From: a virus
Strand: one strand, 5' to 3'
IMG/VR virus record: IMGVR_UViG_3300011430_000027
Span: 1 to 35,740 of that record
DNA length: 35,740 nucleotides
Part shown: positions 1 through 35,740 of the stretch, in pieces
How positions within the stretch are numbered: position 1 is the stretch's first letter
How the letters are laid out: each line of letters starts with the position of its first letter
Program-made: the position numbers and the translations under genes
Notes under the pieces: model-generated
What the model was told of the DNA's origin: nothing
Databases searched by the model: none
The model's input: only the letters and a program-made list of their open reading frames with translations

Positions 1-1122
1 ATTCTTCGTCTGGATGACTCAGCGCACCTGCATGCCTTTCTCAACTTCGTCAATATTGGGTCTGGCCAAGTTGCATTGGACGTTGCCAACGGGTTGTTCT
101 TCGGCAATCCAGCGTCAGCCACTCTCGGCATCTTCCATACATATGCCGAGTTCTACAAGCCGGTCAATCTCCCCGCCGCAGGCCGCGTGGGTTACATTGC
201 TGACTCAGATGCCAGCTTGATCGAGGGCGTGCTTGTTGCTAACTATGGCATCACCGCTGGTGGCTTGTTTGCTGGCATGACTCCACATGCAGGCACTGCC
301 ATTGCTGGCTTCGGTGGCTTGTACTTCGTCACTGGCAGTCAGCTCCAAGGCCTTGTGGATTTCAATGGTGCATGGGAGTTGTTCCACGCACTTCGGGTAT
401 CCGAAGGTGGCAACTTCGTGGATATGGTTCCCAATGATCAGCCCTACTCGTCTATCACGAACGCAGGTGTGGTCGAGTATCGGCAGACGGTTTTCAATGA
501 TGGGTCGTGGCATTTCAGCAACCACAGTCTTGGCAGAGACTTCTTCGCCTTCAACTTCCAAGGTGACTCTGCTATCAATGGTCCAGTTCGTTCCACCGTC
601 GGCTTCCGTGCCCTTACGCCAGGTCAGGGCGATCTTGCCTTCGAAGCACAGGTTTTTAGCGGTTCTGTGTTTCTCAACTCATACAACGCCGTACTTGCTC
701 AGTATGGTCCCTTGAACGTTGTTGGTTCCTTCCTCAACCTCATCATTGGTGGATTGGGTGTTGCTCTTAGCATTGACGGTAACCGTGTCATCACCGAGGG
801 TGCCACCGGCTACGAGATGGGCTACAAGGGTGTGCCCTATCTTGGTGATGCGTCAGGTACGCTTGTCCAATCGAACAATGGCAAGAAGTTCACCACGATC
901 GGCAACATCACGGTCCCGACTGGGCTTTCACCAGACTTCACGACTACGCTGGTCAACTTGTCAGGTGTCGCACGGCTCATCACGCAAGGTGCTGGCATGA
1001 CCATGTACTGGGCCGGTCAAGCCGGGGCAACGGGCAACCGTACGCTGTTGAACGGAGGTGTCGCAACTATCACCTTCCTCGCTGCTTCGACCTGCATCAT
1101 CTCAGGTACGGGTCTGTCATGA
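1..1122 (+). CDS. Tail-fibre-like virion protein, C-terminal part (5' partial)
   Basis: The reading frame is open from base 1, so the gene starts outside the window; 373 residues are visible. The sequence is rich in Gly, Ala, Ser, Thr and aromatic residues and has no catalytic motif, as in beta-structured phage appendages. The last ~100 residues (GYKGVPYLGD..., NGKKFTTIG, ITVPTGLS, ending CIISGTGLS) match the pattern I know from C-terminal domains of phage tail fibres and appendages, where a short beta domain caps the protein and may help trimerisation. The stop overlaps the next start (ATGA), so the two are translationally coupled. It heads a run of virion-type genes. The tail-appendage role is inferred from composition and position; host-receptor specificity cannot be read. 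Confidence 0.6.
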   Translation: MLRLDDSAHLHAFLNFVNIGSGQVALDVANGLFFGNPASATLGIFHTYAEFYKPVNLPAAGRVGYIADSDASLIEGVLVANYGITAGGLFAGMTPHAGTAIAGFGGLYFVTGSQLQGLVDFNGAWELFHALRVSEGGNFVDMVPNDQPYSSITNAGVVEYRQTVFNDGSWHFSNHSLGRDFFAFNFQGDSAINGPVRSTVGFRALTPGQGDLAFEAQVFSGSVFLNSYNAVLAQYGPLNVVGSFLNLIIGGLGVALSIDGNRVITEGATGYEMGYKGVPYLGDASGTLVQSNNGKKFTTIGNITVPTGLSPDFTTTLVNLSGVARLITQGAGMTMYWAGQAGATGNRTLLNGGVATITFLAASTCIISGTGLS

Positions 1123-1553
1123 GCGGCATCCACCAGATGCTCTTAGCCTCAGGCCCGCTTGGGGCCGAGACTGACTTTGGCGGCTCATACGAGCGCGAGA
1201 CTCTTGGTGGTGCAACAAGTGCAGCAGTACGGTTCCAGACCAACGGTCAGATCACAAGGTCTGGCACAGGCACGGTCTTAGTTGATTCTGTAGGAGCTGC
1301 CTGGTTCTTCCCGCTTACTACTGTCATTGGTTCACTACGTTGGATCAGGGCCACACTCAATTCAGGTTCGGCCCCCACCTCAGGCGCGCTAGGGACGATC
1401 CAACAGATGAATGTGGAGAGAGTCTGGTCGAACACGCAGTCTGTTCTTGGTTCACGTGTCTCGAACCTGACGATCGAGATATTCGAGGACGCAGCAGGTG
1501 TGAAGCTGCTCAAGTCACAAGTCGTCATCATCCGTGCAACCTTTGCGTCATAA
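1119..1553 (+). CDS. Putative virion/tail appendage protein, 144 aa
   Basis: Starts in the ATGA overlap with the preceding fibre gene and is 144 residues long. No signal peptide, membrane segment or known catalytic motif is visible. Alternating hydrophobic and Ser/Thr/Gly residues (for example FGGSYERETLGG and VSNLTIEIFED) suggest a beta-sandwich. The tight coupling to an upstream fibre-like gene and more beta-rich genes downstream suggest a tail or baseplate component. I do not recognise the family, so the function is inference from context. Confidence 0.5.
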   Translation: MSGIHQMLLASGPLGAETDFGGSYERETLGGATSAAVRFQTNGQITRSGTGTVLVDSVGAAWFFPLTTVIGSLRWIRATLNSGSAPTSGALGTIQQMNVERVWSNTQSVLGSRVSNLTIEIFEDAAGVKLLKSQVVIIRATFAS

Positions 1554-1554
1554 T

Positions 1555-1719
1555 ATGAACCTCAAACTTTCTGATCGTGATCTGGACTACATTGCGAGTC
1601 TGCTTCTCAAGCAGCCACTCGGCGAGTCGCTCCAGCTCTACATGAAGCTGCAGCAGCAAATCGCTGCCCAACAGCAACACGAAGCCGCAGAAGAGAAGGC
1701 TAAGAAAGATGCTGGCTGA
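1555..1719 (+). CDS. Small helical protein, 54 aa, unknown function
   Basis: ATG at 1555 follows the previous stop (1551-1553) by one base; the frame is also open to a GTG at 1534, but ATG after the stop is the natural choice. The protein is predicted helical: an N-terminal amphipathic part (LSDRDLDYIASLLLKQP) and a Gln/Glu/Lys/Ala-rich C-terminus (QQQIAAQQQHEAAEEKAKK) that could form a coiled coil. It overlaps the next gene by 11 bases. Small helical proteins of this kind occur between fibre genes in many phages, but I assign no function. Confidence 0.5.
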   Translation: MNLKLSDRDLDYIASLLLKQPLGESLQLYMKLQQQIAAQQQHEAAEEKAKKDAG

Positions 1720-2323
1720 TCCTGGAGTCAGGGTACACAAGGGTGTCCCTCCTGTTTCGATGTTCTCGAACAGGAGCGGGACACCTATTGTCATTGACCT
1801 ACTCACAGGTAAGCTGTACTATCTTAGCGAGGACAATGTAGTAACACCTGTAGCCACAGGTGGCGGAGGCGGGGGTAGTGTAGACTCGGTGAGTGGTGCT
1901 CCAGGCGAGATCAATGTGGGAGGCACTCCGACTGACCCTGTCATCGGCCTCTCCCCCACAGGCGTCGTGCCTGGTATCTATTCCCCATTGGCTGCTGAGG
2001 TGGACGAGTTCGGACGCATTGTAGAAGCAGCCAACGCACCTCCCCCTCCACCGGCAGGTGTGCAGTCTGTTTCTGGCAGTCCAGGTCGCATCAGCTCAAG
2101 TGGGGGTGACGACCCAATCATCGACCTTGTTGCTACTGGTATCACTCCAGGTACATATCCAGGCGCTACCTTGACTGTGGATGCGTATGGTCGGATCACT
2201 GCTATTGTGGCGGGCGCAGCGGCAATGGTGAGCTTCGTCCTAGGCGCTGATCCCTACATCGAGGTCGTGGCAGCAGCGCTCCCGTTCATCCCCAATGATT
2301 GGGCCCTCGTGGTTTACATATGA
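1709..2323 (+). CDS. Tail appendage protein with tandem beta repeats, 204 aa
   Basis: Contains two tandem copies of a ~60-residue unit: VSGAPGEINVGG...GVVPGIYSPLAAEVDEFGRI followed by VSGSPGRISSSG...GITPGTYPGATLTVDAYGRI. This 'GTY...tVDayGRIta' pattern is typical of bead-like beta repeats in phage tail fibres and viral fibre-like proteins. A Gly6 tract (~residues 51-56) and a Pro5 tract separate the units like flexible linkers. The first ~50 residues are a separate N-terminal segment. It overlaps the upstream gene by 11 bases and the downstream gene by four (ATGA), within the same operon. The fibre/appendage role is inferred from the repeats and neighbours. Confidence 0.6.
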   Translation: MLADPGVRVHKGVPPVSMFSNRSGTPIVIDLLTGKLYYLSEDNVVTPVATGGGGGGSVDSVSGAPGEINVGGTPTDPVIGLSPTGVVPGIYSPLAAEVDEFGRIVEAANAPPPPPAGVQSVSGSPGRISSSGGDDPIIDLVATGITPGTYPGATLTVDAYGRITAIVAGAAAMVSFVLGADPYIEVVAAALPFIPNDWALVVYI

Positions 2324-3297
2324 GTGCTACGCTTACATGGTTCAGCAGTGGTCTGGGTACCAAGACTGGTACCACGATCGCAGCGCTCATCACAGATATG
2401 GCTGCTTTGGTCAATACCAAGCTGGCCGATCCCAATTTCTCTTGGCAGGTCGCGTCGAGTAGCATCGCAGGCAACCCCCATTGGCTGGTGCTGAAGCCGA
2501 AGTCCGGTGCCCCTGGTCGTATCCTGTATATCATTTGGACTGTCTCTCCAGCAGGCAACAATTCTGCCATTCTGGACCTAACCCCCACGACGCTCAACTT
2601 GTATGCATGTTACTTCCCTAATGGCAACACTGATACGCCTAGCAACCTCTTGGCTGCTAGTGGTACGATCATGGGGAACGATACTAATGCGGTGAAGGTA
2701 ACATTTGGTGTGGCTGTATCTACGTTTTATATAGCTAGTTGGGTGCCGTTCTATTTTGATTGTGCTGAAGGGGTGTTCTTCGGATTCTCAAACCCAGCTG
2801 GTGGTACGACGCACTCTGTTGGTGTTGGTGAGCTACTTGTAGATGGGGCCGATAATGCCTATGGGGCAGTCATTTCATTTGGCTCTACAAACTCCAATAC
2901 GTTTGGCTCAAACACATCTGTTCTGCCTTGGGTTGGGACTGTACAACAGGCTGGTGCTGGTAACCAGGCACTCTTCCGCACAAACTATGGCTCACCAAAC
3001 CGCGCGTACTTCATGGCGTGGGCACCGTCAGCAGCTTGGGCTAGCCAGGCAGTCAGCTCCACAGACATCCTCACCAATACAGCCCTGAATCGTGTATGGT
3101 TTGTTCCTGTGCAAGTGTTGGGTCAGACCAAAGGCGAGGGTTTCGCACTCAAACTACGGCAGATTGCCTTTGGTCCCGGTGTCGTGATGCCCTTTTCACA
3201 GTATCAGGCCTCAGGTCCTGTGGTCAGAGCGATCTGCTTCAACCCACTCAACATTGGGGGCAATGGCGCCCCTTGGTTCACCAACTTCAAACTGTAG
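2320..3297 (+). CDS. Putative virion protein, 325 aa
   Basis: ATG at 2320 overlaps the stop of the upstream gene (ATGA); the frame is open slightly further upstream but only to a rare ATT codon, so 2320 is chosen. The first ~110 residues (TWFSSGLGTKTGTTIAAL, FSWQVASSSIAGNPHWLVLKP) form one region. The rest is Gly/Ser/Asn/Phe-rich and looks beta-structured (FGSTNSNTFGSNTSVLPWVG). No enzyme motif, signal peptide or membrane segment is visible. Position at the end of the fibre cluster suggests a tail or adhesion component. The family is not recognised. Confidence 0.5.
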   Translation: MSATLTWFSSGLGTKTGTTIAALITDMAALVNTKLADPNFSWQVASSSIAGNPHWLVLKPKSGAPGRILYIIWTVSPAGNNSAILDLTPTTLNLYACYFPNGNTDTPSNLLAASGTIMGNDTNAVKVTFGVAVSTFYIASWVPFYFDCAEGVFFGFSNPAGGTTHSVGVGELLVDGADNAYGAVISFGSTNSNTFGSNTSVLPWVGTVQQAGAGNQALFRTNYGSPNRAYFMAWAPSAAWASQAVSSTDILTNTALNRVWFVPVQVLGQTKGEGFALKLRQIAFGPGVVMPFSQYQASGPVVRAICFNPLNIGGNGAPWFTNFKL

Positions 3298-3306
3298 GAG
3301 CTTATC

Positions 3307-3597
3307 ATGCCCTCCCCGCAAATCCCTGTGCAACCGTTCCTCAACCCACGTGCGGTCAATGCGGCGCGCGAACAAGCTGCTGGCATGATGCCGCCCCAGA
3401 GCCTGATGCCTCCGGGTATGATGCCTCAAGGTATGCCTCCGGGTATGCAGATGCCACCCCAAGGCATGCCGCAGATGCCCCAGCAGCAACCGATGTCGCC
3501 CAACCCGGCGGTCAACTTCCAGAAGCAGTGGACGCCTGAAGAGCGTGCCATGCAGCAACAGCAGCTGATCAGGATGCTCCGCATGCGGGACCAGTGA
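3307..3597 (+). CDS. Met/Pro/Gln-rich small protein, 96 aa
   Basis: A good Shine-Dalgarno (TAGGAG) lies 8 bases before the ATG at 3307. Residues ~27-65 are a low-complexity tract of short repeats of the form PPGM/PQGM (MMPQGMPPGMQMPPQGMPQ), followed by a charged helical C-terminus (WTPEERAMQQQQLIRMLRMRDQ). This looks like an intrinsically disordered linker or scaffold-like small protein. It overlaps the next gene by one base (TGATG). Function unknown; the low-complexity tract is encoded by near-repeats in the DNA at about 3400-3480. Confidence 0.5.
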   Translation: MPSPQIPVQPFLNPRAVNAAREQAAGMMPPQSLMPPGMMPQGMPPGMQMPPQGMPQMPQQQPMSPNPAVNFQKQWTPEERAMQQQQLIRMLRMRDQ

Positions 3598-4892
3598 TGG
3601 ACGAAATCAAGGCCCTAGAATCAAACCCGTACATCGCGGGTTTGGTCTCCGCGCTGCGTAAAGCACGTGGCGGTGCGCAAGCTATTGGCCAGAAGGTTTT
3701 GCCAGAAGGCTGGGGCGACGTGCCTGCCGATCTACTGTTGCCTGAGAGTGGCATCAAAGAGTGGGAGAATATTGGCTACGGCAACTATCCAATGCATGTC
3801 CCGGAGATGTCGAATATCCCGCAGTTCAAGTCCAACCGCAAGGCAGCTGACGTCCTCGATGCTGTGGGTATGGCCCCCATCGGCGTAGCTACCAAGGCAC
3901 CAGCTGCAACGGCCAAAGCAATCTTTGCCCCTGTCGCTCTGTCGAGAATGAAGACAGCGGACAAGGCCACGGACCTTGTGAAGCAGATCGAACTTGCAGA
4001 GAAGCTACGCGCTAAGGGCGCCTCAAAGCAAGATATCTGGAATGCAGCCAAGCTTGAAGAAGTCAACTATGGCGTGCACTCCTCCCGTGACCCACTTGAA
4101 GGTAAATGGGGGCGTGAAGCCGATGTGACCACAGCCAATACCAAGTTCGCACCATGGTTCGAAGCGACTCAAAACGACAAGACAGACCTTGCGAATAGAC
4201 TAGGTTTCATTGAGACACCTGAGTACCAGCAACTACACATGCCGCGGGAAGACAAACTCCCGCTTTCTATGGCGCTTGACAGTAAAGGTGTGGAGGATCT
4301 TGCAGAGCAGTACCCAGAGCTTGCTAGCATAAACATGCAGTTTCAACCTGGTAGAAACTACTTTGGTCAGTACAATCCAAGTGATTTTACTGCTCAGATT
4401 GGTGGCAAGACCATGTTTGATAGTCGCAAGGACTATCAACCACTTCTTGTAGCTCTACATGAGCTGCAACATGGTGTTCAGCACAAGACTGGCATGCCCT
4501 CAGGCGGCACGCCTGGACCATTGTCTGACAGGACACGGGACCTGCTTCCTGGAGTTCTCAACTACTTGAGACAGTCTGGGGAAGACTGGAATACGCGTCT
4601 TGCCGATCGCCTAGACAAGGGGATGACCACGTCTGACCACAAACGCTACGAGGATCTCATTGGTGAGAAGCAAGCTCGTGCTGCGTCAGATAGGGCAGCC
4701 GCATCACAGTCATACAGAGACATCACTCCCCCATCTATGACTCAAACAGGCATCACAGAAGAGGGTATGCATCCCTACTTGTGGCGCTTGTCTGAGTTCG
4801 GCAATAACATATCATTCACTGGTCCCAATGCCGACCAAGATCAACTTGATTTCTTGTTGCACACGCTTCGGCGTACCAATCTTGTTAAGTAA
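3597..4892 (+). CDS. HELQH metallopeptidase-like / phage polyvalent-type protein, 431 aa
   Basis: Start ATG at 3597 overlaps the previous stop (TGATG). The key feature is LVALHELQHGVQH at residues 284-296, an HExxH zinc-binding motif (His288, Glu289, His292) in the form LHELQHxxQ that I know from phage and mobile-element polyvalent proteins. Residues ~137-175 (KGASKQDIWNA...GKWGREADV) resemble the 'G-x-s-x-x-x-I-W ... GkW' part of large-polyvalent-protein-associated domains that often precede such a peptidase. Residues ~98-115 are Ala-rich and mildly hydrophobic. It is the last gene before an independent promoter. Such proteins may be injected with the DNA or act in the host; that is inference. 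The third zinc ligand is not obvious. Confidence 0.55.
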   Translation: MDEIKALESNPYIAGLVSALRKARGGAQAIGQKVLPEGWGDVPADLLLPESGIKEWENIGYGNYPMHVPEMSNIPQFKSNRKAADVLDAVGMAPIGVATKAPAATAKAIFAPVALSRMKTADKATDLVKQIELAEKLRAKGASKQDIWNAAKLEEVNYGVHSSRDPLEGKWGREADVTTANTKFAPWFEATQNDKTDLANRLGFIETPEYQQLHMPREDKLPLSMALDSKGVEDLAEQYPELASINMQFQPGRNYFGQYNPSDFTAQIGGKTMFDSRKDYQPLLVALHELQHGVQHKTGMPSGGTPGPLSDRTRDLLPGVLNYLRQSGEDWNTRLADRLDKGMTTSDHKRYEDLIGEKQARAASDRAAASQSYRDITPPSMTQTGITEEGMHPYLWRLSEFGNNISFTGPNADQDQLDFLLHTLRRTNLVK

Positions 4893-4955
4893 CAAGATGT
4901 AACAGAGTGTAACAATCATTTACTTGGAGACTATTGGGCGTTATAATAAATACTG
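4889..4955 (+). promoter_or_regulatory. Sigma70 promoter P1 for the exported-protein cassette
   Basis: -35 TTTACT at 4919-4924, a 17-bp spacer, -10 TATAAT at 4942-4947. Directly upstream are three direct repeats beginning GTAACA at 4889, 4899 and 4909, spaced exactly 10 bp (one helical turn). The stretch TGTAACAATCATTTACTTGG is identical to one in the minus-strand promoter at 10425-10473. The start point should be near 4954, giving a ~75-base leader to the ATG at 5030. The 10-bp repeats overlap the end of the HELQH gene. Confidence 0.75.
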
Positions 4956-5029
4956 TTGCGACAACGTGTTGCCGCAATAATCCCGATGTCACGACGGGCA
5001 ACTCGTGGCGTTTTGTTTGGAGATGAAAC

Positions 5030-5416
5030 ATGATGAAGAAGGTCCTCTTTGCCGCCCTGACGGCAGCTTTCGCAGCATCGGCCATGGCCGCCGAGATCGG
5101 TGTCGGCGCAACCAACCTCACGGGCACGCAAGGCTCGGTTTCCGGTGTCACCACCGCCGCGGGTCAGGCCAGCATCGGCAACGGCATCGCGTTCAACGCA
5201 GCGACGGCGGGCAACCGCTCCGGTGCAGCCGTCGTGACCACGGGCGGTGCAGCAGGTGGTGCCTCGGTCGGTGGCACCGGCACCCAGTCGAACGCCAGCA
5301 ACTTCGGCGCCTCGGCCGGCTCTGCGCTGCAGGGCAGCGGCTCGGTGGCCACCGGCGGTGCGGCCCAGACGGGCTCGTTCACCACGAACAAGCTGTACCT
5401 GTTCGTGCTGCCGTGA
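5030..5416 (+). CDS. Exported Gly/Ala/Ser/Thr-rich protein, 128 aa
   Basis: ATG at 5030 (a second ATG follows at 5033) has GGAG seven bases upstream. Residues 1-21 form a clear Sec signal peptide (MMKKVLFAALTAAFAASAMA, cut before AEIG). The mature ~107 residues are low-complexity Gly, Ala, Ser, Thr, Asn and Val with no Cys or Lys until the C-terminus (FTTNKLYLFVLP). Codons nearly all end in C or G, as in the major capsid gene, suggesting strong expression. The first gene after promoter P1, it is followed by a strong terminator, so it can be made in excess of the two genes behind it. I do not recognise the family. A periplasmic or cell-surface role in the infected host, such as exclusion or envelope change, is only a guess. 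Confidence 0.65.
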   Translation: MMKKVLFAALTAAFAASAMAAEIGVGATNLTGTQGSVSGVTTAAGQASIGNGIAFNAATAGNRSGAAVVTTGGAAGGASVGGTGTQSNASNFGASAGSALQGSGSVATGGAAQTGSFTTNKLYLFVLP

Positions 5417-5420
5417 TCCT

Positions 5421-5480
5421 CTGACTGACTCAGTCAGTGTGAGGGCCGGCGCCGTCGGGTTGCCGGCCCTTTTCTGTTTC
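5421..5480 (+). terminator. Rho-independent terminator after the first exported gene
   Basis: Stem GGGCCGGC (5443-5450) pairs with GCCGGCCC (5462-5469), followed by TTTTCTGTTT. Just upstream, 5421-5437 is a near-perfect dyad with 8-bp arms CTGACTGA/TCAGTCAG around one base. Read-through would supply the two downstream exported genes, so this probably sets their ratio to the first. Confidence 0.8.
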
Positions 5481-5500
5481 TCAACCAGCAAGAGGCAACA

Positions 5501-6112
5501 ATGAAACATCTCACCATCTTTGCGGCGTGCCTTCTGGCAATGTCCGCACAAGCACAGGAGGCGACCTCCACGGCTGTGGCAGGGAGCAACGCCCAAGCCG
5601 GTGCCGCATCGCAGGCCGCTGCCGTGTCCGCGAACCAACAGGGCAACGAGCAGAGCATCCAGTTCATCAACACGATCCCCGATGTCCAGAAGTACGAGAC
5701 CCGTGACACGCAGCACATCACCTACAGCGGCAAGCACAGCGTCAAGACCGTCCCTGGCGTGGTTGTCAGTGGCCCTGCGTCGGGACCCTGCAATGGCGCG
5801 TCGGGCGGCGTCGGTATTGCTGGTGTCGGCTTCGGCGTGGGGGCCAACTTCAGCAAGGTCGACGAAGGCTGCGAGGACCGTGAGACCGCACGGATGCTCG
5901 GCATGCTGGGACGCAGTGACCTCGCGCTGCAGCTGCTGATGTCCTCGGAAGTCTGGAAGCGCCACCTGAACCGCATCGCTCTGATGCCCGCGCCGGTGCC
6001 GGTCAAGACGGCAGACGCCGCCGAGATCATCGAGCCGGTTGCCAAGGAGGTCGCCACGGTGCCCCAGGGCGCCGCTCCGATCCCTGCGGTCATCGCGCAA
6101 GGGGTGAAGTGA
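5501..6112 (+). CDS. Exported protein with conserved Cys pair, 203 aa
   Basis: ATG at 5501 with AGAGG ~8 bases upstream. Residues 1-18 are a Sec signal peptide (MKHLTIFAACLLAMSAQA, cut before QE). Next comes an Ala/Ser/Gln-rich segment (~19-52). A compact middle follows with Cys97 (GPASGPCNG) and Cys124 (VDEGCEDRE) around a Gly/Val-rich stretch (GGVGIAGVGFGVGANFS), then a helical part (ETARMLGMLGRSDLALQLL). The C-terminus is Pro/Ala/Val-rich. I recall periplasmic hypothetical proteins in podophages with this 'GPC...G-rich...C-E-x-R/E...MLG..G..DLA' layout, but know no function. The two Cys could form a disulfide in the periplasm. It overlaps the next gene by one base (TGATG). Confidence 0.65.
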   Translation: MKHLTIFAACLLAMSAQAQEATSTAVAGSNAQAGAASQAAAVSANQQGNEQSIQFINTIPDVQKYETRDTQHITYSGKHSVKTVPGVVVSGPASGPCNGASGGVGIAGVGFGVGANFSKVDEGCEDRETARMLGMLGRSDLALQLLMSSEVWKRHLNRIALMPAPVPVKTADAAEIIEPVAKEVATVPQGAAPIPAVIAQGVK

Positions 6113-6429
6113 TGAAGCGCCTCGTCCTCGCCCTTGTGGTGGCGGCGGGGTCAGCCAATGCCCAGATCGACCACACGTTCGATGCAGCATCATGCTGGAC
6201 GTGGTACGGCGGTCTGGGCGCTGTCGGCGCTTACTCCAAGTGCCTGATGGTCGCTGCTCCTCCCCCACCTCCGCCGCCGGCACCGCAGATCGTGACGGTG
6301 CCAGGCCCTGTGCAAGTGATCGAGGTACCGGCACCTCCGGTGAAGTGTGGCCCTCCGCCAAAGAAGCCACCGCCGAAGAAGCCACGTCCCAAGTACGTCT
6401 GCCCTGTGCCGATGGTACCCAAGTTGTAA
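6112..6429 (+). CDS. Exported Pro-rich protein with four Cys, 105 aa
   Basis: ATG at 6112 overlaps the stop of the upstream gene (TGATG); a GTG one codon earlier is less likely. Residues 1-17 are a signal peptide (MKRLVLALVVAAGSANA, cut before QIDH). The mature part has Cys28, Cys44, Cys79 and Cys97, a run of seven Pro after residue 49, and a Lys/Pro-rich C-terminus (PPPKKPPPKKPRPKYVC). There is no lipobox, so it is not an obvious Rz1-type lipoprotein, though a spanin-like or envelope-spanning role cannot be excluded. It is last in the cassette and is followed by two hairpins. Function unknown. Confidence 0.6.
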   Translation: MKRLVLALVVAAGSANAQIDHTFDAASCWTWYGGLGAVGAYSKCLMVAAPPPPPPPAPQIVTVPGPVQVIEVPAPPVKCGPPPKKPPPKKPRPKYVCPVPMVPKL

Positions 6430-6471
6430 GCGGGGGCCTGCGGTAGCAGGCGTTGCCAGCAGTCTTTCGGC

Positions 6472-6538
6472 CCCGGTTCTCTGCTCCCCTCCACCAGAAC
6501 CGGGCACTATATGGCGCATTGCGCCATATATTTTTTCT
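6472..6538 (+). terminator. Terminator pair ending the plus-strand cassette
   Basis: First hairpin: CCCGGTTCT (6472-6480) pairs with AGAACCGGG (6496-6504). Second: TATATGGCG (6508-6516) pairs with CGCCATATA (6522-6530), followed by six T and CT. The second has the form of a strong intrinsic terminator for plus-strand transcription, at the junction with the convergent minus-strand block. Confidence 0.75.
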
Positions 6539-6546
6539 ATAGTAGA

Positions 6547-6639
6547 TTTTAAGGGAGCAAAAAAATTCGAGGCCGTTGCGATACGTACTCTGAGGCATTT
6601 TTCGCTCCTTTAATACTCCTTTAATCGATTAAAGGAGTA
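6547..6639. repeat. Inverted-repeat element A with a perfect 26-bp palindrome
   Basis: TTAAGGGAGCAAAAAA (6549-6564) faces TTTTTCGCTCCTTTAA near 6598-6613, matching at 14 of 16 positions across a ~35-base loop that contains GGCCGTTGC. Directly behind it, 6614-6639 is a perfect 26-bp palindrome with half-site TACTCCTTTAATC. A similar arrangement (element B) lies at 21932-22006, at the other end of the minus-strand block. Role unknown. Confidence 0.5.
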
Positions 6640-6662
6640 AAAGAATGGCCACCGAAGTGGCC
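6638..6662 (-). terminator. Minus-strand terminator with UUCG loop
   Basis: On the minus strand GGCCAC-TTCG-GTGGCC (6662-6647) is followed by ATTCTTTT. A 6-bp GC-rich stem with a stable UUCG tetraloop and a T-rich tail ends the early block, 15 bases after the last stop codon. Confidence 0.65.
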
Positions 6663-6676
6663 GTTGTGCGTCGGGC

Positions 6677-6994
6677 TTAGGACTTCTTTGCCTGCAGGCG
6701 CTCAAGAACGGCACGCACGATCAAGCGCAGCGTGTCTACGTGGAATGCCTCTTGGCACTCAGGCAGCAGATTCTCGATCCAGTTATCGCAACGGCCCCAT
6801 GGTCCACTAAGCAGAGTATCCATCGCCGCGCGAACGGCTTCGTCTTCACTTAGCGCCTGCTGCGGCACGTTGCTAGGGCGTACCCACTGCTCCAAAGGAA
6901 TGCCTTCGGGGTGTTGGTTATCAATGACGGTGACGGAATAGGTGGGCTCTGCATGCTGCGGCAGCGCCTTCTCGATAGCTTTGGCTTTTGTCAT
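6677..6994 (-). CDS. Hypothetical protein, 105 aa, last gene of early block
   Basis: ATG at 6994 has GGAG ten bases upstream and overlaps the stop of the preceding gene (ATGA type). The protein is soluble and mixed alpha/beta: residues 1-40 include TYSVTVIDNQHPEG, residues ~48-105 look helical (DEAVRAAMDTLLSG, DTLRLIVRAVLERLQAKK). Two Cys (CDNW, PECQ) are present without a zinc-finger pattern. No family recognised. It is the distal gene of the long minus-strand run and is followed by a terminator. Confidence 0.5.
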   Translation of the reverse strand: MTKAKAIEKALPQHAEPTYSVTVIDNQHPEGIPLEQWVRPSNVPQQALSEDEAVRAAMDTLLSGPWGRCDNWIENLLPECQEAFHVDTLRLIVRAVLERLQAKKS

Positions 6995-7251
6995 CTTGTG
7001 CTCCGTGCAATGTCATCGTAGTTCTTCACTTCCGCGATGACACGGATGATCTGCATCTTGTCATCAAGCTCTACTACCCGACTGATAGCGCCCGACGCAT
7101 CACGCTCGACCTGGATGGCCCCCGTCTTGGGACGATTCAGTTCTTGGACGATGTAGCCCCTGATTTTGGTCAGATGGCCGGACACCTCCACGGTGACCCG
7201 ATGAATGGCCTGATAGGCCTCGTAGGCCTCTTCAGCTGTGATCTTTGACAT
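6991..7251 (-). CDS. Hypothetical protein, 86 aa
   Basis: The frame is open upstream, but ATG at 7251 is chosen because AGGAG lies 6 bases before it and the protein from there (MSKITAEEAYEAYQAIHRVTVEV) has normal composition, whereas the upstream extension is Ser/Thr/Arg-rich nonsense. Helical N-terminus, then beta-like segments (TGAIQVERDASGAISRVVELDDK). No known motif. It begins two bases before the stop of the upstream membrane-protein gene on the same strand and overlaps the next gene by four bases. Confidence 0.5.
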   Translation of the reverse strand: MSKITAEEAYEAYQAIHRVTVEVSGHLTKIRGYIVQELNRPKTGAIQVERDASGAISRVVELDDKMQIIRVIAEVKNYDDIARSTR

Positions 7252-7252
7252 G

Positions 7253-7462
7253 TCACTCTCCTGATAGGATGAAGCACCCATAGCCAGCACATAGCGCCAT
7301 GACCACGATGCGGAAGTTGTAGATCTGCTCGATCTTGTCGGGGTCGTTAGTGGCAGGGTCAATGATGCCCACGCCGAATGTAACCATCGAAGCAAGATCA
7401 AGTGCTAGGAAACACGAGAAAAGCACGGAGCCCCAGGCCGTTGCTTCCAGCCAGGACTTCAT
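7253..7462 (-). CDS. Small membrane protein, 69 aa, two TM segments
   Basis: ATG at 7462 lies in an ATGA overlap with the preceding small gene and has GGGGGA ten bases upstream. Two hydrophobic segments are visible: residues ~8-32 (TAWGSVLFSCFLALDLASM...) and ~50-66 (FRIVVMALCAGYGCFIL), separated by an acidic loop (DPATNDPDKIE). The size and topology resemble class II holins, and the next gene on the strand is also a membrane protein, but it lies among early genes, not beside an endolysin. Holin is therefore only a possibility. Confidence 0.5.
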   Translation of the reverse strand: MKSWLEATAWGSVLFSCFLALDLASMVTFGVGIIDPATNDPDKIEQIYNFRIVVMALCAGYGCFILSGE

Positions 7463-7587
7463 TTGTAGTCCCCCGCCACCACGCCACTAATGATGTAGAT
7501 GGCTAGCAAGACACCAGCCACTGCGCATAGTAGTAGCACGACCATGAGGGTCAATACCGTCTCCACTGCGTCAGTCAATCCGCGCAC
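7459..7587 (-). CDS. Single-TM small protein, 42 aa, GTG start
   Basis: GTG start at 7587 with an excellent Shine-Dalgarno (AAGGAGG, 7600-7594). The product begins MRGLTDAVETVLTLMVVLLL, continues with a hydrophobic segment of about 25 residues, and ends GVVAGDYK. Its stop overlaps the next start by four bases (ATGA), and its start lies 17 bases inside the upstream gene, so it fits the coupled pattern of the operon. One membrane span, short charged tail. Function unknown; it may act with the two-span membrane protein just downstream. Confidence 0.6.
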   Translation of the reverse strand: MRGLTDAVETVLTLMVVLLLCAVAGVLLAIYIISGVVAGDYK

Positions 7588-7807
7588 GATTGGCCTCCTT
7601 GACGTCGGCCCACTGTGCGAGCCAACCTGGTTGATAGAAGGACGACGGGTGCTTCCGCCGGTCTTCTGTGAAGATCTCCTCCTGTACCACAGCTAAGTAC
7701 GAGGGCTCATCAAAGCGTGGGTTTCGCGTTGGGAGCAACTCGTAGTAAGCTTGGTAGAACTGCTGCCATTCTTCAGCAGTCCAAGAGACGTGTCGTTTCC
7801 GTGCCAT
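7571..7807 (-). CDS. Hypothetical protein, 78 aa, Trp/Tyr-rich
   Basis: ATG at 7807 is preferred over an adjacent ATG at 7810 because GGAGG lies 4 bases before it; the longer open frame upstream overlaps deaminase coding. The protein (MARKRHVSWTAEEWQQFYQA...) starts with a basic stretch and a SWTAEEW segment that recalls the start of Myb/SANT-like helices, then aromatic-rich helices (FYQPGWLAQWADVKEAN). DNA binding is possible but not established. It overlaps the dCMP deaminase by 35 bases and the 42-aa gene by 17. Confidence 0.5.
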   Translation of the reverse strand: MARKRHVSWTAEEWQQFYQAYYELLPTRNPRFDEPSYLAVVQEEIFTEDRRKHPSSFYQPGWLAQWADVKEANRARID

Positions 7808-8240
7808 CATTCCTCCATGAGTGTGGAACCCATTCACCGCCTGCCCGCAGCCAGAGGTCCTGAGCGGCAGGTTCATGACCAGCATGCAGAAAGACTATCC
7901 GCCTGCAGCTAGTATTCAAAAGCATCTTGGTGCACCTCATACAAGGTGCGTGTGTCACATATGCCGTCTTGACTTTGAACGGATCGGGGCAGGTGAGCAG
8001 TGCGTTCTGCTCAGCATGGACTGCCTCACAAAGATCGGACCCACGGGGAGCACAAGCGCCCGCACAAGGGGCGTCTGTGCAATGGGCCATGCCATGTGGC
8101 ACCCCATTGTAGCCTGTGCCGCAGATCCGATCCCGTTCATCTGTCAAGACGGCCCCCACTGCTAGCTTGTGGCACGTCGACCTGGTACTAAGTGCCAGGG
8201 CCACGCGCAACATGACATCCGCAATGGAGGGCCTGCTCAC
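7773..8240 (-). CDS. dCMP deaminase (zinc-dependent), 155 aa
   Basis: Converts dCMP to dUMP, the usual substrate for thymidylate synthase. The cytidine-deaminase-fold motifs are clear: VHAEQNALL (His75, Glu77) and APCMRCTKMLL (Cys100, Cys103) give the catalytic zinc site. The region CGTGYNGVPHGMAHC, with further Cys around residues 54-71, resembles the second zinc site of T4-type and ComEB-type dCMP deaminases. The N-terminus MLRVALALSTRSTCHKLAVGAVL is typical of the family, which usually has 130-190 residues. The start is GTG at 8240, overlapping the stop of the pyrophosphohydrolase (GTGA). It sits last in a four-gene nucleotide module. Enzymes of this family are normally regulated by dCTP/dTTP. 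Confidence 0.9.
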   Translation of the reverse strand: MSRPSIADVMLRVALALSTRSTCHKLAVGAVLTDERDRICGTGYNGVPHGMAHCTDAPCAGACAPRGSDLCEAVHAEQNALLTCPDPFKVKTAYVTHAPCMRCTKMLLNTSCRRIVFLHAGHEPAAQDLWLRAGGEWVPHSWRNDGTETTRLLDC

Positions 8241-8626
8241 TTGATGAGCCTTTCGATGGTTGCTGCGATCGCAATGTCAGGCGGCACCCAACCTTCGGGC
8301 TTCTGTGCATCGATCTTATTGCCACGGGAGGTCATGCCAAGGACCTTCTGCATGTTGGCCTTCTGCACATGGGCCCAGCACTCGTCTGCCGGGATGCCCA
8401 TCATGTAGAGCGTGCCCAAGGCAACATACACGATGTCCAGGAGACCATCCGTCGCCTTGACGATGTCACCATGCATCCCCGCCTCGAAGTACTCGTCGAG
8501 CTCCTCGCTAAGGAAGCGGTATCGCTCGAGAACGAAGTCCGCCGAGATGAGCGTGGGTGACTCGGGCTGTGCCACATGCAGGATCACTTTGTGGAACTCC
8601 CCCACATCATCAAACATTGAGCTCAT
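8237..8626 (-). CDS. All-alpha NTP pyrophosphohydrolase (MazG/HisE-like), 129 aa
   Basis: Members hydrolyse (d)NTP to (d)NMP and pyrophosphate. Visible signature: FLSEELDEYFEA (Glu41, Glu42, Glu45) and, 15 residues on, DGLLDIVYVALGT (Asp60, Asp64), the EExxE...(E/D)xxD magnesium site of MazG-like and HisE-like enzymes. Then comes CWAHVQKANMQKV (Asn91, Lys94), the family's usual W/N/K segment. ATG at 8626 has GAGGTG just upstream and lies 17 bases inside the TS-like gene. The nucleotide is not readable. Given a TS homologue predicted to use dCMP next door, dCTP (as for T4 dCTPase gp56) is the attractive guess; dUTP is the alternative. Confidence 0.8.
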   Translation of the reverse strand: MSSMFDDVGEFHKVILHVAQPESPTLISADFVLERYRFLSEELDEYFEAGMHGDIVKATDGLLDIVYVALGTLYMMGIPADECWAHVQKANMQKVLGMTSRGNKIDAQKPEGWVPPDIAIAATIERLIK

Positions 8627-9452
8627 ACTTCACCTCATCGGAGTGTTGGTAGTTGATGATCTCGAGCATCTCGGGCTTGAAGTTGAAGACCGAAGCGCGC
8701 GGGTCCAGGGCCCACGTCGGCGGCTCATGGCTCTCCTGGTTCAAGTGCACCTTCAAGGCCTCGAAGTGGTTCTCGTAGACATGCACGTTGCCCAGCATGA
8801 AGGTGAGCGAACCGAGCCTCAGACCTACCGTCTGAGCCATCAAGATACTCAACCCCGCGTACAGCACCACGTCCGTCGGGAAGCCGAGACACATGTCTAC
8901 CGACCGCATGTAGACACTTGTGTAGAGGCGACCGTTGTGGACACAGAACTGTGTCAAGATGTGACACGGGGGAAGACACATGTCGTCGAGGTCCGCAGGG
9001 TTCCAGGTAGTCATGACATGTCGCCGACTTGTCGGTTCCATTATCAAGCTCTTCACCACCTGTTGCAGCTGGTCCACACCGTTCATGTTCCGCCACTGCG
9101 CGCCGTAGATCTTCCCCACGCGCCACTCCTCCACCGGCTTGCCCTTGTTCTTCTCCCACGCCGCTGCGTTGGCATCCCAGTAGTTGCAACCGTACTTCTT
9201 GAAGGTTGCAAGGTCCGTGGCGCCTTCCAGGAACGCAGCGAGCTCACCGAAGATGGGCTTCCAGTGCATCTTGCGGTTCGTCAAGATGGGGAAGTGACCG
9301 TTGCCGAGACTTACGAGGCGTACGGTTGCCCCGAAGGTTGCCACGGCAGGACCAACGCGGGTCTCCTCCATGGAGCCATGTTGAATGACGCCTACTACGG
9401 TACCTTGGTAGGTATCATCGTAGTCGTTGTCGCCAGTCATGATCTTGGTCAT
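8610..9452 (-). CDS. Thymidylate synthase family enzyme with Asp at the Asn177 position (predicted dCMP-specific), 280 aa
   Basis: Clear ThyA fold: Arg32 (EETRVG), Glu70 (IFGELAAFLEG), paired Arg143/Arg144 (TSRRHVMTTWN), catalytic Cys163 (LPPCH), RSVD (183-186) and NVHVYENH. ThyA aligns without gaps from Cys146 to residue 177. There ThyA has P-F-N and this protein has P-T-D (Asp194). In ThyA, Asn177 discriminates against cytosine; T4 dCMP hydroxymethylase has Asp here, and the ThyA N177D mutant is known to methylate dCMP. I therefore predict dCMP as substrate. The second Trp of ThyA (Trp83) is Asn here. The C-terminus YELNV keeps the TS-like ending with Val, which favours methylation over hydroxymethylation, but weakly. 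ATG at 9452 is chosen for its GGGAG. Ordinary dTMP synthesis remains possible. Confidence 0.85.
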   Translation of the reverse strand: MTKIMTGDNDYDDTYQGTVVGVIQHGSMEETRVGPAVATFGATVRLVSLGNGHFPILTNRKMHWKPIFGELAAFLEGATDLATFKKYGCNYWDANAAAWEKNKGKPVEEWRVGKIYGAQWRNMNGVDQLQQVVKSLIMEPTSRRHVMTTWNPADLDDMCLPPCHILTQFCVHNGRLYTSVYMRSVDMCLGFPTDVVLYAGLSILMAQTVGLRLGSLTFMLGNVHVYENHFEALKVHLNQESHEPPTWALDPRASVFNFKPEMLEIINYQHSDEVKYELNV

Positions 9453-9453
9453 G

Positions 9454-9744
9454 TCACTCCCCCGCTGCCTTGAGCCATGCAAGGTAGAACACGGCGTAGT
9501 TGATGAGGTCGTACAGGGTCTCCTCGATGGACTCGTAGTTGGGAGCCATGTTCGGATCGGCTTGCATCTGCTGCCCGAGGGAGACGAGGCGCGTCGTCTT
9601 CACGTGAAGCATCTGGATGTACGAGATGTCACCGAAGGGGAAGTAGTCCTGAAGTTGGACGATGCCGCCGTTGTAGTCCTCGTGCTTCTTGACAACGAGG
9701 TCAAGCGCAGGTTGGACGAGCGACAAGTAGAGAGCTTTTTGCAT
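9454..9744 (-). CDS. Nmad1-like (DUF1599-type) nucleotide-modification-associated protein, 96 aa
   Basis: All-helical protein with KKHEDYNGG (residues ~19-27), FPFGDISYIQMLHVKTTRLVSL and NYESIEETLYDLINYAVFYLAWL near the C-terminus. This K-x-H-x-DYG...K..RL..L...ESIE(D/E)TL.DL.NYA pattern is how I remember the phage domain called nucleotide modification associated domain 1. That family is tied by genome context to base modification; its biochemistry is unknown to me. ATG at 9744 has GGAG upstream. It ends one base before the TS-like gene and lies just after a terminator. Family assignment is from memory of the pattern, not a search. Confidence 0.6.
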   Translation of the reverse strand: MQKALYLSLVQPALDLVVKKHEDYNGGIVQLQDYFPFGDISYIQMLHVKTTRLVSLGQQMQADPNMAPNYESIEETLYDLINYAVFYLAWLKAAGE

Positions 9745-9755
9745 CTAGGACTCCA

Positions 9756-9790
9756 AATGAAAAAGGGCCTTAGCGCCATTGCCAAGGCCC
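9756..9790 (-). terminator. Minus-strand intrinsic terminator before the nucleotide module
   Basis: On the minus strand GGGCCTT (9790-9784) pairs with AAGGCCC (9771-9765) and is followed by TTTTTCATTT. It sits between the gene ending at 9811 and the start at 9744. No promoter is visible behind it, so the nucleotide module depends on read-through or antitermination. Confidence 0.8.
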
Positions 9791-9810
9791 TGGTTGATGA
9801 ACCAGCCGAC

Positions 9811-10353
9811 TTACTCGGTGGGCGGCACATCCGCCGGCTCGGCAGACTTGTTCGCTTCCGCTTCGGCCTTGGCCGCCGCCTCGTCCTGGGCCACCTCGAG
9901 CTCGAGCGCTTGTTGGTCGAGCTTCTCGGCCTCCTCGCGCAGGCTCAACGCCTTGGCCCGGAGCGCCTCGACCGTCACACCCTCGTCCTTCTTGTTGAGG
10001 GCGTTCTTGTAGTAGGCGATGCAGCCCATCGAGGTCTTGGCCGTCGGGAAGCGCTCGAGCACCTTGGTGAGCACGTCCTTCGAGCTCATGCCGGTCTTCA
10101 GCAGCGACTTGGCGTACTCGCCGACACCTTGGGTGGGGCCACGCTTGCCGGACGAGTTGTACTTCTGGGCGTCGTCGGATGCGACGGGCGTTGCCTTGGG
10201 GGCCTCCACCGGTGCATCCGGTGGCACGTCGGTGGAGGTCTCCGCCGGTGCTTCCAGGGTCTCCGCCGGTGCTTCCAGGGTCTCCGCCGGTGCTTCCGCT
10301 TCCATCATGGCCTGGCTTTCCGCCGCTTGTTCTTCCGTGGTTTGATCGAACAT
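9811..10353 (-). CDS. Conserved-domain protein with Glu/Ala/Pro-rich N-terminus, 180 aa (paralogue of the 21089-21337 gene)
   Basis: ATG at 10353 with AAAGGA upstream. Three parts: an acidic low-complexity N-terminus (~1-60) with three tandem APAETLE-type units; a core (~75-125, GVGEYAKSLLKTGMSS... ERFPTAKTSMGCIAYYKNAL); and a charged helical, probably coiled-coil, C-terminus (~128-180). The core matches the 82-aa protein at 21089-21337 (TKFPDAKTSMACVAWYKSDL) over about 50 residues. The basic core suggests nucleic-acid binding, but that is a guess. It is the first gene behind promoter P2, so probably well expressed, and is followed by a strong terminator. Confidence 0.65.
   Translation of the reverse strand: MFDQTTEEQAAESQAMMEAEAPAETLEAPAETLEAPAETSTDVPPDAPVEAPKATPVASDDAQKYNSSGKRGPTQGVGEYAKSLLKTGMSSKDVLTKVLERFPTAKTSMGCIAYYKNALNKKDEGVTVEALRAKALSLREEAEKLDQQALELEVAQDEAAAKAEAEANKSAEPADVPPTE
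10237..10299 (-). repeat. Three tandem 21-bp repeats inside a gene
   Basis: The unit GGTCTCCGCCGGTGCTTCCA starts at 10237, 10258 and 10279 and encodes the repeated APAETLE heptapeptide of the 180-aa protein. An in-frame slippage-prone tract. Confidence 0.8.
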
Positions 10354-10393
10354 GTTGTTCCTTTGTCGGCCGAGCTCCGACGAGTTGGTAAGG

Positions 10394-10473
10394 AGTGAAT
10401 GGCTCGGTCATTCACTATATTGTTATTATAACGCGCAAACGGTCCCAAGTAAATGATTGTTACAAATTATTGC
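10394..10473 (-). promoter_or_regulatory. Sigma70 promoter P2 with 5' stem-loop
   Basis: Minus strand: -35 TTTACT (10453-10448), 17-bp spacer, -10 TATAAT (10430-10425). Upstream, TGTAACAATCA directly abuts the -35, and a second G(C/T)AA repeat lies 10 bp further. The predicted start is near 10418. Directly after it, AGTGAAT (10416-10410) can pair with ATTCACT (10400-10394), a stem-loop at the very 5' end of the mRNA that could protect it. The promoter overlaps the end of the helicase gene and drives the 180-aa gene. Confidence 0.75.
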
Positions 10474-11897
10474 AATTTCAGAGTCTTTAGGAGATCTTCT
10501 TGTGTGATGTCCTTAAGCGCGAGGACCTTGGCAATACGTTGGTCGATTGTCTTCTGTGCTGCTAGCACGTAGCAACGTACAACGTTGGCTGTCTGGCCCT
10601 GCCTGTGGAGGCGCTTGTTCAACTGAATCAGCTCCTCCAAGTTGTAGGTCAATGTGTACCAGCAGATCGCGCTCCCACCAAACTGCAGGTTGAGGCCCAA
10701 CGCGGCAGTGGAGGGCTGCACGAACATGAGCGGGACAGTGCCTGTGTTCCAACGTATGACAGTCTGCTCAACAAGCGCCTTGTTCATGCCACCTTTGAGG
10801 AACAGAGCGTTGGGCCACTTCTCCATGAACCGTGCGAGCTCATGGTCGAATTGATAGGACACCAGTAGTGGCTCCCCACCCATCTCCTCCACGAGTGACT
10901 CTAGGCTCTGCATCTTGGCATCATGCAGTTGCACTGTCTGTCGCACACCATCGACCATGGTGTACACTGCCCCACCAGTTGCCTGACGCAGCTTAGAGGT
11001 CAACACTCCTGCATTAGCAGCAGTGATGACCTCAGTCTCATTGATCTTCAAGAAGTAGTATTCTTCGAGAGACTTGTAGTAGTCGTAGGCCTTCGGCGGG
11101 AGGACCACTTCGGTTTCGATGACCATGAACTCAGGCAACTCCAAGACCTCGGCTGGGTCTATGTACATCGCCAGGTCCTTTAGCTTCTCAGCTATGATCT
11201 GGGCCTTCTCAGGCGTGATGTAGTAGTTGAACTGGTCGAATGGCTTTTGGTGGAAGTACTTTGCCCTGTAATGGGTAATGAACCGCCCAAGGCGCTTGCC
11301 CAGATCCAATGCATAGATCTGACCGAACAAGTCCAAGTAGCCATTGGCTACAGGTGTGCCTGTCAGGCCCCACCTGAACGTAAAGGTTGGGAACAAAGGC
11401 TTGATAGCCTTGAAGCGAACCGATCGTGTGTTCTTGAGGCGGGGGAGCTCATCCATCAAAAGGATGTTGAACTTGTGACCTCTTGTCAAGATCGGCGCGG
11501 CCCATGGAATGCCATCATAGTTCATCACCACGATGTCGTAGGAGGTATCCGAGAGGATCTTCTCCTTGTCTGGACCATGCGCCAAACCGATCTTGAGATG
11601 CCCGAACTGCCGCCACTTGCTCGGTTCCGTCTTCCAGGTAGTGAGACAGACCATTAGGGGTGCAAGTAGCAATGTACGGTGTGGAATACCTTCCGCCTTT
11701 AGCTTGCAAATGGCAGCCAGGGCAATGGACGACTTGCCAAGCCCTGGCGGCAAGAACAAGGCGGACTCGAGGTTGATTAACCATTCTATCCCCCGTACTT
11801 GGTAGTTGTAAGGCTTCCAGATGGGAGCTGCAAATCCCTCAAGATGACCTTGAACTCCCACTCCAGTCGAACTACTACTGCCATGTGCTTCATCCAT
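10467..11897 (-). CDS. SNF2-type superfamily 2 helicase, 476 aa
   Basis: ATP-driven DNA translocase or helicase. Motifs in order: Q-type entry WKPYNYQVRGIEWLI (~27-41), Walker A FLPPGLGKSS (~48-57), motif Ia TLLLAPLMV, Walker B LLMDELPRLKN (Asp149, Glu150; DELP instead of DEAH), motif III GLTGTPVAN (~176-184), and motif VI QLNKRLHRQGQTANVVR near the C-terminus. The arginines in RLHRQGQ are the SNF2-class signature. ATG at 11897 has AGGAG 5 bases upstream, which makes it overlap the VRR-NUC gene by 112 bases. Phages often pair such helicases with VRR-NUC nucleases. Probably used in replication, recombination or fork restart; the exact role is inference. Confidence 0.9.
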   Translation of the reverse strand: MDEAHGSSSSTGVGVQGHLEGFAAPIWKPYNYQVRGIEWLINLESALFLPPGLGKSSIALAAICKLKAEGIPHRTLLLAPLMVCLTTWKTEPSKWRQFGHLKIGLAHGPDKEKILSDTSYDIVVMNYDGIPWAAPILTRGHKFNILLMDELPRLKNTRSVRFKAIKPLFPTFTFRWGLTGTPVANGYLDLFGQIYALDLGKRLGRFITHYRAKYFHQKPFDQFNYYITPEKAQIIAEKLKDLAMYIDPAEVLELPEFMVIETEVVLPPKAYDYYKSLEEYYFLKINETEVITAANAGVLTSKLRQATGGAVYTMVDGVRQTVQLHDAKMQSLESLVEEMGGEPLLVSYQFDHELARFMEKWPNALFLKGGMNKALVEQTVIRWNTGTVPLMFVQPSTAALGLNLQFGGSAICWYTLTYNLEELIQLNKRLHRQGQTANVVRCYVLAAQKTIDQRIAKVLALKDITQEDLLKTLKLQ

Positions 11898-12100
11898 ATG
11901 AGCTCCTGAATGATATGTTCTTGTAGAGGGGCGACACGCCCTGTGGCGGACTTGAACTCCACAAAGGCAACTCGCCCATTTGGGGCCACAACCAACCGAT
12001 CAGGCCAGCCCTTGGTTCCTTGGATTTTAAGGAACTTGCAGCCAGCTTCGATTGCTAGCTTGCGGCAGTTGCTCTCGAGCTTTGATTCTAGAATCTGCAT
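11786..12100 (-). CDS. VRR-NUC domain nuclease, 104 aa
   Basis: PD-(D/E)xK-fold nuclease of the VRR-NUC family. Residues 31-62 carry GWPDRLVV (Asp34), a glycine turn NGR, VAFVEFKS (Glu48, Lys50) and GRVAPLQEHII (Gln60), the full VRR-NUC pattern. The N-terminus (ESKLESNCRKLAIEAGCKFLKI) is the usual leading helix. ATG at 12100 is preferred over a more distant start because AGGTGG precedes it and the family normally begins near here. Stand-alone phage VRR-NUC proteins are thought to act as structure-specific DNA nucleases. It lies between a RecB-like nuclease gene and the SNF2 helicase gene, overlapping both. Confidence 0.85.
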   Translation of the reverse strand: MQILESKLESNCRKLAIEAGCKFLKIQGTKGWPDRLVVAPNGRVAFVEFKSATGRVAPLQEHIIQELIWMKHMAVVVRLEWEFKVILRDLQLPSGSLTTTKYGG

Positions 12101-12744
12101 GGTCCACCTTTCGTCTTGGAGTAAGGGCACCAACGACACTCTTGAGAGGGCTCTGGATTCCAAGCCGCTTCTGTGTACATGGGGGCGAACAAGCCCTCAT
12201 ACTTCTTGCGAAGCTCGAGCAACTCCTCGGCAGTGTAGGTTTGCTCATGGGTCATATCACCATCGGTGAACCAGAACTGTGCAACAACATGCTTGACATT
12301 TGGTTCAATGGCGTGGCCCACAACAGCATAGAGCTCGATCTGGTCTGTCGACGGGACCCTGAACTTCCCTGTCTTGAAGTCAACAACCACGAGCGTGCTG
12401 CCCTCCTTGTATCTGGCGTCCATCTTGGCTCGAAGCCAGGTGTCTTTGTGGAACCAGTTCGGCAGGAGCTTCCAGCTTTTGTCAAGACCGATGGAGTCCT
12501 CAGCCTTAAAGTTCTTACCCTTCAGGACATCGATCTTGTCCTTCCAAGCCAGGACTTCGGCGGGAAGCTGCTTTGCCCAGCCATTGAGGTAGGCTTCGAT
12601 CCCTTCATGGATTCGCCCCCCGCGTTCCATGGCAGGCGAACTGCCTTGGGGGAGCTTGTCCAAGAATTGGAACTTGAACTTCTGCTTGCATGTCCTGAAG
12701 ACATCAAGCTTGCTGAAGCCAGTGGGGTCCTTAAACTGTGGCAT
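12088..12744 (-). CDS. Cas4/RecB-like PD-(D/E)xK exonuclease with Fe-S cysteines, 218 aa
   Basis: RecB-family nuclease. Visible: His46 (GGRIHEGIE), Asp109 (RAKMDARY), Asp122 and Lys124 (VVVDFKTGK), and a downstream Gln135-x3-Tyr (QIELYAVV). Cys19 (RTCKQKF) plus Cys203, Cys206 and Cys216 (ECRWCPYSK...GPCRF) form the split four-cysteine pattern that binds a 4Fe-4S cluster in Cas4, AddB and related exonucleases. The frame reaches two earlier ATGs, but ATG at 12744 has GGAG 6 bases upstream. It overlaps the polymerase gene by 14 bases. Likely a DNA-end processing or recombination nuclease. No cas genes or array are nearby, so an adaptation role is not suggested. Confidence 0.85.
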   Translation of the reverse strand: MPQFKDPTGFSKLDVFRTCKQKFKFQFLDKLPQGSSPAMERGGRIHEGIEAYLNGWAKQLPAEVLAWKDKIDVLKGKNFKAEDSIGLDKSWKLLPNWFHKDTWLRAKMDARYKEGSTLVVVDFKTGKFRVPSTDQIELYAVVGHAIEPNVKHVVAQFWFTDGDMTHEQTYTAEELLELRKKYEGLFAPMYTEAAWNPEPSQECRWCPYSKTKGGPCRF

Positions 12745-13969
12745 AGCTATCTCCAATTGACTCATCTGACACAACTTCATACTTCAAGATGTCTTGGTAT
12801 GCACCATTGACAGCTCTGGTAAGCTCGGTACGCTCGATGTTCAAGTGCTCGACAGGCACTTGAACGACGACTTGGTCATGCACAGACAGCACGAGCTCAC
12901 CATGTATGGTATTCTCGGCATACTGGTACATAGCCTGCTTGGTCTGGTCTGCAGCGGAGCCTTGGATCTTATAGTTGAGCAGCTTGTACTCAAACGTCCG
13001 CAGCCGCCCATCGATCACCTTGGGCTGCTCGACATGATACCGACGACCTGCGAGTGTCTCGATAGGGATGTGGGCCCTGGCATTGTCGTTCAGATGCCGT
13101 TGGAAGGTCTTGATGTCAGGGAAGACTTCGAGATACTTCTTCTTGATGGACTCAGCCTTGGCATAGGTGATCTCAAGTTGCTCTGCGATCCTCGCTGCTC
13201 CTGCCCCATAGATGATAGCAAAGGCAAGGGTCTTGGCCTCTTTCCGTGTGATGCCTGCAAGGTCAGCTGCAAGCTGGTGTGGGTCGGTGTACGGATTGTC
13301 CTGCAAGGCCTTGAGTAGCCGGCCACCTGCGAAGTGGGCGAGCAATCTGAACTCTTGCGCGGCATAGTCCCGAGAAACGAACATGCACCCAGGGCGTGGC
13401 ACGATGTACTTGCGGCAGTTCGGTAACTCGAACGGCATGATGAACCCGATTTTGGCGAGCTGACCCTTCAGCTTCTCGAACTCCGACGGGATGTTCTGCA
13501 TATTCGGGGAGCTTGAGATTCTGCCAGTCCTGGCCCCCACTTCGTCGTAGTTCCGAATCTGGTTGAACCGGACATACAGCTTCCCGTAGCGCTCGGCTTG
13601 CTCATGCCAGGGCATCAAGAACGTGCGGATGCATGTGGCCAACGCACCACGCATGAGGAGATGGCCGAGAAGCTCTTTGTCTTCTATGGCGTCTATGAGC
13701 GACGACTTGCTCGTTGACCGCTTCCCTGTGGGGGTCTGAGCAAAGCCAGACGACAAACCTGCCGCTTCGATGGCATCTGCGAGTGAGGCGTTGGAGTCCA
13801 CTTCGACTTGACGACCGAGCTTTTTGCAGATGGCATCATCAAGCCAAAGCAGATGCATCTTCGATTGCTCGAGGTCTCGCTTCAGCTCTTTGGTGGCGAG
13901 ATGAACACCACGGCGCTCCATGGCCATGATGTGGGGCATCAAAGCCATTTCAGAATGGTAGGCGCTCAT
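12731..13969 (-). CDS. Family A DNA polymerase, polymerase domain only, 412 aa
   Basis: Replicative polymerase of the Pol I family without exonuclease domains. Motifs: ARTGRISSSPNMQNIP (146-161), motif A SRDYAAQEFRLLAHF (Asp201, Glu206), motif B TRKEAKTLAFAIIYG (Arg242, Lys246, Phe250, Tyr254) and motif C SVHDQVVVQ (His364, Asp365, Gln366). Motif C has HDQ where E. coli Pol I has HDE; the second carboxylate is not strictly essential in Pol I, but the change is notable. Phe250 at the sugar-selecting position is the Pol I-like form. Its start overlaps the exonuclease stop by four bases (ATGA), so the two halves of a Klenow-like enzyme are made as separate, coupled chains. Confidence 0.92.
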   Translation of the reverse strand: MSAYHSEMALMPHIMAMERRGVHLATKELKRDLEQSKMHLLWLDDAICKKLGRQVEVDSNASLADAIEAAGLSSGFAQTPTGKRSTSKSSLIDAIEDKELLGHLLMRGALATCIRTFLMPWHEQAERYGKLYVRFNQIRNYDEVGARTGRISSSPNMQNIPSEFEKLKGQLAKIGFIMPFELPNCRKYIVPRPGCMFVSRDYAAQEFRLLAHFAGGRLLKALQDNPYTDPHQLAADLAGITRKEAKTLAFAIIYGAGAARIAEQLEITYAKAESIKKKYLEVFPDIKTFQRHLNDNARAHIPIETLAGRRYHVEQPKVIDGRLRTFEYKLLNYKIQGSAADQTKQAMYQYAENTIHGELVLSVHDQVVVQVPVEHLNIERTELTRAVNGAYQDILKYEVVSDESIGDSYATV

Positions 13970-14514
13970 TTCATAACTCCCTTGAAGAGGTGGTACAGAC
14001 CGAGTGTCTTGCGCACGTCACCAATGGCATATGGTGCAACGAGCTGCGCCGGTGCCTTACTGATGAAGGCGCCCCAGTCTTTCTGATTGGAACGGACAAT
14101 GCCGTGGCGGCAGAGCCATGCCTTGACTGCATCCTGTTCGTCAGGCGGCTCGCCAAGGTACTTCTCAGCCAACGGCTTGAGCGACAGCTCCCCATATGGG
14201 TCTTTGAGGAATGCCATCAGCATCGTGTCATGACAACGCTTCCATGGAACAAGAATGTCCATCTGCTCCTCGAAGACAGCAATGTCAAAGGGCGCATTGT
14301 GGAACACGAACTCGTTGTCTGGATTGGCAAACAGCTTGCTGATGTACGTTGCCACAGCCTGTTGCGTGGTGCCGTTGCCTGTGGGATGGCCCCACGAATA
14401 GTAAGCACCTTTGGGATATTTGTCTACCCAGACGGCCAAACCAACGGGCTTTGGAGGGTAGTCAGGCCGAGGCGCGATGCCCTCAGTCTCAAAGTCTAGT
14501 GCGATGAGTGACAT
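13966..14514 (-). CDS. DEDDy 3'-5' exonuclease, proofreading partner of the polymerase, 182 aa
   Basis: DnaQ/Pol I-type exonuclease. Motif I is ALDFET (Asp7, Glu9), motif II FVFHNAPFDIAVFE (Asp77), motif III APYAIGDVRKTLGLY (Tyr162, Asp166): a complete DEDDy set. Its length fits a bare exonuclease domain. The next gene, joined by an ATGA overlap, is the polymerase domain, so together they correspond to the exo-plus-pol part of Pol I. ATG at 14514 has a weak AGGC upstream. The gene lies directly after an intrinsic terminator, so it is probably expressed by partial read-through. Confidence 0.9.
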   Translation of the reverse strand: MSLIALDFETEGIAPRPDYPPKPVGLAVWVDKYPKGAYYSWGHPTGNGTTQQAVATYISKLFANPDNEFVFHNAPFDIAVFEEQMDILVPWKRCHDTMLMAFLKDPYGELSLKPLAEKYLGEPPDEQDAVKAWLCRHGIVRSNQKDWGAFISKAPAQLVAPYAIGDVRKTLGLYHLFKGVMK

Positions 14515-14532
14515 GTTGTTGCCTGTTTTGAA

Positions 14533-14567
14533 GTAAAAAAGCCCACCAATGAATGAACATTGGTGGG
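14533..14567 (-). terminator. Minus-strand intrinsic terminator before exonuclease/polymerase
   Basis: On the minus strand CCCACCAATG (14567-14558) pairs with CATTGGTGGG (14551-14542) across a 6-base loop, followed by CTTTTTTACTTC. It lies between the ssDNA-binding candidate (stop at 14610) and the exonuclease start at 14514, with no promoter seen after it. Confidence 0.8.
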
Positions 14568-14609
14568 TAAGCTAGGCCGGAAATGGTCGAAACAGCCTAG
14601 AGGAGGAGG

Positions 14610-15275
14610 TCAGTTGTCCAGATTCGGATACGGCTGCATGGCGATTTCCATAGCCTTGTCCGTCTTGTCGAGCAGGTCCACCATGTTGATGTCTGCCGAC
14701 AGCTCCTTGAGCGTCAAGTGGACCTTGAAGAAGGTCTTGGCATCCTCCACCGAGCTAAGCTCCGTGATGAACTCGCCGCTCATCTTCTGTGCCTGCGCAC
14801 AGCGAGAGGTGAACGAGAGGACATTGGCCAGACTGGTCACAGGCACCTTCGCCGTGTACATGGGGGCGGTCTTGAGAGGAACCGCCGCTGGGACCACGAT
14901 GAGTCGTGCGCCTTCGCGGCAGGCCTTGCCACGGCCACGCTTGCCTGTCCCCCACTTGTTGTTGGGGCAGTCACTGCAGTGGGTGGCTTGGATGTCTGCC
15001 GCCTCGGGATGTGGCTCGTCGCTGTTGAGCGAGTAGCAGTTCGGCACCTGCGTCTCGTTGGCGTCGTAGTCGCCCTCGTAGTAGGTGCGCTCGGGAATGG
15101 CAACCAGCACTCGTACGAGCGCCTTGTTCTCGGGCACCGGGATGCCGTCGACCTTCATGTTGCCGTTCTTGAAGGAGATGAAGGCGCCGGTGGACCGCAT
15201 CCCCGTCGCTGCTTCCTGCTGCTTCGCGAGTTGCTGGGCAATCCGTTCTTGCACAGTTGTCACTTCATTGCTCAT
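14610..15275 (-). CDS. Cys-rich phage protein, ssDNA-binding candidate, 221 aa
   Basis: ATG at 15275 with GAGGTAG upstream. The centre (~80-125) has NCYSLNSDEPHPEA, then CSDCPNNKWGTGKRGRGKAC, a CxxC...C arrangement likely to bind zinc with the earlier Cys, followed by REGARLIVVP. I recall this 'C-S...C..CP.N.WG...GKGKAC...RRL.V' module from phage replication clusters, where it is sometimes labelled an ssDNA-binding protein. The C-terminus is acidic-ended (PYPNLDN), as in many SSBs but without aromatic richness. Position upstream of the exonuclease/polymerase supports a replication role. The biochemical function is an inference. Confidence 0.6.
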   Translation of the reverse strand: MSNEVTTVQERIAQQLAKQQEAATGMRSTGAFISFKNGNMKVDGIPVPENKALVRVLVAIPERTYYEGDYDANETQVPNCYSLNSDEPHPEAADIQATHCSDCPNNKWGTGKRGRGKACREGARLIVVPAAVPLKTAPMYTAKVPVTSLANVLSFTSRCAQAQKMSGEFITELSSVEDAKTFFKVHLTLKELSADINMVDLLDKTDKAMEIAMQPYPNLDN

Positions 15276-15278
15276 GAT

Positions 15279-15653
15279 CTACCTCGTTGACTTCGTCAAT
15301 GAAAGATCCGTGACCATCGCTGCCGATGTTCCCGGTACTAGCATCTCAGCTTCGAGCAGCTCGCGCCACGCGGGGGCAGAGATTCTTTTCTGGACAAGCT
15401 CGAAGCTGCCAGTCTTGGTGATGTAGTCCCAGACCTTGTCCCAGTCTTCGACCACAGGTTCCTTGGTGTGCTTGATGCCACACGTTGCCATCAGGCCAGA
15501 CGCCTTAGCAAGGCCAGCCTCTTGGAGCAAGTCAAGGATGTTTGACCGCATGACGGTCTCCTCTGCCTTGCAAGCGTCCACCTTCTTCTGCAGATCGAGA
15601 CGCAATGCTCTTAGGGCATAGAGCTCGTCGATCTTAGTCCCCAAATCGCTCAT
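15279..15653 (-). CDS. Conserved phage protein with N-terminal coiled coil, 124 aa
   Basis: ATG at 15653 (GGAGG 7 bases upstream) is chosen; the frame is open further but with Arg/Ser-rich nonsense. Residues 1-45 form a heptad-like helix (LGTKIDELYALRALRLDLQKKVDACKAEE). Then comes LLQEAGLAKASGLMATCGIKHTKEPVVEDWDKVWDYI and a C-terminal RISAPAWRELLEAEMLVPGT. I believe similar proteins occur beside the Cys-rich protein in other phages, but no activity is known to me. It overlaps the preceding gene by 20 bases and lies three bases before the next, in a replication operon behind promoter P3. Confidence 0.55.
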   Translation of the reverse strand: MSDLGTKIDELYALRALRLDLQKKVDACKAEETVMRSNILDLLQEAGLAKASGLMATCGIKHTKEPVVEDWDKVWDYITKTGSFELVQKRISAPAWRELLEAEMLVPGTSAAMVTDLSLTKSTR

Positions 15654-15861
15654 GTGGCACCTCCTCGATTCGCAAGTCGAAGACCGACGGGTAGTACTCA
15701 TGTACCGCACGAGTCTCCACGTTCCGTACTCGGACGCGGCCGGTGGAGGGGGGCTGCCTCACCTGGAAATCGACCAGTTCATAGATCTGGCCGTCTCGAA
15801 TGAGCCGCATCCCTGGCTTGACTTCCGCACCTGAGGCATTTTCAACAAGTTTGTGTCGCAT
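15634..15861 (-). CDS. Small beta-rich protein, 75 aa
   Basis: ATG at 15861 with AAGGATC upstream. The first gene behind promoter P3, with a leader of about 25 bases. The sequence EVKPGMRLIRDGQIYELVDFQV...GRVRVRNVET suggests a small SH3/KOW-like beta barrel, a fold common in nucleic-acid-binding proteins; this is a guess from the strand pattern. No catalytic residues visible. Overlaps the coiled-coil gene by 20 bases. Confidence 0.5.
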   Translation of the reverse strand: MRHKLVENASGAEVKPGMRLIRDGQIYELVDFQVRQPPSTGRVRVRNVETRAVHEYYPSVFDLRIEEVPHERFGD

Positions 15862-15886
15862 GGATTGATCCTTGAGTTGCCACTAG

Positions 15887-15948
15887 AATACTTATTGTAT
15901 CACTTCAAGATACTCCAAGTAAACGATTGTTACGAATTATTACAAATC
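15887..15948 (-). promoter_or_regulatory. Sigma70 promoter P3 inside the replication block
   Basis: Minus strand: -35 TTTACT (15923-15918), 18-bp spacer, -10 TACAAT (15899-15894). GTAACA (15932-15927) abuts the -35 region and a GTAATA copy lies exactly 10 bp upstream (15942-15937), overlapping the ligase stop. It shares CGTAACAATCGTTTACTTGG with the other phage promoters at 18 or more positions. Confidence 0.75.
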
Positions 15949-16812
15949 TATGGGATCACGAAAGCCTTGGAACGTACAGAACCGAGGCACGTTGACCGTC
16001 CCGTAGTCGAAGGCCTTGTACTTGGCGTATTTGCCGATGATCTTGTGCGGGTTCTTGAAGTAATGCGCCCGCTCATCATGGGTCATACGACCAGGTGAGA
16101 TGTTGATGTGCTTGTTTGTGACCATGTCAATGGCCAGGATGGTACCCACCATCTCAGTCTCGATCATGTTCTTCTTGTGGGTAGACCGCTCGATCTCCCC
16201 CGCCGCGTTGCGAGTAGCAGGGTTCTCGTTCCTCACACCTGCAGTGATGCCGATGATCTTGGCCTCACCATCGGTAAACCGCTTGAGCTTCCAGAGTAGC
16301 CCCTCGTTGCAGGTGGAGCGCCCCATCTTGTAGTGGCCGTGTGGCGCACGTAGCATGACACCCTCATAGCCCATCTTCACATACTTGGACTCGAGTGTCA
16401 TCAGTTGCTCTACTGTATGCACCAGGGTGTGGGGGACAATCTCAAGATAGTCATGTGGGATGAGCCCCTCCAATGACATGAACCTAGCTGCAAATGTCTC
16501 GGCCGGGCTGTTGAAGTTGTCGAACAAATACAACTTGAAGTTCGGGGTGCCTTCGATGGTCGTGACACCAGACGAGGTCTTGTTGAACACCTTCACGTCT
16601 GTGGGCGACCCAACGATGAGTTCACCGTCCAACCCATTGGGCACCTTGCTGAGGACGTTGCGGATGAACTTGTTCGGTATGGGCTTGAGGTTCTTGCTGA
16701 CTGGCTGCCCCTCCCATGTCAGACAGCGGAAGCCATCTAACTTAGGGGAGAGGTAGATGGGGAACTTAACCATTTTGAAGTCATCAAGGGTTGCCGCCTT
16801 CATGGGTTTCAT
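15940..16812 (-). CDS. ATP-dependent DNA ligase, 290 aa
   Basis: Seals nicks in DNA using ATP. Nucleotidyltransferase motifs are intact: motif I LSPKLDGFRC (Lys24 is the AMP-accepting lysine), motif III NGLDGELIVG (Glu64), motif IIIa KLYLFDNF, motif IV GYEGVMLRA (Glu150) and motif V LLWKLKRF (Lys175, Lys177). The C-terminal ~90 residues form a short OB domain, so this is a small T7/Chlorella-type ligase of two domains. ATG at 16812 has AAAGGA upstream and overlaps the primase-helicase stop by four bases. Promoter P3 is embedded in its 3' end. Confidence 0.93.
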   Translation of the reverse strand: MKPMKAATLDDFKMVKFPIYLSPKLDGFRCLTWEGQPVSKNLKPIPNKFIRNVLSKVPNGLDGELIVGSPTDVKVFNKTSSGVTTIEGTPNFKLYLFDNFNSPAETFAARFMSLEGLIPHDYLEIVPHTLVHTVEQLMTLESKYVKMGYEGVMLRAPHGHYKMGRSTCNEGLLWKLKRFTDGEAKIIGITAGVRNENPATRNAAGEIERSTHKKNMIETEMVGTILAIDMVTNKHINISPGRMTHDERAHYFKNPHKIIGKYAKYKAFDYGTVNVPRFCTFQGFRDPIDL

Positions 16813-18887
16813 GTTTGTCCTTTCTTTCGTACATAATATCCTCCAGGCGGGAAGGACGACCGTGGATGACCTAATGCATTGGTGAACATGTATTTCACTT
16901 GTTCATTAGGCCATATGAAAATATTTGGGTATGGTCTTGAGCTATATCCAGTTGGAGTTTCATGAAGCTCATACGGGAATGTGGAGCTCTCTTTGCAGCG
17001 CTTCAAGATGTCCCCCATTGCACCATATGCAAGACTATAGTCAAGAGTCTTGAGATAGGCTGTGAAGGCCTTACGAGTAATGTATTGCCAGCCATTTACA
17101 TGCGGAAGGACCTCGAGCTCTAACAATTCGAGCAATGCATCTTCAACGTCTTTGTACGAGTTCTGCTTGGTGTTGCCCAGGTTCATCAGCACCCGTGGGT
17201 CTGTCACATGCTCATACGTCTCTGTGATCGAGGGCGGCAAGATGCTCCGCACCTCTTCGAGATCGAGCACCGGCTCCCACCACTCTGTCGCCTCGAGCTC
17301 AGCCCGTCGCGCTACGACCTCAGCTAGTAGCTGGTCACGTAGCTCGATCGTAAGCGGGAGGGGAATTGCCTCAGCATGGATGATGGCATACCGCCTCGCA
17401 CCTGTCGGGTCAGACAAGAACCCAGAGTTGTTGGTGGAGGAGACATTGATGAAGTGCCGATCGATGCTCACAGGCTCTGTGGCATAGGGCTTGCGCACTG
17501 TGTCCACTGTCTGTGACAGGAACCCCTTGAAGTGCTCTGCTGTCTCGCGGCGGGAGTTGAAGACGATGCCCTCGCTAAAGTCCATGATCACCGCACGCAC
17601 TGCGTTGAGATAGACGTCCTTGTTGCGCGATGGGTCTGGGACCTCAGTTGCTAGCGCATAGAACTTATATGGGCCGAACTGACTGAGCGTCTCGAAGAAC
17701 GTGGTCTTTCCGATCCCCTGCTTGCCCACAATGACTGTGATGATGTCTGTCTTGACACCAGGGTTGATGATGCGGAAGGCCAACGAGGTGAACAGGAACT
17801 TGACCGTTGCTGCGGTGCTCTTGGGCATGCCGGTCTTGAAGAACGTGGCACCAAATGAGTCAAGTCGTGGCACCTTGTCCCACTCTATGTCCATGACATA
17901 GTCTTTAACAAAGTCGCTCCGCACCTTACCAATTATTAGCCCCACCGCCTCTGTGATCGTCCTGCCTAGCGTCGGCTGGTCGATCAGCATAGTGTCACGC
18001 ACCAATGTGAGGGCATCCAGCTTCAGCATGTCCTTGGTGGCAGGCCGCCCGTCGCGCATAAGCCCTAGGCGCCTGTCATTGGTCCATGGCCCCTCATCGA
18101 ACAGGACATGGGAGAGCAATTTGGAGAAGTTCAGCTCATTGTAGGTGATCTTACCCTCAAAGTTCTTCCTGACTCCGGCCGCCTCCCACACTGCGTCGTG
18201 TGCTACTGGCAGCTTGGAGAAGTCGATATGAATGAGGTCATGCAGCTCACCCTCTGGACAGTCGACGAGCCAGTCGTCCAGGCCATTGGCTACGGGAGGG
18301 CGCATGACCTGCAGCTGGACTTTGTGCTTGTCCAGCACGCCCTTGAGGTTCCTTGCAGCAGATGCGACGTTCGGTTTGGACTCAATGTCTGAGTCGAACA
18401 CTACCCGTAGCTCGCTCCCCTCTTGCAGGACAGCTGCTAGCTCTGGTAGTAGCTCTCGCTCCGCATCGGGGGAGCCACGCTTGAGGAGGGCATTATGGGC
18501 GCCACCCATGCCGAACACGGGGAGGTGAGGCCACTGCTTGTGGAACTTAGCCGCCTTCTTCTCTCCCTCGATGAGGTATATGGGGCTTCGCCCTTTGTAG
18601 TCGTCCAATCTGACGTCTTTGGGCCACCACAAGGCGACCTTACCAGGTGGGCCTTTGTACTTGGGGGTGTCCTCTGTTACCTCTTTGACATCGTACCTGA
18701 TCCTGAACATCCCCGCAGCGGGGTACCAGATGATGTACGATGCGGTCTGAGAAAGCGGGTTGTATTCGCTTGGCTCTACATGCAGGTCCATGGGGGAGAG
18801 GCCTGATCGAGCTAGGTCCGCCCACATGAATTTGATTGACTCCGGTGCATTGGTGACCTTTGGTACAGCATAGAGGTTTCTTGTCAT
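16809..18887 (-). CDS. TOPRIM-SF3 primase-helicase (VapE-like), 692 aa
   Basis: N-terminal half: IYLIEGEKKAAKF (Glu108) and LRVVFDSDIESK (Asp165, Asp167) are the two TOPRIM signatures, of the kind seen in DUF3854-type phage primases. C-terminal half: VIVGKQGIGKTTFFETL (Walker A, ~388-396), RAVIMDFSEG (Walker B, Asp436) and FINVSSTNNSGFLSD...GARRY (sensor and arginine finger region), typical of virulence-associated E/SF3 replicative helicases. It should load on and unwind DNA while making primers. ATG at 18887 is chosen over GTG at 18926 because the predicted promoter would start almost on that GTG; neither has a good Shine-Dalgarno. No N-terminal zinc finger is visible. Confidence 0.85.
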   Translation of the reverse strand: MTRNLYAVPKVTNAPESIKFMWADLARSGLSPMDLHVEPSEYNPLSQTASYIIWYPAAGMFRIRYDVKEVTEDTPKYKGPPGKVALWWPKDVRLDDYKGRSPIYLIEGEKKAAKFHKQWPHLPVFGMGGAHNALLKRGSPDAERELLPELAAVLQEGSELRVVFDSDIESKPNVASAARNLKGVLDKHKVQLQVMRPPVANGLDDWLVDCPEGELHDLIHIDFSKLPVAHDAVWEAAGVRKNFEGKITYNELNFSKLLSHVLFDEGPWTNDRRLGLMRDGRPATKDMLKLDALTLVRDTMLIDQPTLGRTITEAVGLIIGKVRSDFVKDYVMDIEWDKVPRLDSFGATFFKTGMPKSTAATVKFLFTSLAFRIINPGVKTDIITVIVGKQGIGKTTFFETLSQFGPYKFYALATEVPDPSRNKDVYLNAVRAVIMDFSEGIVFNSRRETAEHFKGFLSQTVDTVRKPYATEPVSIDRHFINVSSTNNSGFLSDPTGARRYAIIHAEAIPLPLTIELRDQLLAEVVARRAELEATEWWEPVLDLEEVRSILPPSITETYEHVTDPRVLMNLGNTKQNSYKDVEDALLELLELEVLPHVNGWQYITRKAFTAYLKTLDYSLAYGAMGDILKRCKESSTFPYELHETPTGYSSRPYPNIFIWPNEQVKYMFTNALGHPRSSFPPGGYYVRKKGQT

Positions 18888-18915
18888 GGCAGTTACCAAT
18901 GAATTTGGGGCCACG

Positions 18916-18965
18916 TGCGTGCGCACGCAGGTGTATATTATACACCAAATTAACCCCTAAACGAA
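18916..18965 (-). promoter_or_regulatory. Possible promoter upstream of primase-helicase, with dyads
   Basis: A minus-strand TATAAT at 18942-18937 sits in a dyad (GGTGTATA/TATACACC, 18930-18946). Downstream is a perfect 14-bp palindrome TGCGTGCGCACGCA (18916-18929). No good -35 is visible 16-18 bp upstream, so the promoter is weak or needs an activator. Confidence 0.4.
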
Positions 18966-19020
18966 ATACTTTTTCGTTATGCTAAAGGTTCCTCAATATA
19001 CACTTAGGAATATATTGAGG
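18960..19020. repeat. Two stem-loops between small gene and primase gene
   Basis: AACGAAA (18960-18966) pairs with TTTCGTT (18972-18978). CCTCAATATA (18991-19000) pairs with TATATTGAGG (19011-19020), a perfect 10-bp stem with a 10-base loop. Neither is followed by a T-tract on the minus strand, so they are not classic terminators; they may be processing sites or operators. Confidence 0.5.
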
Positions 19021-19043
19021 AGCCCTCGTGTGGCCCCTAGGGT

Positions 19044-19223
19044 CTACTTCTTCTTTTTGCTCCCCTGCATCATCCGCTTGGCGGTGGCGTCGAGTCGCTC
19101 TTGGTGGCGACGGGCCGTCTCCATGTCCCGCTTCTTGTAGTACGGCCGCATGCGGGGCGGGAGATGATCGTAGTTGTTCCTCATCTCACGGCGGCGGGCC
19201 TTGGCTTGCTGTGCTGCACTCAT
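19044..19223 (-). CDS. Small, very basic protein, 59 aa
   Basis: ATG at 19223 with GGAG 9 bases upstream. The sequence starts MSAAQQAKARRREMRNNYDH, has a Tyr/Arg/Pro-rich middle (PPRMRPYYKKRDMETARRH) and ends MMQGSKKKK. High Arg/Lys content and helical character suggest nucleic-acid binding, but no family is recognised. It sits ten bases after the stop of the neighbouring 78-aa gene and is the last of the small-gene group before the stem-loops. Confidence 0.6.
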   Translation of the reverse strand: MSAAQQAKARRREMRNNYDHLPPRMRPYYKKRDMETARRHQERLDATAKRMMQGSKKKK

Positions 19224-19232
19224 GTGTTGCTC

Positions 19233-19469
19233 CTAGTAGATGATGACGTATTCCGACTCGTCCTCGCACTTGATCGTCGTGGCATTCGTGGTCATGTAGA
19301 CCTCGGTGGGGCCGACAATGGGTGCGCAAAGGGCCTGGACCTGCTCGTTGGTCTCTGCAGCGTACATAGCCTCAGCAAAGGCCACGTTTGTGGTCACACG
19401 TTGGGCGATGGACATTGCCATGTTCATGATCTCGTAGACCGCAATCTCAGTGTCTTCAAAGTCTCTCAT
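19233..19469 (-). CDS. Hypothetical protein, 78 aa
   Basis: ATG at 19469 with AAGG upstream, overlapping the preceding stop by one base (TAATG). Helical N-terminus (DTEIAVYEIMNMAMSIAQRVTTNVAFAEAMYAAE), then a strand-like C-terminus (TEVYMTTNATTIKCEDESEYVIIY). No motif recognised. Part of a run of small coupled genes transcribed from promoter P4. Confidence 0.5.
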   Translation of the reverse strand: MRDFEDTEIAVYEIMNMAMSIAQRVTTNVAFAEAMYAAETNEQVQALCAPIVGPTEVYMTTNATTIKCEDESEYVIIY

Positions 19470-19669
19470 TAGTGCCTTTGCTGTGGGGGAAGATGCACGT
19501 TCGCTTGGGCTTCGAGTTGCTCGATGCGCCGTTGCTGGTTCTTCAGGATGTCAATGAGTCGGTCCTGGTTCTCGACGAGGTTGGCGATTTGTTCCGTAAG
19601 AGCTTGGACGACCACACGCAAGGTGGGCTCATCCAAAGGCTCCCGGAAGTCTACGACCACTGCTCTCAT
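19469..19669 (-). CDS. Small coiled-coil protein, 66 aa
   Basis: ATG at 19669 with AAGGAG 6 bases upstream. After a short N-terminal segment (MRAVVVDFREPLDEPT) the rest is a long heptad-type helix (LTEQIANLVENQDRLIDILKNQQRRIEQLEAQ), so probably an oligomer. Function unknown. The 40-base gap before it contains a GC-rich hairpin (GGGCGG/CCGCCC, 19684-19702). Confidence 0.5.
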   Translation of the reverse strand: MRAVVVDFREPLDEPTLRVVVQALTEQIANLVENQDRLIDILKNQQRRIEQLEAQANVHLPPQQRH

Positions 19670-19709
19670 AGTGCTCCTTGGTGGGGCGGTGATGAGCCGC
19701 CCGTTGGGC

Positions 19710-20066
19710 TTAGTTGCTCTTGTCCATCGGCATCTCGATCTTGAAGATATCGGGACGCCGCTTGATCCGCTCGATGTCCGCCTTCAGCACCTGGACGAGC
19801 ATCCCCTCCAGCTGCTTGATGGCTCTCAGCAGCTCCTCGAGCTTCGCTTCATGCTTGATGATGACGTTGGCGGCAGCGGAGATGACCTGGTCGTGGCCCT
19901 TCGTGAACTGCATGGGCTCCTTGTCGTCATGTGCTTGTTGCGCCTCACGCTCTTGCTTGGCAATTGCCATGGCCTGGACGAAGGACTTGATGCGAGCCTG
20001 CCGCTCCGGCGGGAGGAGCTCGAGCATGGCTTTGAGATCGGGCGGAATCATGTTCATCATATCCAT
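19710..20066 (-). CDS. Helical hypothetical protein, 118 aa
   Basis: ATG at 20066 with AGGAG upstream. Almost fully helical: DLKAMLELLPPERQARIKSFVQAMAIAKQEREAQQAHDD, then ISAAANVIIKHEAKLEELLRAIKQLEGMLVQVL, with a charged C-terminus. No membrane segment or catalytic motif. Likely a coiled-coil oligomer. It follows the small membrane proteins after an 81-base gap that holds a possible stem-loop (CTTAG.CCC/GGG.CTAAG near 20110-20135). Confidence 0.5.
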   Translation of the reverse strand: MDMMNMIPPDLKAMLELLPPERQARIKSFVQAMAIAKQEREAQQAHDDKEPMQFTKGHDQVISAAANVIIKHEAKLEELLRAIKQLEGMLVQVLKADIERIKRRPDIFKIEMPMDKSN

Positions 20067-20147
20067 TTCTTTCTCCTGTGTGGGGATCGTAGATTATTCT
20101 AGATCCTCCTTCTTAGACCCACTCGTGGGGCCTAAGTGGGAGGGAAC

Positions 20148-20303
20148 TTATTCAAATCTGGCCGAAATGTCATCGATCTTATGACAAATCGGGTCAATCA
20201 CCAACTCATAAAAGGTGATGATGAGGGCTTGTGTGACGTGACCAAGGCCAAACCAAAGTGGGGAGCCGATGACCACCACGATGCCGATAAGTAGGTATTC
20301 CAT
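20148..20303 (-). CDS. Small membrane protein, 51 aa
   Basis: ATG at 20303, five bases downstream of the preceding stop, with AGGAAAG upstream inside the previous gene. The N-terminus is a membrane segment (MEYLLIGIVVVIGSPLWFGL), followed by a less hydrophobic stretch (TQALIITFYELVIDPICH) and a polar tail (KIDDISARFE). Function unknown. It belongs to a row of tiny membrane proteins at the start of the early transcript. Confidence 0.55.
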   Translation of the reverse strand: MEYLLIGIVVVIGSPLWFGLGHVTQALIITFYELVIDPICHKIDDISARFE

Positions 20304-20307
20304 TTGA

Positions 20308-20481
20308 TTACAGCTTTCCTGTGATGAGGTCCCACAACACGTCTAGCGCCACAATGACGAGACAACAACCAAGCCAGATGCCGAAGTGGGCGACAGCATC
20401 TTGAAAATGGGAGCCGACAAAGTGAGCTATGAAGGCTACACCTAGGAACCTTGTGGAATAGTATACGAACTTGTTTTCCAT
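20308..20481 (-). CDS. Small membrane protein, 57 aa
   Basis: ATG at 20481 lacks a clear Shine-Dalgarno but lies 10 bases after a micro-ORF stop, so translational coupling is likely. It starts MENKFVYYSTRFLGVAFIAH; a second membrane segment follows (FGIWLGCCLVIVALDVLW), and the tail is DLITGKL. Two spans with a His/Asp-containing loop (FVGSHFQDAVAHF). Function unknown; possibly an early protein acting on the host envelope. Confidence 0.55.
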   Translation of the reverse strand: MENKFVYYSTRFLGVAFIAHFVGSHFQDAVAHFGIWLGCCLVIVALDVLWDLITGKL

Positions 20482-20491
20482 GTTTGCTTGT

Positions 20492-20554
20492 TCAGTGGGG
20501 GGAGAAAACCTGTAAAAGGATGATAATTAGGAACATCAAGGCAAAGTAAACCAT
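20492..20554 (-). CDS. Possible leaderless 20-aa hydrophobic micro-ORF
   Basis: ATG at 20554 lies about where transcription from P4 should begin (-10 at 20568-20563), so the message would be leaderless or nearly so. The product MVYFALMFLIIILLQVFSPH is a single hydrophobic helix. Its stop (20492-20494) is 10 bases before the ATG of the next gene, which has no good ribosome site of its own; this supports coupling. It could also be only a leader peptide or chance. Confidence 0.3.
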   Translation of the reverse strand: MVYFALMFLIIILLQVFSPH

Positions 20555-20555
20555 T

Positions 20556-20617
20556 TGCTTTAATTATAACACCTGGGAGTACTCCAGGTAAATCTTTGTT
20601 ACACTTTGTTGCACCTA
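20556..20617 (-). promoter_or_regulatory. Sigma70 promoter P4 for the minus-strand early block
   Basis: Minus strand: -35 TTTACC (20592-20587), 18-bp spacer, -10 TATAAT (20568-20563). Upstream are two direct repeats, GCAACAAAGT and GTAACAAAGA, exactly 10 bp apart, directly abutting the -35. Same architecture as P1, P2 and P3. Confidence 0.75.
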
Positions 20618-20648
20618 GGTGGTTTATGCCGTTGTGCGTAGGACGTTG

Positions 20649-20690
20649 CACATTACAGCAAAGGGCGTGCCACATTATAGCAAAGGGCGT
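20649..20690 (-). promoter_or_regulatory. Tandem 20-bp repeats carrying extended -10 elements
   Basis: CACATTACAGCAAAGGGCGT (20649-20668) and its near copy (20671-20690, one change) repeat at a 22-bp interval. On the minus strand they read TTTGCTGTAAT and TTTGCTATAAT: TGn plus a -10 hexamer, the extended -10 form. No -35 match is clear. Possibly tandem early promoters upstream of P4. Confidence 0.5.
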
Positions 20691-20699
20691 TGCACGTTG

Positions 20700-20955
20700 C
20701 CCCTAGGACTACATGGTAGTCTGCCGTATGTGGGGAGAACTGCGTAGGGCCTAATTTGGCATTTTAAGATAAAAGGTGTGTTTATTCGATTGTAATTCGT
20801 ACGATTTTAAATAAACAGAGTGCTCTCTTTTAACTTTTCATTATTGAAAAGTCTTCACCGGCCAATTTCGATTTCGTGCGCCGCGTCGAACGATTCTGTC
20901 TTGCCCTTTTGCCAGCATTTTGGCCCCCACATCGCAGGCAAATACCAGTTTTTGA
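20700..20955. other. AT-rich non-coding stretch with inverted repeats
   Basis: No gene is seen. It contains TGTTTATT (20779-20786) facing AATAAACA (20810-20817) around an AT-rich centre, and a perfect stem ACTTTTCA (20833-20840)/TGAAAAGT (20845-20852) with a 4-base loop. AT-richness, dyads and position between divergently read blocks would fit a replication origin or an operator region, but no iteron array or DnaA-box set is recognised here. Confidence 0.4.
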
Positions 20956-20988
20956 GTAAAAAGGGCTAGACTCTAGGTCCTAAGCCCT
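20956..20988 (-). terminator. Second minus-strand terminator after the 82-aa gene
   Basis: On the minus strand AGGGCT (20988-20983) pairs with AGCCCT (20967-20962), with further pairing inside the loop, followed by TTTTTACTC. Works in tandem with the stronger terminator at 21050-21077. Confidence 0.6.
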
Positions 20989-21045
20989 CAGTATTTCGAG
21001 TTTCAGGCATTTTTGGCTATTTCCCCCCCACCAACCGGTGAAAAA

Positions 21046-21077
21046 TAGCCAAAAAGAAGGGCCACTCGTGGCCCTTC
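21046..21077 (-). terminator. Strong minus-strand terminator after the 82-aa gene
   Basis: On the minus strand GAAGGGCCA (21077-21069) pairs with TGGCCCTTC (21064-21056) across a 4-base loop and is followed by TTTTTGGCTATTTTT. It isolates the 21089-21337 gene from the early block. Confidence 0.85.
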
Positions 21078-21088
21078 GTACTTCGTCC

Positions 21089-21337
21089 TTAGATCACCAG
21101 GTCTTCTTCGCTCACTTCGATGACCGCCGCCGTCTTCTTCTCGAGGAGACCTTTCTTCCGGAGGTCGCTCTTGTACCATGCCACACACGCCATGGAGGTC
21201 TTGGCGTCGGGGAACTTGGTCTTGATACGATCCAGGATCTGCTTGTTGGTGGCGTTCTTGTTGGCAAGGATCAAGGCCTTGGCAAACGAACCAACACCAA
21301 CGACTTGGACTTGGACTTCAACTTGATTCTCTTCCAT
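21089..21337 (-). CDS. Small conserved-domain protein, 82 aa (paralogue of the 9811-10353 gene)
   Basis: ATG at 21337 with AGGAG 8 bases upstream. Residues ~13-62 (GVGSFAKALILANKNAT..., KTKFPDAKTSMACVAWYKSDL) match the core of the 180-aa protein at 9811-10353; the acidic low-complexity N-terminus and coiled-coil tail are absent, leaving the bare domain plus a short acidic end (EVSEEDLVI). It is a monocistronic unit with two promoter copies upstream and two terminators downstream. GTCGRCTAT sites sit inside its promoters. A small, separately controlled protein of this type could be a regulator; that is speculation. Confidence 0.7.
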   Translation of the reverse strand: MEENQVEVQVQVVGVGSFAKALILANKNATNKQILDRIKTKFPDAKTSMACVAWYKSDLRKKGLLEKKTAAVIEVSEEDLVI

Positions 21338-21370
21338 TTCTAGCTCCTAGTTACACTGCAGGTGTCGCAG

Positions 21371-21406
21371 TGAGTCTATTATAAGTCAATTTAATAGCCG
21401 ACTAAA
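21371..21406 (-). promoter_or_regulatory. Promoter P5 of the 82-aa gene, with operator half-site
   Basis: Minus strand: -35 TTTAGT (21406-21401), 17-bp spacer, -10 TATAAT (21383-21378) within TTGACTTATAATAGA. The spacer contains GTCGGCTAT (21402-21394), the half-site found in the dyads at 21603-21757. P5 starts ~35 bases before the gene's Shine-Dalgarno. Confidence 0.65.
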
Positions 21407-21464
21407 CTACTAAACTGTATCAAGTTGTAACCAGTTGTTTTGTTGCAGCTGTTAATCAACTTGA

Positions 21465-21500
21465 TGAATCTATTATAAGTCAAAACAATAGTCGACGGAA
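21465..21500 (-). promoter_or_regulatory. Promoter-like copy P6 upstream of P5
   Basis: Minus strand: -10 TATAAT (21477-21472) within TTGACTTATAATAGA, identical to P5 over 15 bp, and GTCGACTAT (21496-21488) at the same offset from the -10. The -35 position reads TTCCGT, a poor match, so P6 may be a decayed or activator-dependent duplicate 94 bp upstream of P5. Confidence 0.55.
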
Positions 21501-21602
21501 TTACTTTATTGCAACAGTTTGTAACTAACTATTGTTACATCTTGTTGCACAATGGGCATAGGGCTTTGCCGTTGCACTTGGTTACATCTCCCCCATATGT
21601 GG

Positions 21603-21757
21603 ATACCCGACTATAATAGTCGGGTATAGTACATAGGTAGTCGACTATAACAGTCGGCTATGTTACATCTTATTACGTATGTAGATAGCCGACCTGGTTG
21701 GTCGACTATGTTACATCCTGTTACATGTGTGGATAGTTGACCTGGTTTGTCGGGTTT
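21603..21757. repeat. Array of four related dyads (operator or iteron array)
   Basis: Four 25-bp units start at 21603, 21637, 21685 and 21733 (steps 34, 48, 48). Unit 1 is a perfect dyad with 12-bp arms ATACCCGACTAT around one base; the others follow ATAG(C/T)CGAC...GTCG(A/G)CTAT with a few changes. Between units 2-3 and 3-4 is a repeated linker, TGTTACATC(T/C)T(A/G)TTAC, also seen partly at 21534 and 21580. The half-site recurs inside promoters P5 and P6. A repressor/operator system or a replication-initiator array are the two obvious readings. Confidence 0.7.
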
Positions 21758-21867
21758 AGCGCGATGGGCCAAGGGCCCGGGCCGTAGTCGTGGCATGGGG
21801 GCTAGTCGAATGTGGACGTGTGCAGCCCCACGTGCTACGCACTTAATTCCTGTCCTAAGAGACCACG

Positions 21868-22006
21868 TGCATTCGGCCAAATTAATCACACACACGCACG
21901 TATAAATATATCTTTAATATTCCTTAAAGCATTAAGGGAGCGAAAAGGAACAGGGCCTTGCTGCATGCATTCGGCCATTTTCGTCGCTTCCTTAATGTCG
22001 CCTTAA
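21868..22006. repeat. Element B: inverted repeat and direct repeat before the late genes
   Basis: TTAAGGGAGCGAAAA (from 21933) faces TTTTCGTCGCTTCCTTAA (21979-21996), matching except for a 2-base insertion and one change, across a loop with GGGCCTTGC. The layout and several words match element A at 6547-6639. TGCATTCGGCCA occurs twice (21868-21879, 21966-21977). The remaining 21758-21867 stretch shows only a GC-rich dyad around GGGCCCGGGCC. Confidence 0.5.
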
Positions 22007-22035
22007 AGTGGTCGCAAATCGTTGCAATTTAGCCG

Positions 22036-22070
22036 TTCCCATTTGCCTCCCCACGTGTTATAATCGCAAA
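22036..22070 (+). promoter_or_regulatory. Candidate promoter for the late (packaging/head) genes
   Basis: Plus strand: -35 TTCCCA (22036-22041, four of six consensus bases), 17-bp spacer, extended -10 TGTTATAAT (22056-22064). The start near 22071 leaves GAGG (22073-22076) and ATG at 22084. It lacks the GTAACA repeats of P1-P4, so late genes may be controlled differently. Confidence 0.55.
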
Positions 22071-22083
22071 GTGAGGTCCAAAC

Positions 22084-22428
22084 ATGCCTGAACTGTACGT
22101 GCTCCCCCCACCGCCGACGGAGAAGCAGCTGCAACGCCAGGTGCGCGAGACCTTTCTCGAAGCATTTGACAGACTCGGCGGCATAGAATATCTCGTCACC
22201 TTCGCACAGGCTGACCCCGCCAACGCGCGAGTGTTCGTCCAAGCCCTGACGAAGATGATCCCCAAGGAGATGGACGTCCATTCTGCCGCTCTTCTCGCTG
22301 CAAACCAACAGAGGCGGATGACCTTTGACGTACCATGGCTGACCAGTCGGCGTCTTACGTACAAAGACGCCAGAGACCAGACCGACTCTATGGTAGTGGA
22401 AGATGCTGTCATACACTCCCCGGAGTGA
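22084..22428 (+). CDS. Putative terminase small subunit, 114 aa
   Basis: ATG at 22084 with GAGG 7 bases upstream. Helical N-terminal half (TEKQLQRQVRETFLEAFDRLGGIEYLVTFAQADPANARVFVQALTKMIPKE); the 'P..F..AL.KMIPKE' segment is common in small terminase subunits and related DNA-packaging proteins. It overlaps the large terminase by 26 bases, the classic terS-terL order. Small subunits recognise the packaging site on the genome. No clear helix-turn-helix can be drawn, so the call rests mainly on position, size and the MIPKE segment. Confidence 0.65.
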   Translation: MPELYVLPPPPTEKQLQRQVRETFLEAFDRLGGIEYLVTFAQADPANARVFVQALTKMIPKEMDVHSAALLAANQQRRMTFDVPWLTSRRLTYKDARDQTDSMVVEDAVIHSPE

Positions 22429-23728
22429 CTTCATAGAGTTCCACAACCGGAAGCAACGGTGGGGCGCGCTCTGCACGCATCGCAGAGCGGGGAAGACCGT
22501 TGCCTTGGTCAACGACCTGGTCTTCGGGGCGCTCGAGTGCGACAGATATCGCCCTCAGCTGGCTTATGTCGGCCCCACATACGGCCAAGCCAAGAAGGTG
22601 GCCTGGCAGTATCTCAAAGACTTCACGAGGCGCTACGATGCCATCCCAAAAGAAGCAGAGCTCAAGGTCCTCCTCCCCAATGACAGCTCCATCTATGTGC
22701 TCGGTGCCGATAACGCCGATTCGCTACGCGGTATGTATCTTGATGGCTCAGTACTCGATGAGTATGCTCTTTTCAAGCCTACGGTCTTCCCGCAGATCAT
22801 CCGCCCCGCGTTGTCAGACCGATTCGGATGGAGCGTCTTCGCCTCCACCCCACGAGGCAAGAACCTCTTCCACGTGATATGTCAGATCGCAAAGAAGAAC
22901 CCAGACACTTGGTACTACTTGTTGCTCTCTGCAGCTACAAGTAGCATCATTCCACAAGAGGAGCTACACGAGCTGCAAAAGGACATGGACCCTGAGGAGT
23001 TTGCTCAGGAGTATCTATGCTCATTTGACTCTGCTCTCAAAGGTGCCATTTACGCAGATGAGGTGAATGAGCTCTTCCTCGATGGGCGCGCCGTAATAGA
23101 TAGGCGGCTGTACGAGCCAGCGCTCCCCACCCATTGTGCGTTGGACCTAGGGTTTACCGATGCCACGGTGTGCATCTGGTTCCAAATACACCAGGATGGT
23201 CGTCTGGCTATTGTCGCTTGTGAGGCCACACAGGGCCAGGCCATCATCGCCCACATCGAACGGATGGGGCAGTTCAAAGGGCCCAAGGGCGAGGTGTTCC
23301 TCCCCCACGACGCCCGAGCAAAGAACCTCCAGACTGGGAAGTCGATCATCCAGCAGTTCACTTCGTACGGGATCACACCTCAGATCATCCCGAATCACAA
23401 GGTGCGTGATGGCTTGGCTGCGGTTCGGAAAGCGTTCCCTGCCATTTGGGTCGACCTCAATACAACTGGTGAGCTGCTGGAGGCGATGAAGTCCTATCGC
23501 CGGAAGTGGAGCGACACCAAGCTGCTATTCGAGGACGCGCCCCTCCACGATTGGGCCAGTGACTACTGCGACGCGCTACGGTACACAGTGCTAGGCGCGG
23601 GGCTCCTGGGGTTCGACAAGGGCAAGCTCCAGGTGTCACAAGACACGCCAGATCAGGTGGCGGACTACTGTCTCGAGCATCTGCACGCAGACGCTCAGAA
23701 CCTACGGTACATCAGAAGGGTGGCATAG
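22403..23728 (+). CDS. terL: Terminase large subunit, 441 aa
   Basis: DNA-packaging motor: an ATPase that pumps DNA through the portal plus a nuclease that cuts it. ATPase: Walker A CTHRRAGKT (24-32), Walker B with catalytic Glu GSVLDEYALF (Asp119, Glu120), coupling motif FASTPRGK (146-153). Nuclease: HCALDLGFTDAT (Asp248) as the first metal-binding acid of the RNase H-like domain, later acids around PLHDWASDYCDALR (~390-403). Length is normal. ATG at 22403 lies within the small-subunit gene. It is followed one base later by the portal gene. Confidence 0.93.
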   Translation: MLSYTPRSDFIEFHNRKQRWGALCTHRRAGKTVALVNDLVFGALECDRYRPQLAYVGPTYGQAKKVAWQYLKDFTRRYDAIPKEAELKVLLPNDSSIYVLGADNADSLRGMYLDGSVLDEYALFKPTVFPQIIRPALSDRFGWSVFASTPRGKNLFHVICQIAKKNPDTWYYLLLSAATSSIIPQEELHELQKDMDPEEFAQEYLCSFDSALKGAIYADEVNELFLDGRAVIDRRLYEPALPTHCALDLGFTDATVCIWFQIHQDGRLAIVACEATQGQAIIAHIERMGQFKGPKGEVFLPHDARAKNLQTGKSIIQQFTSYGITPQIIPNHKVRDGLAAVRKAFPAIWVDLNTTGELLEAMKSYRRKWSDTKLLFEDAPLHDWASDYCDALRYTVLGAGLLGFDKGKLQVSQDTPDQVADYCLEHLHADAQNLRYIRRVA

Positions 23729-23729
23729 T

Positions 23730-25892
23730 ATGGGCTCGGTCATCACTCCCCCACCGAAGACGTCACCTCAGTACTGGGCTGAGGAGGTCGCCGCCGCTGA
23801 GAAGAACATGGAGAAGTTCTGGAAGCGAGCGGATGTGGTCGTCAAGCGGTACCTTGACGAGCGTGATGCCATGATGTCAGGCATGAAGTGGTTCAACATC
23901 TTCTATGCCAACGTCGGAATCATGGAGTCAGCGATCTATGCTGACCTCCCGCAGCCGGTGGTCACCCGTCGGTTCCTGGACTACAAGGACGACGTGGCAC
24001 GAGTCGGCGCGCTCATTCTCGAACGGTGCATCAAGCAGGACTACGACGATCCGCTCGACAACACTGACGCCACGTTCAAGCACTGCGTCCAGGATCGTCT
24101 GGTCTCAGGTCTTGCCCAGGCATGGCTCCGGCTGGAGACACTGACCGAAGACGTGGAGCTGAGCCCTGTACCCATTGCAGGTGTGGACCCGTATGGCCCA
24201 CCCATGGAGATGACGGTCGAGGTGCCACAACCTCCTATGCCACAGGCGCAACCGCCGCAGCCTGGTCAACCGCCGGCAGAGCCTTCTCCCCCACAGACGT
24301 ACAAGAAGATCGTCCAGCAGAAGGTATGCGTGGACTACGTCTACTGGAAGGACTTCCTCTTCTCTTCGTGCCGTGTGTGGGAGGAGCGTCGCTGGGTCGC
24401 ACGCAAGGTCTACATGACCAGAGACGAGCTGGTCAAACGCTTCGGTTCTAAGGGCAACGCTGCCCCACTGAACTTCTCGAACAACGGGCGCAGTGGTGAG
24501 GACCAGACCCCGAAGGACAACTTGCTGCGCAAGGCCTGTGTCTACGAGATCTGGGACAGGACCGACAGGAAGGTCTACTGGTACATCAAGGGCTATGGCC
24601 ATCTGCTGGACATCAAGGACGACTTCCTCAACCTTGAGGGCTTCGAGCCTTGCCCACGTCCGCTTCTCGCGAACATCTCGACGTCCTCCACTGTGCCGCG
24701 GCCTGACTACTACATGCTGCAGGACCAGTACCAAGAGCTGGATGACGTCAACAACCGCATCTCACGACTGGTGAAGTCATGCAAGGTGGTGGGCGTCTAT
24801 GACAAGGCGCAACCAGCAGTGGCTCGGATGCTGCAAGAGGGCACCGACAACATGCTGATCCCGACGGACAACTGGGCGATGTTCGCCGAGAAACAAGGGA
24901 TGAAGGGCTCCATCGACTGGCTCCCACTGGAACAGATCATCAATGCCTTGCGTGAGTTGAATGCGGCGCGCGAGGTGATCAAGGGCCAGATCTACGAACT
25001 GAGCGGCATCGCAGACATCGTGCGTGGTGCCTCCAAGGCCTCAGAGACACTGGGCGCACAGAAACTCAAGGCACAGTTCGCGTCTGTGCGCATCAAGAAG
25101 TTGCAGGACGAGGTCGCCAGGTTCGCCGGCGATGTCCTCCGTATCAAAGGTGAGATCATGGTCAAGCACTTTGACCCTGACATCCTGATCCAGAAATCGA
25201 ACATCAACCAAACCGATGACAAAGAACTGGTTCCGCAAGCACTGGAGCTTCTTCAGTCAGACGACGGATTCGAGTGGCGCATTGAGGTGCTTCCCGATAG
25301 TATTGCGCAAGCAGACTATGCTGTTGAGAAGCAGGACCGCATTGAGTTCCTCAATGCTTTCAGTGGTTTCGTTAATTCAGCTGGGCAGTCAATGGCTGCT
25401 CTGCCTGGATCTGAACCGCTGTTCATCGGACTTCTCAAGTGGGCAATCTCCGCATTCCAAGGTGTCAAGGACATCGAAGGAATGCTGGACAAGACACTCG
25501 ACACATTGTCCAAGCAGCCTGATACACCGAAGCCAGATCCAGAGGCTGAGAAGGCAAAGGCTGAACTCGCTCTCAAGGAACGTGAGTCACAGGCCAAGAT
25601 GCAACTGCAGCAACAGAAGGCCCAACAAGATGCAGCTGCAGCTCAACAGCAGATGGCGTTTGACCAACAACGGCAACAGATGGAGATGGCCGCAGAACAG
25701 GCGCGGATCAACAACGAGCGCATGATGATGCAGATGCAGCTGCAGTTCACCACACAGATGAACGAGCTCAAGATCATGCTGGCTGAGACGCTGGGTCGCA
25801 TCAAGCTCGAGGTTACCCGTGAACAAGGAGAAGCCAGTGTCGAAGCCAAGAAAGCGACTGCAGCTGTCTCCAACAACCGTACGAATGATTAG
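23730..25892 (+). CDS. Portal protein (P22-like size class), 720 aa
   Basis: ATG at 23730, one base after the terL stop, with GGGTGG upstream. Portal-type features: N-terminal helices (WAEEVAAAEKNMEKFWKRAD), VKRYLDERD and MKWFNIFYANVGIMESAIYADLPQPVVTRRF. Then a Pro/Gln-rich insertion (~165-195), the stem/wing region (LEGFEPCPRPLLANISTSST) and a helical crown (SGIADIVRGASKASETLGAQKLKAQFASVRIKKLQ). The last ~130 residues are a Gln/Met/Ala-rich coiled coil that could extend into a barrel. The length and neighbourhood fit podovirus portals of about 700 residues. It forms the dodecameric ring at one vertex. It overlaps the HTH-like gene by 56 bases. Confidence 0.88.
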   Translation: MGSVITPPPKTSPQYWAEEVAAAEKNMEKFWKRADVVVKRYLDERDAMMSGMKWFNIFYANVGIMESAIYADLPQPVVTRRFLDYKDDVARVGALILERCIKQDYDDPLDNTDATFKHCVQDRLVSGLAQAWLRLETLTEDVELSPVPIAGVDPYGPPMEMTVEVPQPPMPQAQPPQPGQPPAEPSPPQTYKKIVQQKVCVDYVYWKDFLFSSCRVWEERRWVARKVYMTRDELVKRFGSKGNAAPLNFSNNGRSGEDQTPKDNLLRKACVYEIWDRTDRKVYWYIKGYGHLLDIKDDFLNLEGFEPCPRPLLANISTSSTVPRPDYYMLQDQYQELDDVNNRISRLVKSCKVVGVYDKAQPAVARMLQEGTDNMLIPTDNWAMFAEKQGMKGSIDWLPLEQIINALRELNAAREVIKGQIYELSGIADIVRGASKASETLGAQKLKAQFASVRIKKLQDEVARFAGDVLRIKGEIMVKHFDPDILIQKSNINQTDDKELVPQALELLQSDDGFEWRIEVLPDSIAQADYAVEKQDRIEFLNAFSGFVNSAGQSMAALPGSEPLFIGLLKWAISAFQGVKDIEGMLDKTLDTLSKQPDTPKPDPEAEKAKAELALKERESQAKMQLQQQKAQQDAAAAQQQMAFDQQRQQMEMAAEQARINNERMMMQMQLQFTTQMNELKIMLAETLGRIKLEVTREQGEASVEAKKATAAVSNNRTND

Positions 25893-26058
25893 GGCGTTCA
25901 AGGGTAACGCCGCAGCCAAGGCCAGAGAGCTGGGGATATCACCCAGCTACTTCTGTAAGATTCGTCAAGGGTTTGCCAAAAAGGTGCTACATGAGCAGAG
26001 AGACCTGGATCTATCCAGCAGACGGATCGCCCCCGTATCGGAAGGGCGAGAGGCCTGA
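25837..26058 (+). CDS. Small helix-turn-helix-like basic protein, 73 aa
   Basis: GTG at 25837 is preferred because AGGAG lies 6 bases before it; another GTG at 25819 is also in frame. Very basic N-terminus (MSKPRKRLQLSPTTVRMIRAF) followed by GNAAAKARELGISPSYFCKIRQG, which fits a helix-turn-helix with G-I-S at the turn. It starts inside the portal gene and overlaps the next by 68 bases. It could bind DNA as a regulator of late genes or act in packaging. Only the HTH-like pattern is seen. Confidence 0.55.
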   Translation: MSKPRKRLQLSPTTVRMIRAFKGNAAAKARELGISPSYFCKIRQGFAKKVLHEQRDLDLSSRRIAPVSEGREA

Positions 26059-26314
26059 GCCAGAGGTCAAGGGTGGTGTCGCCATCTTGGGGGACTTGCC
26101 CGACTTCGTCTCCCCCATTGACCACAAGCTGTACAGTGGCAGGGCAGGCCTACGAGAGCATTGCAAGCGTCATGATGTGGTACCGAACGCAGAGCTCACA
26201 GGTCTTCCGGTATTGACCATGACATCAGACATGCGTTCCGCGCAAGACAAAGCGCGTAGCGCCGCAGCCCGCAAAGAGCGGATCATCCACGAAGTTACTA
26301 AGAGGTATACATAA
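25991..26314 (+). CDS. Conserved phage protein between portal and scaffold, 107 aa
   Basis: ATG at 25991 with AAGGTG upstream. Sequence features: MSRETWIYPADGSPPYRKGERPEPEVKGG, then AILGDLPDFVSPIDHKLYSGRAGLREHCKRHDVV. I recall proteins with this 'DFVSPIDG..Y.GRAGLREH.KRH.VV' segment at the same locus in many podoviruses, with no assigned function. The C-terminus is a basic helix (RSAAARKERIIHEVTKRY). Its stop overlaps the scaffold start by one base (TAATG). Confidence 0.65.
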   Translation: MSRETWIYPADGSPPYRKGERPEPEVKGGVAILGDLPDFVSPIDHKLYSGRAGLREHCKRHDVVPNAELTGLPVLTMTSDMRSAQDKARSAAARKERIIHEVTKRYT

Positions 26315-27411
26315 TGGGCGAAGAACGTCATGCAGCACTCTCAGCTGCGATGGATGCAGCTGAAGAAGGCCTGGACCACAATGCTGCAGTCGAGAAGGTC
26401 ACTGCCGTCATTTCAGAGCCCAAGAGTTTGGAGTCGCCGGCTGCACCAGCTTCGTCGGTATCGACGCCCGCAGCACCTGCGGTGACCAGCACGCCGGCGA
26501 CTCCACCCAAAGAGCCCCCTGCTGCGCCAGTCGCTCAAGGTGTACCAGCAACTCCGGCAATCCCAGCAGCTCCGAAGCCAGAGGACCGTGCACCGGTGTC
26601 CTGGAAAGCTGGGCTCCGTGAGAAGTGGAGCGGCCTCGATCCAGAGGTGAAGTCCGAGGTGCTACGTCGTGATGTCGAGGTGACGCGTGCCCTGAACGAC
26701 TCGGCACAGGCCAGACAGTTCGTCGGCCACTTCCAGCAAGTGCTTGCTCCGTACGAGGCGCGCATTCAAGCCCTTGGTGGCAATCCGGTCCAAGTGGTGC
26801 AGGCCTTGATGCGGGCCGACCACATCCTCTCAACGGCGCCCACCCAGCAGCGTGCTACGTATCTGGCACAGATCATCAAGGACTACGACATCAACATCGA
26901 GGCCCTGGATGCTGCGCTGTCCGGCACGATGAAGAAGGACCCCAACGAGGAGGTACAGCGACTGGTGCAGCAACAGCTCCAACCGTTTTACCAGTACATG
27001 CAACAGCAGCAGCAGACAAGGCAGCAGCAGGAGCAGATGGCTGCACAGCATGCCACGTCAGAGATCGACCAGATGGCCGCCAACACGGTTCAGTACCCGT
27101 ATTTCGAACAGGTTCGCGAGACGATTGCGGATGTGATCGAACTGATGGCCAAAAAAGGCGTTCCCATTTCGCTTCCTGAGGCGTATAATAAAGCGGTGTT
27201 GATGGACCCGACCATTAGCCAGGAGCTCGCCAGTCAGACTCAAGCTCAACAACGAGCCACTCAAGCGGCGCAGGTGAACGCCAGAGCGACTCGTGCATTG
27301 CAAGCTTCGCAGTCTGTGAAAGGCGCGCCAGGTGGCCCAACTGGTGGATCATCGTCAGCTACTGATCGAAGGGCACATATCGAAGCAGCAATGGACGCAC
27401 TGGGGACATAA
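26314..27411 (+). CDS. Putative scaffolding protein, 365 aa
   Basis: ATG at 26314 in a TAATG overlap. It lies between portal and capsid, the usual scaffold position. Residues ~38-90 are Ala/Pro-rich and disordered. Then comes a helical body (VSWKAGLREKWSGLDPEVKSEVLRRDVEVTRALNDSAQARQF...), a Gln-rich coiled coil (~218-245, YMQQQQQTRQQQEQM), and a C-terminal helical segment ending DRRAHIEAAMDALGT. The middle 'dPEVr.e...rE.ei.r.L.....AR.f...f..v..PYe..i...Ggnpv..vq.lL.a...L' pattern is typical of podovirus scaffold proteins as I know them. Scaffolds guide procapsid assembly and then leave. Confidence 0.75.
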   Translation: MGEERHAALSAAMDAAEEGLDHNAAVEKVTAVISEPKSLESPAAPASSVSTPAAPAVTSTPATPPKEPPAAPVAQGVPATPAIPAAPKPEDRAPVSWKAGLREKWSGLDPEVKSEVLRRDVEVTRALNDSAQARQFVGHFQQVLAPYEARIQALGGNPVQVVQALMRADHILSTAPTQQRATYLAQIIKDYDINIEALDAALSGTMKKDPNEEVQRLVQQQLQPFYQYMQQQQQTRQQQEQMAAQHATSEIDQMAANTVQYPYFEQVRETIADVIELMAKKGVPISLPEAYNKAVLMDPTISQELASQTQAQQRATQAAQVNARATRALQASQSVKGAPGGPTGGSSSATDRRAHIEAAMDALGT

Positions 27412-27412
27412 C

Positions 27413-27553
27413 ATGATGCGGTTTCTTCGGCAACTGTTGTCTCCGGCCAGCTTCCCTCTTCGTCGGACGCTTCTGCGTCGTCCCGAGCCGGTCAAGCAGA
27501 CCTATCCACCCACGCCGCTTCCGTCGACGAAGCGGACATTGCCACCTACGTAG
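27413..27553 (+). CDS. Possible 46-aa basic protein between scaffold and capsid
   Basis: ATG at 27413 is one base after the scaffold stop. The product MMRFLRQLLSPASFPLRRTL continues with a Pro/Arg/Thr-rich stretch and ends STKRTLPPT. The frame is neat (TAACATG junction, ends 10 bases before the capsid gene), but the composition is unusual and there is no strong ribosome site beyond coupling. It may be real and expressed by re-initiation, or chance. Confidence 0.35.
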   Translation: MMRFLRQLLSPASFPLRRTLLRRPEPVKQTYPPTPLPSTKRTLPPT

Positions 27554-27563
27554 GAGCTCCATC

Positions 27564-28553
27564 ATGGCATTCCCCAATGCAGCAATCAGCGACATCATCG
27601 CCACGACCATCCAGTCGCGTACCGGCGAGATCGCGGACAACGTCACGTCCAACAATGGACTGCTGATGCGCCTCAAGAAGCGCGGCAACATCAAGACGTT
27701 CTCCGGCGGCAATGTCATCCTGCAAGAACTGTCGTTCGCACCCAACGGCAACGCCGGCTGGTACTCGGGCTACGAGGCCCTGCCGATCGCCGCGCAGGAC
27801 GTCATCAGCGCCGCCGAGTACGCCATCAAGCAAGCCGCCTGCCCGGTCACCATTTCCGGCCTGGAACAACTCCAGAACGCCGGTCGTGAGCGGATCATCG
27901 ACCTGCTGGATGCCCGCATGGACGTCGGCGAGTCCTCGATGGCGAACCTGATCAGCGGTGGCCTGTACTCGGACGGCACGGCAGCCGGCGGCAAGCAGAT
28001 CGACGGTCTGCTCAAGCAGGTCTCGGTCACACCGACCAACATCGTCGGCGGCATCGACCGCGCCACCTGGACGTTCTGGAAGAACAAGGTGTTCGATGCC
28101 ACTACCGATGGTGGCGCAGCCACGACGCCGGCGAACATCCAGTCGTACTGGAACCGCCTGTGGGCACAGCTGGTGCGTGGTGCGGACCGGCCCGACCTGA
28201 TCATGGTCGACAACGTGTACTGGTCGATGTACATGGCCAGCCTCCAAGCGATCCAGCGCTTCACCAGCAGCGAGACGGCCACGCTCGGCTTCATGTCCGT
28301 GAAGTACATGGACGCCGATGTGGTCCTGGACGGCGGCATCACGCTCCCGCAGTCGGCCGGCGTCCCGCCCTCGACCGCGTACTTCCTCAACACGAAGTAC
28401 CTGCACTATCGGCCCCATGCCGACCGCAACATGGTCCCGCTCTCCCCGGGTCAGCGCGTGTCGGTCAACCAGGATGCCGCCGTGCAGATCCTGGCATGGG
28501 CCGGCAACCTGACCTCGTCGGGTCTGATGTTCCAGGGCATCATGGTCGAGTGA
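27564..28553 (+). CDS. Major capsid protein, 329 aa
   Basis: Strong ribosome site (AGGAG, 27551-27555) before ATG at 27564. Directly downstream of the scaffold, with very strong bias to C/G-ending codons, as expected for the most abundant virion protein. Segments such as NIKTFSGGNVILQELSF, GWYSGYEALPIAAQDVISAAEYAIKQAACPVTISGLE (E-loop/spine helix-like), MVDNVYWSMYMASLQAIQRF and MYFLNTKYLHYRPH-type A-domain strands fit an HK97-fold capsid protein of the podovirus class. No protease gene is nearby, so it is probably not processed. Followed by a stable hairpin. Confidence 0.85.
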   Translation: MAFPNAAISDIIATTIQSRTGEIADNVTSNNGLLMRLKKRGNIKTFSGGNVILQELSFAPNGNAGWYSGYEALPIAAQDVISAAEYAIKQAACPVTISGLEQLQNAGRERIIDLLDARMDVGESSMANLISGGLYSDGTAAGGKQIDGLLKQVSVTPTNIVGGIDRATWTFWKNKVFDATTDGGAATTPANIQSYWNRLWAQLVRGADRPDLIMVDNVYWSMYMASLQAIQRFTSSETATLGFMSVKYMDADVVLDGGITLPQSAGVPPSTAYFLNTKYLHYRPHADRNMVPLSPGQRVSVNQDAAVQILAWAGNLTSSGLMFQGIMVE

Positions 28554-28557
28554 TAGC

Positions 28558-28584
28558 AAGGAGGGACTCACAAGGTCCCTCCTT
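28558..28584 (+). terminator. Stable hairpin after the capsid gene (attenuator or mRNA-stabilising)
   Basis: AAGGAGGGAC (28558-28567) pairs with GTCCCTCCTT (28575-28584), a perfect 10-bp stem with a 7-base loop. There is no T-tract (CAACTATC follows), so it is probably a 3' stabiliser or weak attenuator that lowers expression of the next gene. It also traps an AAGGAGG sequence. Confidence 0.55.
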
Positions 28585-28592
28585 CAACTATC

Positions 28593-30224
28593 ATGCTCAA
28601 CAGCCAAATCCTGGCACGCGGCCTAACGGGTCGCATCAAGACGCAAACGAGTGCGTCTGTACCCAATCCTTTCTTCAACGGTGGCACTCCCACGAATGCC
28701 GCCGGTGAACTTGTTGTCAGCACAGCAACGCCAAATATCTTTGTAGGTGGCCTGGGTTATGCCAACTCAGGTGCCCTCTCCATCGATGACTCAAGTGGAG
28801 CTACAGGCGTCATATCTCAAGGTGGACTTGCGCAGACACCGCTTGGTCGTCTAGTTTGTACATACGGTGCGCTATTTACTCGGTATATCGCAGGACTTCC
28901 TGTTGATGATCTGGGTAGGTTGTGCATTGACCCATCAGGTGCTCCGCCTGTGGCTAACGTAGACCTCGACTTCACAGTTTTGCCTCTCAGCCCGCTCATC
29001 ACCTATACTCGTGCTGGTACAGCAACTCGTGTGAACGCGGCAGGTCTTGTCGAAGTGGTGGCCGCCAATGCGCCCCGTCTTGATTACAACCCAACAACGC
29101 TTGTAGTTCGTGGTCTTTTGTCTGAAGAATCTCGGGTGAATAACGCCACGAACAGCGAGGACTTTACTCTTTGGGCAACAAAGTCAAATGTTACCGTGGC
29201 AGCTAATACTACGGTGGCGCCTGATGGCAACACAACTGCAGACACGCTAGCTGAGAATACTAACAACTCAGATCACTATCTTGAGCGCGGTATTACCATT
29301 GCTGCCAATCAAGCTTTTTCATATTCGCTATGGGTAAAGCCCAATGGCCGTACTACTGTATGGATAACTCTGTATTCTAACTCTTATGCGGATAGCATTC
29401 GTGGTGGATACAACTTTGTAACAAAAGTTCTCACACCATCTCAAGCAGGTACTGGTGCTCTTTCAGCATTTCGAGTTGTGGAGTATCCCAATGGTTGGGT
29501 CAGATTGACATTGTCTGGTCAGCCGTCCACTGCTGTGGTTACTGACATCAAATTGCGGGTAATGATAGTCAATGTCTCAACGACATATCCTGGAGATGGC
29601 GTCAGTGGATTTTTCCTTTGGGGTGTTCAACTTGAAGCAGGTATTCACCCTACAAGCTACATCCCTACTGCTGGTTCCGCAGTTACGAGAAATGCCGATT
29701 TGGCAGCCATCTCAGGGGCCAACTTCTCAGGGTTCTGGAATGTTGCCGAAGGAACGATGTTTGCGGAAGGCTTTTGGATCATCGCCTCAGATCCAGGTGG
29801 ACTAAGGCCCATACTTGGTGCTGATGACGGCACAACAGCTGAACGCATGCAGATACGGAAGTCTTCAGGCTCTCAGTCCAACTTCTTGTCCATTGATAAC
29901 AACGTCCAGCAATTTCAGGCGCTTGTATCTGGCAGTCCCACGATTCTTTCAGGCGTGCTTCAAAGAATGGCTTTGGCTTACAAGTTGAACGACTATGCTA
30001 TTGCGCACCAAGGCTTGTCAAATTCCCCACTTGCTGGTACTCTTCCGACAGTGAACATTATTCGCATGGGTGCAGGAACAGGCTTGCCAAATATGAATGG
30101 TCACCTCCGTCGGTTCAAGTACTACAACACACGGCTCTTGGCAAATCAACTCCAGTCGATTACTGCCCCAGATCAACCGCCAGTGGTTTCGTTTAGTTCT
30201 GGGTTCAATCAAGGTTTCCTCTAG
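28593..30224 (+). CDS. Virion fibre/decoration protein with lectin-like domain, 543 aa
   Basis: ATG at 28593 follows the capsid gene after a hairpin and has no good Shine-Dalgarno outside it. The N-terminal ~120 residues are Gly/Thr-rich. The middle carries NSEDFTLWATKSNVTVAANT, YSLWVKPNGRTTVWITLYS, VVEYPNGWVRLTLSG and FFLWGVQLEAGIHPTSYIPT, a pattern I know from concanavalin/carbohydrate-binding-like domains of phage appendages. The last ~130 residues (YKLNDYAIAHQG...FKYYNTRLLANQLQSI) continue as another lectin-like jelly roll. Codon use is clearly less GC-biased than the capsid gene, suggesting separate origin. A glycan-binding head or tail fibre is inferred. Confidence 0.65.
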   Translation: MLNSQILARGLTGRIKTQTSASVPNPFFNGGTPTNAAGELVVSTATPNIFVGGLGYANSGALSIDDSSGATGVISQGGLAQTPLGRLVCTYGALFTRYIAGLPVDDLGRLCIDPSGAPPVANVDLDFTVLPLSPLITYTRAGTATRVNAAGLVEVVAANAPRLDYNPTTLVVRGLLSEESRVNNATNSEDFTLWATKSNVTVAANTTVAPDGNTTADTLAENTNNSDHYLERGITIAANQAFSYSLWVKPNGRTTVWITLYSNSYADSIRGGYNFVTKVLTPSQAGTGALSAFRVVEYPNGWVRLTLSGQPSTAVVTDIKLRVMIVNVSTTYPGDGVSGFFLWGVQLEAGIHPTSYIPTAGSAVTRNADLAAISGANFSGFWNVAEGTMFAEGFWIIASDPGGLRPILGADDGTTAERMQIRKSSGSQSNFLSIDNNVQQFQALVSGSPTILSGVLQRMALAYKLNDYAIAHQGLSNSPLAGTLPTVNIIRMGAGTGLPNMNGHLRRFKYYNTRLLANQLQSITAPDQPPVVSFSSGFNQGFL

Positions 30225-30233
30225 GAGAAGAGT

Positions 30234-30806
30234 ATGCGTCGCACAGTGCCAGACTTGATTGACCGAGTCGCATCAGATCTACCCGACAACGATGAGGGGC
30301 TCATCACCCCTGCCATTGTCCGGGACATCATGAACGATACCATCGACTCTCTGAGCACGGTGGTGTGTCGGATCGCAGGTATGCCTCTCACGGCACCGGT
30401 CATCGCGCTCAACCCAACACCGATCCCTGTTCCTGCTTCGTTCTTCACGCTCTCTACCTCCCCATCTCCAGATGTCGTCGAGGCTCGTGCTGATCCCTTT
30501 GCAGACATTCTCAGTCATACCTCTGTCGGGATGTTGCACCTGACGCTTGCGGTCACGATGTCGGCATCTGGCGGCGTGGACGTTCTGTTCTACTTCGCCA
30601 AGAATGGAGTACTCGTTCCGTTCAGAGCCACACTCTCAGGCAGTGGTCTCACGGACTTCCAGTCTACGATGTTCTCGTGGACTTTTGAAGACATCGCAGA
30701 TGGTGACGTGTTCCAACTTTACATCGGATCATCGTCCTCGGCTGTCAATGTCACCCTTCGCAGCGCCCAGATGACTGGGATCATTTTCCCGAAGTACACC
30801 CTTTGA
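30234..30806 (+). CDS. Virion protein with helical N-terminus and beta-sandwich C-terminus, 190 aa
   Basis: TAGGAG lies 6 bases before ATG at 30234. Residues 1-45 are helical (VPDLIDRVASDLPDNDEGLITPAIVRDIMNDTIDSLS), a segment I associate with anchoring domains of phage fibres and head fibres. The C-terminal ~110 residues look like a jelly roll (MLHLTLAVTMSASGGVDVLFYFAKNG, FSWTFEDIADGDVFQLYIGSSSSAVNVTLRSA), like C1q/TNF-type trimers. Probably a trimeric fibre or decoration next to the lectin-like protein. Function inferred. Confidence 0.6.
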   Translation: MRRTVPDLIDRVASDLPDNDEGLITPAIVRDIMNDTIDSLSTVVCRIAGMPLTAPVIALNPTPIPVPASFFTLSTSPSPDVVEARADPFADILSHTSVGMLHLTLAVTMSASGGVDVLFYFAKNGVLVPFRATLSGSGLTDFQSTMFSWTFEDIADGDVFQLYIGSSSSAVNVTLRSAQMTGIIFPKYTL

Positions 30807-30818
30807 AAGGAGTAGATC

Positions 30819-31190
30819 ATGAGCACAGGAAACGGTGGCGCGTGCATCGGCCTCGCCAACACCAACAAGCAGCCCCCGATTGGGGCCTATGTCCAGAACA
30901 TGAGCACCAAGCCATTGGATCCAGGTCCAGAGGCCTCGGACAACTACGCCGGCGCCAACGCGGTGACCGTGTACGATACCAACGTACTCGGTGAAGCGAT
31001 CGGGTTCACGGTGCGTGGCAACCAAGGTGCAGCGATCGGCAAGCTCCTTCAGTGGGTGCAGGCTGGTGGTGCCATCGCAGCAGGGGCAACGGTCGCCATC
31101 GCGGCGGGTGTGGCAACTGCCGGTGCTGGTACCTTCGCAGTACGGTCAGCCATGACGACCGGGCAGTACGGCTGGGCCATCGAGGCCTGA
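30819..31190 (+). CDS. Putative capsid decoration/cement protein, 123 aa
   Basis: AAAGGAG lies 7 bases before ATG at 30819. A short Gly/Ala/Val-rich protein: GANAVTVYDTNVLGEAIGFTVRGNQ, then AGGAIAAGATVAIAAGVATAGAGTFAVRSAMTTGQYGWAIEA. The 'aaGatVaia.GvataagaGtf.v...mttGqygW' part resembles small all-beta head proteins that bind the capsid surface, but I cannot name a family with certainty. GC-rich, capsid-like codon use supports high copy number. Confidence 0.55.
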   Translation: MSTGNGGACIGLANTNKQPPIGAYVQNMSTKPLDPGPEASDNYAGANAVTVYDTNVLGEAIGFTVRGNQGAAIGKLLQWVQAGGAIAAGATVAIAAGVATAGAGTFAVRSAMTTGQYGWAIEA

Positions 31191-31215
31191 TTTCAACCAA
31201 CCAGAGGTAGATGAC

Positions 31216-31827
31216 ATGCTTGTCGAAGAAGTCCCCTATGACATGAACTTCGAGGATGGTCAACAAGCAGAAGCTGACAAGCGACTGTTTGTGATCTTCT
31301 TCAAGATGGCCATCCAGAACGGTTTCAAGTCAGAGACCGAAGGTCGGCCCATCTTCGAAGACCGTGACATGATCAAGATCCTCGCGCCTGGCACGCGGGA
31401 CACGTTCATCGCCAAGGCCTCGCTGCACTATCAGCGCCGCTTCCCGCAGCAGTGGGCACGGTACAAGGCCAACGAGGAACAACTCATGGTGGGGACCCCG
31501 CTGTCGCAGGTGCCCTGGATGACGCGTTCGCAGGTGGCCGAGTTCGCCGCGCTCAACTGCCACACGGTGGAGCAACTGGTGGCGATGCCCGACTCCGAGA
31601 CCCACAAGTTCATGGGCTTCCAGCAGCTCAAGCGCCGTGCCCAGTCCTTCCTCGAGGCTGCAGCGGGCAACGCTCCCATCGAGCGCATGAACAAGGAGCT
31701 CGAGAAGCGTGACGAGCAGATCGCCCAGATGCAGCAGCAGATGACGGCGCTCATGGCACAGCTCAGCAAGACCGCAGCTGCGGCGCAGCCACAAGCGACG
31801 GCAACGGCAGCGGTCAAGCCTGCCTGA
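31216..31827 (+). CDS. Conserved phage protein with HhH-like segment and coiled-coil tail, 203 aa
   Basis: ATG at 31216 with AGAGG upstream. The N-terminal half (RLFVIFFKMAIQNGFKSETEGRPIFEDRDMIKILAPGTRDTF) is followed by VAEFAALNCHTVEQLVAMPDSETHKFMGFQQLKRRAQSFLEAA, which resembles the helix-hairpin-helix-like segments used by some phage proteins near the neck. The tail is a coiled coil (ELEKRDEQIAQMQQQMTALMAQL) and an Ala/Gln/Thr-rich end. It is found between decoration and adaptor genes, so probably a head or neck component. No activity assigned. Confidence 0.55.
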   Translation: MLVEEVPYDMNFEDGQQAEADKRLFVIFFKMAIQNGFKSETEGRPIFEDRDMIKILAPGTRDTFIAKASLHYQRRFPQQWARYKANEEQLMVGTPLSQVPWMTRSQVAEFAALNCHTVEQLVAMPDSETHKFMGFQQLKRRAQSFLEAAAGNAPIERMNKELEKRDEQIAQMQQQMTALMAQLSKTAAAAQPQATATAAVKPA

Positions 31828-31836
31828 GGAAGCATC

Positions 31837-32571
31837 ATGGCCTACTGGACGGCAAAAGCCATCGTCGACCAACTGGTCGCAGAACTCGGTCTGATCCCGA
31901 CACCATCCCTCGTTGGTGTGTCGGGACAGACCGAGGTCCAGTCTTCTCAAATTCTGGCATTGATGAACTCTGCTGGCAACGAGCTGAACACGTATTACCC
32001 GTGGCAGCAGTTTGCCAAGGAGTTCACTGTCACGATGGTCCCAGGTCAGTCGGCTTATCCGCTACCTGATGACTACAAGTATTTCACAGACCAGACTCAA
32101 TGGGACAGAACCAACCACTGGCCGTTGTCTGGTCCAAAGTCAGCACAAGAGTGGGCCTTCTTGAAAGGTAGTCTTGTGGCTGGTTTCCCGCAGCTCCGCT
32201 TCCGTGTGATGCAAGACAAGTTCGTTGTCTTCCCCACGCCGACGAGTGATACTCCATTCAATCTGGCAATGGAGTACATCATCAAGTTTTGGGTCTCAGA
32301 CAGCTCCTCTCTGCCTGCCACCAAAGAGATGGCAAGTGCTGATAGTGATGTGGTCTGGTATGATCCATGGCTCATCATCAAGTTCACCAAGCTCAAGTTC
32401 TATGAACTGAAGGGCTTTGACACTACAGCACTGCAAGGCGACTTTGTCCGCACCTTCAACAGTCTTACTGGCAAAGATACAGGTGCACCAATCCTGAATC
32501 TTGCTGGTATGCAAGCTGAATATCTACTCGGGATCAAGAACATCCCTGATGGCAACTGGGGCATCATGTAA
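31837..32571 (+). CDS. Head-tail adaptor (tail tubular A-type / gp4-like), 244 aa
   Basis: GAGGAAG precedes ATG at 31837. The typical adaptor pattern is present: N-terminal helices (KAIVDQLVAELGL...QSSQILALMNSAGNELNTYYPWQQFAKEFTVTMVPGQSAYPLPDDY), a beta middle (LRFRVMQDKFVVFPTPTSDTPFNLAMEYIIKFWV) and C-terminal helices (VVWYDPWLIIKFTKLKFYELKG). Adaptors of podoviruses form a ring below the portal and carry the nozzle, whose gene follows in a TAATG overlap. Confidence 0.75.
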   Translation: MAYWTAKAIVDQLVAELGLIPTPSLVGVSGQTEVQSSQILALMNSAGNELNTYYPWQQFAKEFTVTMVPGQSAYPLPDDYKYFTDQTQWDRTNHWPLSGPKSAQEWAFLKGSLVAGFPQLRFRVMQDKFVVFPTPTSDTPFNLAMEYIIKFWVSDSSSLPATKEMASADSDVVWYDPWLIIKFTKLKFYELKGFDTTALQGDFVRTFNSLTGKDTGAPILNLAGMQAEYLLGIKNIPDGNWGIM

Positions 32572-34160
32572 TGCTATTCCCAGTCAAACGGCAGGTCAGC
32601 GCCCCCACGAACGTTCCAGCACCTGTTGGTGGTTTGAACGCTCGTGACTCTCTAGCCGCAATGGCAGAGACGGATGCTATTTTGCTGCAGAACTGGTGGC
32701 CTCAACCATTTGGCTGTTCTGTCCGTCGTGGTTACATTGCGTGGGCCACCGGCATGCCCGCCGCTGTGGAGACATTGGCAACGCTCTCTACGCGTACGGG
32801 TGCCCAGAAGTTCTATGCATGGGCTGGTACAGAGGTCTATGACATTACCCTGAGTGGTGTCGTTGGTGCTCCAGTGGTCACTGGCTTAGCAGGTGCAATG
32901 TGGCAGTCGGTCATGATGACCAATACTGCTGGTTCGTTCCTCATTGCTGTGAACGGCCTGGAGGAGCCAATCATCTTTGGTGAGGCAGCCATCAACCGCA
33001 TTGCAGCCGGTGACGGCATCGCCCCATTTACTTGGGCTGGTGTTTCACCGACCTCGATCATTCAAGTTACTGTCCACCAACGGAGACTTTGGGGTGTCCA
33101 GCGTGAAACCACTTTCGGTTGGTATCTACCTCCCGACCAATATCAAGGTACCATGGAGCGGTACGATTTTGGTCCCGTCTTCGGACGTGGCGGTTACCTG
33201 CAATATCTCACTACTTGGACAGTGGACGATAACAGCGGCGCGCAAGACAGACTCGTGGCAATGTCCTCTCGTGGAGAAGCGGCGATCTACGAAGGCACTG
33301 ATCCTAATAACGCAGCTACCTGGGGACTTGTTGGAGTATACTACGTTGGACCGCCTGTGGCTGGTTCACGAGGGTGTACCAAGGTCGGAGGTGACCTTTA
33401 CATTCTGACAACCCAAGGTGTGGTGTCTTTGAACAAACTGCTGGCCTCCCTCAGCAACACAGAGTCCGACGCCAGATTCATCACATCCAAAATTCAGTTC
33501 ATTGTCTCAGAGCTGGCAGCAACGCTCGGTGACCTTGATCACTGGAGTTTGAATTACTACACGAAGTACAGCATGCTTCTACTCAATGTCCCATCGGTGA
33601 CATTGAATGGGAACATTCAACTTGCAGCAAATCAACTCATCAACTCATGGACTGAGTTCTTGGGTATGGATGCTGCATGTTGGGGTTCGCTCGATGCTGA
33701 GATGTACTTCGGAGATTATCAAGGTTCAGTCCATCGTGCATGGTATGGCCCCAAGGACCACGTGCTACTGGATGGGTCTGCTGGCAGAGGCATTGTCTCC
33801 AATGTGCAGCAGGCCTTCACTTATTTCGGAAACAGGTCTACGCAGAAGCAGGTTGGCATGGCGCAGCCAATCTTCTCCACTGGCCGCCCACAGAACGTCT
33901 CGATTGCCGTCTTGTATGACTATGAAGTCAGACAGGTTCCCACACCCAATCCGTCTGCTGGTGGTACCAGTCTTGCCTTATGGAATGAAGCTTTTTGGAA
34001 CGTGGATTTCTGGGGCGGTGGCTCAAGCATTCAGAGGCAGTGGATCCAAACGCTTGGTCTTGGTTCTGCAGCATCTCTTCGCATGACTCTTCAGACAGAC
34101 ATGGAAGTGCTGTGGATCACAACTGGCTACACGCTAGTTAATGGTACGGGGATCCTATGA
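32571..34160 (+). CDS. Tail nozzle / beta-propeller stabilisation protein, 529 aa
   Basis: ATG at 32571 overlaps the adaptor stop (TAATG). Opens with VPAPVGGLNARDSLAAMAETDAILLQNWWPQPFGCSVRRGY, the standard start of podovirus nozzle proteins ('GGln..dsla.M...dAi.l.N.fP.pg.v..R.G'). The rest consists of repeated beta blades (KFYAWAGTEVYDITLSGV, RLVAMSSRGEAAIYEGTD, LYILTTQGVVSLNK), as in P22 gp10-type propellers. It should form the hexameric lower part of the tail tube. The C-terminus overlaps the acetyltransferase gene by four bases. Confidence 0.8.
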   Translation: MLFPVKRQVSAPTNVPAPVGGLNARDSLAAMAETDAILLQNWWPQPFGCSVRRGYIAWATGMPAAVETLATLSTRTGAQKFYAWAGTEVYDITLSGVVGAPVVTGLAGAMWQSVMMTNTAGSFLIAVNGLEEPIIFGEAAINRIAAGDGIAPFTWAGVSPTSIIQVTVHQRRLWGVQRETTFGWYLPPDQYQGTMERYDFGPVFGRGGYLQYLTTWTVDDNSGAQDRLVAMSSRGEAAIYEGTDPNNAATWGLVGVYYVGPPVAGSRGCTKVGGDLYILTTQGVVSLNKLLASLSNTESDARFITSKIQFIVSELAATLGDLDHWSLNYYTKYSMLLLNVPSVTLNGNIQLAANQLINSWTEFLGMDAACWGSLDAEMYFGDYQGSVHRAWYGPKDHVLLDGSAGRGIVSNVQQAFTYFGNRSTQKQVGMAQPIFSTGRPQNVSIAVLYDYEVRQVPTPNPSAGGTSLALWNEAFWNVDFWGGGSSIQRQWIQTLGLGSAASLRMTLQTDMEVLWITTGYTLVNGTGIL

Positions 34161-34600
34161 TCAGGTCCACGCATCAAGGCGAGATGACAGAGTGGCTTTG
34201 CGAGCGGGCTGGGCCTGTCTCAGGATCTCGTATTGTCTGTCTCGGTCTGTATGGTGCCCATGGCATTCGAGGTGTCGTGGGCTACTATGACTGGAATGGT
34301 GCCAGTTGCAGAATGCATGCAGCTGGTGTTGATGGCAACTGGCTGACACGCGACTTCTTGTTTGCTATCTTCCATTACCCCTTCGTTGTCTGTGGCGCGA
34401 ACCAAATCATCTGTGAAGTTTCAGCTGCCAATGTGCGGATGATCAAGCTACTTACACATGCTGGTTTCAATACCACGTACATCCTTCCAGATGCACACCC
34501 AGATGGTGCGCTTCTTCTGTTTGTCATGCGCAAGCATGAGTGCAGATTCCTAAGGACAAATCATGGGAAAGAAAGCACCACCGCCCCCGCCGCCGCCTGA
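34157..34600 (+). CDS. GNAT-fold acetyltransferase-like protein, 147 aa
   Basis: ATG at 34157 overlaps the nozzle stop (ATGA). The layout fits GNAT enzymes: RIVCLGLYGAHGIRGVVGYYDWNGASCRMHAAG (beta2-beta3 region), FLFAIFHYPFVVCGANQIICEVSAANVRMIKLLTHAGFNTTYILPD ('N.r..rl....GF' of the beta4-beta5 part). The canonical acetyl-CoA loop (Q/RxxGxG/A) is not obvious. Such proteins are often found between nozzle and internal virion protein genes in podoviruses; the role is unknown. It overlaps the next gene by 38 bases. Confidence 0.6.
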   Translation: MIRSTHQGEMTEWLCERAGPVSGSRIVCLGLYGAHGIRGVVGYYDWNGASCRMHAAGVDGNWLTRDFLFAIFHYPFVVCGANQIICEVSAANVRMIKLLTHAGFNTTYILPDAHPDGALLLFVMRKHECRFLRTNHGKESTTAPAAA

Positions 34601-35740
34601 CTACATGGCGCTTGCCAAGCAGCAGAGCGAGGCTGACAGAGCTAGTCAAGACTACGCTCTGAAGGCGAACCGTTCCAATCAGCAAAGTGCGTACGGCAAC
34701 CTGGAATGGAGTCAAGACCCAACCACTGGTCAATGGACGCAGAAGACAACGCTCAACGACCAAGACCAGGCCATCTTGGATCAGCAACGCCAGTTGCAGC
34801 TTGGTCTGACAAGTGGTGCGCAGGGTCTTCTTGGTCAGGCCTTGGAAACCCGTGGCAAGTCATTCACCCCCACTGACTTGGTGGGTGTCGACCCGAATTC
34901 AATCACCAGTGGCTTGACCGACATCCAGACAGGTATCGATCGGTCTGGCTTTGGTAACTATGGGAGCCTCGACACTTCTGGTATCTCCAAGCTTGACCCA
35001 GGTTTCGGTGCAGTCGAGCAAGTTCAACAAGCAATGATGGGACGGCTCGCACCGATGCGGGAGCAGTCACGTCAAGCAGAGATTCAACGGTTGAAGAGCC
35101 AGGGTATCTCAGAAGACTCCGCCGCGTTCCAACGGGCCATGACGACCCTGGACCAGGGCGATACCGATGCGCAACAGCAAGCACTGCTGAGTGCAACCCA
35201 GGCCTATGGTGACATCTTCAACCGTGGTCTGAGCAACAACCAGCAAATCTTCGGGCAACAACTGCAAGGCGCGCAGTTCGCAGACCAGCAACGTCAGCAG
35301 CAGATGCAAGAAGAGTTGCAGGCAGGTCAGTTCGGCAACCTGAGCCAAGGCCAGCAGTTCGAGCAGAACGCACAAGTCCAACAGATGCTGCAACAGCTGC
35401 GCGGTCAGCAGTTCCAAGAGCAAGCTGCGACCTACGATCGCCGTGCTGATCCGATGGATACGCTCACCAAACTGCTGGGCATGAAGGTGGAACAACCACA
35501 GTTCGGCAGCTACGCCATGACTCAGGCAGCACAGGCGCCTGACCTCGTGGGTGCAGCTGAGAAGAGTTACAAGGCTGAGATGGATGCTTTCAATGCCAAG
35601 CAAGCAGCCAAGAGTGGCATGATGTCAGGTCTGCTTGGTATGGCTGGTACGATCGGTGGCTCGTTCTTCGGGCCTATTGGTTCATCCATTGGTGGTGCCC
35701 TTGGCAAGGGTCTCGGCGGTGCGCTGTCAGGTGGTGCTCC
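34563..35740 (+). CDS. Putative internal virion / ejection protein, N-terminal 392 aa (3' partial)
   Basis: ATG at 34563; the frame stays open to the right edge. It starts MGKKAPPPPPPPDYMALAKQ, the usual start (basic, then poly-Pro, then helix) of a phage protein family found after the nozzle in podoviruses. Next come NLEWSQDPTTGQWTQKTTLNDQDQ, Gln-rich helices (QQLQGAQFADQQRQQQMQEELQAGQFGNLSQGQQ) and, at the visible end, a Gly/Ala-rich hydrophobic tract (GLLGMAGTIGGSFFGPIGSSIGG). That last tract looks membrane-active, which would suit a protein ejected into the host envelope. Role inferred from the tract and position. Confidence 0.6.
   Translation, partial: MGKKAPPPPPPPDYMALAKQQSEADRASQDYALKANRSNQQSAYGNLEWSQDPTTGQWTQKTTLNDQDQAILDQQRQLQLGLTSGAQGLLGQALETRGKSFTPTDLVGVDPNSITSGLTDIQTGIDRSGFGNYGSLDTSGISKLDPGFGAVEQVQQAMMGRLAPMREQSRQAEIQRLKSQGISEDSAAFQRAMTTLDQGDTDAQQQALLSATQAYGDIFNRGLSNNQQIFGQQLQGAQFADQQRQQQMQEELQAGQFGNLSQGQQFEQNAQVQQMLQQLRGQQFQEQAATYDRRADPMDTLTKLLGMKVEQPQFGSYAMTQAAQAPDLVGAAEKSYKAEMDAFNAKQAAKSGMMSGLLGMAGTIGGSFFGPIGSSIGGALGKGLGGALSGGA

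Follow-up and report, generated by a model that had tools for sequence, protein, structure and literature searches.

We asked which nucleotide is the substrate of a thymidylate synthase (TS) homologue encoded in the window, the whole 35,740-nucleotide stretch of a viral record (IMGVR_UViG_3300011430_000027) analysed here. Its base-selecting residue is Asp, at the position of Asn177 in E. coli ThyA. Known phages gave no nucleotide match to the first 25 kb of the window. An initial annotation had placed an intact homologue at 8610-9452 without giving a strand. The gene was indeed found there, on the minus strand, and its 280-residue product matched PF00303 (Thymidylat_synt) over its whole length (Pfam, E 5.5e-71) and PHROG 160 (E 1e-81). 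The following features of the gene and its product are referred to below (Cys-3 is the third residue before the catalytic Cys; the Asp clade comprises the query and its relatives):

8613-9452, stop codon 8610-8612, minus strand: TS-family gene, 280 aa, ATG at 9452; predicted dCMP methylase
9162-9173, minus strand: four-residue insert ANAA between Trp92 and Trp99, clade-specific by alignment with the closest relatives
8973-8975, minus strand: codon of Leu160 at Cys-3, TS-like by alignment; Asp or Glu in hydroxymethylases (PMC6400193)
8964-8966, minus strand: codon of the catalytic Cys163 (LPPCH) by alignment; invariant in the Asp clade
8871-8873, minus strand: codon of Asp194, equivalent to ThyA Asn177, the base selector, by alignments
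8613-8630, minus strand: C-terminal tail KYELNV, of TS length by alignment and model; lacking in T4 dCMP hydroxymethylase (PMC6400193)

An AlphaFold model of the protein, with 20 window and IMG/VR sequences as alignment input, had a mean pLDDT of 93.3. Residues 6-280 superposed on solved thymidylate synthases with Z 35-36, and the model matched ThyA to 1.2 Å across 257 residues, with 31% identity in the structural alignment. T4 hydroxymethylase was absent among the 50 structural matches listed, and nothing was concluded from its absence. The residues of the superfamily are complete in the query, with the catalytic Cys163, the phosphate Arg pair and the equivalents of Glu58, Tyr94, Asp169 and His207/Tyr209.

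Relatives were gathered by scanning viral contigs with an alignment of nine relatives and two short patterns that excluded the selector position. This gave 78 IMG/VR proteins with 31-51% identity to the query, with Asp at position 177 (ThyA numbering) in 76/78 and Asn in 2/78. In contrast, a control set of 80 ordinary viral thymidylate synthases, picked for closeness to canonical TS, had Asn in 79 and Asp in one. Asp194 is therefore neither chance nor a sequencing error. Its alignment with ThyA Asn177 was as initially annotated, since the 31 residues from Cys163 to Asp194 match C146 to N177 of ThyA without gaps. The preceding position 176 is Ser, Thr or Ala in the relatives (PFN to P[STA]D) versus Phe or Tyr in the controls, and His147 is mostly kept across the clade. 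The annotation had also held that ThyA Trp83 is replaced, and this was wrong: in the alignment with close relatives, which have the ANAA insert in common, the insert after Trp92 brings Trp99 of the query onto Trp83, and 72/78 relatives have Trp there. The C-terminal Val (..YELNV) that it had pointed out is present in the query but is not a rule of the clade, which is instead marked by a hydrophobic tail of TS length.

The two Asp-clade members with Asn at 177 were L082 (4992-5819) and L059. At L082, a deaminase was not found nearby and a DHFR-like gene lay downstream at 8352-8897, as if this locus had reverted to thymidylate synthesis. Another viral TS, otherwise ordinary (L151, 4998-5798; PFD, P92, H147), carries Asp at 177, apparently through a separate switch; the genes on either side of it resemble a P-loop kinase and a dUTPase. 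On two Gracilibacteria MAG contigs (L178 and L179), the Asp-clade TS genes are open when TGA is read as glycine (code 25) and stop early under the standard code; judging from these reading frames, their phages seem to share the genetic code of their host.

Besides the selector, the residue at Cys-3 bears on whether the product is methylated or hydroxymethylated. In the ternary complex of the T4 enzyme, substrate choice is made by Asp179 (ThyA 177) and hydroxymethylation by Asp145 at Cys-3 (ThyA Leu143), aided by Ser94, and the C-terminal tail is absent; the acid at Cys-3 is tied to water activation and is required for hydroxymethylation, so that even D145N abolished product (PMC6400193). We compared reference proteins by column. 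ThyA, which makes dTMP, has N177/L143, and SPO1 gp29, a member of the TS superfamily annotated as a dUMP hydroxymethylase, has N177/D143, the opposite combination to that of the query. The hydroxymethylases have D177/D143 (T4 gp42 and its Aeromonas relative) or D177/E143 (AlbertHofmann), and the Cheeto1 protein likewise has an acidic residue at Cys-3. The Asp clade has D177/L143, the one combination left, and is expected to consist of dCMP methylases. Relatives of Xp12 are a further kind, D177/N143/P147. This suggests a two-residue code in which position 177 picks the base and Cys-3 picks methyl or hydroxymethyl, with the clade as the fourth cell beside T4, SPO1 and ThyA; the code is testable by swaps within one enzyme.

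The query thus combines the reduction-type active site of TS (Leu143, Trp83 and tail) with Asp177. According to work cited in PMC8670742, an engineered Asn to Asp TS methylates dCMP to 5-methyl-dCMP. These engineered enzymes, E. coli ThyA N177D and L. casei TS N229D, have the TS fold, the Leu before Cys, the tail and the Asp selector in common with the query. Unlike them, it is a natural protein, diverged from ThyA, with the clade-specific insert, the neighbouring P[ST]D and a predicted activity. Because Leu at Cys-3 and the TS-like tail are kept, dCMP methylase is the best reading of its function. The dCMP specificity proposed initially is strongly supported by the Asp found throughout the clade, by published structures and engineered enzymes, and by the association of Asp177 with modified-cytosine contigs (PMC8670742). 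The slight preference for methylation also gained support, on better grounds than the terminal Val, namely Leu at Cys-3 and the long tail.

Placement in a tree had been proposed as a check. In a tree of 24 sampled clade members with the base-selecting column masked, a branch supported at 99/95 set all 24 apart from the remaining sequences. The viral clade was sister to ordinary TS, and apart from T4-type, SPO1 and Xp12-type proteins. AXL1, PaMx28 and other relatives were used as stand-ins for Xp12. The query and the AXL1/PaMx28/Donnerlittchen proteins formed separate branches in both trees, but their forced union was not formally rejected (AU p 0.26), and that all Asp-type enzymes arose only once is thus neither shown nor rejected. 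A nucleotide-level dCMP methylase with whole-genome 5-methylcytosine (5mC) is known from Xp12, the DNA of which contains 100% 5mC (PMC7653180). If the present reading is true, the Asp clade is a second, separate-looking lineage of such nucleotide-level replacement.

A scan of ~85,000 species genomes of bacteria and archaea returned four members only, on MAG contigs of 26-44 kb, and the family is therefore essentially viral. The clade occurs in many environmental phages, and its cultured carriers include Edwardsiella phage KF-1, Dickeya phage Amaethon, Vibrio phage VPMS1, Pseudoalteromonas phage PH1 and Pelagibacter phage Kolga. Their proteins are annotated as thymidylate synthase; we predict that this large viral family makes 5-methyl-dCMP rather than dTMP, which gives a prediction for the virion DNA of phages already isolated. 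The terminase of the window (22403-23728) was 56-70% identical to those of a few IMG/VR contigs and ~36% identical to those of the HTVC010P group of Pelagibacter podoviruses; in the records of its more distant relatives, TS was not found.

The TS gene lies second in a four-gene operon, together with:

9454-9744, minus strand: DUF1599-like protein ('nucleotide modification associated domain 1'), 96 aa; PF07659 E 7e-4, under the curated cut-off; PHROG 18404 E 6e-15
8237-8626, minus strand: MazG/PRA-PH nucleotide pyrophosphohydrolase, 129 aa, predicted dCTP/dUTP pyrophosphatase; PF01503 E 4.6e-13; PDB DR2231 MazG-like protein E 4.2e-11
7773-8240, minus strand: dCMP deaminase, 155 aa, with HAE and PCxxC motifs; PF00383 E 5.9e-17; PDB dCMP deaminases E 4.3e-16

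The genes are tightly packed. One base separates the stop of the DUF1599-like gene from the ATG of TS, the MazG gene overlaps the TS stop, and the MazG and deaminase genes have 4 bases in common. The near relative L238 has the identical four-gene order, which local profiles found in 16/78 relatives; a further 14 of the 78 had the order TS, MazG, deaminase. L238 is one of several relatives in which the DUF1599-like gene is placed as in the window. A local HMM scan of neighbours was demoted from main evidence because its seeds were biased towards Asp-type loci and it detected no DHFR anywhere, and whole-record Pfam searches of 25 Asp-type and 25 Asn-type records were used instead. Deaminase was present in 20/25 Asp-type vs 3/25 Asn-type records (p 2e-6), and PRA-PH in 17/25 vs 4/25 (p 4e-4). 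DHFR exceeded the cut-off in three Asp-type records, all among the five without deaminase, and was not recognised in the window. The dNMP kinase (PF21448) was not found in the window or in cultured clade members, nor was it recognisable in three Xp12 relatives. As discriminators, both DHFR and this kinase proved weak, being rare in the Asp and Asn groups alike.

The same set of MazG, Asp-type TS and dCMP deaminase forms the clusters of AXL1, PaMx28 and Donnerlittchen, and in relatives of Xp12 these genes lie in one cluster with DHFR (PMC9206674). Xp12-type enzymes (Pamexvirus/Bradleyvirinae), such as gp63 of Stenotrophomonas phage AXL1, thus have the Asp selector and the adjoining MazG and deaminase genes in common with the query. 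They differ in Asn at Cys-3, Pro after Cys and Phe for Trp83, where the query has Leu, His and Trp, and also in a long insert and in the DHFR of their cluster. Enzymatic selection in MetaGPA likewise found Asp177 TS with PRA-PH and dCMP deaminase on modified-cytosine contigs, in which position 147 differs as well (PMC8670742). Since the Asp clade mostly keeps His at this second discriminating position, the MetaGPA contigs may largely be other lineages, and that survey may not have sampled the clade.

Two arrangements were seen at individual loci. L019 (IMGVR_UViG_3300020045_009671) carries two TS-MazG-deaminase cassettes, both with Asp and separated by ~5 kb. Their identity over 966 bases is 92.7%, and they reflect either tandem duplication or faulty assembly. 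At L008 (6347-6955), L009 (6379-6978), L012 (6360-7109) and L004 (7450-8160), genes adjoining Asp-type TS encode a dCMP deaminase domain fused to the N-terminal domain of dATP/dGTP diphosphohydrolase (PF18909); three of them are annotated as hypothetical.

Phages with unmodified DNA tend towards loss of palindromic restriction sites. We therefore compared log2 observed/expected cytosine-containing 6-mer palindromes between the two kinds of locus, with redundancy removed (34 Asp-type, 51 Asn-type). This ratio was -0.19 for Asp vs -0.44 for Asn loci (p 4e-5), with a GC-adjusted effect of 0.22 +/- 0.07, and A/T-only palindromes and mirror-image control words were equal in the two groups. The window itself was not depleted (486 observed, 520 expected); phages with a related terminase in which TS was not found had a median of -0.54. 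Kolga, an Asp-type phage, had 387 observed against 439 expected, whereas Jormungand, which shares its host strain, had 84 against 261, a roughly threefold depletion; TS was not found in 34 kb of Jormungand, nor annotated in the rest. Three other Pelagibacter phages without TS had 80/280, 121/295 and 146/253. At 10 kb, the scores of L151 and of the Asn members L059 and L082 were within noise. The relaxed avoidance suggests cytosine-modified DNA in Asp-type phages, as support rather than proof, because avoidance also varies with host, lifestyle and GC. The Pelagibacter phages L239, L241, L243 and L244 strongly and specifically avoid 6-mer palindromes that contain cytosine, and two genes of Jormungand are annotated as ArdA anti-restriction; Pelagibacter hosts thus seem to exert real restriction pressure. 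On the restriction resistance of KF-1, ETP-1 or VPMS1 DNA, nothing was found in the literature.

Taken together, we consider it moderately probable that the phage enzyme is a dCMP methylase, the product of which, 5-methyl-dCMP, is built into DNA as 5mC. That the substrate is dCMP is very probable; given dCMP, a methyl rather than a hydroxymethyl product is expected with much the same confidence, and given both, 5mC in the phage DNA is quite likely. Operon content and relaxed palindrome avoidance lead us to expect modified cytosine in the virion. From the observed fold, residue pattern, clade, operon and palindrome statistics, we infer the substrate, product, kinase step and incorporation as follows. 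A one-carbon unit from methylene-tetrahydrofolate would be transferred to C5 of dCMP and reduced to methyl, as TS does on dUMP, yielding 5-methyl-dCMP and dihydrofolate. Asp194 would pair with cytosine, and Leu160 and the C-terminal tail would exclude water, favouring hydride transfer over hydroxylation. The MazG-type enzyme may cleave dCTP (and dUTP) to dCMP (and dUMP), keeping unmodified dCTP low, and the deaminase may turn remaining dCMP into dUMP, from which the host would make thymidylate. Phosphorylation of 5-methyl-dCMP would follow, probably by a host kinase, and 5mC would replace cytosine in phage DNA, blocking many host restriction enzymes; restriction-resistant DNA is probably the purpose of the enzyme. 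Against this reading stand the dNMP kinase and DHFR not found as described above, the mostly kept His147, in which the clade departs from the MetaGPA modified contigs (PMC8670742), and the fact that MazG and deaminase would fit a dUMP-supplying pathway equally well. The literature searched contained no enzyme assay or nucleoside analysis of any Asp-clade member.

Alternatively, the adjacent deaminase could turn 5-methyl-dCMP into dTMP, by-passing dUMP, and such a dUMP-free route might even supply both 5mC and T from one methylated intermediate; we regard either form as unlikely. T4-kind dCMP deaminases accept 5-methyl-dCMP, the deaminase gene of the Asp-type records is often near TS, no Asn-type TS was found in any Asp-type record scanned, and the missing dNMP kinase fits as well. 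However, 5/25 Asp-type records have no recognisable deaminase, the relaxed cytosine-palindrome avoidance indicates modified DNA, an Asn-type TS with a deaminase would achieve the same, and this set of genes is also carried by relatives of Xp12, a phage in which all cytosine is 5mC.

An ordinary dTMP synthase that acts on dUMP despite its Asp, fed with dUMP by the deaminase and by MazG in the role of a dUTPase, is slightly less probable still. Its remaining catalytic residues are those of TS, the nearest solved structure to MazG is DR2231, and Asn in two clade members indicates that the switch is evolutionarily easy. Yet the query has Asp194 in place of the Asn177 of dTMP synthases, engineered TS with Asp at this position, like the T4 and MilA enzymes, strongly prefers cytosine nucleotides, and both Asp and the adjacent change of Phe to Ser, Thr or Ala are kept across very diverged sequences.

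It is similarly improbable that the enzyme is a dCMP hydroxymethylase of the T4 kind, in which water rather than hydride would complete the reaction to give 5-hydroxymethyl-dCMP and hmC-DNA: the Asp selector, the superfamily and the setting in phage nucleotide metabolism are those of T4 gp42, and MazG and deaminase neighbours fit T4 logic too, but Cys-3 is Leu in the query and in 78/78 relatives, the residue two before the catalytic Tyr is Lys instead of Ser/Thr, Trp83 is kept where gp42 has Val, the tail is long and TS-like, no sugar or carbamoyl transferase was found among the window genes scanned, and DHFR, which only the reductive reaction requires, is present in some Asp-clade records.

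A full hydroxymethylase signature (D177, D143, S92) was seen elsewhere, in the TS homologue of Microbacterium phage Cheeto1 (L185, 2480-3298). The gene lies near glycosyltransferase and thymidylate kinase genes, and glycosylated hmC is predicted for a common group of Microbacterium phages.
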